DNA of 64,000 nucleotides from Chloroflexota bacterium (GTDB taxonomy: Bacteria; Chloroflexota; JAJPGV01). Position numbers and translations under genes: made by a program. The notes under the pieces were generated by a model, which worked only from the letters and a program-made list of their open reading frames with translations, searched no databases and was not told the DNA's origin. The stretch is taken from positions 62,001 to 126,000 of the forward strand of contig JAJPGV010000046.1 in assembly GCA_021325635.1 (NCBI GenBank), given 5' to 3'. This document shows, in pieces, positions 1 through 64,000 of the stretch. Position 1 is the first letter of the stretch, and every line of letters begins with the position of its first letter.

Positions 1-1
1 G

Positions 2-1162
2 CGCGATCAGATGGATGCCGTGGTCGAATCCGTGCGCGCGGCGGGCCGCATGGCCGTCGACACCGAGTTCCTGCGCGAGAAGACCTACTTCGCCCAGCTC
101 TGCCTCGCCCAGGTAGCCACACCTGAGCGCGTCTTCCTGGTCGACCCCATCAAGGGCGCCGACGTGAAGCGCCTGGGTGAGCTCGTGGCCGACCGATCGA
201 TAGAGGTGGTGCTGCACGCGGGCTGGCAGGACCTGCAGCTCTTCTATCAGCTCGGCGGGCAAGCACCCACCCGCGTGTTCGACGTGCAGCTGGCCGCCGG
301 CTTCGCCGGGCTCAGCGCTTCGCTCGGCTACGGCCGGCTCATGGAGGAATTGCTCGGCGTCACCTTGGAGAAGGGCGAAGCCTACACCGATTGGTGCCGG
401 CGGCCGCTCACCGAACGGCAGCTCAGCTACGCGGCCGACGACGTTCGCTACCTGCTGCCGGCCGCGGACATCCTGCAGCAGAAGCTGGCGGACCTGGGCC
501 GCGCCGAATGGGTGGCCGAAGAGATGCGCTGGCTGGAGGAGGACGAGGCCTACGCCACCGACGAGGAGGCCTGGCGCAAGGTCTCCGGGCAGGGCACGTT
601 GTCTCCGCGCCAGGCGACCATCCTGCGGGAGCTGGCACGCTGGCGCGAGGATACCGCCGCTGCGCGCGACGTGCCGCGCGGCTGGCTGGTGAAGGACGCC
701 ACCCTGGTCGAGATTGCGCGCCGCGCCCCGGCCAGCGTGCGCGAGCTGCGCACCATCCGCGGCTTCGACGCGCGCGAGGCCGAGCGATCGGGCCAGGCCA
801 TCCTGGACGCCATCGAGCGCGGCAAGGTGGCGCCGTCGGTCAAGCGTTCGGCCCCGCCGAACCACAACGTGGTGACGCGTGCCCGCATGGTGGCCGGGCT
901 GGCCGACGCCGTCCTGCGCATGCGGGCGGAGGAGGCGGGCATCGCTCCCGAGCTCGTGGGCACCCGCTCCGATCTGGATGCCCTGCTGGTGGCCGTCCTC
1001 AGCGGCCGGAACGGCAGCGAAGCCAGCGATCTGCGGCTGCTGAGCGGCTGGCGCCGTTCGCTGGCCGGCGAGGCCATCGTCGCCCTGGTCCGAGGCGAGT
1101 GCGCCTTGCGCGTCGTGGACCATGCCCCCTACGTGGAAGAGATCCCGCTCCCACCGGCCTAA
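2..1162 (+). CDS. rnd: Ribonuclease D (5' end outside window)
   Basis: 3'-5' exoribonuclease of the DEDDy family, used in tRNA 3' processing. Counting from the Met at base 11, exonuclease motif I is VDTEF (Asp17, Glu19), motif II is HAGWQDLQLF and motif III is YAADDVRYL, giving the DEDD residues plus the Tyr of the y-subclass. An HRDC domain follows at roughly residues 195-275, with a second weaker helical HRDC-like region to the C-terminus, as in full-length RNase D. The frame stays open to the window edge (RDQ precedes the Met). The first beta-strand normal for the family would lie upstream, so the gene probably starts outside the window. It converges on rlmB with a 14-base gap. Confidence 0.93.
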   Translation, partial: RDQMDAVVESVRAAGRMAVDTEFLREKTYFAQLCLAQVATPERVFLVDPIKGADVKRLGELVADRSIEVVLHAGWQDLQLFYQLGGQAPTRVFDVQLAAGFAGLSASLGYGRLMEELLGVTLEKGEAYTDWCRRPLTERQLSYAADDVRYLLPAADILQQKLADLGRAEWVAEEMRWLEEDEAYATDEEAWRKVSGQGTLSPRQATILRELARWREDTAAARDVPRGWLVKDATLVEIARRAPASVRELRTIRGFDAREAERSGQAILDAIERGKVAPSVKRSAPPNHNVVTRARMVAGLADAVLRMRAEEAGIAPELVGTRSDLDALLVAVLSGRNGSEASDLRLLSGWRRSLAGEAIVALVRGECALRVVDHAPYVEEIPLPPA

Positions 1163-1176
1163 GCCAGCGACTCCGG

Positions 1177-1920
1177 CTAGGATTCCGCTGAGGCTGCGCT
1201 TCGGCGCCGCCACAGGTCGTACAGGACGATCGAGCCGGCCACGGCGGCGTTGAGCGACTCGACCTGCCCTCGCGACGGTAGGCTCACCAGCAGGTCGCAG
1301 CGCTTCTTGACCAGCTGGCTCAGCCCGGAGCCTTCGGACCCCACGACCAGTGCCAGGCTGGCGGTGGCATCGAGCTGCCAATAGGGCTCTGCCGCCCGCT
1401 GGTCGAGCCCAGCCACCCACACGTGCTGCCGCTGCAGCTGCTCGATGGCCTGCACCAGGTTGGACACCTCGATCATCAGCAGGTGCTCCACGGCCCCGGC
1501 CGAGGCCTTGGACACCGCGGGCGTAATTCCGGCCGCCCGCCGGCTGGGGAAAATGACGCCGTGCGCGCCCACGGCATCCGCCGTTCGCAGCAGCGTGCCG
1601 AAATTCTGCGGATCCTGCAGGTGATCCAGGAGGAGCAGCAGCGGCGGCTCGCCGCGCCGCCGGGCCAGCGCCAGGGCCTCGTCGATAGTCGCCGCGGCGC
1701 GATCCGGCAGCTCCACGGCGATACCCTGGTGATTGCCACCGTGCGCCACGCGATCCAGAATGGCCCGGCCCACCTGCTGGGTAACGACGCCGCGGGCGCT
1801 GGCCTGGGCGACCAGGAACTGGATCTCGCGGGCGTGGTCGTCGGCGTAGAGCAGCCGATCGACGGGCTGCCCGGCAGCGAGCACTTCTCGCACCGGGTTA
1901 CGGCCATAGACCAGGCGCAC
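1177..1920 (-). CDS. rlmB: 23S rRNA 2'-O-ribose methyltransferase, RlmB/TrmH (SpoU) family
   Basis: SpoU-class SAM-dependent RNA methyltransferase, expected to methylate G2251 of 23S rRNA. The N-terminal L30e-like substrate domain starts YGRNPVREVL. The C-terminal trefoil-knot domain carries the three SpoU motifs: DHLQDPQNFGTLLRTADAVG, then ALVVGSEGSGL, then SLPSRGQVESLNAAVAGSI. Length (247 aa) is normal for RlmB. It starts with GTG. TrmH-type tRNA methylases share these motifs, but the N-terminal domain and the start of the protein favour RlmB. Confidence 0.92.
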   Translation of the reverse strand: MRLVYGRNPVREVLAAGQPVDRLLYADDHAREIQFLVAQASARGVVTQQVGRAILDRVAHGGNHQGIAVELPDRAAATIDEALALARRRGEPPLLLLLDHLQDPQNFGTLLRTADAVGAHGVIFPSRRAAGITPAVSKASAGAVEHLLMIEVSNLVQAIEQLQRQHVWVAGLDQRAAEPYWQLDATASLALVVGSEGSGLSQLVKKRCDLLVSLPSRGQVESLNAAVAGSIVLYDLWRRRSAASAES

Positions 1921-1982
1921 AGGCTAGTGGCGCCGGCCTAGCCGGCCAGGCAGCCACAAGCCTTGGCCGAAGCGCACGAGCC

Positions 1983-2255
1983 TCAGTTCTCGGACGGCTC
2001 GCCCGTCATCTCTCGCAGCACTGCCTGGGCGGTTTCCTCCGGCCGGGGATCCAGGCCCGCCCGCAGCTGCTCGATGCGCAGCGCCACCGCACGGAGGATG
2101 ATCGGCAGCGCCTCGTCCATGTTCTCGCGGTAGCAGGCGTCGAGCGACGCGAGCACAGTGAGAAGCTCTCGGTCGCGGTCGTCGAGCGACTCCTCGCCAC
2201 CTTCGACCTGACCGGCGTCGCAAAAAGCCAGGAATTGCTCTCGAACCGTTTGCAT
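1983..2255 (-). CDS. Small acidic helical protein, unknown function
   Basis: A 90-aa protein rich in Glu and Asp, predicted entirely helical (RDRELLTVLASLDACYRE, then ALPIILRAVALRIEQL). It has no signal peptide, membrane segment or recognisable motif. The ATG is preceded by a TAGGGT box 7 bases upstream, so it may be leaderless. Codon-position GC bias in this frame is better than in the overlapping 99-aa alternative frame, which is Arg-rich and looks like a shadow. I cannot assign a function. Confidence 0.55.
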   Translation of the reverse strand: MQTVREQFLAFCDAGQVEGGEESLDDRDRELLTVLASLDACYRENMDEALPIILRAVALRIEQLRAGLDPRPEETAQAVLREMTGEPSEN

Positions 2256-2404
2256 ACCTACAACCCTACACTCGCCCCGGCATCGCGTCGAGGGCGGGAC
2301 GCGCCGAGCAGCCCGTGACCAGGTAGCCCGAACGGCCCAGATTTCCCCCTGGCCGTCACCCTCGCACGTTCCATACCTCCAGACGTGGAAACGGGGAGGG
2401 GACT

Positions 2405-3949
2405 GTGCCGGCTATCAGCCTTATCGCCATCTTTCCGCTGCTGCTGAGCCTGGTCCTCGGCCCGGGCCTGCTGCGGAGCGCGCCACCGCCGCCATCCGCC
2501 AGAGCCGGCGCGGCTAGGCCGGACCCGTCAGCACCCGTGTGGCTGGCGAGCCCGCCTTCGGACGCCGACATCCCCTGGCTTGGCCGCGTCGCGCCCCCAG
2601 CCGAGACCGAAGGCGACCCCGGTCCGCATACCGTGGCCGATCCGGCCGCCGTGGCTGTGTCCGAGCCCTCGGCCCCGAGCTTCACCCTCGGGCCGCTCAC
2701 GCTGCCCTCACCCAGCCTGCCTCTGCTGGGCGAAATCGGAGGCGCTGCCCGCGTCGTGCTGCCCGCTGCCCCGGCAGCGCCCAAGTCCGGCATCCTCGCG
2801 CCGATCCTGTCGCTGCTCAGCCCGCCGCGCCTGGTTTCCAGGGCTGGGGGTCCGGTGAACGTCACCGCCGAGCAGATTGTGGACCTGGCCAATGCGCTCA
2901 TGGGCGTGCGTTACCTCTGGGGCGGCAACTCGGCCGCCGGCATGGACTGCTCGGCCTTTGTGAGCCGCGTCTGGAACGTAGCCCGGCGTACCACGGAAAC
3001 ACTGCCGGGAGTGGCCTTCCGCATCGACAAGGAAGAGCTGCTGCCCGGCGATATCCTGAACCTGACCATGAGCCAGGACCCGCGCGGCTATGGCCACGTG
3101 CGTCTGTTTGCCGGTTGGGCCAACGACAGCCATACGCGGATGTGGGTGTTCGAGGAAACGCCTCCACGAGCCATCCACCACGTCATCGCCTACGACCCTC
3201 GCTACACGCCCCTGCGCCGCATCAACTACGCTCCCGGCGACCTGACCAGCCCCCACCTGATGAGCCTGCTGGCGCCGGCCGGCTCGACCGCGCTGCCCTC
3301 CAGCCAGCCGGCCGATTCGCCGGCCGAGAATGACGGGGAGGACGTCAACGAAGCCCCACCGGCCGCGGCTGCCGATCTCACCGGCGCGGCCGGCCTTCAC
3401 GTCCCGATGTCCACCGCCGCGACCCTCGCCGACGTTTCCAGCGTCCAGCCATGGACCCGGCCGGCAGCCTTCCGGCAGAGCCCCACTGGCGCGTCGAGCG
3501 AGCTCGTCTTCGACGATGCGCCCTCCCCAAGCCCACCACCGTCCCACGGTGCATCCACTCACCGCCGCTCCGCGCCGGCCTTCACCCAGCCCACGCCCAT
3601 TCCCTCGCCGGCGCCGCCCGACCCGGCGGCGCTCATACGCTCCTCGAGCTCGTCCATTCGCCCCCAGGCCACGCCTATGCCAATTGTTTGGATAGAGCAA
3701 CCTGACCTCCACCAACCGTGGGCGCGGCCCAGCTCGACCGCGAGTCCCCCAGCCCCGGCGCGATCGACGAGACCGATTGCAAGCTCGTCCGCGGCCGCGT
3801 CCACCAGGTCCGTCGCCCCGAGGGCGCCCGCCTCTATCCCTACGCTGCGTAGCGCATCACCCTCAGCGCAAGCCAGCGCAGCCGCGAGCGCCGATGGAAG
3901 GCGCCTGGAAAGCGCGCCTCAACCAGCCACCCGCCGGCGCGGCCGCTGA
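2405..3949 (+). CDS. Secreted NlpC/P60 peptidoglycan endopeptidase with long disordered tail
   Basis: Probable cell-wall gamma-D-Glu-diamino acid endopeptidase. A hydrophobic N-terminus (residues 4-24) is a signal peptide or anchor. A Pro/Ala linker reaches about residue 150 and the NlpC/P60 domain spans about 150-285. Catalytic Cys182 lies in MDCSAFVSRVW and the His (231) in GHVRLFAG, after the expected GGNSAAGMDC entry. The remaining 230 residues are Ser/Pro/Ala/Thr low-complexity, perhaps a wall-spanning or surface linker. The GTG start has a strong GGGGAGGGG ribosome site just upstream. The long antisense frame over this gene is a high-GC shadow. Confidence 0.85.
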   Translation: MPAISLIAIFPLLLSLVLGPGLLRSAPPPPSARAGAARPDPSAPVWLASPPSDADIPWLGRVAPPAETEGDPGPHTVADPAAVAVSEPSAPSFTLGPLTLPSPSLPLLGEIGGAARVVLPAAPAAPKSGILAPILSLLSPPRLVSRAGGPVNVTAEQIVDLANALMGVRYLWGGNSAAGMDCSAFVSRVWNVARRTTETLPGVAFRIDKEELLPGDILNLTMSQDPRGYGHVRLFAGWANDSHTRMWVFEETPPRAIHHVIAYDPRYTPLRRINYAPGDLTSPHLMSLLAPAGSTALPSSQPADSPAENDGEDVNEAPPAAAADLTGAAGLHVPMSTAATLADVSSVQPWTRPAAFRQSPTGASSELVFDDAPSPSPPPSHGASTHRRSAPAFTQPTPIPSPAPPDPAALIRSSSSSIRPQATPMPIVWIEQPDLHQPWARPSSTASPPAPARSTRPIASSSAAASTRSVAPRAPASIPTLRSASPSAQASAAASADGRRLESAPQPATRRRGR

Positions 3950-4129
3950 GCGCACCGCCAGGCATGAAGGGCGCTCATTCCCCAACTCAGGGGTGGCCGA
4001 ATGGGGAGCGGAGCGCAAGGCTCTGCCTGCCAGTACTCCCGCGACGCTCTCGGCGTAAGTCGCCTCGCGCCCCGCTCGTGCCCGTCCGCCGTCAACCAAC
4101 TGACCCGACTGACGTTCCCGCGGCTTCCG

Positions 4130-5254
4130 TTACAGGCTGTTCACGCTGACGCCGTTCACCGCCTGACATATCCAGACCCGGGCAGACAATCCGGTTCGCT
4201 CGCGGTAGGACGCACTCAGCGCTCGGGCAAACGACTCGGCGCGGCCGGCAGCCACCAGGCTAACGGTGCAGCCGCCGAAACCCGCGCCGGTGAGGCGTGA
4301 GCCAAAGCAGCCCGACAGGCCCGCGGCCAGCTCCACCAGCAGGTCCGGCTCTCGGCTGCTTACCTCGAACAGCTCGCGCAGGCTCTCGTGCGAGGCGTAC
4401 ATCAGCCGGCCGGCGGCGCTGTGGTCGTGGGTGCGAAGCGCGGCAGCCAGGGCCAGCACACGGCCGTTCTCGGCGACCACGTGGCGCGCCCGGCCCGCCA
4501 GCCGTGGCGGCAGCCCAGCCGCTTCGATGCTTTCGGGCGTGGCGTCGCGCAGCGCCGGCAGCCCCAGCAGCCGAGCAGCCTCCTCGCACTCAGCACGCCG
4601 CTCGTTGTACGCCGACTCGACCAGCCGGCGCGGCCTGGCGCTATCGCACACCACGATGGCCAGATCCGCCGGCACGGGCACCGGATCCACGGCCAGGGTG
4701 CGGCAGTCGATCAGCAGCGCATGCCCGGCCCGGCCGAGGGCCACGGCCAGCTGATCCATGATGCCGCAGCGGTTGCCCACGTATTCGTTCTCGGCCCGCT
4801 GGCACAGCCGAGCCATGGCCGGCCCGTCCCAGGCCACGCCGGCCGCGTGGGCCAGCGCCCGCGCCACCGCCAGCTCCAGCGCCGCCGACGAGCTCAGCCC
4901 CGCGCCCGGCGGGAGGCTGCCGGCAACGGCCCCTTCGAACGCCTTCAACGGCAGCCCAGCCTGTTTCATGGCTAGCGCCACCCCGGCGGCGTAGCGCCCC
5001 CAGCCAGACGCCTCGGGCTGGGCCAGCTCGAACGAGGCCGGCTCGGGCGTCTCCACAGAGCGCAGATCCAGCCGCGATCCCTCTCGTGCACGGCCGGCCA
5101 GCTCCAGCTCCAGGTCGATGGCCGCCGGCAGCACGAAGCCGTCGTTGTAGTCGGTGTGCTCGCCAATGAGGTTCACCCGGCCCGGGGCGCGTACGGCGAA
5201 CTCGGGCTCAGCGCCGAAGGCCTGCCGAAAGAGCTGAGCGGCAGCGCCGGGCAT
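4130..5254 (-). CDS. galK: Galactokinase
   Basis: ATP-dependent galactose-1-kinase of the GHMP family, first committed step of the Leloir pathway. The galactokinase signature PGRVNLIGEHTDYNDG is at about residues 25-40. The GHMP ATP-binding motif PPGAGLSSSAALE is near 115-127, and the C-terminal GAGFGGC motif is near 325. Length 374 is typical. No other gal genes lie in the window. There is no ribosome site; a TACGAT -10 box ends 6 bases before the ATG, which suggests a leaderless transcript. Confidence 0.95.
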   Translation of the reverse strand: MPGAAAQLFRQAFGAEPEFAVRAPGRVNLIGEHTDYNDGFVLPAAIDLELELAGRAREGSRLDLRSVETPEPASFELAQPEASGWGRYAAGVALAMKQAGLPLKAFEGAVAGSLPPGAGLSSSAALELAVARALAHAAGVAWDGPAMARLCQRAENEYVGNRCGIMDQLAVALGRAGHALLIDCRTLAVDPVPVPADLAIVVCDSARPRRLVESAYNERRAECEEAARLLGLPALRDATPESIEAAGLPPRLAGRARHVVAENGRVLALAAALRTHDHSAAGRLMYASHESLRELFEVSSREPDLLVELAAGLSGCFGSRLTGAGFGGCTVSLVAAGRAESFARALSASYRERTGLSARVWICQAVNGVSVNSL

Positions 5255-5256
5255 GC

Positions 5257-5266
5257 CACAATCGTA
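5257..5266. promoter_or_regulatory. Overlapping divergent -10 boxes between galK and the zinc-ribbon gene
   Basis: On the minus strand TACGAT (5266-5261) ends 6 bases before the galK ATG. On the plus strand CACAAT (5257-5262) ends 10 bases before the GTG of the next gene. Both transcripts would start at or within a few bases of the start codon. Inferred from spacing only; no clear -35 was found. Confidence 0.4.
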
Positions 5267-5272
5267 GGACCT

Positions 5273-5974
5273 GTGGATCCCGCCAAGCAGCTCTACGATC
5301 TCCAGACGCTCGACCTGCGGATCGCCGCGGACGCGGCGCGCCTGGAGGCCGAGCGCTCCAAGATTCAGGAGCCGGCCGAGGTGCGCCAGGCGCGATCGGC
5401 CGCGAAGGCGGCCGAGCAGCAGCTAGAGGGCCTGCAGAAACAGCTTCGCGCCAGCGAGCAGGAGGCCGCGGCCATCAACGTGAAGAAGACGGCCGTGCAC
5501 GCCAAGCTGTACGGCGGGGCGGTAACCGTGCCGCGCGAGCTGGCCGCGCTGGAAGCCGAGGAAGGCGCGCTGGCGAAATCCGTAAGCCAGCTGGAGGATC
5601 GCGAGCTCGAGCTGATGGCCAAGGTCGAGGACGCCGAAAAGCTCATCGCCGGGGCCGCGGCCGAGCTCCAGGGCCAGCTGGCCCGCTGGCAGTCCGAGGG
5701 ATCGGCCGCGGTGGAGCACATCGGCGAGCTGGAGAGTGAGCTGCGACAGCTGCAGGCCGAGCGCGCCGAGCAGGCCGCCCAGGTGTCGCCCGCCAACCTC
5801 GCCCTCTACGAGCGGCTGCGCCCCCGCAAAGCCAATCGCCCCGTGGCCCTGGTGGAGAACAACATGTGCGGCGGCTGCCGCGTGAGCCTCCCCTCCGGCG
5901 ACGTGCACCGCGCCCGCGGCGCCGACCCCCCGCACCTGTGCGACAACTGCGGCCGCGTACTTTACGTCAAGTAG
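5273..5974 (+). CDS. Coiled-coil protein with C-terminal C4 zinc ribbon (CT398/DUF164-like)
   Basis: Residues 1-180 form long heptad-rich helices (a two-stranded coiled coil with Glu/Ala/Leu repeats). The C-terminus is a zinc ribbon with CGGC and CDNC pairs in MCGGCRVSLP and HLCDNCGRVLYVK. This is the architecture of the widespread CT398-like C4-type zinc-ribbon proteins. They are proposed to bind nucleic acid or help flagellar/secretion assembly; the exact role is unknown. I chose the GTG opening MDPAKQLYDLQTLD (233 aa), which matches the usual family start and sits just after TAGGA. A longer reading frame would overlap galK. Confidence 0.8.
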   Translation: MDPAKQLYDLQTLDLRIAADAARLEAERSKIQEPAEVRQARSAAKAAEQQLEGLQKQLRASEQEAAAINVKKTAVHAKLYGGAVTVPRELAALEAEEGALAKSVSQLEDRELELMAKVEDAEKLIAGAAAELQGQLARWQSEGSAAVEHIGELESELRQLQAERAEQAAQVSPANLALYERLRPRKANRPVALVENNMCGGCRVSLPSGDVHRARGADPPHLCDNCGRVLYVK

Positions 5975-6116
5975 ACGGCCCACGCGCAGGCAAGCAGAAC
6001 CACTGCTCGCGGCACCCAAGGCACCAAGCGCCTATGCCCAAGCGCCCGCGTCCTACCGAGCGCCGAGCACAGCGTCCCTCGCGCCTGTCTTCGCCGCACC
6101 AGCAGCCACCCCCCGC

Positions 6117-6122
6117 TACAAT
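6117..6122 (+). promoter_or_regulatory. -10 box of the tRNA-Thr promoter
   Basis: TACAAT, one mismatch from consensus, ends 10 bases before the mature tRNA 5' end. The same hexamer recurs near degV and fhaA. No convincing -35 was seen. Confidence 0.45.
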
Positions 6123-6132
6123 TCATCCCTGC

Positions 6133-6205
6133 GCCGGCATAGCTCAGTTGGCAGAGCGGCGGTTTCGTAAACCGCAGGTCATCGGTTCGAGCCCGATTGC
6201 CGGCT
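6133..6205 (+). tRNA. tRNA-Thr (anticodon CGT)
   Basis: The full cloverleaf folds by eye. Acceptor GCCGGCA pairs perfectly with TGCCGGC. The D arm is GCTC-AGTTGGCA-GAGC, the anticodon stem is GCGGT/ACCGC with loop TTCGTAA (anticodon CGT, reads ACG), and the T arm is ATCGG-TTCGAGC-CCGAT. The discriminator is T and CCA is not encoded, so the CCA-adding enzyme gene later in the window is needed. It lies directly upstream of an AT-richer island. Confidence 0.95.
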
Positions 6206-6571
6206 CTCGTTTTTGAGCTTAAATGAGCTGCGGGACGTGATCTGTACCAGAGCCGTAAGCGCGCAACGGCCGACCCAATGGACGCGAGGTTAAAGGCGAT
6301 GGAAGGGAACCAGCGTCTGCGCGGCATCGGCAAGCAACGATCCGCACGACGCCAGTATTCGTTCAGACGTGGGCGAATAGTGGCAATTTGGCCTTTCCGA
6401 GCCAGCCATGGTGACTGAATCGCGGCGAGGCAAGACGCCAAATGGGGCGTCCGGCAGGCTTCTCACCTTGCGAGACTGGCACTCGCGATGTGGTTACCCG
6501 CATCAAAACCTGCGGCCACATCACTAGCCGAGCCGCCGCCGCCCCACTAGGATCAGTTTGTAACTGAGAGT
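6206..6571. other. Gene-free stretch after tRNA-Thr
   Basis: I see no convincing gene. The short frames here are antisense to the tRNA or lack codon bias. CTCGTTTTTG occurs immediately after the tRNA (6206-6215) and again at 6607-6616. TTTGTAACTGA occurs at 6557-6567 and 6613-6623, flanking the hairpin described next. This could be the decayed edge of an integrated element, but no integrase was found. Confidence 0.4.
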
Positions 6572-6615
6572 AGCCGGAGCGGGCGCATCATGAGACTGAC
6601 CCGCGGCTCGTTTTT
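6572..6615 (+). terminator. Terminator-like hairpin in the leader of the response-regulator gene
   Basis: AGCC and GCGGG (with a GGA bulge between them) pair with CCCGC and GGCT across a 16-base loop. CG and five T follow. The T run ends 8 bases before the ribosome site of the response regulator, and TTTGTAACTGA repeats lie on both sides. It could end an upstream transcript or attenuate the downstream gene. Confidence 0.4.
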
Positions 6616-6633
6616 GTAACTGAAGAGGAGTTT

Positions 6634-7401
6634 ATGCGCAGGTTCTCGAAGTCCGGTACCGCTAATCCGACGACAGCCGAATTGTTGCGGGTCGTCGTCG
6701 TAGAGGACTCTCCTACCCACATGGAGATGTACGCGCGACAGATCAGCGAGACTCCGGGATTTGTAGTAATCGCTCAGTTAACTAACCCTCTTGACGTCGA
6801 GCCTTGGATGAAGTCGCACGCAGCCGATTTGCCCCACGTCGTCATTCTGGATTACTACTTCCCTGCTTACGACATAACGGGTGTTCAACTTGCGCGAACG
6901 TTGCGGCGATCGCACCCGAAATTACCTCTCTTGCTCCTAACCTCTGTAAAAGATTTGAATGTAGTGTCCGAGTTCATGGCTGCCGCTCGAGGAGCTGGCC
7001 GCGGGTTTCTCTTGAAAGGCAGCGACGATAAGGATGACTTTACCCAGTACATCCGATCGGTATCTGCTCAGAATTTGGTTGTGGGCCGGAGTGTCCATGA
7101 ACTCTATGAGAGATACCGCGGATTCGAGAGTCTCCCCAACGAGGATAAGGCTATTGTTCGCTTTGTCGCCGAAGGGCTGACCTATGACCGCATAGGAAAG
7201 AAACTCAAAGAACAAGCGATTGTCCCCTTTGAGTTAGCTGAGCGAACCGTACAGGCGAGAATAAAGCGCATCACTGATGCATTGGGCATCCCAGAATTCA
7301 ATGCGGACGGTGACGCCTTGGATCGAAAAGTCGGCCTTGTAACCGCATATAAGGACCTCGGGATCGGCGGTGTGGTGAGCGCGCAAGCGCAACCATCCTA
7401 G
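6634..7401 (+). CDS. Response regulator, REC plus NarL/LuxR-type HTH
   Basis: Two-component transcriptional regulator. The receiver domain spans about residues 18-140: acidic pair Glu24-Asp25, phospho-acceptor Asp73 in VVILDYYFP, Thr103 in LLLLTS and Lys128 in FLLKGS. The C-terminal four-helix HTH (about 165-225) reads LPNEDKAIVRFVAEGLTYDRI, then a seven- to nine-residue insertion, then AERTVQARIKRITDALGI. The insertion before the recognition helix is unusual for NarL-type domains. The ATG follows GAGGAGTTT. It converges on the histidine kinase gene with one base between stop codons, and the HisKA_3 class of that kinase fits a NarL-type partner. Base composition is clearly AT-richer than the flanking housekeeping genes. 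Confidence 0.85.
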   Translation: MRRFSKSGTANPTTAELLRVVVVEDSPTHMEMYARQISETPGFVVIAQLTNPLDVEPWMKSHAADLPHVVILDYYFPAYDITGVQLARTLRRSHPKLPLLLLTSVKDLNVVSEFMAAARGAGRGFLLKGSDDKDDFTQYIRSVSAQNLVVGRSVHELYERYRGFESLPNEDKAIVRFVAEGLTYDRIGKKLKEQAIVPFELAERTVQARIKRITDALGIPEFNADGDALDRKVGLVTAYKDLGIGGVVSAQAQPS

Positions 7402-7402
7402 G

Positions 7403-9088
7403 CTAGGCTAGCCGAGTTCCTGTTCTCGGCAGCGAACCTCGCAAGCAAGCCACTCGGGCATTTCCATCGTTCCACTGCCTGAAGTCGACCTTGCCCCCCA
7501 ACGCCTCGAACGCCTCACGGCGCGTCGGAATACCGACTCCCTTTTTTTGTCTCTGAAGCACGCTCAGTGGGTTCGTTTTACGTCGCTCCCCGTCGACTCT
7601 ACTGAGAACTTCGACTTCCAGCGTTTCCCCGTCGGCCTCGCCAGTCAGCTCAAGAGCGCAACCAGGCATGTGCTTCGCCGCATTGTTGATGCCCTCACAA
7701 ATCATGGAATACATCTGTTGCGCGATCATTGGGGTAAAAAGTTCGTCTCTGAGGCTCTCGAGCCCTTCAACACTCACACCAACGAAGTCCGTGAATAGAG
7801 GTGACCTGTCAGTAAGGTCGCGCACTGCCTTATGGAGATCCCCAACCATGAGCTCAGGAGTGTACGAAGCGTATACGATGTTCTCAAGCTTGGTTGCGGC
7901 ATCCCTCAGTTCAAAAACGTAACTGGGCAACATCTTTTCCAGCGCGGGGAGGCCAGAATCTCCCATGAGACGCTGCACGACGTTGACTTTCATGTCTTCT
8001 AGTCCGCTTGCGAGCCGCAACAGCGGGTTCTTTACCTGGTCGTGCAGCATGCCCATCATGCGCTGACGCTCATCCTGATGCGAGCGTGCTAGCTCATGCT
8101 CAAGGGCAACAACTTGGCCTTTGAGCACCATGACTCTCTCGCTCTCATCATAGCCATCTAATATGCGAGCGCGCCAGCGGCTGTCACTCCACGAATGGGT
8201 CATGATCGCAGCGGCGAAGATGACCAACAGAGCCGCTGCCTGGAGAGTCAACAGTCGAAACGCGAACGCACCTAGCATCACGCAGACCAATCCGTTCGGA
8301 AGGACCACGGCCGCACTGTGCACTAGCTGGCGACGCACCTCAGGATAAGTGAAGGGAGGCACGCCAGCGCCGTACCGCGCCAGCGCAAGCAGAATCGATA
8401 CTCCCCCAACCGCAAGGCATGCTTCGCTCGCGAAAACGCTCCAGATGGTGGGAGTATCGAATTGCGGCACATACGCGACGCCAGCGCCAACAAAAAAGGC
8501 GCTGGCAGTGACGAGCCAGGTAAGTCCTTTGGCGTCGTCTCCGGCGGCGGCCAATCTGCAATGCAGTACGTTGTTGATCGCCCAAACCAGCATGAACGTA
8601 ACCCAGGTTTCGACCAGCAACCGCGACGTCGCTACATCACTCGCTTGAGGCCCTACCAAAAGCTCCCAGGTCGTTAGGCCGGCCGCAACGCATGCCACAA
8701 CGATGGCGACCGCGACTCGGTGGCGCCTAAACCACCCATCAAAACGAAGTCGGAACGTAAATAGACCCCAGAAAGCAGGCCCCCAAATCATCGCGACCGC
8801 AAGAACCCGGGCCGCCTTGCTCGGCATGCCGCTAACAGACGTCGCTCTAAGCAAGGCGATCAGCTCACCCGAGCCGACCGCTGCTGCCGCAATGAACGCT
8901 AGACCCAACAATCTCGATGGCCGCAAGGCCTCGATTAGCAACCTTTTGGCGCGTCCGGATGCCGGTATCGGCATACTCGCCACGCGTATCGGACTGCGAA
9001 AAGTCAGGAAGAAACCTACCCATAAGAACCCGCCGGCAGTCAGCAAGGTTAGGACCGTCAGCACATCTTCAGGTGTGATTGCAAGCAT
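7403..9088 (-). CDS. Membrane sensor histidine kinase (HisKA_3/NarX-like)
   Basis: Residues 1-300 hold about seven or eight hydrophobic segments, i.e. a multi-pass membrane sensor with no extracytoplasmic PAS or CHASE domain that I recognise. A short coiled linker leads to the dimerisation helix ERQRMMGMLHDQVKNPLLRL, with His349 in the LHDQV box typical of HisKA_3. The ATPase domain follows, with the N-box at MICEGINNAAKHM and a G-box KKGVGIPTRREAFEALGGKVDF. The paired regulator is the convergent neighbour. TATCTT lies 9 bases before the ATG, so transcription may begin close to the start codon. The ligand is unknown. Confidence 0.85.
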   Translation of the reverse strand: MLAITPEDVLTVLTLLTAGGFLWVGFFLTFRSPIRVASMPIPASGRAKRLLIEALRPSRLLGLAFIAAAAVGSGELIALLRATSVSGMPSKAARVLAVAMIWGPAFWGLFTFRLRFDGWFRRHRVAVAIVVACVAAGLTTWELLVGPQASDVATSRLLVETWVTFMLVWAINNVLHCRLAAAGDDAKGLTWLVTASAFFVGAGVAYVPQFDTPTIWSVFASEACLAVGGVSILLALARYGAGVPPFTYPEVRRQLVHSAAVVLPNGLVCVMLGAFAFRLLTLQAAALLVIFAAAIMTHSWSDSRWRARILDGYDESERVMVLKGQVVALEHELARSHQDERQRMMGMLHDQVKNPLLRLASGLEDMKVNVVQRLMGDSGLPALEKMLPSYVFELRDAATKLENIVYASYTPELMVGDLHKAVRDLTDRSPLFTDFVGVSVEGLESLRDELFTPMIAQQMYSMICEGINNAAKHMPGCALELTGEADGETLEVEVLSRVDGERRKTNPLSVLQRQKKGVGIPTRREAFEALGGKVDFRQWNDGNARVACLRGSLPRTGTRLA

Positions 9089-9122
9089 CCTAGCGGCTAA
9101 GATAGCATGCTGGGGGCGTAAG

Positions 9123-9146
9123 CATTCGCGTCTCAGAACGCGAATG
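9123..9146. promoter_or_regulatory. Perfect 9-bp inverted repeat between kinase and cyclase genes
   Basis: CATTCGCGT and ACGCGAATG flank a 6-base spacer (CTCAGA), 35 bases upstream of the kinase start on one side and 44 bases upstream of the cyclase start on the other. The placement between divergent genes, next to a DNA-binding response regulator, suggests an operator. A hairpin in the cyclase leader is the alternative. Confidence 0.45.
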
Positions 9147-9190
9147 GACCAGCTCGAACAAATCGTGGCGAGAGCAGCCGGAGGTGCACC

Positions 9191-10009
9191 ATGGCCATCA
9201 AGCGATATCTGCCGAAGTACCAGTACGACTTCGACGCTCAGGGAGAGGTCACCATCCGTTTGCCCGATGAAGACCTCGCCGGATTTAACACGTCGTTGTT
9301 GAACATCGGCCGCCTAAACGCTCCATCCGTCGGGACCGTCGTCTTGGCCGTGATGCTCGATCTAGAAGGCTTCACTAAGTTTGTGAATCCGAGGGACCCG
9401 CAGAATCGTCTTGCGCTCTTTATCTGCGACTTCTACGAGTGGTTGTTCGAAAGGATTCGCGAATCTCTCGTAGGGCCAATCGACTTGTGCGCTGAATTGC
9501 CATTCTTTTCCAAGTTCCTCGGTGACGGTGTTCTGCTCCTCTGGAATGCAGACGGAACCAGGCTCGCGTCGGGTGCCAAAGACTCACAGGTGAGCGGCGA
9601 GGAGAACGCGCAAACCATGGTCTGCAACGTGATCGCCTGTATGTTGTCGATTTTGGAAGACTACGAAGACTTCCGACAAGCGCTGTCGCATAAGACCGGT
9701 GCGAGCGTGCCTGAACGTCTCCGCTGTGGCGTCGCGAAGGGAATGGTTTTCTCGATAGGCGGTGGCAACGACTACGTCGGGCCGTGTATCAACATTTCGG
9801 CGCGACTCGAGAAGTTCCGGACGCTACCCTTCGCCTGCGCTGCTGACGGAATCAATCTCAAGTACTTCCACCCTGAATACCAGAGCAAGCTGGTGAGGAA
9901 AAAAGTGGACATTCGCGGGATAAACGACGCGGAACTGATCTATTTGCGCCAGTCGGACTTCGACCAAATGTCTCCCGCCGAACGAAAGGAGTACAGGGAC
10001 CCCGTGTGA
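9191..10009 (+). CDS. Class III nucleotidyl (adenylate-type) cyclase
   Basis: Single cyclase homology domain covering most of the 272 aa, apparently soluble. All six key positions of class III adenylyl cyclases can be placed: metal-binding Asp57 in MLDLEGFT and Asp112 in FLGDGVLL; adenine-selecting Lys108 (SKFLGD) and Asp194 (NDYVG); transition-state Asn201 and Arg205 in INISARLE. It should therefore make cAMP rather than cGMP, although activity is inference. No sensor domain is fused, apart from a short N-terminal stretch. The ATG has a strong GGAGGTG site. It is divergent from the histidine kinase, so the three genes form one signalling locus. A cAMP receptor is not seen in the window. Confidence 0.85.
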   Translation: MAIKRYLPKYQYDFDAQGEVTIRLPDEDLAGFNTSLLNIGRLNAPSVGTVVLAVMLDLEGFTKFVNPRDPQNRLALFICDFYEWLFERIRESLVGPIDLCAELPFFSKFLGDGVLLLWNADGTRLASGAKDSQVSGEENAQTMVCNVIACMLSILEDYEDFRQALSHKTGASVPERLRCGVAKGMVFSIGGGNDYVGPCINISARLEKFRTLPFACAADGINLKYFHPEYQSKLVRKKVDIRGINDAELIYLRQSDFDQMSPAERKEYRDPV

Positions 10010-10204
10010 AATCGGGACCTATCCAGGTGAAACGAGCAGCCCGTGCATGGCCGGCCGCCCCATATGCGGAAACCGGCACTGGTAGCGAACGGCCTCGGCG
10101 TACTGATCCAGCTCGACGCGCTTTACCGCCGCATTACATTGACGGAACGCGGACAAGGACTCGTCAAGCCGCCTGATTCCTAATTCTTGCCTCGGTCACC
10201 CCGT
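10010..10204. other. Remnant-like stretch downstream of the cyclase
   Basis: A minus-strand reading of about 57 codons, ending at a stop near 10021, has protein-like composition (ELDQYAEAVRYQCRF). It lacks an obvious start or ribosome site. It may be a fragment of a decayed gene associated with the adjacent transposase remnant. I do not recognise it. Confidence 0.25.
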
Positions 10205-10535
<331 letters not shown>

Positions 10536-10596
10536 CAGCGCTTGAGCTGACTATACCGGTCGATTGCCTGCTGGAGCGGGGAACCTCAGTATGACG

Positions 10597-11487
10597 CTAT
10601 CGACCTGATCGGGACTGCTCGGGCTCGCGGACGTCTTCGCGGACGCGGCGCTCGGAGGCCGGCTGCCCGGGGGACTCTTTCTTCACCTCTGCTTTGGTGT
10701 GGCGAAGCGTCTTGCCGAGCTCCTTCAGCTGCGGCGGATCGCAGGCTTGCCGCACTTTGGGGAACAGCTCCGTCTCCTCTTCGTTGACGTGATGCTGCAC
10801 GTCGCGCTCCAGCTCGTGCATCAGCTCGCTCAGCCGCTGGTCGCCTGCCTGCATGCGCTCGATGCGGCTGATGATGCGCTTCACTTCCTGATGCTCGTGC
10901 AAGCCCTCCTTCACCAGTGGCTCCAGCGCCTTCACCTTGCGCATCTGCGGGTAAAAGGAGCGCTCCTCCATCTCGGCATGCAGCGTCAGCTCGGTGCAGA
11001 TGCGCCGAGCGAGCTGCCACTGCTGGCTCTCGCCGCGGGCGCTCTTGAAGCGCTCCATGAGCTGCTCGACCATTCGATGATCCTTCTCGATCACGGCCAG
11101 AGCGTCGTTCGACGACGGCTGCTCGGTGCCGCTCCGTGCTCCGGACGCTCGCGACCGCTCGGAAGCGCTCGTCCGCGTCCCCGATCGCCCGCGCTGATCG
11201 CCACTGCCCGCCCCATCACGGCCGATCAGCTTGTTGAAGCGGCTGCGGTCGCCGTCACGCGAACCGTCTTCGTACAGCAGCGCCAGGCCGCTCTCGTCGA
11301 ACTTCCGGAAAAAGTCATCCCAGGAGATCGGCTGCAGCCGATCCTCGCCGCTGTAGCCGGGGAAGTCGATGCGCAGAATGCCGACCTCGTCGCCCCGCGC
11401 GGTGTCTCGGACCGTCGCGGGCTTGCCGCCGCGCTCTTCCGCCCAGCGCTGAATGGTGACATGGTCCGTGGTGGTCTTGCTTGCCAT
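10597..11487 (-). CDS. Hemerythrin HHE-domain protein with conserved N-terminal domain
   Basis: The N-terminal 70 residues (TIQRWAEERGGKPATVR ... ISWDDFFRKFDESGLALLYED) look like the small conserved domain found alone in many bacteria; its function is unknown. A Ser/Arg-rich linker follows. A hemerythrin-type four-helix bundle (about 130-260) carries the His/Glu ligands in EKDHRMVEQL, LHAEMEERSFYP, HEHQEVKRI and HHVNEEETELFP, expected to bind a di-iron centre. The C-terminal tail is charged and disordered. I chose the ATG that follows AAGGAGG, giving 296 aa. Possible roles are O2/NO sensing or protection under stress. Confidence 0.8.
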   Translation of the reverse strand: MASKTTTDHVTIQRWAEERGGKPATVRDTARGDEVGILRIDFPGYSGEDRLQPISWDDFFRKFDESGLALLYEDGSRDGDRSRFNKLIGRDGAGSGDQRGRSGTRTSASERSRASGARSGTEQPSSNDALAVIEKDHRMVEQLMERFKSARGESQQWQLARRICTELTLHAEMEERSFYPQMRKVKALEPLVKEGLHEHQEVKRIISRIERMQAGDQRLSELMHELERDVQHHVNEEETELFPKVRQACDPPQLKELGKTLRHTKAEVKKESPGQPASERRVREDVREPEQSRSGR

Positions 11488-11568
11488 TGCCTGTGCCTCC
11501 TTTGCGTCACCAGCCAGAAGCGCACAAGCCATGCCCGAGGGGGGAGCGCCAGGGCGTCGAGAGCCTCT

Positions 11569-12543
11569 CTAGGCCTCCAGCTGCACTCCGATGCCGGCTC
11601 CGACGGCCTTGCGGTAGACGAACTCCGCGGTGGCCGCGTCGAGGATGCCGTAGGCGGGGTTCAGGCCGACCATGATCTCCCGAGGCGACGTTCGGCCAAG
11701 TGCCCGACCAAGCACGACATCGGGCAGCTCTGTAATCTCCACTCCGGGCGGCAGTGCCCGCAGCGCCGCGAACGGCGGAACGTGCGTGGCCACGCCCTCG
11801 TTATAGGTGCTCACGACCCGGCCGCGGCGCACGGTCTCTTCGTCCAGCTCCTCGGGCCGGTTGACGATCACCGTGCTCCCGGCATCCAGCCATTCGCCGC
11901 GCAGCACCGGCTCCGCGGCGGTCGTAGCGGTGACGACGACCTGCGCCCCGCGAACCGTTTCCTCGGCGCTGGCGGCGGTCTCCACCCGCAGCCCCTCGCC
12001 GGCGCGGCGCTGCAGATAGTCAGCGCATTCCTGACGGTGCGCCGGCGTAGGGCTCCAGACCTTGAGCAGGCGGATTGGGCGCACGGCGCACACTGCCTCC
12101 GCCGCCCAGCGAGCCAGGCGGCCGGATCCAATCAGCCCCACCGTGCCGGCATCCGGCAGCGCTAGGTATTTGGCCAGCACGCCGTCCGGGGCGGTGCTGC
12201 GAATGGCGTGCACGATGTGATCCGAAATCAGCGCCTGGAGCCCAACCGTTTCCCAGTCGAACAGGGCCAGGCAGGGAGCCACGGACTGGCGAAAGGCAGA
12301 GCCGCCCAGGCGCACGCCAAAGCCAATGCCCTCGATGGCGCCGGGGATGATCCGCAGGTCCCGCTCCCACTGCCGGCCTTCGCCTCTGCTCCCAGCCGGC
12401 AGCGGCGGGTACAGCAGCCGCGTCCGCGGCGCCACCACCGCTTTGCCCTGCCCCACCAGGCGGAAGGCTTCCTCGATTGCCGGGACCACCTCGGCCATGC
12501 GAATATCGAGCCGCTCCGTGTCGGCCAACGAGAGGTACAGCAT
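11569..12543 (-). CDS. Ornithine cyclodeaminase / mu-crystallin family protein
   Basis: NAD(P)-dependent family that includes ornithine cyclodeaminase, alanine dehydrogenase and ketimine reductases. The Rossmann motif GLIGSGRLARWAAEAV is near residue 135. The N-terminal substrate region carries APRTRLLYPP and the segment near 85 (FGVRLGG) is in the usual position. The lysine expected in a canonical MK(S/T) substrate motif is not obvious, so the substrate is uncertain. Its ATG overlaps the TGA of the upstream methyltransferase gene (ATGA), indicating translational coupling. Confidence 0.8.
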   Translation of the reverse strand: MLYLSLADTERLDIRMAEVVPAIEEAFRLVGQGKAVVAPRTRLLYPPLPAGSRGEGRQWERDLRIIPGAIEGIGFGVRLGGSAFRQSVAPCLALFDWETVGLQALISDHIVHAIRSTAPDGVLAKYLALPDAGTVGLIGSGRLARWAAEAVCAVRPIRLLKVWSPTPAHRQECADYLQRRAGEGLRVETAASAEETVRGAQVVVTATTAAEPVLRGEWLDAGSTVIVNRPEELDEETVRRGRVVSTYNEGVATHVPPFAALRALPPGVEITELPDVVLGRALGRTSPREIMVGLNPAYGILDAATAEFVYRKAVGAGIGVQLEA

Positions 12544-13412
12544 CAGCGCGACTCATCCCTGGTCTGGCCAGCTGAATCGGGACGGCTAGGAACGTCCGCC
12601 AACCCAATCCACGTGGGTTCGCGTTCCAGCCATTCCCCCTCTCGCAGGTGGACCTGCGACTCCACGAAGTCGCGGACACGGGCGCGGGCCACCTTGGGCT
12701 CCTGCAGGCTCAGGTCGCCAGCCACGCGATCCACCGCTTCGTCCAACAACTTCCAATGGTGGTGGGCCGTCGGCAGGAGCGTCGCATCGGGCTTGGCGCC
12801 CATGGCGAACAGCACGTTGTAGAGGTCGATGAAGGCCGGCATCGGCGCCCTGGGCTCGCCGTGCGCCTCCTCCCACAGCGGCTCGAAAGAGGCCAGCGAC
12901 TGGGTGGCTCGCAACACCAGGAGACAGCGCTCGCGGGCATGCTGGCGCAGCTTTTGAAGAAAGGGCGCGATGTTGCGCGTCCAGTACAGGACGTTGACGG
13001 CCAGCACCACGTCGGCCTGTTCGACGTCAGCTTCCTCCCAGCTGCTGGCCACGATCTGCACGTTGTCCAGACCTCGCTCGGCCACCTGCCGGGCCAGCTG
13101 CGCCCGCATGCCGGCCGACGGTTCCACGGCGATGACTCGCCGGACGTGTGGCGCCAGGTTGACGGCATATCTGCCGGCGCCGGCCCCCACGTCGAGCAGC
13201 GTGTGCTCCGGGGCCACGCGGGCACGCAGCAGATCGAGCAGCTCGTCCCCGCCACGGCTGCTGCGCACAGTGTTCTCGGCAAAGCGCGCCGCCAGACCAT
13301 CCCAGTGCGACGGTGCGCGCAGCGTTTGGCCCGGCTGCAGCCGATCGGCCTGCGCGGCCCGAGCGTCGACCAGCTGCTGCCAGTGCCCGATCCAATCAAC
13401 TAGCGGTAGCAT
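12543..13412 (-). CDS. Class I SAM-dependent methyltransferase
   Basis: Motif I LLDVGAGAGRYAVNL is at about residues 72-86, followed by an acidic-end strand VIAVEPSAGM and a motif IV-like VVLAVNVLYWT. The C-terminal third (about 190-289) is a less conserved substrate domain. The substrate cannot be inferred. It is the first gene of a two-gene operon with the cyclodeaminase homologue, and divergent from the substrate-binding lipoprotein gene 58 bases away. Confidence 0.82.
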   Translation of the reverse strand: MLPLVDWIGHWQQLVDARAAQADRLQPGQTLRAPSHWDGLAARFAENTVRSSRGGDELLDLLRARVAPEHTLLDVGAGAGRYAVNLAPHVRRVIAVEPSAGMRAQLARQVAERGLDNVQIVASSWEEADVEQADVVLAVNVLYWTRNIAPFLQKLRQHARERCLLVLRATQSLASFEPLWEEAHGEPRAPMPAFIDLYNVLFAMGAKPDATLLPTAHHHWKLLDEAVDRVAGDLSLQEPKVARARVRDFVESQVHLREGEWLEREPTWIGLADVPSRPDSAGQTRDESR

Positions 13413-13470
13413 CGTCGCTATCTTCGCACGGCCAAAGCGAGTCGCATATCATGCTGCCTGGAGGTGAGAC

Positions 13471-14670
13471 GTGGCACCTAGTGCGAAGCTCTGGCTGACC
13501 TTCGCGGCCGCGATGCTGCTAGCCAGCTGCGGCGGATCCACCGCACCGGCGCCGGGCGCATCAGCCGGCAGCGCCGGCGCCGCGACGGCGGCCAAACCGG
13601 CAGGCTCTGCCGCGCCTGAGACAGCGGCCCAGCCATCGACCGGCTCCGCCGCCTGGGATGACGTCCTCGCTGCCGCCAAGCGCGAAGGCCGGGTCGTCGT
13701 CTCCGGCCAGGCTGCGCCCGGCGCCGACGAGGGCTTTGTCGCCGCCTTCAAGCGGCAGTATCCCGACGTCGAGGTCGAGTACCTGGGCATGACCAGCTCC
13801 GAAGCCGCCACCAAGCACATGACCGAGCGCCAGGCGGGCAGGTTCACCGTCGACCTGTTCATCCACGGCACGCCCGACATCCTCAGCACCTTCATGCCGG
13901 CCGGCGCCGTCGATCCGATCCAGCCGTTCCTCACTGGCCCCGACATTCAGGATCAGAGCAAATGGCTCGGCGGCAAGCTCAACTTCGCCGACGACGCCGG
14001 ACGCTACGACCTCATCTTCACCGGCGGGGTGAAGGTACCGCTGTTCTTCAACCCGAAGAGTGTGTCAGCCAGCCAGTTCACCTCTTACAAGGACCTGCTC
14101 GACCCCAAGTGGAAGGGCAAGATCGCCATGTTCGATCCGCGCGTGGCTGGCTCGGGCAATGGCATGGTGACCTTCTGGTACCGCACACCCTCGCTGGGCA
14201 AGGACTTCATCAAACAGCTGCTCACCCAGCAGAACGTCGCCTTCACCAAGGACGATCGCCAGCTGGCCGACTGGGTTGCCCGCGGCGAATATCCTCTCGG
14301 CGTCGGGGCGAGCGACTTCACCGGCTTCGACCTCAAGTCCAAGGGCGTACCCATTGAGCCACTCGCACCCGACGCGCTCAAGGAGACGTCCTACTTGACC
14401 GCCGGCTTCGGCAGCGTCGCCGTCATGAACCGGGCCCCGCACCCCAATGCCACCAGGGTGTATCTCAACTGGCTCCTATCGAAAGAGACGCAGGGCAATC
14501 TCACCAAGGTGACCGCCTTCCCCAGCCGGCGGCTCGACGCCTCCACGGCGGGACTTCCAGACCTGGTCGTGGCCAAGCAGGGACTACATTACCAGGACAG
14601 CGCCTCCGAGGCCACGGCCAAGGTCAAGACAGAGGTCCTGGACTTCTTGAAGACGGTGCTGCCCAGCTGA
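13471..14670 (+). CDS. Iron-type ABC substrate-binding lipoprotein
   Basis: Periplasmic/extracytoplasmic binding protein of the Fe3+/spermidine-like type (SBP_bac_6-like). The signal peptide ends in lipobox LLASC (Cys20), then an Ala/Ser/Pro linker to about residue 60. The mature domain shows the family pattern AAKREGRVVVSG, DLLDPKWKGKIAMFDPR and NRAPHPNATRVYLNWLLSKE. The GTG start follows GGAGGTG. No permease or ATPase adjoins it; instead a bicupin and a siderophore-interacting-type flavoprotein follow on the same strand. It resembles the lipoprotein at 45.5 kb. The ligand may be an iron complex or a small organic acid; the sequence does not decide. Confidence 0.88.
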   Translation: MAPSAKLWLTFAAAMLLASCGGSTAPAPGASAGSAGAATAAKPAGSAAPETAAQPSTGSAAWDDVLAAAKREGRVVVSGQAAPGADEGFVAAFKRQYPDVEVEYLGMTSSEAATKHMTERQAGRFTVDLFIHGTPDILSTFMPAGAVDPIQPFLTGPDIQDQSKWLGGKLNFADDAGRYDLIFTGGVKVPLFFNPKSVSASQFTSYKDLLDPKWKGKIAMFDPRVAGSGNGMVTFWYRTPSLGKDFIKQLLTQQNVAFTKDDRQLADWVARGEYPLGVGASDFTGFDLKSKGVPIEPLAPDALKETSYLTAGFGSVAVMNRAPHPNATRVYLNWLLSKETQGNLTKVTAFPSRRLDASTAGLPDLVVAKQGLHYQDSASEATAKVKTEVLDFLKTVLPS

Positions 14671-14718
14671 GCGCAGCCGGCGGACTCCCGTTGGAACCGA
14701 TTTCGTATCATCTGCCCG

Positions 14719-15804
14719 ATGGCGGAGCGAAAGTGGCACAGCCTCTTCTTCGATGAGTGGGTAGCGCGCGAGGGCTTGGACCTCCTCCGCGGCTGGAAGG
14801 TGGACGACGTCTACACCGTGCCCCTGAAATACTGGGCTCGCACCGGCGGCAACGCCGTGCAGATCCAGCTCGACGGTACCGGCGAGCTCAACGCCGCCTA
14901 CGTGTGCGAAATTCCGCCGGGGAAAGAGCTCACTCCGCAGCGGCACCTGTATGAAGAGCTCACCTACGTCCTTTCCGGCCGTGGCAGCACCTCCGTATGG
15001 TACGAGGGGCAGGAGAAGAAGTCGTTCGAGTGGTCCGCGGGCAGCCTGTTCGCCATTCCGCTCAACGCCTGGCACCAGCATTTCAACGGCTCCGGCCGCG
15101 AGCCCACCCGCTTTCTGGCCATGACCACGGCGCCGGTGATGATGAATCTCATCCGCGATGAGGACTTCATCTTCAACAATGACCGCACCTTTCCCAGCCG
15201 CTACAGCGGCGCGGACAGCTACTTTTCCGGCGAGATCGATCTGGACACCTTCAATGGCTGGGACGTGCCGGTGTCCGTCGGCTTCAGCAACTTCTTTCCC
15301 GACATCGAGGCGATGAAATTCAACGACACCAACCGTGGCTGGCGGGCCCGCAGCGCGCAGTACGAGCTGGCCAACGGCGTCGTGAGCGCGCACACCCTGC
15401 AGATGCCGGGCGGAGCCTTCACCAAGCTTCACCGGCACGGGCCGGGAGCGCACGTGCTGTGGCTCAAGGGCGAGGGCTACACCATGATGTGGCCCGATGG
15501 CGGCGAATGGGTGAAGGAATTCTGGGGCCCGGGGACCATGCTCGTTCCGCCCGCCGGCTGGTGGCATCAGCACTGCATCGTCAGCAGCGAGCCGGCCGAG
15601 CACCTGGCCTTGAAGCTGGGCAGCCGCACGCACAGCGTGACGCGGGCCAACATGAACTCACTCAAGAGCACGCGCAACGGCGGCAACCAGATGGATTTCG
15701 AGGACACCCCGCCCGAAGTGCTCGACAAGCTCAATCGCATCTTCGAAGCCGAGTGCGCCAAACGCGGTACGCCCGCCCACCTGGAGGCGATCGCCGGCGG
15801 CTGA
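14719..15804 (+). CDS. Bicupin (two-domain cupin) protein
   Basis: Two cupin barrels of about 120 residues each, joined by a long linker, in a layout like gentisate- or salicylate-type ring-cleaving dioxygenases (about 350-370 aa). In barrel 1 the ligands are likely from QRHLYEELTYVLSGRG and NAWHQHFN. Barrel 2 has KLHRHGPGAHVLWLKGEGY and GWWHQHC, with a His where cupins usually have Glu. The same HRHGPGAHV signature recurs in the bicupin at 18 kb, so both belong to one subfamily. The ATG lacks a ribosome site but has TATCAT 7 bases upstream, so it may be leaderless. A metal-dependent oxygenase or isomerase is likely; the substrate is unknown. Confidence 0.78.
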   Translation: MAERKWHSLFFDEWVAREGLDLLRGWKVDDVYTVPLKYWARTGGNAVQIQLDGTGELNAAYVCEIPPGKELTPQRHLYEELTYVLSGRGSTSVWYEGQEKKSFEWSAGSLFAIPLNAWHQHFNGSGREPTRFLAMTTAPVMMNLIRDEDFIFNNDRTFPSRYSGADSYFSGEIDLDTFNGWDVPVSVGFSNFFPDIEAMKFNDTNRGWRARSAQYELANGVVSAHTLQMPGGAFTKLHRHGPGAHVLWLKGEGYTMMWPDGGEWVKEFWGPGTMLVPPAGWWHQHCIVSSEPAEHLALKLGSRTHSVTRANMNSLKSTRNGGNQMDFEDTPPEVLDKLNRIFEAECAKRGTPAHLEAIAGG

Positions 15805-15817
15805 CTCCGGGTACCGT

Positions 15818-16636
15818 ATGGGCATGGCTATGACCACTGAACCAACAGAAGCGCCACGAAAACGGCGCCCGCGCATACGAACCCTGGAGGTTCGCCGCGC
15901 TGCCCACCTCACCGCGGGCATCGTCCGGGTCACACTGGGCGGCCCCGAGCTGGAGGGCTTCGACACCCCCACGCCTACTCAGCACGTCAAGCTCTTTCTG
16001 CCCGAGCCGGGCCGGGATCGCCCCGTCCTGCCGGACCCCAACCTGCCGCGCGGTGAGGGGCCTCAGCCTCTCATGCGAACCTACACCATCCGCCGGCTGG
16101 ACCTCGATCGGCTGGAGATGGACATCGACTTCGCGCTGCACAGCTGGGGGATAGCGAGTGATTGGGCGGCCAATGCGCAGCCCGGAGCCGTCGTCGGGAT
16201 CGCCGGTCCCGGCGGGCGCCCCTGTCCACCCGACGACAGCAGCGCCTGGTACGTGCTAGCCGGGGACGAAGCCGCGCTTCCCGCCATGGGCACGCTGCTG
16301 GAGGCGATCTCACCTTCCATCCCAGTGCGGCTGCTGGCCGAGGTTCCGAGCGCCAACGATCGTCTCGACTGGAATCGAGCCAACCTCCAGGTCACCTGGC
16401 TCGACCGCGCCGGAGATGCCATGTCCGCCGGGAGCCGGCTCGAGGCAGCGCTTCGCGCCACCACGGCGCCGGCCGGCTCCGGACGCGTCTGGCTGGCCTG
16501 CGAGGCGACGGCCATGCGCCGCATCCGCCGGCACCTGCTGGACGGCTGGGGCCTCGACCCCTCAGCGATGGTGACGCGCGGCTACTGGAAACAGGGCGAG
16601 GTGAACTACCCCGACCACGACTACGGCGAGGACTGA
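15818..16636 (+). CDS. Siderophore-interacting protein family FAD-binding reductase
   Basis: ViuB/SIP-type flavoprotein of the NAD(P)H ferredoxin-reductase superfamily. The FAD-binding barrel (about 20-135) contains the flavin motif MRTYTIRRLD. The C-terminal domain has LAGDEAALPAMGTLLEAI and RVWLACEATAMRRIRRHLL, ending TRGYWKQGEVN, all SIP hallmarks. It would reduce ferric siderophores in the cytoplasm or pass electrons to a partner. Three in-frame ATGs lie within 13 bases; the first is given. It is 13 bases downstream of the bicupin and in the same run as an iron-type binding lipoprotein, so iron uptake is plausible, as is a redox role for the cupin. Confidence 0.85.
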   Translation: MGMAMTTEPTEAPRKRRPRIRTLEVRRAAHLTAGIVRVTLGGPELEGFDTPTPTQHVKLFLPEPGRDRPVLPDPNLPRGEGPQPLMRTYTIRRLDLDRLEMDIDFALHSWGIASDWAANAQPGAVVGIAGPGGRPCPPDDSSAWYVLAGDEAALPAMGTLLEAISPSIPVRLLAEVPSANDRLDWNRANLQVTWLDRAGDAMSAGSRLEAALRATTAPAGSGRVWLACEATAMRRIRRHLLDGWGLDPSAMVTRGYWKQGEVNYPDHDYGED

Positions 16637-16698
16637 GCTCCACTCCGGGACGGAGCGCTGCGGGTAGGAGTCCCTCCAGGCCTTAGAACGCGGGCCGC

Positions 16699-17964
16699 TT
16701 AATCCCCGGCGATCTCGATGCCGTGCGGGCGAGTGCCGAGGCGGCGGCCACCTTGAGGGGTCACGACCACGGTGTCGCCCCAGGCGATCACGTACTCACC
16801 GTCCGCGGTGTGCATCTGCGGCTTGAGGATGAACACCATCCTGTCCTTCAGCGGCACGTTGAGCTGCTTAGGGTCCTTGGCGCTGCCGGTGATGATCGGG
16901 CCGTCGTCGCCCGCGCCTCGGCCGTGCATGGTCAACAGGCCGGTCGCGCCGGCGATGGGCCCGGTCTTTGGCGCGCTGTCGCTGGCCAGCTTGGCACAGC
17001 GCGTTTGCAGCTCACCCAGCGTCGTGCCCGGCTTCAGGTTCTCCATCATGTCGTCGAACAGCACCGCCTGAATCTTCATCAGCTCGGGGAAGATCGGGTC
17101 CGGCTGACCAACCGAGACCGGGACCACGCTCTGCGCGCGGTAGCCGCCCCAGGATGCTTCCAGCTCGTTGAAGATGATGTCGCCCTTCTGCAGGAGGCGG
17201 TGGCTGGCGCGCGTCAGCGTTCGCCGAGGGTGCGGGCCAGACACCCAGTTGCAGTGAACCGGCATCTCCGATCCCGCCTTGAACATGGCGTACATGCAGG
17301 CTGCCCACACTTCCCAATCGCTCACGCCCGGTCGAGCAGTGGCAACTTCGGCGTCGTTGGCCAGCTCGATCATCTCCTTGGAACGCGCCAGGAAGGCGAT
17401 CTCCTCTTCGCTCTTGACGTAGCGGATCTCCGCCATCAGGTCGGTGGCATCCACCAGGTCGGCGTTGGGAAAGGCGTCGCGGATCTGGGTGAAGGTGCCG
17501 TGGTTGATCGTGCCTTCGGGCGTCCTCGTGCCGTCACCCAGGCCGGCGATGCCAATGCGCTTAGGGTTGAGCTCCTTGAGCCGCTGCACGATGATCCGGC
17601 CGTAGTTGCGGCGCGCCTCGCGACAGTCCGTCACCCAGTCCTGGACGGTGGGCCAGCGGAAGCCGGCGGTGGTGGCTACGATGGTGACCTCGCCTTCCAG
17701 GGGAAATACGCCGGCGATGTCCGAATCACCGCCGCCGCCGCACTGCGTCAGCCAGCGGGTATTGGACTGGAAGTCGGTCGAATGGCCGGTGTTCTGCGGC
17801 GTCACGAGCGCGTCCAGGTTTTGCTCGGCCATGGCCTGACGCACCGCCTTCCAACGGCGGTCGCGCTCCTGCAAGGAGAAGAGCGGGTAGGGATACAACC
17901 CCTCACGGTGATCGACGTCGGCCAGGCTGCGGTCGACGGGATAGCGGTCCATGGAAACTGGCAT
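16699..17964 (-). CDS. M24 (Xaa-Pro peptidase/creatinase-fold) protein lacking metal ligands, paralogue A
   Basis: Two-domain creatinase/prolidase architecture: N-terminal domain to about residue 180, pita-bread domain 185-421. The five metal ligands of M24 peptidases (Asp, Asp, His, Glu, Glu) align with Glu267, Gln278, His347, Lys381 and Gly396, so the dimetal site is gone apart from the His. Creatinase is a known metal-independent member of this fold, so a C-N hydrolase or a ligand-binding role is more likely than peptidase activity. It starts FSLQERDRRW near residue 29, as in the two paralogues further on. Its ATG overlaps the stop of the upstream bicupin (TAATG), so the two are co-translated. 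Confidence 0.82.
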   Translation of the reverse strand: MPVSMDRYPVDRSLADVDHREGLYPYPLFSLQERDRRWKAVRQAMAEQNLDALVTPQNTGHSTDFQSNTRWLTQCGGGGDSDIAGVFPLEGEVTIVATTAGFRWPTVQDWVTDCREARRNYGRIIVQRLKELNPKRIGIAGLGDGTRTPEGTINHGTFTQIRDAFPNADLVDATDLMAEIRYVKSEEEIAFLARSKEMIELANDAEVATARPGVSDWEVWAACMYAMFKAGSEMPVHCNWVSGPHPRRTLTRASHRLLQKGDIIFNELEASWGGYRAQSVVPVSVGQPDPIFPELMKIQAVLFDDMMENLKPGTTLGELQTRCAKLASDSAPKTGPIAGATGLLTMHGRGAGDDGPIITGSAKDPKQLNVPLKDRMVFILKPQMHTADGEYVIAWGDTVVVTPQGGRRLGTRPHGIEIAGD

Positions 17965-19070
17965 TAGTCATTGCTCCCGTTGGAATTTGAGCCCGATCCT
18001 GGGTCGGGCATGTTCAGGGACACGCCGCGCCTGCTCAGCTCGGCGGCATACATCTCGCGAATGGCCGGGTCTTCGTCCTCGTACTCGATCTGATCGGGGC
18101 TGCCCTCTTCTCCACCGCTGATACCCAGCTTCATGGTGTGCTCGGGACTGCCCCCGCGGCGCAGCGCCAGGTAACGGGCCGGCTCGGGCCCCACGTTGAA
18201 GTGCTGGTGGTACCACCACTCCGGTGGGGAGAACATGCTGCCCTCGCGCCAATCGATGCGGATACGCTCCTTGCCCTCTTCCCACAGCAGCGAGTAGCCC
18301 TCGCCCTGGAGCACGACCACGTGCGCGCCCGGTCCATGGCGATGAGCCTTCTTGTAGGTGCCGACCTCGAACTCCGAGATGTGGCAGGCCATGGTGTTGT
18401 CAGCCATCGACAGGTGGAAGCTCTTGGCGCCCGAGCCCCGCATCTTCCAGCTGATCAGCGCGAACTCGCGCACGTCGGGCACGAAGTTCGTGCGCCACAC
18501 GCGGCCGCCGACGTAGCGGCCGGGATTGCTGTAGAAGTCCTGCTGGCCGCTGTAGCGATCGTCGAACACGATGGGGCTGTCGAACACCATGCGCTCGTTG
18601 TGGAACAGGCTCAGCACCAACGGCGCGTTGGACACCATCAGCAGCCTTGCCGGACGGCTGGGATCCAGGTTGCGGTGGCTGTAGGTCGTGTTCAACGGCG
18701 GCGAGAACAACCCCCGTTCCGACCAATCCACCGACGTTTGCGAATAGCCAGGCGAGGAGATCGTGGTCCGGCCGCTGCCTCGCACCACGTAGATAAGCGC
18801 CTCGAACATGTGCTTCACCGGCGTGGTCGCCTCGCCCGGAGCGATCTCGATCACGGCCGCGGTGGTGATGTGCGCATCGGCCAGGTTGACGAACGCCCCG
18901 CGACAGCCGAAGCGCTTCCACTCGCCGAGCTCGACGTCGGCCATCTGCTCGATGTGGAACACCTTGTGGATGGGAATGCCCTCGCCCGCCTGCCACGAGT
19001 CGTAAAACGACGGGGGACGCTTGTACTTGGTCGGCGTGGCGGGGATCGCCGCGGCGATGTCGATCGTCAT
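17964..19070 (-). CDS. Bicupin protein, co-transcribed with the M24-like gene
   Basis: A 368-aa bicupin related to the one at 14.7 kb. Barrel 1 has VKHMFEALIYVVRGSG and a His-bearing NTTYSHRNLD. Barrel 2 has AHRHGPGAHVVVLQGEGY and EWWYHQHFN. The C-terminal tail is acidic, ending in a Ser/Asn/Gly stretch. The ATG follows GGAGGATAGGG. A Fe(II)- or Mn-dependent ring-cleaving or related oxygenase is possible. Coupling to a creatinase-fold hydrolase suggests sequential steps on one substrate. Confidence 0.78.
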   Translation of the reverse strand: MTIDIAAAIPATPTKYKRPPSFYDSWQAGEGIPIHKVFHIEQMADVELGEWKRFGCRGAFVNLADAHITTAAVIEIAPGEATTPVKHMFEALIYVVRGSGRTTISSPGYSQTSVDWSERGLFSPPLNTTYSHRNLDPSRPARLLMVSNAPLVLSLFHNERMVFDSPIVFDDRYSGQQDFYSNPGRYVGGRVWRTNFVPDVREFALISWKMRGSGAKSFHLSMADNTMACHISEFEVGTYKKAHRHGPGAHVVVLQGEGYSLLWEEGKERIRIDWREGSMFSPPEWWYHQHFNVGPEPARYLALRRGGSPEHTMKLGISGGEEGSPDQIEYEDEDPAIREMYAAELSRRGVSLNMPDPGSGSNSNGSND

Positions 19071-19171
19071 GCCCTATCCTCCGGCCGCCCGAATCCGCCC
19101 GGCGGCGCCCGCCGATTATAGGCCACCCTCTCTACTTCCTACTTGCCGATAGGCGCTGTGGCGACGGTTGA

Positions 19172-19200
19172 TTGACAAGCCGCCGATCCAGTGTTTCTAT
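19172..19200 (+). promoter_or_regulatory. Promoter for the VOC-Rieske gene, probably leaderless
   Basis: TTGACA (19172-19177) is a perfect -35, with a 17-base spacer to TTCTAT (19195-19200). The predicted transcription start falls on or one base before the GTG at 19208, and there is no ribosome site. The -10 is poor, so confidence is moderate. Confidence 0.45.
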
Positions 19201-19207
19201 TTCCGAC

Positions 19208-20059
19208 GTGAGCGCACCGGAAAGTCAGCCGGCGCACGCCGGCCACAGCGTCGCCCTCAGCGCACCGACCAAAGAGATCGAAGGCTTCAGCCACATCGTG
19301 CTCGAGGTCAAGGATCTCGACGCATCTGAACGCTTCTATCGCGACGTCATCGGCCTGGAGACGATGGGCCGCGGCCTGCTGGCCGAGCCCAGGCCACACC
19401 TGCTGATGCGTCTCAACACCGGACAGATCATCGTGCTGGCGCAGAGCGACGATCCGGTGCCGATCCGCCACAATACCTCATCCATCCACCATGCGTTCCT
19501 GCTCACCATGGAGCAGTTCCGGGCCGCCCAGGAGCGCTTCGCCGCCAACGGCTACGAGATCGGCGATACGCGCGACGCCTTCCGCGCCAAAGGCGAGCAC
19601 TCCATGGACATCTGGGACCCCGACGGCCACCGCTGGCAGCTCCAGGCGTTCAGCGAAGAGCAGCACGAAATCATCACCTCCGGGCTGGGTGTCATCGACT
19701 GCGGACCCGCCGAGAAGTACGAGCTCGGCTCCGTCACGCCATTCGGCAAGGCTAACTTCTTCCTGGTGCGCTCGAAGGAAGGCTTCCTGGCGCTGTCGCG
19801 CTGGTGCCGCCACGCCAACGGCCTGCTGACCTACCAGATGGAGCACTGGCGCTTCTACTGTGCCTTCCACGGCGCGTGCTACAGCCTGGAAGGTGACCAC
19901 ATCGGCCACCTGGCCGGCATTCCACCGCTGCGCATGCATCCGCTGACGATCGCCGAGGACGGCCACGTCATGGTCGATACGGACACGGTGCTGGAACGGG
20001 ACGACGACACTCCGCCGCGCTACGTCGCGGCGTGCGAGCCGGCCGCGGCTCGATCATAG
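19208..20059 (+). CDS. VOC (glyoxalase-fold) domain fused to a Rieske [2Fe-2S] domain
   Basis: Residues 25-150 form a vicinal-oxygen-chelate module (FSHIVLEVKDLDASERFYRD ... IWDPDGHRWQLQAF, with candidate ligand His29). Residues 170-260 form a Rieske ferredoxin fold. The cluster ligands are Cys200 and His202 (WCRHANG) plus Cys218 and His221 (CAFHGACYSLEG), with the usual following PPLRMHPL ... DGHVMVDTD strands. I do not know this fusion as a described enzyme class. It may be an oxygenase or dioxygenase half-site with its own electron-transfer domain. I prefer the GTG at 19208 (283 aa) because promoter spacing makes it leaderless; an in-frame TTG lies inside the -35 box. It heads a run with two VOC genes and an ABC importer. 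Confidence 0.8.
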   Translation: MSAPESQPAHAGHSVALSAPTKEIEGFSHIVLEVKDLDASERFYRDVIGLETMGRGLLAEPRPHLLMRLNTGQIIVLAQSDDPVPIRHNTSSIHHAFLLTMEQFRAAQERFAANGYEIGDTRDAFRAKGEHSMDIWDPDGHRWQLQAFSEEQHEIITSGLGVIDCGPAEKYELGSVTPFGKANFFLVRSKEGFLALSRWCRHANGLLTYQMEHWRFYCAFHGACYSLEGDHIGHLAGIPPLRMHPLTIAEDGHVMVDTDTVLERDDDTPPRYVAACEPAAARS

Positions 20060-20075
20060 GCAGAGAGGTTCGGAA

Positions 20076-20534
20076 ATGGCGCAAGTAGAGAGCATCAGCC
20101 ACAGCGGCATCAACGTCATCGATCTGAAGGAGGCGGAGGACTTCTACGCCGACGTGTTCGGCGCGGAGATCACCAACCGGGTCAACTTCAACACCGACGA
20201 CGCCAAGCGCGGCCGCTCGGTGCACACCTCCGTGCACGTAGCCGACTGGCTGTTCGCCATCGTGCTGCCCAAGGGCGAGATGCCCATGCCTCCGGAGGAG
20301 CAGCTGCGCGGCACCAACGGCTTCCGCCACGGCTTCTGGGTCAGCCGCGATGCCTTCCCCGGAATCATGGAGCGGCTCACGGCGCGCGGCGTGCCTTTCG
20401 AGGGGCCGGCGACGCACCCCGAGGCCGGCCCGCTCGGCCAATCGATCTATTTCAAGGACCCGGGCGGAAATTTCATCGAAGTCTGCTGGCGGCGGGACTC
20501 CATCAGCGGCGCCGTGGCGCTGGACATTGGTTAG
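20076..20534 (+). CDS. VOC-family protein
   Basis: Single vicinal-oxygen-chelate protein (152 aa, two beta-alpha-beta-beta-beta modules), beginning ISHSGINVIDLKEAEDFYAD and ending GQSIYFKDPGGNFIEVCW, where His9 and the terminal Glu are the likely metal ligands. The ATG follows GAGAGG. Family members include glyoxalases, extradiol dioxygenases and isomerases; the substrate is unknown. It sits 16 bases after the VOC-Rieske gene and overlaps the next VOC gene. Confidence 0.82.
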   Translation: MAQVESISHSGINVIDLKEAEDFYADVFGAEITNRVNFNTDDAKRGRSVHTSVHVADWLFAIVLPKGEMPMPPEEQLRGTNGFRHGFWVSRDAFPGIMERLTARGVPFEGPATHPEAGPLGQSIYFKDPGGNFIEVCWRRDSISGAVALDIG

Positions 20535-21468
20535 CCCGCTCGCTGCTGCCCAATCCCCCACCTACGTCGACGTTCGCACGCCCAGGCTGAACGAGCCCCT
20601 GGGGCTCATCGCCGGCTACTCCCACGTGGTCCTCGAAGTGCAGGACCTCGCTCGCGCCCGTGACTTCTACGCCGGCGTTCTCGGCTTCGTCCCCGATGGG
20701 GACGCTGAAGACGGACCGCGCCTCAGGCTGGGCCGCGACCAGCACGTCGTCCTGGCTCAGCGCAACGAGCCCGACGTGCGGCCGGATTCAGGCATCCACC
20801 AGGCATATGGCTTCTCGCCTGACGACCTTCCCCGCGTGCTGCAGCGCCTGGCAGCAGCCGGCGTCGAGGTTCATGGCTATCACGAGGACCGCCCCGCCGA
20901 GCGCAGCCACAATCGCTATTGCTTCGATCCCGACGGTAACCGCATCCAGCTCATGTCCGGCCGGGCAGGCATCGATCACGTTGCCCTGGAAACGCACGAT
21001 CTGGAGTGGTCGGAGACCTTCTTCAGTCAGCTGCTGGGCGGCTGCATCGAGAGCCGCGTAGGCTGGCACATGCACGACTTTGCCGCCGCCCTGGCCTGGG
21101 GTGACGGCAAGGACGATTGCGCCCCCGGCACCAGGCGCTGGGACAAGCGCTACACCAGCATCGAAGACAAGTCCGCGGTGCCGCGGCCGAACGGCCAGCT
21201 CTTCGCCAGCTTCGCTCCGGGGGTGACGCTGGGTGTATACCTGGCCACCGAGCACCGGCAGGAGCCCCCCAGGGAGCAGCTCAGCGGGACGCCTCGCACC
21301 GGCCTGCGAGTGGCACCGGGACAGCTGCCCCGTGTGCAGGAGCGGCTGCTCCAGGTGCGGCTGCGCTGCCTCCGTTCCAACCCCGAGACCGGCGGCCCGT
21401 TCGAACGTCGCGGTTCGAGCCTTTTGTTGAGGGACCCCGCCGGAAACTTTCTGGAGCTCGGCGAGTAG
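20527..21468 (+). CDS. Double-VOC protein (extradiol-dioxygenase-like arrangement)
   Basis: Two VOC domains in tandem: YSHVVLEVQDLARARDFYAG ... RYCFDPDGNRIQLM (about 30-145) and IDHVALETHDLEWSETFFSQ ... LLLRDPAGNFLELGE (about 150-313). Two-domain VOC proteins of about 300 aa include type I extradiol dioxygenases, in which the metal site lies in the second half; here His and Glu are at the proper ends of domain 2. I place the start at a TTG overlapping the previous stop by 8 bases. No better ATG or GTG exists before the first domain, so the start is uncertain. Confidence 0.75.
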   Translation: MVSPLAAAQSPTYVDVRTPRLNEPLGLIAGYSHVVLEVQDLARARDFYAGVLGFVPDGDAEDGPRLRLGRDQHVVLAQRNEPDVRPDSGIHQAYGFSPDDLPRVLQRLAAAGVEVHGYHEDRPAERSHNRYCFDPDGNRIQLMSGRAGIDHVALETHDLEWSETFFSQLLGGCIESRVGWHMHDFAAALAWGDGKDDCAPGTRRWDKRYTSIEDKSAVPRPNGQLFASFAPGVTLGVYLATEHRQEPPREQLSGTPRTGLRVAPGQLPRVQERLLQVRLRCLRSNPETGGPFERRGSSLLLRDPAGNFLELGE

Positions 21469-21517
21469 TTACACCAGAGCAGCCAAACGACATCCTTTTG
21501 ACGGAGAAAGGGCACAA

Positions 21518-22732
21518 ATGAGAACACGGCGTGAGGTTCTGAAGGCCGGGGCGGGCCTGGGCATAACACTGCTGCTTGCGGCCTGCGGCCAAAGCGGATC
21601 GCCGGCGGCCGGGAGCGCAGCGCCCAAGACCTCGGCTCCCGCGGCCGGAGCATCGCTCACTGGATCAGCCGCCGCCAGCGCCACTGCCGCTGCCGGCGCC
21701 GCGGCCGCCGTAGACATCAGCAAGCCGGTGGCGCCCAAGGTCGCCACCCTCGAGGCTGAGCTGGCACTGCCGGACGCCGTGCTTCAGGGAGCCAAGAAGG
21801 AGGGCAAGTTCACCTGGACGTCCTCGATCGACAAGGATGTGGCCAAGACGGTGATGGACGCCTTCATGAAGCGCTATCCGGACGTCCAGCCTCAGTACCA
21901 GGAAGGCAGCGAAGAGACCCGCACGGTCCGCACGCTCACCGAGTTCAAGGCCGGCCGCAACAAGCTCGACGTGGCCATGGGTCTGGGCGGCTTCCTGGGC
22001 GAATACAAGGCCGCCAACGCATTGAGCAAGCTGACGGATCTACCGGCCTACGCCAATTACGATCCCCCCTTCCGTGATACCCAGAGTGAGTGGGGTGGTG
22101 TGCGCTCGCAGTATTGGTCCATCGGCTACAACACCGACAAGGTCAAAGACGACGAGCTGCCGAAGACCTGGGACGACCTGACCGATCCCAAGTGGAAGGG
22201 CCGCATTGGTCTGGGCGATCGCCCGCAGCTGTGGGCCGAGCACCTGTGGAAGCAGTGGGGCGCCGATCGCACCACCGAGTTCTTGAAGAAGCTGTTCGCC
22301 AACGGCGTGCAGCGCCGCAAAGAGGGGCTCGACGCGGCCGCCCAGCTGCTGGGCGCAGGCGAGTTCGACCTGTACGTTCCCAGCGCCCCGTACCGCATCG
22401 AGGGCCTCGTCAAGAAGAAGACGCCGGTCGGCTGGTGGTCGCCGGACATGCTGCCGGTGTCGTTCTCGGATATCACCATCCTGAACAACATCCCCAACCC
22501 GAACTCGGCCAAAGTCTTCGTCAATTGGTTTCTCAGCCGCGAAGGCCAGGACGTGTACTGCAAGGCCGACTTCGCCGCGCCGACACACCCGGCCCTGCGC
22601 CTGGACAAGCAGTACCTGGGCATATTCGCCGACAGACTGCTGTCCCGAAAGTGGATCAACGTGGCGCCCGACGAGGAGCTCGCCATCCTGCCGGACGTTC
22701 GCAAGGTCTGGCAAGCGCTGTGGGTTGCCTAG
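21518..22732 (+). CDS. ABC substrate-binding lipoprotein with Tat-like signal
   Basis: Extracellular solute-binding protein of the iron/polyamine type. The N-terminus MRTRREVLKAG is twin-arginine-like and is followed by a lipobox LLAAC at about residue 24, suggesting Tat-exported lipoprotein. An Ala/Ser-rich linker follows to about residue 75. The mature domain has GAKKEGKFTWTSS, DLTDPKWKGRIGLG and NPNSAKVFVNWFLSREGQ. The ATG is preceded by GGAGAAAGGG. The permease gene starts 32 bases downstream, so this is the one binding protein in the window with a cognate channel. Confidence 0.88.
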   Translation: MRTRREVLKAGAGLGITLLLAACGQSGSPAAGSAAPKTSAPAAGASLTGSAAASATAAAGAAAAVDISKPVAPKVATLEAELALPDAVLQGAKKEGKFTWTSSIDKDVAKTVMDAFMKRYPDVQPQYQEGSEETRTVRTLTEFKAGRNKLDVAMGLGGFLGEYKAANALSKLTDLPAYANYDPPFRDTQSEWGGVRSQYWSIGYNTDKVKDDELPKTWDDLTDPKWKGRIGLGDRPQLWAEHLWKQWGADRTTEFLKKLFANGVQRRKEGLDAAAQLLGAGEFDLYVPSAPYRIEGLVKKKTPVGWWSPDMLPVSFSDITILNNIPNPNSAKVFVNWFLSREGQDVYCKADFAAPTHPALRLDKQYLGIFADRLLSRKWINVAPDEELAILPDVRKVWQALWVA

Positions 22733-22764
22733 GCGGTCGAGACGCATAGAGCGGGTCGCTTGAC

Positions 22765-24528
22765 ATGGCGCTGACGCTGGCCCGGCCGCTGGCGGCGCGA
22801 AACAGCTTTCGGGCGGGGAACGTTAATCTGTTTCCCTGGCTCGTCACGGCCGTCGTCGCCTTCCTGGTCGTCGTCCCGATAGTCATGCTCCTGCTGGGCA
22901 GCTTCAGCGCCGCCCGCCTGCCGACCGACTTCTCCCTGTCCAAGCTGACCACCGGCAACTACGCCACCGTCTACACCGACCCGTTGACCTACAAGGTCAT
23001 GTTCAACAGCGTGTGGTACGTGGCCGCCACTCTGCTGCTCGGGCTCAGCATGTCGACGCTCTTCGCCTGGCTGGTCTCACGAACGAACATGCCGGGCAAG
23101 TGGCTGGCGCTGGCGGGTATACCTCTGGCGCTCATCATTCCCAGCCTGCTGGAGTCGATGGTCTGGGTGCTGCTGTTCAGCCCGCGCATCGGCTTTGTGA
23201 ATCAGTACCTCATCGATGCCCTGCATCTGCCCAAGGCGCCCTTCGACGTTTACAGCCTGCTGGGCATGATCGCCCTCGAATCCCTGCGCACGGTGCCTAC
23301 AGGCTTCCTGATGCTGCTGCCGCTGTTCATGCGGCTCGATCCTTCGCTGGAAGAAGCAGCCATGACGGCCGGCGCGCCGATTGGCGCGATCGCCCGCAGG
23401 GTCACCCTACCGCTGCTGATCCCAGGGCTGCTCTCGGTGGCGCTGTACGAAGGAGTAACGGTGCTGAGCAGCTTCGAAGTCCCCGGCATCGTGGGCCTGC
23501 CGGGCCACGTCTACGTGTTCAGCACGCTGGTCTACACGTACACCAGCGCGGCTGCCTCGGCGGGGGGCAGCTCATTTGGCAATGCGGCGTCGCTGTCGGT
23601 GCTGTACCTGGCCATCAACCTGGGCGGCCTCTTGATCTACGGGCGGGTGACGCACAACGCCAGCCGCTACGCCATGGTCTCAGGGCGGAGCTATCGACCC
23701 CGCACCACCAATTTGGGCCGCTGGCGCTACGCGGCGATCGGCGCAGTTCTGGTGTACCTGTTCATCACCATCGTGCTGCCCGTTCTCGTCCTGGTATGGA
23801 CGTCGCTGACTCCCCGCATCTTGCAGCCGCGCGTGAAGTCGCTCGCCAGCGTGACCGGTGAGCCCTGGCAGCAGATGGTCGGCAACGCCGACCTCATGAA
23901 CGCCGTGGTCAACACCGCCATCACCGTGGCCGGCGCGGCGACGCTGACCGTGTTCGCCTCCCTGACGATTGGGTGGATCGCCGGCCGGACCACGTTCCGC
24001 GCCCGCCGGCTGCTGGATCAGCTCAGCTTCATCTCGCACGGTATGCCCGGCGTCATCCTCGGTCTGGCGCTGATCTGGTTTTGGGTGCGCGTCGACGCCA
24101 TTCCCATCTACGGCACGTTGTGGATCATCATCCTTGGCTTGTGCACGGGCTTCCTGGCGTACGGCACCAGGAGCATCGGAGCCGCGCTGCTGCAGGTTCA
24201 CAAGGAGCTCGAAGAGGCTGCCTACACCAGCGGCGCGCCGCCTGTCCTCGCCATCCGCCGCATCCTGACCCCGCTGATGCTGCCTGCGCTCGCCAGCCTA
24301 TGGCTGTGGGCCGCGCTGCAGGCGCTGCGCGTCGTCACGCTGCCGCTGATGCTGCAGACCGGCGAGGCCAACACCGTGCTGTCGGTGTACCTCTGGCGTG
24401 AGTGGGAAGCCGGCCAGATCAATCACGTTGCCGCGGTCGGCACGGCGCTGGTCGCGGTCATGTTCGTGGCCAGCCTGATCATCGGCCGCTTTGGGCTGCT
24501 CTCGCGCCGCTCCACCCTCGTGCATTAG
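22765..24528 (+). CDS. ABC transporter permease, two fused membrane domains (FbpB-like)
   Basis: A 587-aa integral membrane protein with about 12 transmembrane helices in two homologous halves, as in FbpB/ThiP-type iron and thiamine permeases. Each half has an EAA loop for docking the ATPase: LEEAAMTAGAPIGAIARRV at about 196-214 and LEEAAYTSGAPPVLAIRRI at about 481-500. It pairs with the upstream binding lipoprotein. No ATP-binding subunit follows it or occurs anywhere in the window, so a shared or distant ATPase must power it. Confidence 0.9.
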   Translation: MALTLARPLAARNSFRAGNVNLFPWLVTAVVAFLVVVPIVMLLLGSFSAARLPTDFSLSKLTTGNYATVYTDPLTYKVMFNSVWYVAATLLLGLSMSTLFAWLVSRTNMPGKWLALAGIPLALIIPSLLESMVWVLLFSPRIGFVNQYLIDALHLPKAPFDVYSLLGMIALESLRTVPTGFLMLLPLFMRLDPSLEEAAMTAGAPIGAIARRVTLPLLIPGLLSVALYEGVTVLSSFEVPGIVGLPGHVYVFSTLVYTYTSAAASAGGSSFGNAASLSVLYLAINLGGLLIYGRVTHNASRYAMVSGRSYRPRTTNLGRWRYAAIGAVLVYLFITIVLPVLVLVWTSLTPRILQPRVKSLASVTGEPWQQMVGNADLMNAVVNTAITVAGAATLTVFASLTIGWIAGRTTFRARRLLDQLSFISHGMPGVILGLALIWFWVRVDAIPIYGTLWIIILGLCTGFLAYGTRSIGAALLQVHKELEEAAYTSGAPPVLAIRRILTPLMLPALASLWLWAALQALRVVTLPLMLQTGEANTVLSVYLWREWEAGQINHVAAVGTALVAVMFVASLIIGRFGLLSRRSTLVH

Positions 24529-24585
24529 CGATCCGCCCACCCTCAGCCATTTCTTACGAAGCCTTCACCGTTCCTTAATAACGGG

Positions 24586-24598
24586 CGGACATAGTCCG
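24586..24598. promoter_or_regulatory. Short inverted repeat upstream of the duplicated secreted protein
   Basis: CGGAC-ATA-GTCCG lies just downstream of an AT-rich TTCCTTAATAACGG stretch and about 18 bases before the ribosome site. It is a candidate operator; the half-site is short. Confidence 0.25.
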
Positions 24599-24628
24599 TT
24601 GGACTACACACGATCCGGGAGGTACCTC

Positions 24629-25588
24629 ATGATTCGTCAACCACTACGCCCCGCCATCGGTGGGATATTGGCCGCCGCGGCACTCCTAGCTGCGCCCGCG
24701 CTGAATGCGGCAGCCGCGGGCGGCGCAGCAGCCATCCCTAGCAATCAACCGGTAACCGTCAACCTGCCCGGCAATGCCGCCGGATCCAGCCAAATCTGGA
24801 CGTTCTCCTATCCTGGCGACAATTCGAACATCACCTTCGACGCCGATTTCGACCCATTCGATACCACCTTCTCGAGCGCGGTCGGCTTCAATGTTTGGGA
24901 CGCGCAGCACCTTCCCGGGAGCGCGCCTGTTGAGGTAGCCACTGTCCAGAGCAACGGCCGCCAGAACGACCCGCACGGCATCGAGTTCAACTACTCGTCC
25001 GGAGCGTCAGGGGACGTTGTCGTCCAGCTGTTCAGCTACATGCCCAACGCCACGAACGCCACCATCACCCAGGGCGGGCTCGTGAGCTCGGTGAACGGCG
25101 CCGTGACGCCGGTAACGCTGCAGCCCCAGGAAGGGTCGGCCACCACCACCGCCGCGGCAGCCCCAGCCGCTGCCCCAGGCAATGAGCCAGCCATCGTCAC
25201 CGGCAAGCTTGCGTCGTTCAGCGTGCCGGCCAGCCCCAATGGCTTCTCGAGCATGTGGACGTTCGATTACCCCGGCGACAACTCCAACATCACCTTCGAC
25301 GCCGATATGAACGGCCTGGATCCGTCGTTCGCCACCGCCGTCGGGTTCAACGTGTTCGACGCCCAGCATCAGACCAGCCCTGTCGAGATAGCTACCAACC
25401 AATCGAACGAGAAGCCGCTCGATCCTCACGGCATCGAGTTCAATTACTCGTCCGGGACGCAGGGTCCGGTGACGGTGCAGTTCTTCAGCTACGTTCCCGC
25501 GGCCCTCACCGTGGACTTCACCAACGGTGGGCTGGTGAACCCCAGCAGCGGCGCTGCGACGCCGGTGACCCTCAACCCCATCAAGTAG
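24629..25588 (+). CDS. Secreted protein with two tandem beta-rich repeats, unknown function
   Basis: A signal peptide of about 30 residues (LAAAALLAAPALNAAAA) precedes two copies of a roughly 110-residue domain. They are separated by an Ala/Thr/Pro linker at about 170-190. Both copies contain the near-identical block YPGDNSNITFDAD and the blocks DPHGIEFNYSSG and TPVTLxP. There is no Cys, no lipobox and no membrane anchor, so it is probably released or surface-adhering. The ATG follows GGGAGG. A strong terminator follows, so it is a single-gene unit. I do not recognise the domain. Confidence 0.75.
   Translation: MIRQPLRPAIGGILAAAALLAAPALNAAAAGGAAAIPSNQPVTVNLPGNAAGSSQIWTFSYPGDNSNITFDADFDPFDTTFSSAVGFNVWDAQHLPGSAPVEVATVQSNGRQNDPHGIEFNYSSGASGDVVVQLFSYMPNATNATITQGGLVSSVNGAVTPVTLQPQEGSATTTAAAAPAAAPGNEPAIVTGKLASFSVPASPNGFSSMWTFDYPGDNSNITFDADMNGLDPSFATAVGFNVFDAQHQTSPVEIATNQSNEKPLDPHGIEFNYSSGTQGPVTVQFFSYVPAALTVDFTNGGLVNPSSGAATPVTLNPIK
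24791..25579 (+). repeat. Internal domain duplication in the secreted protein gene
   Basis: Unit 1 covers about residues 55-165 and unit 2 about 208-317, with the marker Trp at 57 and 210. The copies differ at many third positions as well as residues, so the duplication is old rather than a recent tandem repeat. Confidence 0.7.
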
Positions 25589-25610
25589 CCTCCCACCCCT
25601 ACCCTCGCAA

Positions 25611-25644
25611 GCAGGGCCGCCCGAGCGGGCGGCCCTGCTTGTCT
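25611..25644 (+). terminator. Rho-independent terminator
   Basis: GCAGGGCCGCCC pairs with GGGCGGCCCTGC over a 4-base loop, followed by TTGTCTTT. It lies 22 bases after the stop of the secreted protein and could also stop read-through from the convergent signal peptidase gene. Confidence 0.85.
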
Positions 25645-25679
25645 TTCACCTAAGGGAGTCCGGAGCGCCGGCAGGCAGC

Positions 25680-26174
25680 TCAGAAGCGGACTCCGCCGAC
25701 GATCTGCGCGGCCGGGATGGGCCCGAGGATATGAGAATCCGAGGGTGATTCATTGCGATTGTCACCTAGGATGAAGTACCGGCCAGCGTCGACGCGAACC
25801 GGATCCAGCTGATAGTCAATCGGATCGCGCACGTAGGACTCCTCAGCCGGGCGGCCATTGAGGACCAGCGCTCGATTCCGGACTTCGACAGTGTCGCCGG
25901 GAATGCCCACCACGCGCCCTACCAGGATGCTTCCATCATCGAGGCGGTAGACCACCACCTGCCCTCGATGCACCCCACCGAGCAGGCGGTAATACAGCAC
26001 CTGCTCGCCAGGCAGGACCGTTGGCCGCATAGATTCCACAGTCACCTGCAGGAACTTCACCGGCGCCACGCCAAGCGGCAGGGAAGAAGAAGCCACGACG
26101 CCGATCACGGCCAGCATCGCCACCATCAGCAGGCCGAACAGTACGTTGGAGCCAACGCTGCCGAGCCGGCTCAC
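25680..26174 (-). CDS. Signal peptidase I-like protein with the catalytic lysine position altered
   Basis: S26-family type I signal peptidase. One N-terminal transmembrane segment precedes the catalytic serine box VESMRPTVLPGE (Ser48 from the start used here). GQVVVYR and ILVGRVVGIPGDTVEV follow, and the C-terminal box GDNRNESPSDSHILGPIP is intact. In canonical enzymes the RVVGIPGD block is preceded by the catalytic Lys (KR); here that residue is Gly86. Activity may need another base, or the protein may be a degenerate paralogue. I chose the GTG with GGAG 6 bases upstream; a TTG four codons earlier is the alternative. Confidence 0.8.
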   Translation of the reverse strand: MSRLGSVGSNVLFGLLMVAMLAVIGVVASSSLPLGVAPVKFLQVTVESMRPTVLPGEQVLYYRLLGGVHRGQVVVYRLDDGSILVGRVVGIPGDTVEVRNRALVLNGRPAEESYVRDPIDYQLDPVRVDAGRYFILGDNRNESPSDSHILGPIPAAQIVGGVRF

Positions 26175-26236
26175 CTTGGTCTCCAAAACGGGCCTGTCGG
26201 AGTGAGCACCAACCGAGGCATCACCTTACTGAGTAC

Positions 26237-26305
26237 TAACGGACTGACCGGCCAAACTGCCACGAATGACCTCGCGCAGCACCGGCCTCCACTTATTAAC
26301 GGACT
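26237..26305. promoter_or_regulatory. Pair of TAACGGACT direct repeats in the lepB-apbE intergenic region
   Basis: TAACGGACT occurs at 26237-26245 and 26297-26305, both in AT-rich surroundings and 60 bases apart. Related TAACGG strings occur upstream of the secreted protein and the LysM-CHAP gene. Possible shared regulator sites; weak evidence. Confidence 0.25.
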
Positions 26306-26346
26306 CTTAACCCGCTCTCAGGAGATTCCCAGCTTTCTCCCGCAGG

Positions 26347-27369
26347 ATGAAAGTGCCTGCGCCAGCGCCGGCACGGAGGTTTGCCTTGGCGAATTCGAGA
26401 ACCCTGCAGCGAGATCCGCGCCCGCCATCCGTGCATGGGCATGCCGTCAGCGGAGCTCGCCAGCTGACCCGCCACTCGTCGTCGATTGTGGCCATGGACA
26501 CACTGGTGACAGTGAGCGCGATCGCCGACAACGAGCAGGCGGCGCTCGTCGAGCCGGCTCTTGCGCATGCCCTGGCCTGGTTCGAGCATGTGGAGGCCAC
26601 GTGCAGCCGCTTCGATGATTCGAGCGAGGTGTTCCGGCTGGCCGAACAGCCGGGGATTGCGGTCCGGGTCAGCCCCATGCTCTGCCAGGTGGTTCATTTC
26701 GCGATCCAGGTGGCTAAAGCGAGCCACGGCATGTTCGACCCAACCATCGGCGCCGCTCAGGCGGAGCGGGGCTTCGATCGCAACTACCGGACGGGCCGCC
26801 AGGTTCGGCTCGCCGGCGCCGCGGCCAAGGTGAGCTATCGCGACGTAGCGGTGAACCTGCGCGCCTCCACCATTACCCTGAGGCGCCGGCTGCTACTGGA
26901 TCTGGGAGCCGTGGCCAAAGGACTCGCGATCGACCTGGCCGGGCGGGAGCTCGAACAGTTTGCCGGGTTCTCGATCGATGCCGGCGGAGACATCCTCGTG
27001 GGCGGAGTCAATGACGAACATGCACCCTGGAGGATTGGCATCGAGCATCCACGCGCCCAGCAGCTCATCGCCACACTGGAGCTTTCGAACCTGGCCGTAT
27101 GCACGTCCGGCGACTACGAACGGCACGCGCCCGGGGGCGCCGGGCACCACCTGATCGATCCACACAACGGGACATCGCCCCAGTCGGCGATCAGCTGCAC
27201 CGTGGTCGCGCAGCGCGCCATGCTGGCGGATGCGCTGTCCACCGCGGCGCTCGTGGCCGGTCCATCCTTCGGCCTGCGCCTGCTGGAAGAGCAGGGGGTG
27301 GAGGGCATGATCGTGCTGCCGGATCTGAGCAGCCGTACCACGAGCGGCTTCGGGCGGTACCTCGCCTAA
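26347..27369 (+). CDS. apbE: FAD:protein FMN transferase (ApbE family)
   Basis: Transfers FMN from FAD to a Thr/Ser of target flavoproteins, Mg-dependent. Recognisable blocks: AMDTLVTVSA (the M-G/D-T motif), CSRFDDSSEVFRL, LLDLGAVAKGLAIDLA, FSIDAGGDILVGG, CTSGDYERH, HHLIDPHNG and MLADALSTAALVAG. The order and length (340) fit the family. The N-terminal 45 residues are not conserved and carry no lipobox, so a cytoplasmic or membrane-associated form is possible. The start is uncertain: no clear ribosome site precedes this ATG. It is divergent from the signal peptidase gene. No Rnf or Nqr target is in view. Confidence 0.88.
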   Translation: MKVPAPAPARRFALANSRTLQRDPRPPSVHGHAVSGARQLTRHSSSIVAMDTLVTVSAIADNEQAALVEPALAHALAWFEHVEATCSRFDDSSEVFRLAEQPGIAVRVSPMLCQVVHFAIQVAKASHGMFDPTIGAAQAERGFDRNYRTGRQVRLAGAAAKVSYRDVAVNLRASTITLRRRLLLDLGAVAKGLAIDLAGRELEQFAGFSIDAGGDILVGGVNDEHAPWRIGIEHPRAQQLIATLELSNLAVCTSGDYERHAPGGAGHHLIDPHNGTSPQSAISCTVVAQRAMLADALSTAALVAGPSFGLRLLEEQGVEGMIVLPDLSSRTTSGFGRYLA

Positions 27370-27427
27370 CAGCGATCCGGCCACGAAACGCCGCAGCGCG
27401 GCTGCGAAGGTGCGCCGAGGCTGCCTA

Positions 27428-28648
27428 TCAGTAGATGAACGACACTCCCGGCCCTGTCCAGGAGCCGCGCGTCGTTACGCGCCCCCAGTAAGGGAAATTC
27501 ATTTCGCTGATGGTGAAGTTGATGCCGTTGGACGAAACGGACGTGACGTACGCCACGTGTCCCGTCCAAGCTGCGCCCTGGGCGCCCGGCTGATAGACCA
27601 CGACTGCGCCGACCCTGGGCAGATAACCCGTGGACAACCCGGCGGCTCGCGCCGAATACAGCCAGCTCGCCGCATTGCCGTACACGGACCCGCCGATGTC
27701 GGGCCGCTGCTGGGCGGCCCACCAGGTGCATTGTCCCCACGGGAACATGTTGACCGATGAGCTCCGCACCGCCACGTGGGTGTTCAGCGCGGGCGCGGGC
27801 GCCGGGGCCACGGCCACCGGTGCTGCCGCCCGGGCAACCTGGGTCAGCGGCTTGATGACCGGAACTGCCGTCGGCGCCGGCGCGGGGATCTGCACGGCCG
27901 GCGCCACGCCTGGCAGGACCAGCGGCTCCCCTGCCAGCAGCAGCTTGGCCTCAGTGGCGAGGTGATTGGCCGACAGGATCGCCTCCGGCGCGATCTTGTA
28001 CTGATCGGCCAGCGCCTGGACGGTGTCTCCATCCTGTGTGGTGATGACCACGCCGCTGGTCGGCGGCACGAGCAGCTTCTGGCCTATCTGCAGGATGCTG
28101 TCGGCATTCAAGCCATTAGCGTCGAGCAGCGTTTCCTCTGAGATATTGAACGTGAGCGCCAGATCGTAGGGGTTGTCACCCTCCTCCACGATGTAGGTCT
28201 TGATCTCGGGCGCCGGTTTGACGGCGGCAGGAAGAGGCGTTTGGCCATTGACCTGTGCCCCATTCGCCGTGGGCATCACCAGGCTGAGCTGGGGGTTGTC
28301 GGCAGCGGTCTCGGTGGACGGGATCACCCGAGCCACGATAACCGGCTTTTGCAGAGCCGAGGCGGCTGCCACGTCCGCCGCCGGCCCCAGCTCGGTATTC
28401 CGAGGAACCAGCGAGCTGGCGCACAGGACGCTGAGCATCAGCACCACCACGAACACGTGCATGACCTGGCGGTGCTGCGCCCGATTGAGCGGTCGTGACG
28501 ACGCCAGCGACCAGGCCGGAAGCCTGATCCCACTGCCGCCGCGGGCGAAATTGAGAGGTATGGCGACCGTTGCTGGCCGGTCGTTTGTGAACTGGTGCAG
28601 AGCGGTCCAGGACTCAGGGCTCAGTTGAGCCCTGTCCGGGGTCAGCAA
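27428..28648 (-). CDS. Membrane-anchored LysM-LysM-CHAP peptidoglycan hydrolase
   Basis: A cytoplasmic N-terminus of about 60 residues is followed by one hydrophobic segment (about 64-80, VFVVVLMLSVLCASSLV). Two LysM repeats follow: TYIVEEGDNPYDLALTFNIS (about 150-195) and ITTQDGDTVQALADQYKIA (about 202-246). A Pro/Ala linker leads to a C-terminal CHAP domain with catalytic Cys in GQCTWWAAQQRP and His in GHVAYVTSVS. Role: cell-wall cleavage, probably in growth or division. The TTG start has AGGAG close upstream; an internal ATG just before the membrane segment is possible. The long leader upstream is described separately. Confidence 0.87.
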   Translation of the reverse strand: MLTPDRAQLSPESWTALHQFTNDRPATVAIPLNFARGGSGIRLPAWSLASSRPLNRAQHRQVMHVFVVVLMLSVLCASSLVPRNTELGPAADVAAASALQKPVIVARVIPSTETAADNPQLSLVMPTANGAQVNGQTPLPAAVKPAPEIKTYIVEEGDNPYDLALTFNISEETLLDANGLNADSILQIGQKLLVPPTSGVVITTQDGDTVQALADQYKIAPEAILSANHLATEAKLLLAGEPLVLPGVAPAVQIPAPAPTAVPVIKPLTQVARAAAPVAVAPAPAPALNTHVAVRSSSVNMFPWGQCTWWAAQQRPDIGGSVYGNAASWLYSARAAGLSTGYLPRVGAVVVYQPGAQGAAWTGHVAYVTSVSSNGINFTISEMNFPYWGRVTTRGSWTGPGVSFIY

Positions 28649-28937
28649 CCCACTCCTAATGGCTGTCGCACGTTAACGCTCCTTCCGCTCGCGCTGCCAC
28701 CGGCAAACGCCTGCCGGCACCCTCCGGAACATCGCACTCTCCGAAGGAGTAGAGCTATCACGAGACGTCAGTAGTGTCTCTGGGCTTGCCTGGCTTCACC
28801 TTACGCCCTCCCTCGTTGCACTCGACGGGGCGCACCCTCAGCCGCAAACCGTTAACATGGTACCAGACTTCGTAAAACATCCACACGGAAGTACCCACAG
28901 CGCTTCCGCAAGGTCCTCAACGGGGAGGCACGAGCTC
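28649..28937. other. Long hairpin-rich intergenic region between LysM-CHAP and amidohydrolase genes
   Basis: I see no gene. Read on the minus strand towards the LysM-CHAP gene, several hairpins can be drawn: GAGAC/GTCTC, CTCC-TTC-GGAG and CCGGCA/TGCCGG. A GGTGAAGCC string is reminiscent of the core of c-di-AMP riboswitches, which often control cell-wall hydrolases. The conserved 3' block of that riboswitch class is not found, so I do not call it. GTTAAC occurs at 28672-28677 and 28851-28856. Confidence 0.35.
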
Positions 28938-30041
28938 ATGACCACGGCAATCCAGACGCGGATTATCGATGCCGACGCACACGTGGTGGAATCCGATCAC
29001 ACCTGGGATTACCTGGAGCCGGAAGACCGCAGGTACAGGCCCATTCCGTTGGAGGCCCAGGCCGACGCCACCGGCATCAAGCAGCAGTTCTGGCTGATCG
29101 ATGGAAAGGTACGAGGATTCCGCTTCCCTGCCTTCACTCAGGCCCAGCTCGAGGAGCGCGCCCGCCAGGTAGGCCGCAACTTCGCCAGCGATCCGGAAGC
29201 GCGCGAGATGGGCAACATCGAGCTGCGCCTGGAGCACATGGACCGCAGCGGCGTGGACGTGCAGGTCCTGCACAACACCATGTTCATAGAGCAGATCACC
29301 GACCGGGCCGCCGTCGAGGTCGCGCTCTGCCGGGCATGGAACCGCTGGTTGGCGGACATCTGGAGGCAGGCCGGCGGCCGTCTGAGGTGGTCGTGCATGA
29401 CACCGACGCTCAGCCTCTCGGATGCGCTCGACGAGATCCGCTTCTCACGGCAGCATGGGGCCTGCGCCGTGCTCATGCGGCCGGTGGAAGGCAACCGGCT
29501 GCTGGCAGACCCGTACTTCTACCCAATCTATGAAGAGGCCAGCAAGCTGAACCTGGCCATCGCGGTGCACATCGCCAACGGCAGCGCATGGCTCAATGAC
29601 CTCTACCGGCATCCCGTTGCGATCGCCGCGACGCTGCACCGCTTCCGCGTGCCTACCGTCGCGGCCTTCAACGACGTGCTGCTGAGCGAGGTCCCCACCA
29701 ACTTCCCCGCCCTGCGCTGGGCCTTCATCGAGGCCAGCTCACAATGGCTGCCGTGGGCGCTGCATGAAGCGCGCAGCCGGTTCAAGATCCTGCAGCGCGA
29801 ATGGCCCGACAACGTCATGCGTGAGTACCGCATGTTCGTAACTTGCGAAAACAGCGACGATCTGCCGTACGTCATCAAGGAGTCCGGCGAAGACGGCCTG
29901 GTGATTGGGACCGATTACGGCCACACCGACACCTCGAGCGACGTCGATGCTATCAGGATCTTTCGGGATCGAGGCGATCTCTCGGTTGAGGTCAAGACGA
30001 AGGTGCTCAGCGACAATCCGCGGGCGCTGTACGCGCTCTAG
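28938..30041 (+). CDS. Amidohydrolase-family metal-dependent hydrolase (ACMSD-like TIM barrel)
   Basis: Amidohydrolase_2-type protein. The N-terminal metal motif is IIDADAHVVESDHTWDYL, and the C-terminal catalytic block GTDYGHTDTSSD is followed by VLSDNPRALYAL, the usual end of the family. A middle helix has PALRWAFIEASSQWLPW. Such proteins catalyse decarboxylation or hydrolysis of ring-cleavage products and related acids; the exact substrate is not readable. I selected the ATG that follows GGGGAGGCA (367 aa) rather than an upstream in-frame ATG. Confidence 0.82.
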   Translation: MTTAIQTRIIDADAHVVESDHTWDYLEPEDRRYRPIPLEAQADATGIKQQFWLIDGKVRGFRFPAFTQAQLEERARQVGRNFASDPEAREMGNIELRLEHMDRSGVDVQVLHNTMFIEQITDRAAVEVALCRAWNRWLADIWRQAGGRLRWSCMTPTLSLSDALDEIRFSRQHGACAVLMRPVEGNRLLADPYFYPIYEEASKLNLAIAVHIANGSAWLNDLYRHPVAIAATLHRFRVPTVAAFNDVLLSEVPTNFPALRWAFIEASSQWLPWALHEARSRFKILQREWPDNVMREYRMFVTCENSDDLPYVIKESGEDGLVIGTDYGHTDTSSDVDAIRIFRDRGDLSVEVKTKVLSDNPRALYAL

Positions 30042-30060
30042 CACCACCCTGCGACGGGCG

Positions 30061-30825
30061 TCAGGACTTCAAGATGTCGCGATTGACCGGCTGGATGTTG
30101 CCTTCGTCTATCTCCTGAAGCCGCTCCTCTGACAGCGGGAAGCCGAACATCTCGTTGCGCATGCGCACGCGCTGCCGAGACAGGTCGCGCACCATGCGCT
30201 TGACCTTGTCCCACTGCTCCTCGGTCTGAACCAGCGAGCGCAGACCTTCGGCGCCCGTTTTCATGTGGTCGATCTCGTCTCCCGCGATGCGGCTGAAAGC
30301 CGCGGCGATGCGCTGTTCCAGATCGCCGCCCGCAACCGTTGAGGCCGCGCGATACATGCTGGATCCCCCGCCTTCGCAGAACTTATTAGCGAACAGGCCG
30401 AGCGCCCCTTCTCGATCTCGATTCTGCCCACGCATGCGCGTAAGCTTCACGTCCTCGGGGAGCTGCTCCAGCTCATCGGGAGGAATCGGCCGTCCTTCCA
30501 AGTCGTCGAGGATGTCGGCCAGCATGGCATAGTGATGGAACTCCTCATACAGCTCCTCGGCGATGTGCAGGAAGCGGCGTCTGGCCGCCTGGCCGACGGG
30601 CGGAAAGGATTCCCGCAGGCGCTCGATGGGCCCTTCGATCACTCCGCCGGGGTCGCCTTCCAGCTGTCCGTAGATCTCCTTCCAGCACTGCGCTCGCAGC
30701 CAACGGACGTCGTTCTCGCGCGATCTCGGCCCGCTGAAGTAGATCTGCACGATTTCGGCCTCCCCTGCCCAGTACGGAGCGGCAATCGCCACAAGCTCGT
30801 CGAGCCGTGCTTCGGCGTCGTTCAT
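30061..30825 (-). CDS. Ferritin-like-fold protein of unknown function
   Basis: Mostly helical protein of 254 aa. ExxH motifs appear in EELYEEFHHYAMLADILDDLE (about 120) and RIAGDEIDHMKTGAEGL (about 205), the spacing of ferritin-like di-iron carboxylate proteins. A true substrate or oxidase activity cannot be stated. I used the ATG after GGGAGC. It lies 28 bases downstream of the molybdopterin-enzyme gene on the same strand, so they are probably co-transcribed. Confidence 0.6.
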   Translation of the reverse strand: MNDAEARLDELVAIAAPYWAGEAEIVQIYFSGPRSRENDVRWLRAQCWKEIYGQLEGDPGGVIEGPIERLRESFPPVGQAARRRFLHIAEELYEEFHHYAMLADILDDLEGRPIPPDELEQLPEDVKLTRMRGQNRDREGALGLFANKFCEGGGSSMYRAASTVAGGDLEQRIAAAFSRIAGDEIDHMKTGAEGLRSLVQTEEQWDKVKRMVRDLSRQRVRMRNEMFGFPLSEERLQEIDEGNIQPVNRDILKS

Positions 30826-30853
30826 TGGGAGCTCCCAGCCTCCGTCCTGAGAC

Positions 30854-33109
30854 TCATGCCCTGCCGGCGGCGGCCATGCCCGCACGCACCAGCTCAGCGG
30901 TGATGGGCTGACTCAGGATGCGCACGCCTGTCGCATGCTCCACCGCGTTGGCCACGGCGGCCGCCACTGGAATGCAGCCCAGCTCGCCAACGGCTTTGGC
31001 TCCGTAAGGCCCAGGAGCAGGCGCGTCCTCGAGCGTGACGCTGACCAGTTCGGGGAGATCGGCGATGGCCGGGATCTTGTAGTCCCCCAAGTGCAGGGCC
31101 GTGACCTGTCCCTCCTCGGTGGGTAGGGCCTCCATCAAGGCCATGCCCAGTCCCTGCATCATGCCGCCCTCGACCTGGCCCTGGAACAGCCTGGGATTGA
31201 TGGCCTGACCGGCATCCACGGCCATCGTGATCTTGATCGGCGTGACCTTGCCGGTCTCCGGATCGACTTCGACCTCGGCCACGCACGCCACCGAGCACCA
31301 TTGCTTGGCCCTATCCTCACGGCCCGGCCCGGGGGCTTGAGCCTCGAACACGCCGCCTGAGCGAGCAGCAAGCTCGGCGATCACGTCTGTCGTGGATACG
31401 TTCGAGGCAGGCGAGCCTTTCACCTGGTAGCCCTGGCCGGCCGGCTCCAGGTCCTCGGGCGCGCATTCCAACCGCTGCGCAGCCAGGGCCACCAGCTCAC
31501 GGTTGATCGCCGAGCTCACGGCCTGCGCCGCCACGGTCACGCTGTAGGTCGACTTGCTGCCGCCAGTGCCGGCATCCGGCAGCGCCTGGGCAGTGTTGCC
31601 GCTGCTGACGGTGACGCTTTCCAGGGGCACGTTGAGACGTTCGCTCAGGATTTGGCCGAGAATGGTGAACACGCCGCAGCCGATGTCTGGCACGCCGCTC
31701 ATAGCGGTCACCCGGCCATCGCTATGCAGACTGACGATGAGCCCCGACGTGCCCGAGCCGATGCCCCGTTCGCTGGTAGCCACGCCTCTACCCCGCCATG
31801 GCTTCAGTGGCTCGTTCCAGCCGGATGCTCGCCGGGCCAGCTGCAGCGTGGGCCGCGCGGACACGCCCTGAACCTTGGCGTCGTTCGGCCAGGTGTCACC
31901 GTCCTGAACCATGTTGCGCAGACGGAAATCGATCGGATCGAGGCCAAGCGCGCGAGCGATGAGGTCCATCTGCGACTCGCCGGCAAATACCACCTGCGGC
32001 TGGCCGGGGGCGCGGGCGATACCGCACGGCACGTTGTTGGTGTAGACCCAGCGCGCTTCAAGTCGGGCGTTGGGAACGTTGTACGGGCCGAGACCGCGGG
32101 TCACCGAGGGCAGGATGAGCTGGCCGTTGTACTTGAGGCCGGCGTAGGCGCCGCCGTCCATGGTCAGGAACATTTCGCGCGCCACCAGCGTCCCATCGCG
32201 CTTGACGCCGGTGCGCACCCGGATGCTGGCGCCGTGGCGGGGCTGGCCCGCCTGCAGCTCCTCAACGTAGCTGCGCACCACCTTCGCTGGCCGGCCGGTG
32301 GCGCGCGCAACCAGGTAAGCCAGGGGCTCCTGCCCCACCGGGCCCTTAGCGCCGAAATCGCCGCCGATAGACACCGGCTCGACCACCACCTTGTCGCGCT
32401 CGAGCTCGAACAATTCGGCCATCATCGAGCGCAGCTTGTAGGGCACCTTGCAGCTCGACCAGATGCGCACCGTCCCATCCGGCTCGACGTTCACGGCGCA
32501 TGCCCGAGGCTCGATGTACGCCTGATGGCTGCGAGCTACGGTGAAGGTGTGGTCGAAGATCTGATCCGCCTCCGCAAATCCGCTTTCGACATCACCTTTG
32601 CTGAAGCCGACCGTCGATTGCAGGTTCGGAAGGCGCGGATTTGGCTCCGGACCGCCCTGGTAAGAGGCCCGATCCGGATGCAGCACCGGGGCCTGCGGAT
32701 CGAGGGCCTTCTCCGGATCGAATACCGCCGGGAGATCTTCGTACTCCACGCGAAGCAGGGCCAGCGCCTGCTCGGCCACGTCGGGATCCTCTGCCGCCAC
32801 GGCCGCCACGGCATCCCCCACGAAGCGCACCCGATCGCGACAGAGGATGGGCAGATCGCGAATTCCTGCCCCGGTGAGCATCTTGAAGTCCGCTCCAGTG
32901 AGCACCTGGACCACGCCTGGCAGAGCCATGGCCTCGGCTGTCTCCAGACGCGCGATGCGGGCGTGGGCCCGGGTACTGTGCAGCACTCGGATCCAGAGCG
33001 CATTTGGAAGCTGTACGTCGGCCGCGTACCGGGCCCTGCCGGTGACTTTGCCGTGACCTTCCACTCGCGGCAGCGAAGCGCCAATCACCGATTCGGAAGC
33101 GATGGCCAT
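30854..33109 (-). CDS. Molybdopterin-binding large subunit, xanthine dehydrogenase/CoxL family
   Basis: Hydroxylase of the xanthine oxidase superfamily. The N-terminal a/b hammerhead domain starts RVEGHGKVTGRARYAADV and ends near residue 135. The Mo-cofactor domain shows GGDFGAKGPVGQEPLAYL, RAPGQPQVVFAGESQMD and a catalytic Glu in the C-terminal AVGELGCIPVAAAVANAV. The CO-dehydrogenase active-loop AYRCSF is not present, so it is not a true CoxL. Length 751 is normal. The usual FAD and [2Fe-2S] partner subunits are absent from the window, making this an orphan large subunit. The ATG has GAGGAGCAAGG upstream. Confidence 0.88.
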   Translation of the reverse strand: MAIASESVIGASLPRVEGHGKVTGRARYAADVQLPNALWIRVLHSTRAHARIARLETAEAMALPGVVQVLTGADFKMLTGAGIRDLPILCRDRVRFVGDAVAAVAAEDPDVAEQALALLRVEYEDLPAVFDPEKALDPQAPVLHPDRASYQGGPEPNPRLPNLQSTVGFSKGDVESGFAEADQIFDHTFTVARSHQAYIEPRACAVNVEPDGTVRIWSSCKVPYKLRSMMAELFELERDKVVVEPVSIGGDFGAKGPVGQEPLAYLVARATGRPAKVVRSYVEELQAGQPRHGASIRVRTGVKRDGTLVAREMFLTMDGGAYAGLKYNGQLILPSVTRGLGPYNVPNARLEARWVYTNNVPCGIARAPGQPQVVFAGESQMDLIARALGLDPIDFRLRNMVQDGDTWPNDAKVQGVSARPTLQLARRASGWNEPLKPWRGRGVATSERGIGSGTSGLIVSLHSDGRVTAMSGVPDIGCGVFTILGQILSERLNVPLESVTVSSGNTAQALPDAGTGGSKSTYSVTVAAQAVSSAINRELVALAAQRLECAPEDLEPAGQGYQVKGSPASNVSTTDVIAELAARSGGVFEAQAPGPGREDRAKQWCSVACVAEVEVDPETGKVTPIKITMAVDAGQAINPRLFQGQVEGGMMQGLGMALMEALPTEEGQVTALHLGDYKIPAIADLPELVSVTLEDAPAPGPYGAKAVGELGCIPVAAAVANAVEHATGVRILSQPITAELVRAGMAAAGRA

Positions 33110-33199
33110 CCTTGCTCCTCACTCACCTGTTGAACCCGGCCAGTATAAGTCGGCCAGCCATGCCTGCTGAGGCGTGACGGATACTTCAGGAAGCGCACA

Positions 33200-34153
33200 A
33201 TGGACAAGCAAACCGCCGCCTCGCTGCTGGACACCATGTATCTCATCCGAGCCTTCGAGGAGAAGGTCTCAGAGCTGTACGCCAAGCTGGAGATCCGCGG
33301 TCTGCTGCACCTCGGTATTGGCCAGGAAGCCGTGGCCGCCGCGGTATGCAGCTTCCTCGACCGTGACGACCTGCTGTACTCCAGCCACCGTGCCCACGGC
33401 CACTGTCTGGCCAAGGGCGGCGATCCGCGGCGCCTCTTGGCCGAGCTCGCCGGCAAGGCCAACGGCTACTGCGGCGGCAAGGGCGGCAGCATGCACATCT
33501 CCGCCCCTGAGGTGGGCTTCATGACGGCCACTGGCGTGGTCGGCGGCACCATCCCGCTGGCCCTCGGCTCTGCGCTCTTCTGCCGCGAGCGCCGCCCGGG
33601 CAGGATCGCCGTGGTGTTCTTCGGCGACGGCGCAATGAACATGGGCGCGTTCCAGGAATCGCTGAACATCGCCAGCCTGTGGAAGCTGCCGCTGCTGTTC
33701 GTGTGCGAGAACAACGGCTACGCCGAGTTCACCCCTATCTCAGCGCACACGTTGGTCGAGCGCGCCTCGGAGCACGCGGCCGTCTACCACATCCCGACCG
33801 TAACCGTCGACGGCAATGACCTGCTGGCGGTCCTCCAGGCCGTTGAGCCGGCCGTGGCGCGAGCCCGTAGCGGCGATGGGCCAAGCCTGGTGGAATGCCT
33901 GACCTATCGCATGCGCGGCCACTACGAAGGTGATCCGTCGAAGTACCGCGAGCTGAGCGAGCTCCAAGAATGGAAGTCCAAGGATCCAGTTGCCCGCTTC
34001 GTGGCCTGGGCCATAGACGCCGGGCTGCTGGACGAGACGGAGCGAGACGCCATCGAAGCGGCGGCTCGCTCAAAGGTCGAGGCAGCGGCCGACTTCGCCC
34101 GTGAGGGTCCTGTGCCGGAAAGAGACGCGGTCTCGCGCGGGGTGTACGCATGA
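33200..34153 (+). CDS. 2-oxoacid dehydrogenase E1 alpha subunit (pyruvate/acetoin type)
   Basis: Thiamine-diphosphate-dependent E1 alpha. The ThDP motif is GDGAMNMGAFQESLNIASLW through NN (about 143-172). Typical blocks are HLGIGQEAVAAAV, SSHRAHGHCLAKGG, GKGGSMHISAPEVGFM, GVVGGTIPLALGSAL and TYRMRGHYEGDP. At 317 aa it is the short form seen in pyruvate or acetoin dehydrogenases rather than branched-chain E1. It overlaps the beta gene by 4 bases (ATGA). No E2 or E3 genes follow. Confidence 0.92.
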   Translation: MDKQTAASLLDTMYLIRAFEEKVSELYAKLEIRGLLHLGIGQEAVAAAVCSFLDRDDLLYSSHRAHGHCLAKGGDPRRLLAELAGKANGYCGGKGGSMHISAPEVGFMTATGVVGGTIPLALGSALFCRERRPGRIAVVFFGDGAMNMGAFQESLNIASLWKLPLLFVCENNGYAEFTPISAHTLVERASEHAAVYHIPTVTVDGNDLLAVLQAVEPAVARARSGDGPSLVECLTYRMRGHYEGDPSKYRELSELQEWKSKDPVARFVAWAIDAGLLDETERDAIEAAARSKVEAAADFAREGPVPERDAVSRGVYA

Positions 34154-35139
34154 CGCCCGCCGCCGGCACGACGTTCCTGCAGTCTATCAACCAGGCGCTG
34201 CGAGAGGAGATGCTGGCCGATCCCGACGTCTACGTCTTGGGCGAGGACGTGGCGGTCGGAGGACCGTACGGAGCCACCCGCGGACTGGCCGAGGAGTTCG
34301 GCGAACACCGGGTCATCAACACGCCCATCAGCGAGGGGACAGTCGTGGGGCTGGCCATCGGCGCCGCGCTGCAGGGACTCCGGCCCGTCGTCGAGATCAT
34401 GTTCGTCGACTTCATCACCTTGGCCCTGGACCAGCTGGTGAATCACGGTGCGAAGCTGCGCTACATGTCGGGCGGGCAGCTGAAGGTGCCGCTGACCATC
34501 CGAACGATGTTCGGCGTGTCCGGTGGATGGGGGGCGCATCATTCTCAGAGCCTCGAAGCCTGGCTGGCACACGTTCCCGGGCTGAAGGTGGTCATGCCAT
34601 CGACTGCGTGTGAGGCAGGGGCGCTGCTGAGGGCCGCCATCCGCGACGACAACCCGGTGCTCTTCATGGAGCATCGGGGGTTGTACTGGACCAAGGACGA
34701 CCAGGCGGAGCCAACCACGATCGAGAGCACGCTCGGAACCGCGCGGGTGCGGCGACCAGGCCGTGACGTGACCGTAGTAGCTACCGGGAGAATGGTGAGC
34801 ACCGCGCTGCGAGCGGCCGAGCGTCTGTCGGCCGAGGGCGTCGAGATAGAGGTCGTGGATCCACGGACGCTATCCCCGCTCGACCTGGACACCCTGGCCG
34901 CCTCGGTTCGAAAGACCGGCCGCGCGGTGATAGCTCACGAAGCGGTGGTTCAGGGCGGGATCGGTGGGGAGCTGGTGGCGCAGCTGCAGCTGGCGGTCTT
35001 CGACTACCTCGAAGCCCCGATCCTCCGAGTGGGCGCGCCGTTCGCGCCAGTGCCTGCCGGCGAGCAGCTCGAAGCCGCCTTCGTCCCCGACGAGCACAGC
35101 ATCATCGCCGCGGTCAGGAGCTGTCTGGGCCGCGCCTGA
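34150..35139 (+). CDS. 2-oxoacid dehydrogenase E1 beta subunit
   Basis: Transketolase-like pyrimidine-binding domain (about 5-180) with VLGEDVAVGGPYGATRGLAEEFG, NTPISEGTVVGLAIGAALQGLRPVVEIMF and HHSQSLEAWLAHVPGLKVVMPS. The C-terminal transketolase domain has VTVVATGRMVSTALRAAERL and HEAVVQGGIGGELVAQL. It forms the alpha2beta2 E1 with the upstream gene. Acetoin versus pyruvate specificity cannot be decided from sequence alone. Confidence 0.92.
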   Translation: MTPAAGTTFLQSINQALREEMLADPDVYVLGEDVAVGGPYGATRGLAEEFGEHRVINTPISEGTVVGLAIGAALQGLRPVVEIMFVDFITLALDQLVNHGAKLRYMSGGQLKVPLTIRTMFGVSGGWGAHHSQSLEAWLAHVPGLKVVMPSTACEAGALLRAAIRDDNPVLFMEHRGLYWTKDDQAEPTTIESTLGTARVRRPGRDVTVVATGRMVSTALRAAERLSAEGVEIEVVDPRTLSPLDLDTLAASVRKTGRAVIAHEAVVQGGIGGELVAQLQLAVFDYLEAPILRVGAPFAPVPAGEQLEAAFVPDEHSIIAAVRSCLGRA

Positions 35140-35148
35140 CCGGTGCGC

Positions 35149-36018
35149 TTACCGTCCTGCGAGCTGGCGCGCGGTGTCGAGCGCGCCGTAGGACGTGACC
35201 GGCGCAAGCATCAGGAAGCGGAAGCCTTCGTTCAACAGCCGATCGACGTTCTGAGCCGTGGCATGTGGGTGGCCGCACGGAACCCCGAACTCCTTGCAGA
35301 TGCTCAACACTCGCGCGATCCCTTCGAGGACGGCCGGATGGTCGTACTGCCTGGGAAAGCCAAGCTCCTGGGACAGGTCTCCCTCACCGATGAGCACGAC
35401 CCCAATCCCCGGCACCTCTTCGAGCATGCGAGGCAGGTTCTCGATGGCCCGAACCTCTTCGACCATGATAATCACCAGCAGCTCGCCGTCAGGATTCAGC
35501 GGCCACACGTCGGCACGCTTGTAATACTCCTGCTGCGTCAGGCCCCAGTAGCGTGCCGCGAAGGTCGGCCCATCGCCCCGCACGCCCGGCGGATCGTAGA
35601 GCGGCGCCGAGGGCAGACGCGGGTAGCGGCAGGCCGACACCGCGTTGCGCGCATCCTCCACCGTGCTCACGTGCGGCCATACCACGCCATAGGCGCCGCA
35701 GTCCAGCGCCTGCTTGGCCAAGAACTGATTGCCCTCACCCCCGTTAGGCGGGATGCGCACCATGGGCGTGACTGCCGGAGCGAGGGTGCCTCGATCGACT
35801 ATCTGTCGCCGGCTGAGCATGTACTGGAAGTAGTCGCGCATGACTCGCACGTCGTACGGCTTGTGCTCCATCTCGACCACGATGCCGTCATAGGCCGAAG
35901 CGCTCAGAGCCATGGCCTCATCAATGTCCTGTCCGGCGAACATGCACAGAGCCGGCTTGCCCTGCTCCAGGGAATGAATGACGCCGTTCAGGCGGGGGAT
36001 GTCAATATCGGCCAACAA
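35149..36018 (-). CDS. HpcH/HpaI aldolase-family protein
   Basis: Class II metal-dependent aldolase of the 2,4-dihydroxyhept-2-ene-1,7-dioate type. It shows the TIM-barrel sequence VVEMEHKPYDVRVMRDYFQYM, then MVRIPPNGGEGNQFLAKQALDCGAYGVVWPHVSTVEDARN, VIIMVEEVRAIENL and VVLIGEGDLSQELG. The metal-binding Glu (MVEE) and Asp (GEGDLS) are present. It has an insertion with Tyr/Trp-rich YWGLTQQEYYKRADVW around residue 160, longer than HpaI. The start is TTG, preceded by GGAGA. It converges on the E1 beta gene; pyruvate released here could feed E1. Confidence 0.85.
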   Translation of the reverse strand: MLADIDIPRLNGVIHSLEQGKPALCMFAGQDIDEAMALSASAYDGIVVEMEHKPYDVRVMRDYFQYMLSRRQIVDRGTLAPAVTPMVRIPPNGGEGNQFLAKQALDCGAYGVVWPHVSTVEDARNAVSACRYPRLPSAPLYDPPGVRGDGPTFAARYWGLTQQEYYKRADVWPLNPDGELLVIIMVEEVRAIENLPRMLEEVPGIGVVLIGEGDLSQELGFPRQYDHPAVLEGIARVLSICKEFGVPCGHPHATAQNVDRLLNEGFRFLMLAPVTSYGALDTARQLAGR

Positions 36019-36106
36019 GCAGTCTCCATAGGCGGTCTGGCGGACGCACTCGCGCCCGGACCATTATGGAAGACGGCGCGCCGGCGGCGTTCTCCGAGCG
36101 GTCCCT

Positions 36107-36307
36107 CTACCGCGCGAGCTCGACCGTCCCGTCCGGAGAGGCTTCACGCAGCACGGCGAGCGCATTGCCATCGAACGTGCGCAGCGACTCCCCCCGCTGC
36201 TCCAGCGACGACATCAGTCGGTAGTAGTGCCGGCGACAAAACGCCGCGCCGTTGACGACCACGAGAGATCGATCACGACATTCAGGCGCCTCGCAGTACT
36301 CACTCAT
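36107..36307 (-). CDS. Small Cys/His protein, putative zinc finger
   Basis: A 66-aa protein beginning MSEYCEAPECRDRSL with GAAFCRRHYYRLM further on. A CX4C plus CX2H set could bind one zinc. It resembles small treble-clef or knuckle proteins common in high-GC bacteria, but I cannot name a family. The ATG chosen follows GGGGAAGG; an ATG nine codons upstream is possible. Confidence 0.6.
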   Translation of the reverse strand: MSEYCEAPECRDRSLVVVNGAAFCRRHYYRLMSSLEQRGESLRTFDGNALAVLREASPDGTVELAR

Positions 36308-36406
36308 GGAACCTTCCCCGGTGACTTTGGCCAAGATGGATGAAGGGCCATCGCACAGAACGTGCCGGAGTGGCTTTGGAAATCGCCGTGAACGCAGGCT
36401 CGGGGC

Positions 36407-37840
36407 TCAGGCACGCGCCGGAATCGCCATCCGGCTACGCAGCGCCGACGGCAGGATGTGGATGGCACCACGGTACTTGGCCACCGTGCGGCGAGCCACG
36501 AACATGCCCTGTTCGTGCAGCTGCATGGCTATCTCCTCGTCGCTCAGCGGCCGCTCCGGATCTTCATGAGCAATGATCTCGCGGATCGCATCCTTGATGG
36601 CCAGCGACCCGTCGAACATGTCGTCGAAGCTGATCACGCGCTTCGACGGCAGCATCATGTACTTGTTCGCGGTGGCACGGCTGACGGTCGATTCATGCAA
36701 CCCAACGCGATACGCAACTTCCGAGCGGGTCAGCGGCTTGAGGTGCCGTATCCCCTGGTCGAGGAAGTCCTGCTGGGCCTCGACGATGCACTCAGTGATG
36801 TGCCGAATGGTGTCCCAACGCTGCTTGATAAAGCCGATGAAGAACTTGGCCTGGCTGGCATGCTTGCGCACGAAGTCACGATCGCCTGCCGGCAGGTTGC
36901 GTTCGGTCAGCAGGTCCCGGTACAGGTCGTTGACGCCGAAGCGGTAGCGGGCCTCCTCCAGCACTTCGACCAGGTAGCCCTGTTCGGCGGCCTTGATGGC
37001 CACGTCGGGCCGAACGACGGCGTTGGCGCCGGTATTGATGCGCTGCTGCCCCTGTGACAGCCCCCAGGCCGGAAATGGGGTCAGATTGTCCTTGATGTAC
37101 GCCCAGCTGGTCAGCACATGCTCCAGGCTGATCTGCAGCGTGCCGGCGATCTGATCGAACTTGTGCCGGCCAAGCTCCTCGAAACAGGTCTCCAGGATGC
37201 GTTCGGCGATGACGTCGCCCTTGCCGTCCTGGGCCAGGTGGCGCAGCTGGATCAACAGGCATTCGCGCGGATCGTGGGCGCCCACGCCGGGTGGATCCTG
37301 GTCCTGCAGCACCTCGACCACGGCTCGCACGCGGCCAACGTCGACCTGGCAGGCTTCGGCGACCTCGTGGTCCGTCACCGTCAGGTAGCCGGATTCATCC
37401 AGGCTGCCGATGAGGTATTCGGCAATGGGCATGTCCTCGTCGGCAATCGTGCTGGCCAGGGCATCCAGCAGGTAATCCTGGATGCTCGATTCGGACGCCG
37501 CCAACGCCACCGGGTCGTATTCGTCGTCAGACGTGCGATTCGCGCGGGTATCGACGCGCCAGGCGTCGTACGGCTCCTCCTCCCACTGGCCACCAGGCTC
37601 CGGAGCGCTGAGCCGCTGCGCGCTGCACTCCGGGCAGCGTCCTTCCTGGAGGCCGGACCCGCATACGGTGCAGGTATCGCGATCCTCGACCTCCAGCGCG
37701 GGATTGTTCACCAGCTCCTGCTGAATGGTCTGCTCGAGCTCTTCGGAAGAAAGCTGCAGGATCTTCAGCGACGTAATGAGGTTCGCTGTGACAGCGATAT
37801 TCTGCTGCGGCTGCAGGGTCTGTGAGACCTCTAGCTCCAA
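36407..37840 (-). CDS. rpoN: RNA polymerase sigma-54 factor
   Basis: Region I is Gln/Leu-rich (QTLQPQQNIAVTANLITSLKILQLSSEELEQTIQQEL), the core-binding domain follows, and the RpoN box ARRTVAKYR is near the C-terminus, diagnostic of the -24-binding domain. Between regions I and II there is an inserted CxxC-X8-CxxC zinc-ribbon-like segment (Cys57, 60, 69, 72), which ordinary RpoN proteins do not have. Start TTG with AAGGA seven bases upstream. It lies beside an NtrC-type activator gene on the same strand, 104 bases apart, and a sigma-54 promoter lies beyond that. Confidence 0.94.
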   Translation of the reverse strand: MELEVSQTLQPQQNIAVTANLITSLKILQLSSEELEQTIQQELVNNPALEVEDRDTCTVCGSGLQEGRCPECSAQRLSAPEPGGQWEEEPYDAWRVDTRANRTSDDEYDPVALAASESSIQDYLLDALASTIADEDMPIAEYLIGSLDESGYLTVTDHEVAEACQVDVGRVRAVVEVLQDQDPPGVGAHDPRECLLIQLRHLAQDGKGDVIAERILETCFEELGRHKFDQIAGTLQISLEHVLTSWAYIKDNLTPFPAWGLSQGQQRINTGANAVVRPDVAIKAAEQGYLVEVLEEARYRFGVNDLYRDLLTERNLPAGDRDFVRKHASQAKFFIGFIKQRWDTIRHITECIVEAQQDFLDQGIRHLKPLTRSEVAYRVGLHESTVSRATANKYMMLPSKRVISFDDMFDGSLAIKDAIREIIAHEDPERPLSDEEIAMQLHEQGMFVARRTVAKYRGAIHILPSALRSRMAIPARA

Positions 37841-37944
37841 GGGACCGTCCTTACGCCTTTCGTTCTACCTTCGCACTCGAGAGGCTGACCAGGCCGCCAG
37901 CCGCTACTCAAACGCAAGTAGCGTGCCACGCCTTGGAACGACGG

Positions 37945-39375
<1,431 letters not shown>

Positions 39376-39400
39376 GGTCTAAACATTAGCGCTTTCAACA

Positions 39401-39416
39401 TGGCACCGGAATTGCT
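39401..39416 (+). promoter_or_regulatory. Sigma-54 (-24/-12) promoter for the ECF sigma operon
   Basis: TGGCAC-N5-TTGCT matches the sigma-54 consensus at every invariant position, with GG and GC 10 bases apart as required. The transcription start should be about 12 bases further on, about 60 bases before the ECF sigma GTG. It points away from the NtrC-family gene, whose product is the obvious activator. No enhancer repeats were identified. Confidence 0.75.
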
Positions 39417-39488
39417 AGCAGGCGCTGTGACCAGCCGGCACTCTCCGGCGTTGTAACGATCAGCATGCGGCAGCGTTGGGTGGTGTGA

Positions 39489-40040
39489 GTGGCCGTCGCG
39501 ACACGACAATCTGAGAAAGAGCTCATCGAGGCGGCCCAACAGGGAGATGCGGGCGCGTTCGGTTCAATTTATGACCTCTTTGCCGATCGGGTGTACCGGC
39601 ACATCCTGTACCGAATCGGCAGCCCGAGCGACGCGGAAGACCTGATGCAGCAAACCTTCATGAAGGCCTGGCAGGCCATCGGCCGGTATCGCATAAGCGA
39701 AGTGCCGCTCATCGCCTGGCTGCTCACGATTGCCCACAACAGCGTCGTCAGCTACTTCCGCGGCAAACGCGACAGCGTGCCGCTGAACATCGAGATGAGC
39801 CCGCCCGATGGCGCCGGCGAGCCTTACGATGCCCTTGAACGCCGCTACGACCAGGCGATTGTGCGGCGCGCCGTCGCCGCACTGCCCGCCGAGCAGCAGA
39901 TGGTCGTCTCGATGCACTTCCTCGAGGAGCTCGATTACACGGACATCGCCCGAGCCCTGGGCAAGACCGAGAACAACATCCGAGTCATCGCCCACCGCGG
40001 CCTGAAGCGCATGCGCGCTGCCATGGAGGGGCGAGCATGA
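39489..40040 (+). CDS. ECF-type RNA polymerase sigma factor
   Basis: Region 2 is GSIYDLFADRVYRHILYRIG, then SDAEDLMQQTFMKAWQAI, with RYRISEVPLIAWLLTIAHN. Region 4 is ALPAEQQMVVSMHFLEELDYTDIARAL, then ENNIRVIAHRGLKRMRAAM. Regions 1.1 and 3 are absent and the length is 183 aa. GTG start with no clear ribosome site. Its ATGA overlap with the following gene indicates a sigma/anti-sigma pair. The upstream sigma-54 promoter puts it under alternative sigma control. Confidence 0.92.
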   Translation: MAVATRQSEKELIEAAQQGDAGAFGSIYDLFADRVYRHILYRIGSPSDAEDLMQQTFMKAWQAIGRYRISEVPLIAWLLTIAHNSVVSYFRGKRDSVPLNIEMSPPDGAGEPYDALERRYDQAIVRRAVAALPAEQQMVVSMHFLEELDYTDIARALGKTENNIRVIAHRGLKRMRAAMEGRA

Positions 40041-41077
40041 GCCGCAAGACGAGTGAGGAGCTCACCCAGGCCATCGACCGCGCTCTGCATGGCGGCAGGG
40101 CGGTGAGCGATGCCGCGGATACCGAAGCCGGCAAGGATCTCATGGCGCTGGTGCCAATCGCGCAATCGCTGCGGCTGGACGGAGTGGAACACCTTCCCGA
40201 GCATCGGCGAGAGCAGGGCCGGCAGCGCTTGCTGGCTGCCATCAGCCAGGCAGGATCGGCGCCCAAGCCTCACTTCACCTGGCCAGGATGGCTGCGCCCC
40301 ACCGCAGCGGGCAGCCTGGCCGCGCTGCTTTCCGGAGCGGCGGTGGTCTACGCCGCACAGGACGCGCCGCCCGAGAGCGTGCTCTATCCCGTGCACCAGG
40401 TCACGGAGCAGGTAGCGCAGGTGACCCAGCAGGTGACCGAAAGCCTGCTCCTCCCGCCCGCGGCCACGCCCACGACAGCCGCAACCCCCACCACCAGCGC
40501 ATCCCTGCCTTCGCCGTCATCGAGAAATGCAGTTCCGACGCCACTGCAAACCACCCTGCCACGACCGGCCGAGAGCGCCAGCGCGACGGGTCTTTCCGGA
40601 GAATCGCGAGGCCGCGATTCGGAAGGCGGTGACAAATCCGAGCGGGACGAGGGCTTCGGCCGCGACCAGTCAAGACTTTCCACACCAACCGCCGGCACCA
40701 CCGCAACGAGCCGCCAGCGAGACCGTGAAGGGGATCAGGGAGAAGGCAGGAGCTCTTCGAGCAGTGAACCGGCAGGAACGGGACCGAGTGACGGCCGTTT
40801 TGGTGGTGACTCCAATGGTCGCGGAGGGGACGATGGGCGCCGTGGCGGCGCCGCGGGCAGCCCAAGCGCCGCGGGCAGCGCCGGACGCAGCAGCCAAAGC
40901 ACGGTCAACGGTCCGAGGCTGAGCGTTACAGCGCAGGCAACCATCACCGCCACCCCTGCGGCCATTCCGGCTTCCGGCGCCACGCCCGCGGCGACTGCGA
41001 CGAGCGGCAGTGGTCGGGACAGTGGCGGGCGGAATGACTCCCTTCGGCGTGACGACGACGGCCAGCACGGCAGGTAG
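40037..41077 (+). CDS. Probable anti-sigma factor, single-pass membrane protein
   Basis: The cytoplasmic N-terminus (about 1-88) is helical. One transmembrane segment follows (about 93-110, AAGSLAALLSGAAVVYAA). The extracytoplasmic start DAPPESVLYPVHQVTEQV resembles the DUF5667-type segment seen in anti-sigma proteins of Chloroflexi and Actinobacteria. The rest (about 140-346) is Ser/Thr/Gly/Arg/Asp low complexity. No ZAS zinc motif is present. Assignment rests mainly on operon overlap with the ECF gene. Confidence 0.65.
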   Translation: MSRKTSEELTQAIDRALHGGRAVSDAADTEAGKDLMALVPIAQSLRLDGVEHLPEHRREQGRQRLLAAISQAGSAPKPHFTWPGWLRPTAAGSLAALLSGAAVVYAAQDAPPESVLYPVHQVTEQVAQVTQQVTESLLLPPAATPTTAATPTTSASLPSPSSRNAVPTPLQTTLPRPAESASATGLSGESRGRDSEGGDKSERDEGFGRDQSRLSTPTAGTTATSRQRDREGDQGEGRSSSSSEPAGTGPSDGRFGGDSNGRGGDDGRRGGAAGSPSAAGSAGRSSQSTVNGPRLSVTAQATITATPAAIPASGATPAATATSGSGRDSGGRNDSLRRDDDGQHGR

Positions 41078-41131
41078 CACGTAAATTTTTGCTTACATAT
41101 AGCTCGGTAGCACGATCGTATTGACAATATG

Positions 41132-41140
41132 TGATATGTT
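41132..41140 (+). promoter_or_regulatory. Extended -10 promoter upstream of the RNase H-like gene
   Basis: TGATATGTT fits TGn plus a TATnnT hexamer within a conspicuously AT-rich 50 bases. A TTGACA 5 bases further upstream (41121-41126) is misplaced for this -10. The predicted start is near 41147. Confidence 0.4.
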
Positions 41141-41184
41141 GGAGCCATAGACGTCGGAACTCACCGCGACGGACCTGAGGGCTG

Positions 41185-41760
41185 GTGGCCAAGCGCTGCC
41201 AGCCTTTTTCGTTTCTGGCAGACAAATTTCGTCCAACGGAGCGCTTCTTGTCCGATCTGTGCCGTTCTGTCCTCAGCTGGCTGCCAAGCCGTCACGACCT
41301 CAACATGGTCATCTACGTAGACGGCTCCAGCGTTCCCAATCCCGGCCCCAGTGGCGTCGGCCTGCTCGTCCTCGCTCGCGGCTCGACGGCTGACTCACTG
41401 ATCGGCGTCACAAAGAACATCGGCTTCGGAGGGAACAACACCGCAGAGTTCCTCGGCCTGATGGATGCCCTGGCGATTGTTCGCGCGGCGCGCCCTCGCA
41501 GCGCGCTGATCGTGTCGGACTCCCTGGTAGGCCTGCGATTGGCGACCGGCAAAATTCGAGCAAGATCCGGGCAGCACCTGGCGCTGCAACGCCAGGCACG
41601 AGATTGGCTGGTCGAGCACGAGCACGTGCGGCTGTGTTGGGTAGAACGCAATCGCAACCTGGCGCACCATCTGGCCCGCTTCGGCGCCTCGTTGCCCGAG
41701 GGCAGCGAGGACGTCCGGCTGCTCGGCTCCCAGGAGCAAGCACTACCCAGAGCGTCTTGA
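41185..41760 (+). CDS. Ribonuclease HI-like protein
   Basis: RNase H fold from about residue 40: VIYVDGSSVPNPGPSGVG (first catalytic Asp), NNTAEFLGLMDAL (Glu), ALIVSDSLVGLRLA (second Asp). In the last block, CWVERNRNLAHHLARFG, a His sits where the fourth acidic residue normally is. It probably cleaves RNA in RNA-DNA hybrids, or is a house-cleaning homologue. The GTG start with GAGG upstream gives a 40-residue N-terminal extension; an ATG immediately before VIYVDG is the alternative. Confidence 0.75.
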   Translation: MAKRCQPFSFLADKFRPTERFLSDLCRSVLSWLPSRHDLNMVIYVDGSSVPNPGPSGVGLLVLARGSTADSLIGVTKNIGFGGNNTAEFLGLMDALAIVRAARPRSALIVSDSLVGLRLATGKIRARSGQHLALQRQARDWLVEHEHVRLCWVERNRNLAHHLARFGASLPEGSEDVRLLGSQEQALPRAS

Positions 41761-41803
41761 GGCTCTTGACGTCGCCTGGCCCGCGCTGTGCGTCCGGCAG
41801 GGC

Positions 41804-41965
41804 ATGGACCAACGCACGAAAAAGACCGACCACTCACCACTCCCAGCAAAGCTGCGGGCCGGAAAGCCCAACCCCACGGCGAAGCGCTACCCCAACCCAG
41901 TTGCGGCGCAGGATCTAGCCAAGAAGACAGATACCGAGCAGCCTCACGGCGCCGGCGGGACCTAG
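41804..41965 (+). CDS. Possible 53-aa basic small protein
   Basis: The ATG frame reads MDQRTKKTDHSPLPAKLRAG ... ending EQPHGAGGT. It is Lys/Pro-rich and probably disordered, with no membrane or metal motif. No strong ribosome site (AGGG lies almost against the ATG). It fills the gap between the RNase H-like gene and a convergent gene. Coding status is uncertain. Confidence 0.3.
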   Translation: MDQRTKKTDHSPLPAKLRAGKPNPTAKRYPNPVAAQDLAKKTDTEQPHGAGGT

Positions 41966-41995
41966 GAGGGGCCCGCCTCACCGTGGGGCAGGCCG

Positions 41996-42502
41996 CTAGC
42001 GATCCGGCAGCTGGGCCTCGCTTCCGCTCGGCTGCCTTGTGGCCACGTCATCGCGGCGAACCTCGCCCCGCCAGGCGCCCGTTTCCATGCCCCGAGACTC
42101 AATGAACTCCTTGAAGCGCTTCAGGTCTCCCTCCACCCGCCGGCTCACGAAGCCCAGCTTGTCACCAACGCTCTCGACGAAGCCTTCCGGGTCGTAGCCG
42201 ATCTGGAGCATGACGCGGGTGGTGTTCGGGTCCACGTAGTGGAAGGTCACTACGCCGGCATGCTGGGGCCCACTCGTGCTCTTCCAGGCGATTCGCTGGT
42301 CGGGGATCTGCTCGGCGATCTCCGCGTCCCACTGCTCTTCCTTGCCGTACAGGTCGGCTTTCCAGTGCAGGTGCGTGTCGTCGAGCTGCCGTACCTCCTT
42401 GACACCCTCCATGAAACGCGGGAACTCCTCGAACTGCGTCCATTGGTTGTAGACACTGTGAATGGGAGCGTGAACGTCGATAGCTTTCTCGATCGTTTCC
42501 AT
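41996..42502 (-). CDS. SRPBCC (START/polyketide-cyclase-like) protein
   Basis: A 168-aa helix-grip protein. It starts METIEKAIDVHAPIHSVYNQWTQFEEFPRFMEGVKEV and continues with HWKADLYGKEEQWDAEI and RIAWKSTSGPQHAGVVTFHYVDPNTTRVML, then a C-terminal helix. This is the SRPBCC/coenzyme Q-binding COQ10-like family, with a charged 30-residue C-terminal tail. Ligand unknown. The frame extends upstream, but that extension is antisense to the UbiD gene leader and looks non-coding. No good ribosome site precedes the ATG. Confidence 0.82.
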   Translation of the reverse strand: METIEKAIDVHAPIHSVYNQWTQFEEFPRFMEGVKEVRQLDDTHLHWKADLYGKEEQWDAEIAEQIPDQRIAWKSTSGPQHAGVVTFHYVDPNTTRVMLQIGYDPEGFVESVGDKLGFVSRRVEGDLKRFKEFIESRGMETGAWRGEVRRDDVATRQPSGSEAQLPDR

Positions 42503-42743
42503 GCCTAGCCGGGCGCAACATCTGTGCCACCGGGCAGGCCGAATGCCGCGTTTGGCAGACGCAGCCGGCGTGGCCGTGAAGGGGCCCGCGGCGTCAGAAG
42601 CGGGAATGAGCCCAACTTGACACGAACCCTGCGCAGGGAGAATCCTCCTTGTGGGCCTCTTGCAGCCGAAGCAGGTGGCCTGCCAGCTTAGAAGACCGCC
42701 CGCGGCGAGGAATGCAGATGACGAACGTTCAGGGAGAAGTGAA

Positions 42744-44210
42744 TTGACGCCCAAAGAGAAGAAGCAGGTCGCGGAGGGTAACCTGCGCGAGTTCCTACGC
42801 CTGGCCAATGAAGACGGCGAGCTGGTCGTCGTCGACGGCGTGGACCCCGAGCTCGAGATGGGCGCGCTGTACGAGCTCAGCCTGGAGCACGAGTTCCCGC
42901 CCGTCCTCCTGTTCGACAACATCAAGGGCTATCCATCGGGCCGGCGCGTGCTCATGAACGTCCGTACGTCGCACCTGCTGAGCGACGGCAGGGGCATCGA
43001 AGCCGTGCAGGCCTACCGCCAGCGCAAACGGGACAGCGTTCGCACCACAGCCCTCCCGCCAGAGGAGGTCGAGACCGGTCCGGTCTGTCAGAACGTGCTG
43101 ACCGGCGACGATGTGAACGTGCTCGCCTTCCCCACACCGAAATGGCACGAGCTCGACGGCGGCGCGTACATCGGTACAGAGTGCATGGTCATCACCAAGG
43201 ACCCCGACAGCGATTGGGTAAACGCCGGCACGTATCGCGCGCAGGTGCAGGATGAGCGCACCATCAGCGTGTTCATCGAGCCAGGCAAGCACGGCCGTGT
43301 GATCCGCCAGAAGTACTGGGATCGAGGCGAGCCCTGCCCCATGGTCTTGACCGTCGGGCAGTCGCCAATGCTCAGCCGGCTGGCCGGATCGGGCTCGCAG
43401 TACGGCGAATCGGAGTTCGCCACGGCCGGCGGGCGGCTCGGGCGGCCTATCCAGGTAGTCCGCGGCAAGATCACCGGGCTGCCCTTTCCGGCCGACACGG
43501 AGATCGCCTTCGAGGGCTACATGCATCCACCCGAGGTCGAGGCCCGACCGGAGGGTCCATTCGGCGAATGGCCGGGCTACTACGCCTCCCACTCACGGCC
43601 CGAGCCTGTCCTGCGGGTCGAGGCTGTCTATCACCGCGATAACCCCATCATCACCGGGCAACCCCCGGCAAAGCCGACCTATCCCGGCCGGCAGGGCGGC
43701 AATGTGGCCACCGCCGCGGCCATCTGGGATGCGCTCGAAGCGGCGGGCGTGCCAGAAGTCAAGGGTGTGTGGAAGCTGCAGGGCGGCGGAGCGCGGTTCA
43801 TCACGGTTGTATCCATCCGCCAGCAGCACGCCGGCCACGCCAAGATGGCCGGACTGGTGGCGACCGGGTGCGGACCGGCAGCCTATCTCGGGCGCATGAC
43901 CGTGGTGGTGGACGACGACATCGACATCACCAATCCCGTGGAGGTCCTGTGGGCTATGGCGACCCGCTGGGATCCGAAGACGCAAACGGACATCGTCGAT
44001 GGCTGCTGGACCGGCCACATCGATCCCGCCCTCGACCCGGCCAAGCGCGAGGCCGGCGACATCACCAACAGCCGCATCATTATCTATGCCGTGCGGCCGT
44101 ACCACTGGCGTGAGGAGTTTCCCGCGGTCAATGAGATCTCGTCCTCCTACGCGGAGCAGGTTCGAGCCAAATGGGCGCCCAAGCTGGAGTTTTTGAGGAC
44201 TAAAGGCTGA
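42744..44210 (+). CDS. UbiD-family prenylated-FMN decarboxylase
   Basis: Family of reversible (de)carboxylases acting on aromatic or alpha,beta-unsaturated acids. Recognisable blocks: REFLRLANEDGELVVVDG, a PTPKWHELDGGAYIG segment near the cofactor site, GEPCPMVLTVG, and the catalytic EGPFGEWPGYYA with the conserved Glu pair; VATGCGPAAYLGRMTVVVDDDIDITN follows. Length 488 is usual. I chose a TTG with GGGAG 7 bases upstream; a longer in-frame ATG gives 31 extra poorly conserved residues. The following Rieske oxygenase gene is 4 bases away. No ubiX is visible. Confidence 0.88.
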   Translation: MTPKEKKQVAEGNLREFLRLANEDGELVVVDGVDPELEMGALYELSLEHEFPPVLLFDNIKGYPSGRRVLMNVRTSHLLSDGRGIEAVQAYRQRKRDSVRTTALPPEEVETGPVCQNVLTGDDVNVLAFPTPKWHELDGGAYIGTECMVITKDPDSDWVNAGTYRAQVQDERTISVFIEPGKHGRVIRQKYWDRGEPCPMVLTVGQSPMLSRLAGSGSQYGESEFATAGGRLGRPIQVVRGKITGLPFPADTEIAFEGYMHPPEVEARPEGPFGEWPGYYASHSRPEPVLRVEAVYHRDNPIITGQPPAKPTYPGRQGGNVATAAAIWDALEAAGVPEVKGVWKLQGGGARFITVVSIRQQHAGHAKMAGLVATGCGPAAYLGRMTVVVDDDIDITNPVEVLWAMATRWDPKTQTDIVDGCWTGHIDPALDPAKREAGDITNSRIIIYAVRPYHWREEFPAVNEISSSYAEQVRAKWAPKLEFLRTKG

Positions 44211-44214
44211 TGAC

Positions 44215-45420
44215 ATGCTGACCCGCGAAGAAAACGACCTGCTCACCCAGACCGGTCCCGGCACTCCCACCGGTGAGCTGATGCGCCGCTACTGGCTCCC
44301 GGCCATGCTCTCGGAGGAACTCCAAGCCGATGGCGAGCCCAAACAGCTGCGGCTCTTGAGCGAGCGCTTCGTCGCCTTCAGGGACAGCTCAGGCCGGGCC
44401 GGCATCCTGGACGAAGGTTGCCCGCACCGCGGCGCATCCCTGGCCTACGGCCGAAACGAGGAATGCGGCCTGCGCTGCATCTACCACGGCTGGAAGGTCG
44501 ATATCCACGGGAACATCATGGACATGCCTTCCGAGCCCGAGGACAGCACCTTCAGGACACGCATCAAGCACCGCTCGTATCCCACGCATGAGGCCGGGGG
44601 ACTGGTGTGGGCGTATTTCGGGCCGTCGGAGCTGAAGCCGGCCTTCCCGGACTGGCCCTGGCTGAGCGCGCCCGACAGCGACCGTGAGATCAACAAGGTG
44701 CTGCAGGAGTGCAACTACGCCCAGGGGCTCGAGGGCAGCATCGACTCCGTCCATTCCGACTTTCTGCACTCGTCGGACATCCGCGGCCGGCCCAGCGACC
44801 ATCGTCCACGGCTCGAAGTCGAGGATCGGCCTTACGGCTTCCGCTACGGGGCCATTCGCCGGCCCGACGGGGAGGCCGGCAAGAGCCAATACGTGCGTAT
44901 CACGCTGTACGTCGCGCCCTGCTACGTCCTCATCCCGATCCAGCGCCGCTCCGACGGCAGCGAAGTGGTCACCCACCACGCCTGGATACCCATCGACGAC
45001 GAGCACAACTACTTCTACAGCATTCGCTGGAACCGGCGGGGGCCGATCGCGCAGGACCACGGGGCGCAGTTCGCCATTGACGCCGAATTCCGTCCTGAGC
45101 GAAATCGGGCCAACAAGCACCTTCAGGATCGCGCCCTGATGAAAGCGGGCAACTGGTCCGGGATCATGGGCGTCAACAGCCAGGATTTCGCCGTGGTCGA
45201 GAGCATGGACCCCATTTACGACCGCACCCGAGAGCACCTGGGCAGCACAGACGTGGCGGTGGCCCGTTTCCGCCGCAGCGTTATCCAGGCGGCCCGTTCT
45301 GTCTCAGCCGGAGGCACTCCTCCTGGCCTGGACGGCGGGACCGACTTCCATTGTCTGGCCACCGAAGAACGCGTCGTGCCCATCGACATGCCATGGCAAG
45401 AAGTAGCCCCGTTCAGCTAG
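44215..45420 (+). CDS. Rieske ring-hydroxylating oxygenase alpha subunit (phthalate 4,5-dioxygenase-like)
   Basis: The Rieske domain has Cys69-His71 (CPHRGASLAYG) and Cys88-His91 (CIYHGWKVD). The mononuclear iron site lies in QGLEGSIDSVHSDFLH, with bridging Asp177 and ligands His180 and His185. The GASLxxGRNEEcGLRCIYHGWK pattern is the one I associate with phthalate dioxygenase and related O-demethylases. It needs a separate reductase, which is not in the window. It overlaps no gene but is tightly packed with UbiD upstream, and the SBP and Gfo/Idh/MocA genes lie downstream. Confidence 0.9.
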   Translation: MLTREENDLLTQTGPGTPTGELMRRYWLPAMLSEELQADGEPKQLRLLSERFVAFRDSSGRAGILDEGCPHRGASLAYGRNEECGLRCIYHGWKVDIHGNIMDMPSEPEDSTFRTRIKHRSYPTHEAGGLVWAYFGPSELKPAFPDWPWLSAPDSDREINKVLQECNYAQGLEGSIDSVHSDFLHSSDIRGRPSDHRPRLEVEDRPYGFRYGAIRRPDGEAGKSQYVRITLYVAPCYVLIPIQRRSDGSEVVTHHAWIPIDDEHNYFYSIRWNRRGPIAQDHGAQFAIDAEFRPERNRANKHLQDRALMKAGNWSGIMGVNSQDFAVVESMDPIYDRTREHLGSTDVAVARFRRSVIQAARSVSAGGTPPGLDGGTDFHCLATEERVVPIDMPWQEVAPFS

Positions 45421-45534
45421 GGCCATACGTGTCAGCTGTTTCCGCTATCCTGTGCCCTTTGTGAAGCGAAGCAATCGCTCTGGCACCATGTGTTCTCGGC
45501 CAGGCAAACCAACCTCGAACCAAGGAGGCCCACC

Positions 45535-46671
45535 GTGAAGTCCACCTCGCTTTGGTGCCTTACTGCCGTTCTGGCCACCCTGCTGCTGGGCGCTTGCGGC
45601 TCTTCGACGGCCCCGACCGGGGCACCAGCAGCCCAAACGAGCCCCGCTTCGGCCACCTCTACTTCCGATTGGGACCAGGTCGTCGCTGCCGCCAAGAAGG
45701 AGGGCAAGGTGGTCATTGCCGGGCCGAATTATGCGCTCTGGACGCAGGGCCTGCAGACCTTCTCCAAGGCTTACCCCGACATCAAGGTCGAGATCACCGA
45801 GTTCAACTCACGCGACTTCTGGACGCGCCTCGCTACCGAGCGCAAAGCGGGCCAGTACCTGTGGGATTTGCGCATCGGCGGCCCTGACCCGCAGGTGTTC
45901 GACGCCCTCAAGAACGGCAGCCTGGCGCCGGTGCGGCCGCTGTTGGTCCGGCCCGACGTGACGGATCCGAACAGATGGTTCGGCGGCATCAACGGCCTTT
46001 ACGCCGACAGCGCCAAGCAGTCACTGCTCAGCTTCGTGGCCGAGGCTGGCTACGAAGCGTACATCAACCGCGACTTCGTTCCCGACTCTGCCCTGTCCAC
46101 CTATGAGCAGCTGCTCGACCCACGCTGGAATGGCAAGATCGCCATCCAGGATCCGACCGGAGGCGCCGGCCTGGGCAGCGCCACGACGATGCTCGTAGCC
46201 CACGGCGAGCAGTACCTACGCGACCTCTTCGGCAAGCAGAAGCCGCTGCTGACGAGGGATCAGCGCCAGGAAGCCGAGTGGGCCGTGCGCGGCACGTACC
46301 CGATTGGCATCGGCATCGTGCCGACCGACCTGGAGCTGTTCCGCAGCCAGGGGCTGAAGTTCAACATCCAGGGGCTCGATTTCCCGCGCAAGCTTTCGTC
46401 CGGCTCGGGCGGCATTCAGCTCATCGACAAGGCCCCCCACCCCAACGCCGCCAAGGTGTACGTCAACTGGCTGCTGAGCCAGCAGGCGCAGACCGACATC
46501 TCGAAGCTAGCGGGGGTCAACAGCCGCCGCCTGGACGTGCCGTCCGGCAATCCTGACCCCACCGCCGTCCTCGATCCCAAGCACGTGGCCGACTACGTGC
46601 CCCATCAGTCTGAAGAGCTGCTGCCTCAACGCGAGAAGGCAGCCGCTATTGCTAAGGAGTTGCTGCAGTAA
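45535..46671 (+). CDS. Iron-type ABC substrate-binding lipoprotein, paralogue of the 13.5-kb one
   Basis: Lipobox LLGAC (Cys21) after a short hydrophobic signal, then a Thr/Ala/Pro linker. The mature domain has AAKKEGKVVIAGP, LLDPRWNGKIAIQDPTG and KAPHPNAAKVYVNWLLSQQ. These blocks parallel the lipoprotein at 13.5 kb. I placed the start at GTG after AAGGAGG (378 aa), which removes a 15-residue upstream extension lacking signal features. TAATG overlap couples it to the Gfo/Idh/MocA gene. The operon context suggests it carries an aromatic or phthalate-like acid, not necessarily iron. Confidence 0.87.
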   Translation: MKSTSLWCLTAVLATLLLGACGSSTAPTGAPAAQTSPASATSTSDWDQVVAAAKKEGKVVIAGPNYALWTQGLQTFSKAYPDIKVEITEFNSRDFWTRLATERKAGQYLWDLRIGGPDPQVFDALKNGSLAPVRPLLVRPDVTDPNRWFGGINGLYADSAKQSLLSFVAEAGYEAYINRDFVPDSALSTYEQLLDPRWNGKIAIQDPTGGAGLGSATTMLVAHGEQYLRDLFGKQKPLLTRDQRQEAEWAVRGTYPIGIGIVPTDLELFRSQGLKFNIQGLDFPRKLSSGSGGIQLIDKAPHPNAAKVYVNWLLSQQAQTDISKLAGVNSRRLDVPSGNPDPTAVLDPKHVADYVPHQSEELLPQREKAAAIAKELLQ

Positions 46672-47870
46672 TGTCCACTCAAGCGCCACCCCGCGTCCTG
46701 CGCTACGGCGTCGCCGGTCTTGGCATCGCCAGCACGCAGATCCTGCCGGAGTTCGCCGGCAGGCCGCACCTTCAGCTCACCGCGGCAGCCGACCCGCGCC
46801 CTGGCGGCCTGGAGAAGTTCGCTCAGCAGTACGGCGGCGAGACGTACGACAGCGTCGAAGCAATGTGCACGAGCCAGAATGTTGACGCCGTCTACGTCTG
46901 CACCCCTAACCACCTGCACGCCGAACACGTGATCACGGCGGCCGAGCACGGCAAACACGTCATCGTCGAAAAGCCCATGGCCCTGACGCTGGCCGAAGCC
47001 GAAGCCATGAATGAGGCCGCCGAGCGCAACGGCGTCAAGCTGCTGTGCGGCCACACCCACAGCTTCGATCCACCGGTGCGCAAAATGCGCGAGCTGGTGC
47101 ACGGCGGCGAGCTGGGCGCGCTGCGGATGATCAGCACCTGGCACTTCAATGAGTTCATGTACCGGCCGCGTATGCCACAGGAGCTGGATGCCGCCCGCGG
47201 CGGCAACATCGTCTACAACCAGGGGCCGCACCAGCTCGACATCGTGCGGCTCATCGGCGGCGGGCTGGTGCGCAGCGTCCGCGCCATGACGGGCATCTGG
47301 GACCCCGCCCGGCGCGCGGAAGGCGCCTACTGCGCCTACCTCGAATTCGAGGACGGCACGCCGGCCACATTGGCCTACAACGGCTACGGGCATTTCGACA
47401 CCGCCGAGTTCAGCGAATGGGTCGGGGAGCAGCAGCGCGACCCCGACTACAACCTCCGCATGCGCCGCCAGCTCAGCGGCGCCAAGACGCCCGAGGATGA
47501 GTGGGCCCTCAAGGAAGCGCAGCGCTTCGGCGGCGGCCAGGAACGCGACTATCACGAGCGCCGCGGCGACCGTCCGCAATCAATCTTCGGAGTCACGATC
47601 GTCAGCTGCGAGCACGGCGACATCCGCCAGACGCCCAACGCCCTGCGCATCTACGGGGATGAAAAGGTGTGGGAGGTACCGGTGGCAGCTGGGGAGCGTG
47701 GCCGGGCCGCGGAGCTCGAGGAGCTTTACCAGGCGGTCGTCAACGATCGCCCCGTGTTCCACGACGGTCGCTGGGGCGAAGCCACCCTGGAAGTAGTCCT
47801 CGCCATCATGCAGTCCGCCCGTGAGCATCGTGAGATCAGCCTGTCCCATCAGGTGCCCGTCATCGACTAA
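46671..47870 (+). CDS. Gfo/Idh/MocA oxidoreductase (phthalate dihydrodiol-dehydrogenase-like)
   Basis: The N-terminal Rossmann motif is GVAGLGIAS. CTPNHLHAEHV and the catalytic Lys motif VEKPMALTLAEAEAM follow. The C-terminal alpha/beta domain has STWHFNEFMYRPRMPQELD, then NIVYNQGPHQLDIVRLIGGG. The YRPR..EELD..GG..xNQ..HQ.DIVRLLGGG pattern resembles phthalate cis-4,5-dihydrodiol dehydrogenase. With the upstream dioxygenase this would give consecutive steps. The match is from recollection of family sequence, so treat the substrate as inference. Confidence 0.82.
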   Translation: MSTQAPPRVLRYGVAGLGIASTQILPEFAGRPHLQLTAAADPRPGGLEKFAQQYGGETYDSVEAMCTSQNVDAVYVCTPNHLHAEHVITAAEHGKHVIVEKPMALTLAEAEAMNEAAERNGVKLLCGHTHSFDPPVRKMRELVHGGELGALRMISTWHFNEFMYRPRMPQELDAARGGNIVYNQGPHQLDIVRLIGGGLVRSVRAMTGIWDPARRAEGAYCAYLEFEDGTPATLAYNGYGHFDTAEFSEWVGEQQRDPDYNLRMRRQLSGAKTPEDEWALKEAQRFGGGQERDYHERRGDRPQSIFGVTIVSCEHGDIRQTPNALRIYGDEKVWEVPVAAGERGRAAELEELYQAVVNDRPVFHDGRWGEATLEVVLAIMQSAREHREISLSHQVPVID

Positions 47871-48062
47871 CTGGCTCAGGGCCGGGAGTGCACCCGTCGC
47901 GCGTCATTGACGCCTATTCGTAAGCGGGTTTCTGGCGATGCCAGGGCAGGGACAAGCCGCGGCCTGCATTTGCCCCGTCGTGCAGCGGCGATCTTGAGGC
48001 AGATCCAGCCGGTGCAGCGCGGGGCTTGCGCGCCGCCCGCCGGCTGTTCGCCTACGATGGTG

Positions 48063-49319
48063 CTATTCGCGGCTGAGGTCGGAACTGGGCCCATGCTCCT
48101 GCAGCTCCAGAATCCCTATCGTCCGCTTACCCAAACGGCGGGCGCCGTTGGCCGTGCAGACCACGGAATCGCCCATACACACCGCGCGGCGGCGGCCTTC
48201 GGTCATAACCAGCGGCTTGATGATGTAGACCGAGCCCTCCTCTACGACCCAGCCGATGTCGGCCCGGCTCGAAGGCGTGAACAGCGGGCTGTCATCACCC
48301 AAGCCGCGACCGTGCATCAGCAGCCGGCCCTGGTAGGGACTGCCCTTGGCCGCTTCCTCCGGCAGCCGGGCCAGCTCACCCACCGTCACGCCTGGCTTCA
48401 ACGCCTCCCACACGCGCCGCAAAGCTTCGAGCTGGATTTCCTCCATCTGCCTGAATTGATCCGTCACCGGTCCCACGTGCGCCATCTGCGTGACCTGGCC
48501 CACGTAACCAGCCCAGCGCCCCTCCACCTCGGCGTTGATGACGTCACCAACGTCGAGCTTGCGCTGCGTTGGCATGGGCCCCATCTGCGGCCAGCCTGGG
48601 GGCCCTACGTTCCACATGATCATCGTGGGCACCTCACCACCACGCTCCACCATGCTGGCCAGCATGCGGCCGTACACCAGGCACTGCGGCACACCCGGCC
48701 GCGCTTCTCGAGCCAGGACCTCGATGGCGGCTTCGCACAGCTCGACCGACCGCTCCAAGAACGCCAGCTCTTCCCTGCTCTTCACCGAGCGCGCCTCATC
48801 CAGCAGCAGGGTGGCGTCCACGATCTCAGCATTCGGCAGCGCGGCGGCGATCTTCTCGTACATGCGATGCGATATCAGGCCATCGGGAAACCGGCCCACG
48901 TTGGCCAGGCCGGCCACCCCGATCCTCGCGGGAACCGGGTTTAACTCCTTCAGCCGCCCCACTATGCAGTTCCCAAACTCGCGACCCTCGGAGCGGATGT
49001 CCTCCACCCAATCCTGCCGCCCATACCAGTGCGCTCGAGCCACGTCCGGGACCGTAACGGCGGTTACGTCACCGGCCAGGGGGAAAACGGCGCCGACCTC
49101 GAGCGAGAAGCCACCCAGCCCGGTCAAATAGCGAACGTTGGCGGAGAAATGATCGTGGTGCCCGGTGTGGGGCGGCGCCACGATCACGTCGATACGCTCG
49201 CGCTCCATCAGGCGCCGCACGCGGCTCCAGCGCCGGTCACGCTCCTCGCGGGAGAAGTGAGGCACCTCCAGCGGACCCAACGGCAGGTCGGGCTCCGGTG
49301 CTTTCACGCTCGGCTCCAT
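48063..49319 (-). CDS. M24 creatinase-fold protein lacking metal ligands, paralogue B
   Basis: A 418-aa paralogue of the protein at 16.7 kb. It begins with FSREERDRRW near residue 22. At the five M24 metal positions it has Glu264, Gln275, His336, Lys368 and Gly383, the same replacement set as the other two copies, with the characteristic LMHGRGLGDDSP block. I chose the ATG after GAGGAG; the longer frame upstream is low-complexity and overlaps the divergent VOC gene region. It lies back-to-back with the VOC gene at 49.5 kb and converges on the Gfo/Idh/MocA gene. Confidence 0.82.
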   Translation of the reverse strand: MEPSVKAPEPDLPLGPLEVPHFSREERDRRWSRVRRLMERERIDVIVAPPHTGHHDHFSANVRYLTGLGGFSLEVGAVFPLAGDVTAVTVPDVARAHWYGRQDWVEDIRSEGREFGNCIVGRLKELNPVPARIGVAGLANVGRFPDGLISHRMYEKIAAALPNAEIVDATLLLDEARSVKSREELAFLERSVELCEAAIEVLAREARPGVPQCLVYGRMLASMVERGGEVPTMIMWNVGPPGWPQMGPMPTQRKLDVGDVINAEVEGRWAGYVGQVTQMAHVGPVTDQFRQMEEIQLEALRRVWEALKPGVTVGELARLPEEAAKGSPYQGRLLMHGRGLGDDSPLFTPSSRADIGWVVEEGSVYIIKPLVMTEGRRRAVCMGDSVVCTANGARRLGKRTIGILELQEHGPSSDLSRE

Positions 49320-49493
49320 CAGCAGCTCCTCACGGCGAACATCGTGGGCATTGTACGAAGCGCCCGTCGCCGACAGGCTGGCCACGCCAAGACCGCGGTC
49401 GGCGAGTCCTGATGAGTCACGCGCAGGGGGCGGTGCCGTATCATCGTCTCCTGCCGCTGGCGATGGAGCCGGCGAGAAGGAGGAACGACGCAT

Positions 49494-50012
49494 ATGGCAA
49501 GTCCCGCGCAGAGCAAACCATTGACGCTCGGCGAAGTAGTCAACGGTCTGGACCACATCACCGTTCCGGTTCGCGATCTGCACCGCGCTCTTCGTTTCTA
49601 CACCGAGGTTCTGCAGATGGAGCCCACCAAGCTGCCGCCTTCAGCCAAGGTGATCGCCAAGCGGCGAGCGGAAGGATCGATGCGCTTTCCCAGCGCCAAC
49701 GTTCGCTATCCCCAGGGCCCCGAAATCAGCATGTTCGAGTACGACCGCGGCTTCCTGGAGTGGGATCAGGATCACCCGCACATCGCCATGTCCGTGCCCG
49801 CCGAGCACATCGACCTGTGCGCGAAGCGCTTGCGCGATATGGGGATTCCCTTTGATGGCCCCAGCCACCGTGGCCCGGCCGGCGGCGCCTCGCTGTACTT
49901 CAACGATCCGGACGGGAACAAGCTGGAGTTCCACTGCCGCAGCGGCTACACCGGCCAGGTCGAGGACCGTCCTCCCAAGTGGGAAGGCATGCGCTACGAG
50001 TGGCCGAAGTGA
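49494..50012 (+). CDS. VOC-family protein
   Basis: Single-module VOC protein of 172 aa. Blocks: VNGLDHITVPVRDLHRALRFYTEVL and GGASLYFNDPDGNKLEFHC, with His at the first and Glu at the last metal position. It carries an insertion around PPSAKVIAKRRAEGSMRF. The ATG follows AAGGAGG. Its TGA overlaps the GTG of the following binding-protein gene, so uptake and conversion are probably coupled. Confidence 0.85.
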   Translation: MASPAQSKPLTLGEVVNGLDHITVPVRDLHRALRFYTEVLQMEPTKLPPSAKVIAKRRAEGSMRFPSANVRYPQGPEISMFEYDRGFLEWDQDHPHIAMSVPAEHIDLCAKRLRDMGIPFDGPSHRGPAGGASLYFNDPDGNKLEFHCRSGYTGQVEDRPPKWEGMRYEWPK

Positions 50013-51172
50013 TTCGCCTAGGCACGCTGCCGCGCTTCATTCCCGGCCTGTTCGCGGGTTTGCTGCTCGCCAGCTGCGGCTCCGCCGCGACCGCTCCCAG
50101 CAGCTCTCAGCCCGCCTCCGGTTCAGCGGTAGCCAGCGCCAAGCCAGCCGCGTCGGCGGCCTCGGCAGCGAGCGCGCAGGCGCCCGCATCGGCCAAGCCA
50201 AGCGCGGCAGCACCCCCCTCCCAACCGGGGGTAACCGTCCGCTTGGCTACGAAGGGCTCGCCCTCAGAAGCTGCCCTGGCCATCTCACTGAAGCGTGGCT
50301 ACTGGCAGAAGCAGGGATTGAACATCGAGTCGGTGGCGGCCGACAGCGGGCCCCAGATGGTGCCTGCGCTGGCCACGAACCAGCTCCAGGTTGGCGCCGG
50401 CGCGATGAGCGCATCGCTGTTCAACGCCCTCAATCGCGACGTGAACATCCGCATGGTGGCCGACTTCTCGCACGTTGGCTCAGAGAACGACACCACCCTG
50501 GCCCTGCTGGTGCGGAAGGACCTGGCCGACTCGGGCGCGGTGAAGTCAGTCGCCGACCTGAAGGGCCGCACGGTGGGCTTGGGCACGAATCCAGGGACCG
50601 TGTCCGACTTCCTGCTCGCTCGGGCGCTTGACAAGGCGGGCGCCAGCGGCATCAAGATGGACGTGCAGTACCTGGCGTTTCCCGACATCCTGACCGCGCT
50701 GGCAAATAAGAAGATCGACGCCGGCACGCTGACCGAGCCCCTCGCGACCTCGGCCGTGCAGAAGGACATCGCCCGCGTCCTTACGCCCGCTGGGGCGGTT
50801 ATCCCCGGCTCGGAGCTGTCCATCCTGCAGTTCTCGCCACAGTTCGCGGCCGATCAGTCCGCCGCCACCCGCTTCATGATCGGCTACCTGCAGGGCGTGC
50901 GCGACCACTACGACGCCTTCTTCCAGAACAAGGGCAAGGAGGAACTCATCAGCCTGCTGGTGCAGACGCTGGCCGAGAAGGATCCCAAGGTGTGGGAAAC
51001 CTCAAAGCCAACGTTCACGGACCTCAACGGCAAGATCAACGTAGATGACCTCAAGGCTCAGGGAGCCTATTACAAGCAGACGGGCAACATCCAGGGCGAC
51101 GTGCCCGACATCACCAAATTCGTCGATTCCAAATTCGCCGACGAAGCGGTGAAACAGATCGGAGCGCGCTGA
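50009..51172 (+). CDS. NMT1/SsuA-type ABC substrate-binding lipoprotein
   Basis: The signal peptide ends in lipobox LLASC, then a long Ala/Ser/Pro linker to about residue 70. The mature domain shows VTVRLATKGSPSEAALAISL, GYWQKQGLNIESVA, VADLKGRTVGLGTNPGTVSDFL and an Asp-rich TEPLATS, the NMT1/SsuA-like (nitrate, sulfonate, thiamine-precursor) type. The GTGA overlap with the VOC gene sets the start; a second GTG 3 codons earlier is possible. The creatinase-fold gene follows 9 bases downstream. No permease is adjacent. Confidence 0.87.
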   Translation: MIRLGTLPRFIPGLFAGLLLASCGSAATAPSSSQPASGSAVASAKPAASAASAASAQAPASAKPSAAAPPSQPGVTVRLATKGSPSEAALAISLKRGYWQKQGLNIESVAADSGPQMVPALATNQLQVGAGAMSASLFNALNRDVNIRMVADFSHVGSENDTTLALLVRKDLADSGAVKSVADLKGRTVGLGTNPGTVSDFLLARALDKAGASGIKMDVQYLAFPDILTALANKKIDAGTLTEPLATSAVQKDIARVLTPAGAVIPGSELSILQFSPQFAADQSAATRFMIGYLQGVRDHYDAFFQNKGKEELISLLVQTLAEKDPKVWETSKPTFTDLNGKINVDDLKAQGAYYKQTGNIQGDVPDITKFVDSKFADEAVKQIGAR

Positions 51173-51181
51173 GCCAGCGGC

Positions 51182-52393
51182 ATGATCACCGAATGGAGCC
51201 CCGACTGGAGCAACGCCGTCTTCAGTCTCGAGGAGCGCGACCGTCGCTGGGCGCTGGTTCGCGACCTCATGCGGCGCGACGGGGTCGACCTGATCATCTG
51301 TCTGCCCAACAGCCACTCACACGACAAAGCGCAGGCCGACCCCCGCTATCTCACGCAGCTCGGGGAGAACTCGGACGAGACCACTGTGGCGTTTCCGATC
51401 GAGGGCGACGTCACGGCCTGGCACTCACGTGGCGGCGTATGGCCGTCGTCCAACTGGCTCACCGACATCCGGGCCGCCGGGCGCGGGACCGGCGGCGCCA
51501 CGATCGCCGGCTGGATCCGGGAGCACCCGCACTACGCCAACGGAACGATTGCGATCGCCGGGCTGGACGCATCGCTCCTGGCGCACGTGCGGGCTGAGGA
51601 GGGCGAGGTCAACTGGGGATCGGTCGAGGTCCTTAAGCGCGCCTGCCCCCGAGCCATGTTCGTGAGCGCCACGCCCATCCTGGGCGAGGCGCGCTACCAG
51701 AAGAGCGCCGAAGAGATCGACTTCCTGCGCAAGGCCACGCACGTCGCGGAGATCACGCTGCAGGCCGTGCGCGACCATGCCCGAGCCGGAGTGCCCGAGC
51801 GGGAGGTTTTCGGCCGCATGATGTACGCCAACGCCGCCGCCGGGGGCAGCTTCACGCCCATGTTCGGCTGGATCAGCGGGCCTTTGGGCAACACCTATCA
51901 CCGCCTCGAGCAGCCCTCCTTTCGCACCCTGGCTCCGGGGGACGTGCTGTCGCTGGAGATCGAAGGCCGCTGGGGCGGCTATGTCGCGCAGATCGACCAG
52001 ACCTTCTCGATTGGCCCCGCGCACCCGGACCTGGAGCACGGGATGGCGCTGGCCTACGAGTCCTTCAATCGCGTGCTGGCCCGGCTCAAGCCCGGCGTTA
52101 CGGTGGGTGAGCTGGCCGACGCCGGACGGTTGACAGGAATGGACGGCCGCGCGATCACCACGCTGACGATGCACGGCCGAGGCACGGGCGACGAAGGCCC
52201 CGGCTATTTCGGCGCGCCGCGCGACGAGCTCCGAAGCGTCGTGGTCAAAGAGGGCTGCTGCTTCATTCTCAAGCCGGCCACCGCCGTCGATGGCAAGCCC
52301 GACTATGGCCGCTGGGGTGATTCGGTCGTCGTTACCGCTGCGGGCGCCGAACGGCTCGGAACCCGGCCGCAAGAGCTGTACGAGCTGATCTAG
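51182..52393 (+). CDS. M24 creatinase-fold protein lacking metal ligands, paralogue C
   Basis: A 403-aa third paralogue. It starts FSLEERDRRW near residue 14. The M24 metal positions read Glu259, Gln270, His331, Lys364, Gly379, again the same five replacements. TLTMHGRGTGDEGPGYF is the signature block. The ATG is 9 bases after the binding-protein stop, so it belongs to the VOC-SBP-M24 operon. A metal-free hydrolase such as creatinase is the best precedent; the substrate could be what the SBP binds. Confidence 0.84.
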   Translation: MITEWSPDWSNAVFSLEERDRRWALVRDLMRRDGVDLIICLPNSHSHDKAQADPRYLTQLGENSDETTVAFPIEGDVTAWHSRGGVWPSSNWLTDIRAAGRGTGGATIAGWIREHPHYANGTIAIAGLDASLLAHVRAEEGEVNWGSVEVLKRACPRAMFVSATPILGEARYQKSAEEIDFLRKATHVAEITLQAVRDHARAGVPEREVFGRMMYANAAAGGSFTPMFGWISGPLGNTYHRLEQPSFRTLAPGDVLSLEIEGRWGGYVAQIDQTFSIGPAHPDLEHGMALAYESFNRVLARLKPGVTVGELADAGRLTGMDGRAITTLTMHGRGTGDEGPGYFGAPRDELRSVVVKEGCCFILKPATAVDGKPDYGRWGDSVVVTAAGAERLGTRPQELYELI

Positions 52394-52445
52394 GCGCGGT
52401 ACGAGGGGGCTGCCGCGGCCGCGCGGCCGGGTGGAGGCCTGGCTT

Positions 52446-53861
52446 CTACTCCAAGCCTCGACCGGGGCGGTCGGGCACGATCTTCAGCTCCGGGTCGACC
52501 GCCGGCCAGGGGCGGATGGGATCGGCCAGGTAGTCGTTGATGTGGCGCGCGGCCTGCAGCCCGCCGACGAAAGCGCCGTCGTTGCCGATGTTGCCGGCCA
52601 CGTCACCTACCACGAACAGGCCCTTCCGAGTGGAGCGGTAATCCTCGTTCACCACCAGCCGTCCGTCCAGCGCCACGCCGTCGGGCAGCAGCGAGAAGTC
52701 CGGTCGCTGGCCAAAGGCCTTGATCACCGCGCTGGCGGGGACGACGAAGCTTGGCTCACCAGTGGGCTCGGGACGTGGACGGCCGCTCTCGTCCGGCTCT
52801 CCCAGCCGAATGCGCTGACACTCAACGCCGACGACCGCGCCGGCGTCGCGAACGATGCGCACCGGGTTGGTGAGGAACTCGTACGGACAGCCCTCCTCCT
52901 CCATCATCTTGATGAAGCGATAGCGGTTGTAGTCCGATACCGGCATCTCTTCCGCGCCCCTGCGGTACAGCACCCGCACCTGGCTGCCGAGCCGTCTGGC
53001 GCTGCGAGCCGCGTCCTGCGCGGTGTAGCCCGCGCCCAGCACCGCGACCTCTCCGCCGGTGAATGGGGGCCGGCCGTAAGAGACGTCGCGCAGGAAGTCG
53101 AGCGCATCGTACACACCTCCCCCCTCTTCCCCCGGAACGCTCACCGCTAGGGCCCTGTACTGGCCGATGGCCAGGCACACGGCGTCGTACTCATCGAGCA
53201 GCCGCTGCACCGCGGGCCGATCCAGGGACTCACCCAGGCGCAGCTCCAGGAGCGGGCTTTCGATCTCGAGCTCACGGCGCAGCAGCGGCCGGGGCATGCG
53301 AAAGCTGGGATAGCCCACCACGAACATCCCGCCCAGCACCGGCTCGGCATCGTACAGGGTCACGCGGTGGCCGGCACGCAGCACCCCAAGCGCCGTGGCG
53401 AGGCCGCCCGATCCGGCCCCGAGGATGGCCACGCGGCCTCCCGCGGGCGGCAGATCGATCCGCACCGCCGGATGCGCGCCGTAGTCGCCCGCAGCCCGTT
53501 CGAGGGCGCGAAGCTTGATCGGCTCGACGCCGGCGGGATACGTCCCCAGCATGGCCTGCTCGCAGAAGCGATGGCAGCAGCGCCCGAGAATACCGGCCCA
53601 GGGATGGGCGCTGCCAACCACGGTGGCGGCAGCATTGAAATCCTCACGCGCCAGTGCCTCTACCACGCGGTTCAGATCGACGCCGAACGGGCAGGCTTTG
53701 GAGGCAGCCGTGTAGTCGAGCGAGAGCCCGCGGCGGGCTTCTTGAATCGCGGCGGCCTGATCGTAGCCCAGCAGCACCTCGCCGAAGGAAGTAATGGCTT
53801 CCTCGTTGGTCAGCCGCCGCTCGCGGGCGGCTTGTGAAGGGCTGCCGGGATCCACAGCCAT
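52446..53861 (-). CDS. GltD-like FAD/NAD(P) oxidoreductase with reduced Fe-S motif
   Basis: Flavoprotein of the glutamate-synthase small-subunit type. The FAD-binding motif is RVAILGAGSGGLATALGV (about 142-160), the NAD(P) motif is EVAVLGAGYTAQDAARSA (about 270), and the C-terminal FAD block is GLFVVGDVAGNIGNDGAFVGG. The N-terminal domain normally has two [4Fe-4S] Cys sets; here only SKACPFGVDLNRV and LGRCCHRFCEQ remain, so one or both clusters may be lost. It could pass electrons to a partner oxygenase. It lies beside the VOC gene at 53.9 kb on the same strand. Confidence 0.8.
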   Translation of the reverse strand: MAVDPGSPSQAARERRLTNEEAITSFGEVLLGYDQAAAIQEARRGLSLDYTAASKACPFGVDLNRVVEALAREDFNAAATVVGSAHPWAGILGRCCHRFCEQAMLGTYPAGVEPIKLRALERAAGDYGAHPAVRIDLPPAGGRVAILGAGSGGLATALGVLRAGHRVTLYDAEPVLGGMFVVGYPSFRMPRPLLRRELEIESPLLELRLGESLDRPAVQRLLDEYDAVCLAIGQYRALAVSVPGEEGGGVYDALDFLRDVSYGRPPFTGGEVAVLGAGYTAQDAARSARRLGSQVRVLYRRGAEEMPVSDYNRYRFIKMMEEEGCPYEFLTNPVRIVRDAGAVVGVECQRIRLGEPDESGRPRPEPTGEPSFVVPASAVIKAFGQRPDFSLLPDGVALDGRLVVNEDYRSTRKGLFVVGDVAGNIGNDGAFVGGLQAARHINDYLADPIRPWPAVDPELKIVPDRPGRGLE

Positions 53862-53903
53862 TACGCCACTACCTGAACGTGGCGAATCGCGCGAATGGTT
53901 GCC

Positions 53904-54491
53904 TCAGAGTGGCTTGCGCCGCGCGCGCAAATCGGCCAGCTTGGCTTCGAGCATGCTGCTCGCTTCGGCCTCCCGCTCGGCGGACGGCCAGGAGTGAATC
54001 ACCGTCTGCTCTTTGTCATACGGCCCCACCGCCAAACGCTCCCGCAGCTCGGCAGGATAGTCCGAGCAGTGCAGCTCGAGGTGGTTCCCGTCGGGATCGT
54101 TGAAATAGATCTCACAGCCCTTGGTGCCGGCTCGCGTCATTGGGCCAACGAAGGGCACCTGCCAGTAGGTCAGCTGCTCCACCCAGCGGGGGACGTCATC
54201 GGCGGCAACGTCGAAGGCGTGATGCGGATGCGCCTGCTCAACTGTTGGCTGGCCGTAATGCTGCTCGAACAGGTCCAGCTCAATGCCATTGCACAGCTTC
54301 ACGCCCACCTGCAATGCCCGCGCCAGGCCCTTGGCCACACGGTCGGGCGACGACTCGTGGTCGACCTCGCAGTTGAAGACCGCGCAGTAGAACCTGGCCG
54401 CCGCGTAGCGATCCCGCACTGGAAGCGTGAAGTGATTGAGCCCCCGAATTCGTACCTGCATACCGGGGTGGACTGACGTCGGCGCAGCCAT
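53904..54491 (-). CDS. VOC-family protein
   Basis: A 195-aa VOC protein: RIRGLNHFTLPVRDRYAAARFY, AHPHHAFDVAADDVPRWV and KGCEIYFNDPDGNHLELHCSDYP. Candidate metal ligands are His in GLNHF, His in the HPHHAF block and the late Glu in LELH. The chosen ATG has AGGAGG upstream. It is divergent from an SBP gene 170 bases away. The C-terminal 40 residues form a charged helix. Confidence 0.84.
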   Translation of the reverse strand: MAAPTSVHPGMQVRIRGLNHFTLPVRDRYAAARFYCAVFNCEVDHESSPDRVAKGLARALQVGVKLCNGIELDLFEQHYGQPTVEQAHPHHAFDVAADDVPRWVEQLTYWQVPFVGPMTRAGTKGCEIYFNDPDGNHLELHCSDYPAELRERLAVGPYDKEQTVIHSWPSAEREAEASSMLEAKLADLRARRKPL

Positions 54492-54659
54492 ACTTCTGCC
54501 TCCTGAGTGCGAATCGTCGCGGCCTAACATACCACAGCGCGGCCGCCAGCTTGCGAGCAGGCGCCGGCTGGCGTACCATTCGCGACCGCCGGTTCATGCC
54601 AGGCAGCCGATGGCTGCTAAGGTGTACTACCGGATTCAGTCTTAACCAGGGGTTCCTCC

Positions 54660-55709
54660 ATGATGCCGCTTATCCGTTCCCACGTACGCTGGTCCGCTCC
54701 CGCTGGCCTCGCCCTGCTGCTAGCCGCCTGCTCCTCAGCGCCCGCAGCAATCTCGTCCGGTTCCGGTGGAGGCGCGAGCGCCAGCTCGACCACGGTCCGA
54801 CTGGGGACCAACGCTACCTCGGTCGACAGCACGGTCGTCTCGCTCACTCAGAGCGCCGGTATCTTCTCCAAGGATGGCGCCAAGGTCGACATTCAGGGCA
54901 TGAACGGATCAGCCGCGGTCAACGCCCTCATTGCCGGCGAAATCGACGGCGTGGCCCACAGCGGCACCCAGCTGGTGTTATCGGCCATGGCCAACGGGGC
55001 TCCGCTCAAGATCGTGGCCGTGGTGTCACACGTGTACAACGTGATCCTCACCGCGCCAAACAGCATCACCTCGCTCGATCAGCTCCGCGGCAAGAAGGTA
55101 GGAGCGCCCTCCGGCACGTCGGTCAACGCCGCGGGCGCGAGGCATGCGCTCCAGAACATCGGACTGGTGGCCGGCAAGGACTATGAGCTGATCGAGACCG
55201 GCACCAACGGCGGGCTGGCCGGCGCCATGTCCGCGCTGGTGTCGCACCAGATCGACGCCGCCGCCATCGACGATCAGTTCTCACGAAAGGCTATCGAGCA
55301 GGGCGGTTACCATGCGCTGCTCGACCTGGCTTCACCCGAGGCGAACGTGTCCACGGCCTCGCAAACGCTGGTTTTCCGGGCCGATTTCGTGCAGCAGCAT
55401 CCTGATGCCGTGCAAAAGACCGTCGACGGCCTGATGGACGGCATTCACTACCTGCGAGACCACAAAGCTGAGACCCAAGCGCTGCTCAAGAGCCGTTCTC
55501 AGATCGACGATCCGGGCCAGCTAGACGAGACCTATCAGCGCCAGGTGCAGCTGCTGGCCAAGGCCCCGTCGCCCAGCAAGGACCAGTTCACCGACATCAT
55601 CGCCACCATGCCCAAAGGTGGGCCAACCATCAGCGACGCTCAGCTTTCCTCATTCATCGACGCGCACTTCGTCGAGGACGCCGTGAAACGAGGGCTGGCC
55701 AACTACTAA
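54660..55709 (+). CDS. NMT1/SsuA-type ABC substrate-binding lipoprotein
   Basis: Lipobox LLLAAC (Cys24) follows a hydrophobic stretch, then a short Ser/Gly linker. The mature part has TTVRLGTNATSVDSTVVSL, GIFSKDGAKVDIQGMNG, ALIAGEIDGVAHSGTQL, SLDQLRGKKVGAPSGTS and QHPDAVQKTVDGLMDG, typical of NMT1-like periplasmic proteins for small organic ligands. No permease adjoins. It starts with ATG-ATG and GGGG upstream. Confidence 0.86.
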   Translation: MMPLIRSHVRWSAPAGLALLLAACSSAPAAISSGSGGGASASSTTVRLGTNATSVDSTVVSLTQSAGIFSKDGAKVDIQGMNGSAAVNALIAGEIDGVAHSGTQLVLSAMANGAPLKIVAVVSHVYNVILTAPNSITSLDQLRGKKVGAPSGTSVNAAGARHALQNIGLVAGKDYELIETGTNGGLAGAMSALVSHQIDAAAIDDQFSRKAIEQGGYHALLDLASPEANVSTASQTLVFRADFVQQHPDAVQKTVDGLMDGIHYLRDHKAETQALLKSRSQIDDPGQLDETYQRQVQLLAKAPSPSKDQFTDIIATMPKGGPTISDAQLSSFIDAHFVEDAVKRGLANY

Positions 55710-55715
55710 ATTTAG

Positions 55716-56375
55716 CTACTCGACGTACAGCCAGGACTGTTCGCCGAACTCATCCTCGACGTAGGCATATTGCCGGGCGAGGGTTGCCCACCTCACGTCA
55801 GGGGCATACGGCCGCTGCAGGGTAGAAGCAACCTCGCCCTGCTCGCGGTCAAGGCGGCTGCGAATCAAGCTCAGGAGCCCGTGGCAGGCAGCTCGCTCGC
55901 CGGCCAGCTTCTCCAGCAGCAGCTTCTCCATTCCCCCATCGACGTTGCCAAAGGCCTTGGCCAGCTTCCTGGTCCGATCTTCCGCCTCGCCCTCCGCCTG
56001 AGCCAGCTCGTCCACGACCGGCACCAGCGCTGGTGAGCCGCCCATCCCGCCCCTCGGCAGCGCATCGCTCGAATGCGACCAATGGAGCGCGTCCCGCAGC
56101 GTGGCTTCGAGCCTTCGCAGGAGCTGCTCCTCCCGCATCTTGCTCTCGACCACCGTGTCGAGCACGAACTTCGCCAACGGGTCTCCAACCGAATGCAGCA
56201 ATCGCCGCAGGCGCACGCACGTGGCGGCTTGTTCGCTTCTGTGCTTCTGCACGGCAGCGAACAACCGCTCAGTCGGGGACGTCCCAGGTGCCGGCACGGG
56301 CTGGTCCAGCGCGGCCGAGCCTGTGGTGCGCGGCGCGCTCCCCCAGTAATCTGGCATCAAACTGTCGAGTGACAT
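55716..56375 (-). CDS. Helical protein of unknown function
   Basis: A 219-aa protein with a disordered Pro/Thr-rich N-terminus and long amphipathic helices (ERLFAAVQKHRSEQAATCVRLRRLL; VVESKMREEQLLRRLEATLRDAL; MEKLLLEKLAGERAACHGLLSLIRSRL). E..R and H residues could fit a ferritin-like bundle, but metal motifs are not clear. The ATG has GAGAGGAAG upstream. Convergent with the SBP gene, six bases between stops. Confidence 0.55.
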   Translation of the reverse strand: MSLDSLMPDYWGSAPRTTGSAALDQPVPAPGTSPTERLFAAVQKHRSEQAATCVRLRRLLHSVGDPLAKFVLDTVVESKMREEQLLRRLEATLRDALHWSHSSDALPRGGMGGSPALVPVVDELAQAEGEAEDRTRKLAKAFGNVDGGMEKLLLEKLAGERAACHGLLSLIRSRLDREQGEVASTLQRPYAPDVRWATLARQYAYVEDEFGEQSWLYVE

Positions 56376-56509
56376 ATCTTCCTCTCCGAGTGTGGGGTTC
56401 AGCAGTCCCTACGGAGGCCGCACTTCGATGCTAGGAAGGCCAGGTCAACCGGGTATTAGAGCCAGGTAATCGTTAGGAAAAATCCGCAAGGCCCACACCG
56501 CGACGTCTG

Positions 56510-57190
56510 TCAGCGAGATCGGGAGCGCAGCAACCGCTCCGCCTCGCGCATATCGGCAGGCAGCGTGATTTTCGGGTTCGGCGCGCCGGCCGCTACCAGG
56601 TGCACCGCGCAGCCATGGCGGGTCAGCACGGCCGCGGTGTCGGATCCATCAAAGCCTTCGTCCTGCGCCTGCTGGTAGGCGCCCAGCAAGAGGCCGGCCC
56701 GCGCGGCTTGCGGCGTCTGCGCGCGCCAGACGCTGGCTGCCGGATAGGCTCGGACGACAGCCGAGCTGGCCCCGTTCGTTTCGACGTCCAAAGCTGGCGT
56801 GCCCGCGGCCGCCGCCAGCATCGCGCAGCCGAAGCGTTCGGCGACCTCGAACACGCGTTCCACGTCGGATCGAGCGACCAGGGGGCGGGCGCCATCATGG
56901 ATGGCGATGACGTCGTCCTCAGCCAGCGTCCGCTGCAGATGCCGAAGAGCGTTCCACTCCGACGCGTGGCGGGTTGAACCGCCGAGGACCGTCTCCAGCG
57001 TCGGGAAGAGCGCGCAAACCTCGACCAGGTCGAGCTCGGCGGCCACCAGCAGCAGGCGCTGGCAAACCTCGCCGAACGTCGCTACCGAATGCGCCAGCAT
57101 AGGTCGGCCCGCCAGGGGCAGCAGCACCTTGTTGCGGCCGGCCGCCATGCGCTGACCTCGTCCGCCTGCCAGGATCACGCCGACCCTCAC
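56510..57190 (-). CDS. ispD: 2-C-methyl-D-erythritol 4-phosphate cytidylyltransferase
   Basis: MEP-pathway enzyme making CDP-methylerythritol. The nucleotidyltransferase signature AGGRGQRMAAGRNKVLLPLAGRPM is at the N-terminus. HDGARPLV, RAYPAASVWRAQTPQAAR and the end NPKITLPADMREAERLL match IspD. Length 226 is normal. It starts in a 4-base overlap with the FHA gene upstream, so isoprenoid synthesis is transcribed with a signalling protein. No ispF fusion or neighbour. Confidence 0.93.
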   Translation of the reverse strand: MRVGVILAGGRGQRMAAGRNKVLLPLAGRPMLAHSVATFGEVCQRLLLVAAELDLVEVCALFPTLETVLGGSTRHASEWNALRHLQRTLAEDDVIAIHDGARPLVARSDVERVFEVAERFGCAMLAAAAGTPALDVETNGASSAVVRAYPAASVWRAQTPQAARAGLLLGAYQQAQDEGFDGSDTAAVLTRHGCAVHLVAAGAPNPKITLPADMREAERLLRSRSR

Positions 57191-57663
57191 GCCTTGGCAC
57201 CCGAGTCCCGACTGGCGGCTGGCCCCTCCTCCACCTCCAGACGCAGCTGCACCTCGCCCAGCCGGATGACGTCACCGCGATAGGCAGGCAGAGCGTCCGC
57301 TACCCAGCTGCCGTTGACAGCCGTCCCATTGGTGCTGTTGAGGTCCTGCACCATCCAGCAGCCGCGCTCCCGGCGTATGGCCGCGTGATGAGCCGAAACG
57401 GAGGGATCCGCCAGCACGATGGTGTTGTCTTCAGCGCGCCCCAGGGTGGCGCTCGACCACAGCTCGAAGCGCGCTCCTACCAGGCCGTCCTGACCGTCGC
57501 TGACCACCCGCAGCCGTACCCGTGCGGCTTTCCCATCGAGGTCGGCACCCTCCCCGGCTCGACGCAGACCGGCCCAGGCCAGGCGCACCACCGCGAACAG
57601 GAACACGTACAGCAGCGCAAGGAAGGCTATGCGGAGCAGGAACAACAGGATGTCGAAGCTCAT
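57187..57663 (-). CDS. Membrane-anchored FHA-domain protein
   Basis: The N-terminal transmembrane helix (about 4-28, DILLFLLRIAFLALLYVFLFAVV) is followed by a basic linker. A forkhead-associated phosphothreonine-binding domain (about 70-150) has LGRAEDNTIVLADPSVSAHHAAI, DLNSTNGTAVNG and GDVIRLGEVQLRLE. FHA residues Gly-Arg, Ser/His and Asn are present. The ATG chosen gives 158 aa and drops a disordered upstream frame. Gene order (FhaA-like, FHA, IspD) suggests a cell-envelope Ser/Thr-kinase network, but no PknB is in view. Confidence 0.85.
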   Translation of the reverse strand: MSFDILLFLLRIAFLALLYVFLFAVVRLAWAGLRRAGEGADLDGKAARVRLRVVSDGQDGLVGARFELWSSATLGRAEDNTIVLADPSVSAHHAAIRRERGCWMVQDLNSTNGTAVNGSWVADALPAYRGDVIRLGEVQLRLEVEEGPAASRDSGAKA

Positions 57664-57706
57664 GCGTGGGCGCTCACAGCGAGATCCGAGACAGCCGCGC
57701 GCATCC

Positions 57707-58480
57707 TCAGCGTTCGGGCGACTTGCGCACGACGACCTCGAATCCCCCAAAGGCCAGGCGGTCTCCGTCGCACAGCTCGGCCTCCGCCACGGGCCGGCCG
57801 TTCACCGTGCTCCCGTTGCGGCTCCGGAGATCGCGCAGCAGGACTCGATCCCCTGACTCCTCGATGATGGCGTGCCGGCGCGATACCCGGACGTCCGGCA
57901 GCATGAGATCGTTGCCTTCGGCTCGGCCGATGGCGAACGGATACTGCTGCACGGGCAGCCGGATAGGCTGCCCGTCGGCTCCTGGGACCTCCAGGCAAAC
58001 CTCTGCCGAAGGCCCAGCTGTCCGTTCTCGACCTCCCTCCCGCGGGCCGCGTCCAGCTCCGTGCGCTCGCCGCGCTCCCGCTGGCGGCCGCGGCGAACGA
58101 GCCTCAGCAGGCGGTCGCGAGTGGCTCGCCACGATCCTGACCGCTCCGCGCGCCACGTCCGTGTCTGCGGTGAGCGTGACGCGAGGGGCGGCGTCGAAGT
58201 TCAAACCTCGCTCTCTCGCCAGCTCGACGGCATAGCCTGCCAGCTCACGGTCGATGTCGACCTCCAGCTGGCACAGATCGGCGTAATCTTCCGGGTTCAA
58301 GGCCGCCACATAGCGGTTGGGAGCGACCGGCGCCGCGCTTCCGGGGCGCTGCCCGCGCTCCATCGAGCGGGCCAGAGCCTGGGCTAGCTCGGCGGGCTGC
58401 AACCCTCCGCCCAGCATACGGACGACGCGCCGATCGATGAGATCCTGCATGAAACCCTCGAAGCGGCCGAGGGCGCTCAT
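57707..58480 (-). CDS. FhaA-like protein: DUF3662 plus FHA domain
   Basis: The N-terminal DUF3662 domain (about 1-100, MSALGRFEGFMQDLIDRRVVR ...) is followed by an Arg/Pro/Ala linker. The C-terminal FHA domain (about 165-257) has IGRAEGNDLMLPDVRVSRRHAII, DLRSRNGSTVNG and CDGDRLAFGGFEV. This is the mycobacterial FhaA architecture, where the protein interacts with PknB-phosphorylated cell-wall factors. The start is an ATG with TACAAT 6 bases upstream and no ribosome site, so it is probably leaderless. The much longer frame upstream overlaps degV and is a shadow. Confidence 0.87.
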   Translation of the reverse strand: MSALGRFEGFMQDLIDRRVVRMLGGGLQPAELAQALARSMERGQRPGSAAPVAPNRYVAALNPEDYADLCQLEVDIDRELAGYAVELARERGLNFDAAPRVTLTADTDVARGAVRIVASHSRPPAEARSPRPPAGARRAHGAGRGPREGGRERTAGPSAEVCLEVPGADGQPIRLPVQQYPFAIGRAEGNDLMLPDVRVSRRHAIIEESGDRVLLRDLRSRNGSTVNGRPVAEAELCDGDRLAFGGFEVVVRKSPER

Positions 58481-58486
58481 AGGCGA

Positions 58487-58522
58487 ATTGTAGGCGGGCC
58501 GCCCAACCCAGCCGCCTACAAT
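58487..58522. promoter_or_regulatory. Divergent leaderless promoters between fhaA-like gene and degV
   Basis: TACAAT on the minus strand (58492-58487) ends 6 bases before the FhaA-like ATG. TACAAT on the plus strand (58517-58522) ends 9 bases before the DegV ATG. Neither gene has a ribosome site. Two identical -10 boxes at leaderless spacing make this the clearest such pair in the window. Confidence 0.55.
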
Positions 58523-58531
58523 TGCCAGCGC

Positions 58532-59365
58532 ATGTCCGCCGCTGTCGCCGTTGTCACCGACAGCACCGCCGACCTTCCGGCCGAACGGATCGCCGCCCTC
58601 GGCATTCACGTCGTGCCGCTCGAGGTGCGCTTTGGCCAAGCCTCGTTCCTCGACGGGCTGGATCTGCCCCCGCAGGCCTTCTACGACGAGCTCGTGACCA
58701 GCAAGGATCTGCCGACGACGTCGCAGCCCTCCCCAGGCCGTTTCCGCGAGATCTATGAGGGCATCGAGGCTGAGAGCATCGTCTCGATCCATCTCTCCTC
58801 CAAGCTGAGCGGCACGGCGAGCAGCGCTTCGCTGGCCGCGGCCCAGGTGCCCCACAAGCGCATCGCGGTCATCGACTCGGGAACGGTTTCGCTGGCCATG
58901 GGTTACCTGGCCCAGGCGGCGGCGGAAGCGGCCCGCGATGGCGCATTGTTCGACGAAGTGCGCGATCTCGTCAACGCCTACGCCAGCCAGACCTGGTTCT
59001 ATGCGGCCCTCGAAACGCTGCATTTCGCTCATCGCAGCGGACGGATCACGTTCGCTCAGACGCTGCTCGGGAGCGTCCTGCAGGTCAAGCCGATCCTAAC
59101 GATTCGAGAAGGCCAGGTGCAGCCGGTAGACCGGCCGCGCACGATGGGCAAGGCGCTGAATCGACTGGTCGATCTGACCCTAGGGCAGGGCCCCTTTCGG
59201 TACCTGGCGATACCGCACGCGAATAACCTCGAGCTGGCGCGACGACTGGCGGCAAGGCTCACGGAACAGACCTCGTGTGACGTCGACGTGGTCATGACGG
59301 GGGCGACCATCGGCACCCACTGCGGACCCGGCGCGGTCGCCACCTGCGGCATTCGCCGAGCCTGA
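58532..59365 (+). CDS. DegV-family fatty-acid-binding protein
   Basis: Two-domain DegV fold (277 aa). It opens VAVVTDSTADLPAERIAALG, followed by DLPTTSQPSPGRF, SIHLSSKLSGTASSASLAA, VIDSGTVSLAMGYLAQAA, the block FAHRSGRITFAQTLLGSVLQVKP, and the end GATIGTHCGPGAVATCGI. DegV/FakB proteins present fatty acids to a FakA kinase in Gram-positive bacteria; no fakA is near. Probably leaderless. Confidence 0.92.
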   Translation: MSAAVAVVTDSTADLPAERIAALGIHVVPLEVRFGQASFLDGLDLPPQAFYDELVTSKDLPTTSQPSPGRFREIYEGIEAESIVSIHLSSKLSGTASSASLAAAQVPHKRIAVIDSGTVSLAMGYLAQAAAEAARDGALFDEVRDLVNAYASQTWFYAALETLHFAHRSGRITFAQTLLGSVLQVKPILTIREGQVQPVDRPRTMGKALNRLVDLTLGQGPFRYLAIPHANNLELARRLAARLTEQTSCDVDVVMTGATIGTHCGPGAVATCGIRRA

Positions 59366-59382
59366 TCGCCGGGGACGGGAAA

Positions 59383-59408
59383 GGCCAGGGTAACCCCTGG
59401 CCTCTGGT
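59383..59408. terminator. Bidirectional terminator between degV and the DUF5679 gene
   Basis: GGCCAGGG-TAAC-CCCTGGCC is a perfect 8-bp stem with a T-rich tail on the degV side. It lies 17 bases after the degV stop and 21 bases past the stop of the convergent small gene. Confidence 0.65.
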
Positions 59409-59423
59409 TTCAGGCTGCGGTGC

Positions 59424-59561
59424 TTACTTCCCGATCTTGAACATCTTCGTGCCACACACCGGGCACGAGCCCTCCGTCGCCGGCTTGCCATTCTTCATGG
59501 TGACGGACTTCGAGTCCTTCATCTCACGTTTCGACTTGCACTTGACGCAGTAACCTTCCAC
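59424..59561 (-). CDS. 45-aa DUF5679 zinc-ribbon protein
   Basis: Small protein starting GYCVKCKSKREMKDSKSV (after GTG-Glu), with VTMKNGKPATEGSCPVCGTK and ending MFKIGK. Two CxxC pairs (Cys5/8 and Cys33/36) form one zinc ribbon. This is the widespread DUF5679 family of Chloroflexi and relatives; function unknown, perhaps nucleic-acid or topoisomerase-associated. A GTG start follows GGGG. A TATAAT box lies 46 bases upstream of the start. Confidence 0.85.
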   Translation of the reverse strand: MEGYCVKCKSKREMKDSKSVTMKNGKPATEGSCPVCGTKMFKIGK

Positions 59562-59614
59562 GCTGCCTACCCCTTTCGATCAAGAATGCAAGCGCCCTCA
59601 AGGCACTCCGCGCG

Positions 59615-59620
59615 ATTATA
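59615..59620 (-). promoter_or_regulatory. -10 box for the DUF5679 gene
   Basis: A perfect TATAAT on the minus strand, giving a predicted leader of about 46 bases to the GTG. No clear -35 at standard spacing. Confidence 0.45.
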
Positions 59621-59722
59621 CACGCCCCACGCTTGACTCCGGCCGAAAATACGCCTCAATTGAGCACGAAATCGCCCATTTCGGCCAGGAAAGACTACCT
59701 GGCGGCGTGTAGTGAAAGGTGC

Positions 59723-60922
59723 TCATGCGCCAAGCTGGCTGGCAATCCAGTCAGCGATCAGCGCATGCGCCTCTCCCACGTTGACGCAGCCGTGATCTCC
59801 CGATGAGAAGATCAGCCGCTCCTTCGGCTCACGAGCCTCGGCAAAGATGAGGTGAGATTCGCCAAAGGGGATGATGGGATCCATCTCGCCATGCACGACC
59901 AGCAGCGGGCACACGATGTCCGAGATGCGACCCCTCAGATTGACCGACTGCACGATCTCCAGCAGCTCGTCGTGCGTGGCGACCCCGAGCACGTATCGCA
60001 GGAACTCCTTGATCTCATGCGGGAAGCTGCCCCACCAGGCGCTGGGATTGTAAAAGCCGGCGATCTCGACCAATGCCTTTACCCGCCGGTCACTGACCGC
60101 CGCCAGCATGGCCGCCGCGGCTCCCATGCTGGTTCCGACCAGCGCCAGACGATCGCCATCGAGGTCCTCCCTGGAGAGCAGGTAATCCACCGCCCCTTTT
60201 ACCACCGCCACCGCGTTGGACTCGTTCAGCGACAGGTACGGCCGTGACTCACCCTGACCCGGCAGATCGACCGTGAGGGTAGCCATCCCCCGATCCACGA
60301 TGACCTCGGGCGGAAAATCGCCGTGCTCCTTGACCATCCCTAACCCCGGGACGATCAGCACGATTGGCGGGCGGGCAGCTCCCCTGGGCAGGCGAAGGTA
60401 GGCCGGCAGCAGGAGTCCGTTCACCGGTACCTCCACCCGCTCGATTGGCGGATGCATATGGCGGCCCGCCTGGACAAACGCATCCACCGCAGCGCGCTCG
60501 AGCGCTGCACGCTCGGGCGTGTCCGAGAGGATGGACATCTCGGCGAAGCGGTAATACGTCGAAGCCCTGGTCAGCATTTCGACCGCCGTAGCGGAGCGGC
60601 CGGCTTGCACGGCCTCGCGACCCAAGCGGTCGTAGTGCTGAGCGGTTCGCCGCCATTCGCCGGACCACGCTTCCGGCTTGAGACTGCGGATGCGCCCAAG
60701 GGTCGCATCGACGTCGGCATAGCTGGCGCCGTTGGCATCGATGAAGGCGCCGTAGAAGCGCCGCGCGAACGGACGCATGCCGAGCATCCGCACCACCGGC
60801 TCCAAATCGAGCGGCCGTCCTTTCCGCAAGCGGGACAGCGCCCGCCAGCCCGCCTCACCAAGCCGGCGCATGACGAGCTCGGCGCGGTCGCTGGTCAGCA
60901 GCTGCCTAGTCGTCGTCGCCAT
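59723..60922 (-). CDS. Alpha/beta hydrolase (FrsA/DUF1100-like esterase)
   Basis: Two-part protein of 399 aa. A helical N-terminal region (about 1-150) precedes an alpha/beta hydrolase domain with the nucleophile elbow ALVGTSMGAAAAM, catalytic Asp in VVHGEMDPIIPFGES, and His in SSGDHGCVNVGE. The oxyanion block is PIVLIVPGLGMVKE. The layout matches the FrsA/DUF1100 and 2,6-dihydropseudooxynicotine hydrolase type, which cleave C-C bonds or esters. I chose the ATG after GGAAGAG, giving a 17-base overlap with the tRNA nucleotidyltransferase gene. Confidence 0.84.
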   Translation of the reverse strand: MATTTRQLLTSDRAELVMRRLGEAGWRALSRLRKGRPLDLEPVVRMLGMRPFARRFYGAFIDANGASYADVDATLGRIRSLKPEAWSGEWRRTAQHYDRLGREAVQAGRSATAVEMLTRASTYYRFAEMSILSDTPERAALERAAVDAFVQAGRHMHPPIERVEVPVNGLLLPAYLRLPRGAARPPIVLIVPGLGMVKEHGDFPPEVIVDRGMATLTVDLPGQGESRPYLSLNESNAVAVVKGAVDYLLSREDLDGDRLALVGTSMGAAAAMLAAVSDRRVKALVEIAGFYNPSAWWGSFPHEIKEFLRYVLGVATHDELLEIVQSVNLRGRISDIVCPLLVVHGEMDPIIPFGESHLIFAEAREPKERLIFSSGDHGCVNVGEAHALIADWIASQLGA

Positions 60923-62354
60923 GCTCTTCCAGAAAGCGACGAGCCTCCTCGGCTGCGCCCTCCTTGTCGTAACGGCCCAGATCCCCATCGAGAACCAGGT
61001 CCAGGAGATGATCCTTCACGCCCTGGATCCAGCGGCCGGGGGGGCGCCCGGTCATGGCCATGAGCTCGTCGCCGTTGAGCGGGCTGACGATCTTCTCCGC
61101 ACCCTCCTCGGCGATGAGATCTTCGCAGCGCTGCGCGAGCCGGTCCAAGCGGCTCAAGTGGGCGCGGACGCGGCGAGGGTTGGAGCTGGTGATGTCCGCT
61201 CGGGCCAAGCCCCACAGCGGGTTCAACGTCTCAACACCAACGGTATGGACGTACCTGCGCACTGCCCGCTCCGACCATTCGTCGGTATTGGCGGCCTGGC
61301 GCATGTGCAGATCCACCAGGCGGCTCACGCGCTCGATCGTGTCCTGGTCGTAACGCAGCTCTGCCAGGATTTTTCGGGTCATACGCGCCCCAATGGTGTC
61401 ATGGCCAAAGAAGTGCACTTCGCCGTTGTTGAAGGTGAAGGTTCGCGGCTTAGCAATGTCGTGGAACAGCGCGGCGAGGCGCAGCACCAGGTCCGAAGGA
61501 GCGTTGTCCACCACACCAATCACGTGCTCGAAGAGGTTCTTCATGCGCACGCCTGGCGGCACCCGCATGCGGCCCGCCTCGTTGGTGCTGGGCTCGTCCG
61601 GCGTCTCGATGCTCTTCAAGTCGAGCAGCTCGGGGCAGAAGTAGCGAGCGAGATCGAGGTCGACCAGCAGCCGCAGGCCGCGTCCCGGCTGCTCCGATAC
61701 CAGGACCTTGTTCAACTCGTCCCGAATACGCTCGCGGGAGATGTGCTCCAGCATAGGAGCGCTCGCCCGGACCTCGTCAGCCAAGCCCGGGGCCAGCTCG
61801 AACCCGAACTGCACCGCGAAGCGAACCACGCGCATCAACCGCAGCGGGTCCTCCGTGAAGCGCTCGCGCGGGCTGCCCGTCACGCGGATGATGTGCTGGC
61901 GCAGGTCACCCACGCCATCCGCCGGATCGAGCAGGTTGCCGGTGGACAGGTCCAGAGCCATGGAATTGATGGTCAGGTCGCGGCGGACGAGGTCCTCTTC
62001 AATGGATGAGCGGAAGTCAACCTCGGGATGGCGGTCCCCGAATTCGTAGTGCTCTGACCTGAAGGTGGTGACCTCGACCGTTTCGTCGCCGAAGACCGCG
62101 CTTATCGTGCCAAAGCGCTTGCCGAGGGCGTACAGCGCGTCCGGCCTGGCGCGCCGCAGCAGCTTCTCGGTCACCTCCGGTCGTGCGCTGGTGGCCAGGT
62201 CGAAATCATGAACCGTCCGCTGGATGAGTAGGTCACGAACCGAACCGCCGACCAGGTAAATGCGCTCGCCGGCGGCGGCGAACAGCTGGTGCAGCCGGCC
62301 CAGCAGAGGCCGCCGTTCAACCTCGGGAGAGAGGACGTGCTCCAGGACTTTCAT
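60906..62354 (-). CDS. cca: CCA-adding tRNA nucleotidyltransferase with HD domain
   Basis: Class II nucleotidyltransferase. The head motif YLVGGSVRDLLIQR is followed by DFDLAT (catalytic aspartates), RRDLTINSMA and the nucleotide-recognition EDPLRLMRVVRFA. The HD-type segment ALFHDIAKP lies about residue 300. It can add CCA to the 3' end of tRNA, needed here because the window's tRNA-Thr lacks an encoded CCA. A pure A-adding enzyme cannot be excluded. The ATG has TATGCT 9 bases upstream and no ribosome site. Confidence 0.9.
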   Translation of the reverse strand: MKVLEHVLSPEVERRPLLGRLHQLFAAAGERIYLVGGSVRDLLIQRTVHDFDLATSARPEVTEKLLRRARPDALYALGKRFGTISAVFGDETVEVTTFRSEHYEFGDRHPEVDFRSSIEEDLVRRDLTINSMALDLSTGNLLDPADGVGDLRQHIIRVTGSPRERFTEDPLRLMRVVRFAVQFGFELAPGLADEVRASAPMLEHISRERIRDELNKVLVSEQPGRGLRLLVDLDLARYFCPELLDLKSIETPDEPSTNEAGRMRVPPGVRMKNLFEHVIGVVDNAPSDLVLRLAALFHDIAKPRTFTFNNGEVHFFGHDTIGARMTRKILAELRYDQDTIERVSRLVDLHMRQAANTDEWSERAVRRYVHTVGVETLNPLWGLARADITSSNPRRVRAHLSRLDRLAQRCEDLIAEEGAEKIVSPLNGDELMAMTGRPPGRWIQGVKDHLLDLVLDGDLGRYDKEGAAEEARRFLEEHGDDD

Positions 62355-62535
62355 GAACTTTTGAGCATAACCGTGGCCACGACCAGTGGGCTGTCGTCAC
62401 CCACTATCTACATTAGCCGGCTCGAACTCAGCCGCGTTGTTCGCGCGGCCCAGCACTGCCTGCCCCTCTCTCGGCGAATCGATCCGTGATCCTGTGATCC
62501 TTAGGCGTTGCGACTGAACTTCTAGGGGATCAACG

Positions 62536-63531
62536 CTAGGGCAGCGCCAGGTGGACGTCGTCGCTCACGGGGATCTGGACAGCTTCTCTTGCAGGCTGCC
62601 GAGATCGAAGGCCGAACTGCAGCACCGCGCCAGGCAGGCTCCATACGAATCCGATGGCGAAGGCGAGCAATGACACGGCCAGCGCCTGGCTGCCGGCTAC
62701 ACCGAGCTGCCCGAGGATGATGACGTTCGCGCCTTCGCGCACGCCAAAGCCGGAGACCGTGATGGGGATGGTGACAAGGGCTGAGATGGCCGCTACCACC
62801 CAGCAGATGTCCACGAACGCCACCTGAGCGCCGACGGCTCGCATCGTCCCGAGCACGGAAAGGTTGGCAACCAGGTGCGCCGCCACGGTGATAGCAAAAG
62901 CCGCGCATAGCGGACCCGGCTGGCGGCAGGCGGCCAGCCGGTCCCAGAAGGGCGCCAGCCAGGACTCCAAGCGCCGCAGTCGCAGCAGCCTCAACAGCCC
63001 GCCGGACAGGCGGCGCAAGAGGCCGCCAAGTCGCGGATCAATCGCTCCGGCCAGAAGGAGAAGAAACAGCGCCAGCATGGCGCCGATGGCCGAGGCGATA
63101 ACCATCCGCAGCGGGAAGGGATGGGTGACCGCCAGCGCGGCCAGTGCGATGGTGAAGATGGAGATGGTGCCGAGGATCTCGTCGACCACGATGGATGCGG
63201 CCACGGCGTCGCCCTTGCTATGTCGGGCCAGAATGACCCCCTTGGCCAGCTGGCCAGTCTCCTCCCCGGGCAGGATGAGGCTGTAGAAGCCACCAATGAG
63301 GTTCATGCGGATCAGCCGGCCGAGCGGCTCCCGGACACCTGCAGCCCGCAGCAGAATCTGCCACTTCCAGCTCACCAGCACGATGACCGGCACCGTCAGC
63401 AGGTTGGCCCACAGCACCCACTCCAGGGAAGCGTGGAGGAGGTTATCCACGATAGTCCCGAGGTTGATCCGGTGGAGCAGCCAGCCCAGCATTGCTCCGC
63501 TGATGACGATCCGGGCCGCGAGCCAGCGCAT
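62536..63531 (-). CDS. Lysylphosphatidylglycerol synthetase/flippase-type membrane protein (UPF0104)
   Basis: 331-aa integral membrane protein with about 8 helices. The family block GFYSLILPGEETGQLAKGVILARH, then GVREGANVIILGQLGV (pattern GxREG near the C-terminus), is typical of the lysylphosphatidylglycerol-synthase transmembrane/flippase domain. The aminoacyl-transferase domain of MprF is missing, so it may only translocate lipid. Start ATG with TAGGCT close upstream. Confidence 0.85.
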   Translation of the reverse strand: MRWLAARIVISGAMLGWLLHRINLGTIVDNLLHASLEWVLWANLLTVPVIVLVSWKWQILLRAAGVREPLGRLIRMNLIGGFYSLILPGEETGQLAKGVILARHSKGDAVAASIVVDEILGTISIFTIALAALAVTHPFPLRMVIASAIGAMLALFLLLLAGAIDPRLGGLLRRLSGGLLRLLRLRRLESWLAPFWDRLAACRQPGPLCAAFAITVAAHLVANLSVLGTMRAVGAQVAFVDICWVVAAISALVTIPITVSGFGVREGANVIILGQLGVAGSQALAVSLLAFAIGFVWSLPGAVLQFGLRSRQPAREAVQIPVSDDVHLALP

Positions 63532-63723
63532 CGTCAGTAAGCCTAGCGAGAGCCAGTCGCAGGAGCCAGTGATGATGGGCTGCAGGGCACGGGCCTATCC
63601 GCGCCACTACCGCCCGAAGAGGCTACTTGACATCGCCCTTCGGATCGCCCAACACCCGCTTACCTAGCCAATTCGGCACTGCCCGCCTGGCCGCGTGTTC
63701 TCGGCCGGCCGTTAATCACACCA

Positions 63724-64000
63724 GTGAAACTCCGCTGGCAGGCCGCATTGGCGGCACTGATGCTGACCGCTGCTATCACTCCACCGGCGTTGGCGGTCGA
63801 CATCCCGTCCGGCGGCCGTGTGGGCCAGCTTCCCGGCTGGCCGCGCATCCTGGACCAGTCCACGTCGGTCGAGCAGCTGCGCTCGGGAGTCACCCTGAGC
63901 AGCGTGCAGCTGCTGACCAGCAGCGGTCTGCTGAAGCTGTTTCAGCTGGACGTTGACCTCACCAACCCGGATGTCAGCCTGGCCACCGTCGTCTCCCACA
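63724..64000 (+). CDS. Secreted phosphodiester-glycosidase-like protein (3' end outside window)
   Basis: Incomplete: the frame runs open to the window edge. The GTG start leads a signal peptide of about 24 residues (ALAALMLTAAITPPALA), then a mature start SGVTLSSVQLLTSSGLLKLFQLDVDLTNPDVSLATVVSH. That pattern (xQLxTxxGplklfxLdvDLxxPxVxLxxVvs) matches the N-terminus of NAGPA-type phosphodiester glycosidases and exopolysaccharide proteins. No ribosome site; GTTAAT lies 7 bases upstream. Confidence 0.6.
   Translation, partial: MKLRWQAALAALMLTAAITPPALAVDIPSGGRVGQLPGWPRILDQSTSVEQLRSGVTLSSVQLLTSSGLLKLFQLDVDLTNPDVSLATVVSH

Follow-up and report, generated by a model that had tools for sequence, protein, structure and literature searches.

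A recurrent fusion of VOC and Rieske domains, possibly a component of an oxygenase, in Chloroflexota and Alphaproteobacteria

A gene from a Chloroflexota bacterium encodes a single protein in which a VOC domain is followed by a Rieske domain. Within the sources searched this fusion appears to constitute a new protein family and a new architecture, the function of which we infer from sequence. The gene is intact, its ligand sets are conserved, its two halves are co-inherited and the order of fusion gene and two further VOC genes (VOC1 and VOC2) recurs in catabolic and transport loci. The favoured, though tentative, explanation is that the protein serves as a redox-active metalloenzyme subunit in a multi-component oxygenase, in which the Rieske domain would pass electrons from a reductase to a metal held in a VOC fold, either its own or that of VOC1. 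The stretch of DNA analysed, referred to here as the window, is 64,000 nucleotides long and forms part of a 161,761-base contig in a 4.64 Mb draft genome, the sole sampled genome of its class.

The fusion gene and its protein

The fusion gene (19208..20059, + strand) begins with GTG and encodes 283 amino acids. The VOC domain (19286..19642, + strand, residues 27-145) was matched by PF00903 with an E-value of 4.9e-12 and has putative metal positions at H29, H94 and Q144, while the core of the Rieske domain (19745..19900, + strand, residues 180-231) was matched by PF00355 with an E-value of 4.1e-6 and has C200, H202, C218 and H221 as putative ligands; both scores exceed the curated Pfam cut-offs. 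The preliminary description had read this open reading frame as one VOC and Rieske protein, which is borne out by the two Pfam domains in a single open frame, and its coordinates, GTG start, His29, Cys200, His202, Cys218 and His221 were all located as claimed. A stop or frameshift between the halves was looked for and none was found, the reading frame being uninterrupted. An assembly artefact or frameshift was ruled out by the open frame together with the recurrence of the fusion in independently assembled genomes. The pattern CxH-x15-CxxH arose in 29 of 20,000 shuffles of the protein's own residues and this, taken with the matching of both Pfam domains in 41/41 aligned members of the family, ruled out a chance origin of the Rieske motif. 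The two extra cysteines of disulphide-type Rieske proteins are absent from the core.

An alternative start is an in-frame TTG at 19172 (+ strand). The sequence TTGACA at 19172-19177, which precedes the GTG by ~30 bases, may be a -35 box and not part of a longer reading frame; a consensus scan found no promoter.

With the family alignment AlphaFold2 gave a confident two-domain model (pLDDT 86.9, pTM 0.77) with residues 1-26 disordered. The best Foldseek matches of the model were single-domain relatives, namely the Rieske protein kuste4569 (9rk4; TMt 0.83 to the Rieske half) and VOC proteins of the FosX/FosB/FosA type. It is clear from PF00903 and these Fos matches that the protein has the paired beta-alpha-beta-beta-beta fold of VOC proteins, and from PF00355, the ligands in 41/41 members and Foldseek that it has a Rieske fold with CxH...CxxH ligand pairs.

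Spread and inheritance of the family

No described enzyme with the order VOC then Rieske was known to the first reading of the sequence, and no account of one was found in a search that covered the open-access literature. Membership in a curated family was rejected, as no NCBIfam model spans both halves and all NCBIfam matches were far below cut-off.

The search for the architecture across genomes that had been proposed at the outset revealed that it recurs, with both domains in every one of the aligned members. Three copies are present in the source genome, 100, 72 and 48% identical. Of 400 Chloroflexota genomes sampled, four carried the fusion, including the source genome, and in a second Chloroflexota family it was found in 3/5 genomes, with 4, 7 and 14 matches. 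Further carriers came from a profile-guided, alignment-based scan covering 84,980 species genomes, namely MAGs of Alphaproteobacteria, a single MAG of Gemmatimonadetes and one more of Chloroflexi, whereas a single-sequence scan of genome contigs yielded no fusion match. The family thus reaches three phyla with dozens of copies, and in one alphaproteobacterial order it was found in 8/11 genomes. All of the named records carrying the fusion are MAGs. Viral contigs and plasmids gave no match, by which a phage or plasmid origin was ruled out.

The family is strongly amplified, since one contig (G055:C277, 25-60 kb, loci L115 and L116) packs an array of six copies into 13 kb, several of them accompanied by a VOC1 or VOC2 of their own, and another genome (G184) has 14 matches. 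Two of the G184 copies are possibly broken, L033 having a single-frame match for its VOC half alone and L030 having two internal stops. In the phylogenetic tree, which includes a deep clade of Chloroflexota copies, the members group according to phylum. When members are compared pair by pair, the identities of their VOC halves correlate with those of their Rieske halves (Mantel r 0.81; 0/2000 permutations as high), which indicates that the two halves have been inherited as a unit.

Putative metal and cluster sites

The four putative cluster ligands, C200, H202, C218 and H221, are invariant in the 41 aligned members, as are H94 and the run D137-P138-D139, and H29 is present in 40/41. In an alignment to FosB, for which we take the metal-binding residues from general knowledge, the VOC metal positions fall on H29, H94 and residue 144, ligation being assigned by alignment only. 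Residue 144 is always Gln or Glu, Gln in 36/41 and Glu in 5/41, and the five Glu members share one clade with a single Gln member. The Gln144 of the window protein, which the first reading of the sequence missed, thus occupies the position of the metal-binding Glu of FosB-type VOC proteins. The His-His-Glu Fe(II) site of the type I extradiol dioxygenases is not found in the window protein or in the 36 Gln members, and judged by its putative site the fusion protein is not a canonical extradiol dioxygenase, because Gln replaces Glu.

The Rieske half is closest by profile to kuste4569 and PetC-type proteins and more weakly to the CarAc ferredoxin, and no oxygenase alpha subunit was among the 60 matches listed for its profile. 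The two additional cysteines that mark disulphide-type (bc1-type) Rieske proteins are missing from most members. Both are present in five (L020, L022, L026, L031 and L032), always paired, and because of this difference reduction potentials probably vary within the family.

Gene neighbourhoods

Downstream of the fusion gene in the window, on the same strand and with short gaps or overlaps throughout, lie four genes. VOC1 (20076..20534, +), which begins 16 bases downstream, encodes a single-domain VOC protein of 152 aa with a His...His...Glu site, of which H9 and E135 are invariant in the VOC1 alignment. VOC2 (20527..21468, +; 8-base overlap with VOC1) encodes a two-domain VOC protein of 313 aa that folds like double-domain glyoxalases and PcpA; its metal sites look degenerate, the N-terminal one lacking the first His in many relatives, and it is possibly a structural or regulatory partner instead of an enzyme. 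An extracellular solute-binding lipoprotein (SBP_bac_6/8; 21518..22732, +), which belongs to a recurrent neighbour cluster, and an ABC permease (BPD_transp_1, aminoethylphosphonate/iron type; 22765..24528, +) follow.

The divergent neighbour (17964..19070, - strand) is a double-cupin protein with a remote match to a 5-aminosalicylate dioxygenase model. Beyond it lies an M24 pita-bread protein of the creatinase/DoeA-like type (16699..17964, - strand) without the usual metal ligands, which are replaced in 13 aligned relatives; given this ligand assignment, which we take from general knowledge, it is likely a metal-free, creatinase-like hydrolase. A SIP-family FAD reductase (PF04954, PF08021; 15818..16636, +) is a possible electron donor in the source genome, and a second double-cupin protein is encoded at 14719..15804 (+). 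Elsewhere in the window a second catabolic block (42651-47870) comprises a UbiD decarboxylase (42651-44210), a LigXa-type Rieske oxygenase (44215-45420), a solute-binding protein (45490-46671) and a Gfo/Idh oxidoreductase (46671-47870).

Neighbours were counted around 42 fusion copies with a purpose-written gene caller, and the counts must be read with the caveat that some neighbourhoods are cut by contig ends and that the copies are not independent. A VOC gene lies directly downstream on the same strand in 38/42 and two VOC genes in 23/42, and such genes follow the fusion in both Chloroflexota and Alphaproteobacteria. Several alphaproteobacterial genomes keep the order fusion, VOC1, VOC2, M24 and solute-binding protein. 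Within 8 kb an M24 gene is found near 20/42 copies, UbiD near 8/42 and a double cupin also near 8/42, and transporter genes are close to many. Genes for the oxidative breakdown of aromatics, namely LigXa-type oxygenase (7/42), Rieske-oxygenase alpha (3/42), UbiD and double cupin, are often found close by and speak for the explanation favoured below. No reductase family matched at least two of the 75 sampled neighbours, the SIP reductase being found in the window only.

These neighbourhoods bear on an explanation that is unlikely but a serious rival, namely that the Rieske half is an electron carrier, the ferredoxin of a conventional Rieske oxygenase, and that the fused VOC domain cleaves or isomerises the product of that oxygenase in a manner similar to BphF/BphC. 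The fusion genes of L036 and L047 are immediately preceded, on their own strand, by genes for a Rieske-oxygenase alpha subunit (plus beta), and in the source genome the 72%-identical paralogue (L113) has an alpha gene 870 bases upstream. Soluble Rieske ferredoxins lack disulphide cysteines, as does the main clade of the family, and the profile matches the carbazole dioxygenase ferredoxin, with some members matching HcaC ferredoxin models. For most copies, however, no Rieske-oxygenase gene lies within 8 kb (alpha near 3/42, LigXa-type near 7/42), the near-constant partner is instead the downstream VOC gene, and the tandem array on G055:C277 contains no oxygenase gene between its several fusion genes.

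A possible function

In the favoured explanation the C-terminal Rieske [2Fe-2S] domain would take electrons from a reductase and hand them to a VOC-bound metal of the non-haem type, probably Fe(II), the receiving site being either H29/H94/Q144 of the fusion itself or the His-His-Glu site of VOC1. The fusion, VOC1 and VOC2 would most likely form one multi-component oxygenase, the substrate of which would be an imported aromatic or related compound. Assembly of the cluster, identity of the metal, direction of the electrons, formation of the complex and the substrate are all points that we infer. The mechanism first suggested for the protein, in which the Rieske cluster feeds the VOC metal site of the same chain, is plausible and fits the data, because conservation and co-inheritance extend to both sites, the genes nearby are catabolic and there are precedents in ChaP and TxDE/TflA. 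These enzymes show that VOC-fold sites can run reductant-dependent oxidative chemistry; ChaP uses flavin-activated oxygen (PMC12281474), and TxDE/TflA requires O2, Mn(II) and a reductant (PMC3143149). As the reductant acts on the substrate of TxDE, which must be reduced first (PMC3143149), the Rieske domain could by analogy reduce the substrate instead.

Several observations count against the favoured explanation: most members have Gln as third ligand, there is no recurrent reductase and none of the best PDB matches covered both domains. The cysteine pair of five members, typical of high-potential Rieske proteins, would poorly suit a donor for O2 activation. The stronger proposal of a new class of reductase-dependent oxygenase, with the fused Rieske domain feeding a His/His/Gln (or Glu) metal site in the VOC domain and the whole in complex with one or two further VOC subunits, is doubtful.

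A second serious rival, though also rather improbable, is that the Rieske domain serves only for repair, re-reducing iron that has been accidentally oxidised to the ferric state in a VOC site of the extradiol type, its own or that of VOC1, as a built-in counterpart of XylT. Reactivation by ferredoxin of VOC-type catechol dioxygenases is established (cited in PMC3222310, PMC8696081). The His-His-Glu site of VOC1 would be a suitable client, and occasional electrons would suffice, so that a dedicated reductase would be needless. The reactivators of catechol dioxygenases known to us are, however, separate plant-type ferredoxins and none is a Rieske protein, and the lack of Glu at the fusion's own site in most members would be unusual for an extradiol enzyme. 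Least probable is that the VOC domain is a non-catalytic or non-redox binding module of the DnrV or bleomycin-resistance type that presents a ligand, with the Rieske domain reducing that ligand or sensing redox state. In its favour, the VOC protein DnrV works through product binding (PMC12979805), the TxDE substrate must first be reduced (PMC3143149) and the third ligand is often Gln, but the near-invariance of His29 and His94 is more than a pure binding pocket needs.

Were electrons shown to pass directly to the VOC metal, as the favoured explanation has it, the fusion would be a categorically new type of oxygenase, in which a Rieske cluster drives oxygen chemistry without the classical helix-grip domain as its scaffold. 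To our knowledge only one catalytic scaffold is found with the Rieske domains that drive oxygenases. VOC-fold ring-cleaving dioxygenases, for their part, need no external electrons. A conserved and amplified family joining the two would reveal a second way of wiring electrons to oxygen-activating metal sites, and would give a testable function to hypothetical genes of uncultured Chloroflexota and Alphaproteobacteria, probably aromatic degraders.

Comparison with known systems

The alpha subunits of Rieske non-haem iron oxygenases (PF00355 with PF00848 or PF19301) likewise carry a Rieske and a metal-binding domain on one chain and share with the fusion an aromatic catabolic context. In the fusion the order is reversed, the Rieske domain being C-terminal, and the second domain is a VOC domain and not a helix-grip domain. 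No Pfam match to a helix-grip domain of the PF00848/PF19301 type was found in the fusion protein or in any of the 41 members, and because this domain is absent the protein, on its predicted domains, is not a Rieske oxygenase by definition. The Rieske-type ferredoxins CarAc, HcaC and BphF are of the soluble type without disulphide cysteines, as are most fusion members; the fusion differs in its added VOC domain, in the disulphide Cys pair of five members and in usually having no oxygenase alpha gene nearby.

By sequence and fold the closest relatives of the VOC domain are FosA, FosB, FosX and other single-domain VOC metalloenzymes, from which the fusion differs in its Gln instead of Glu as third ligand, its Rieske domain, its catabolic operon and scores far below the NCBIfam cut-offs. 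The NCBIfam equivalog cut-offs for extradiol dioxygenases were likewise not approached. ChaP, of the chartreusin pathway, and TxDE/TflA, of toxoflavin degradation, are VOC-fold metal enzymes whose oxidative chemistry draws on flavin-activated oxygen or a reductant, but they have no Rieske domain and rely on a separate source of reductant or flavin, and the family profiles match the sequences of ChaP and TflA weakly. The XylT-type ferredoxins associated with catechol 2,3-dioxygenase are plant-type proteins on a separate chain with a role in repair only, yet in them a [2Fe-2S] protein serves an iron site in a VOC fold, as is proposed for the fusion.
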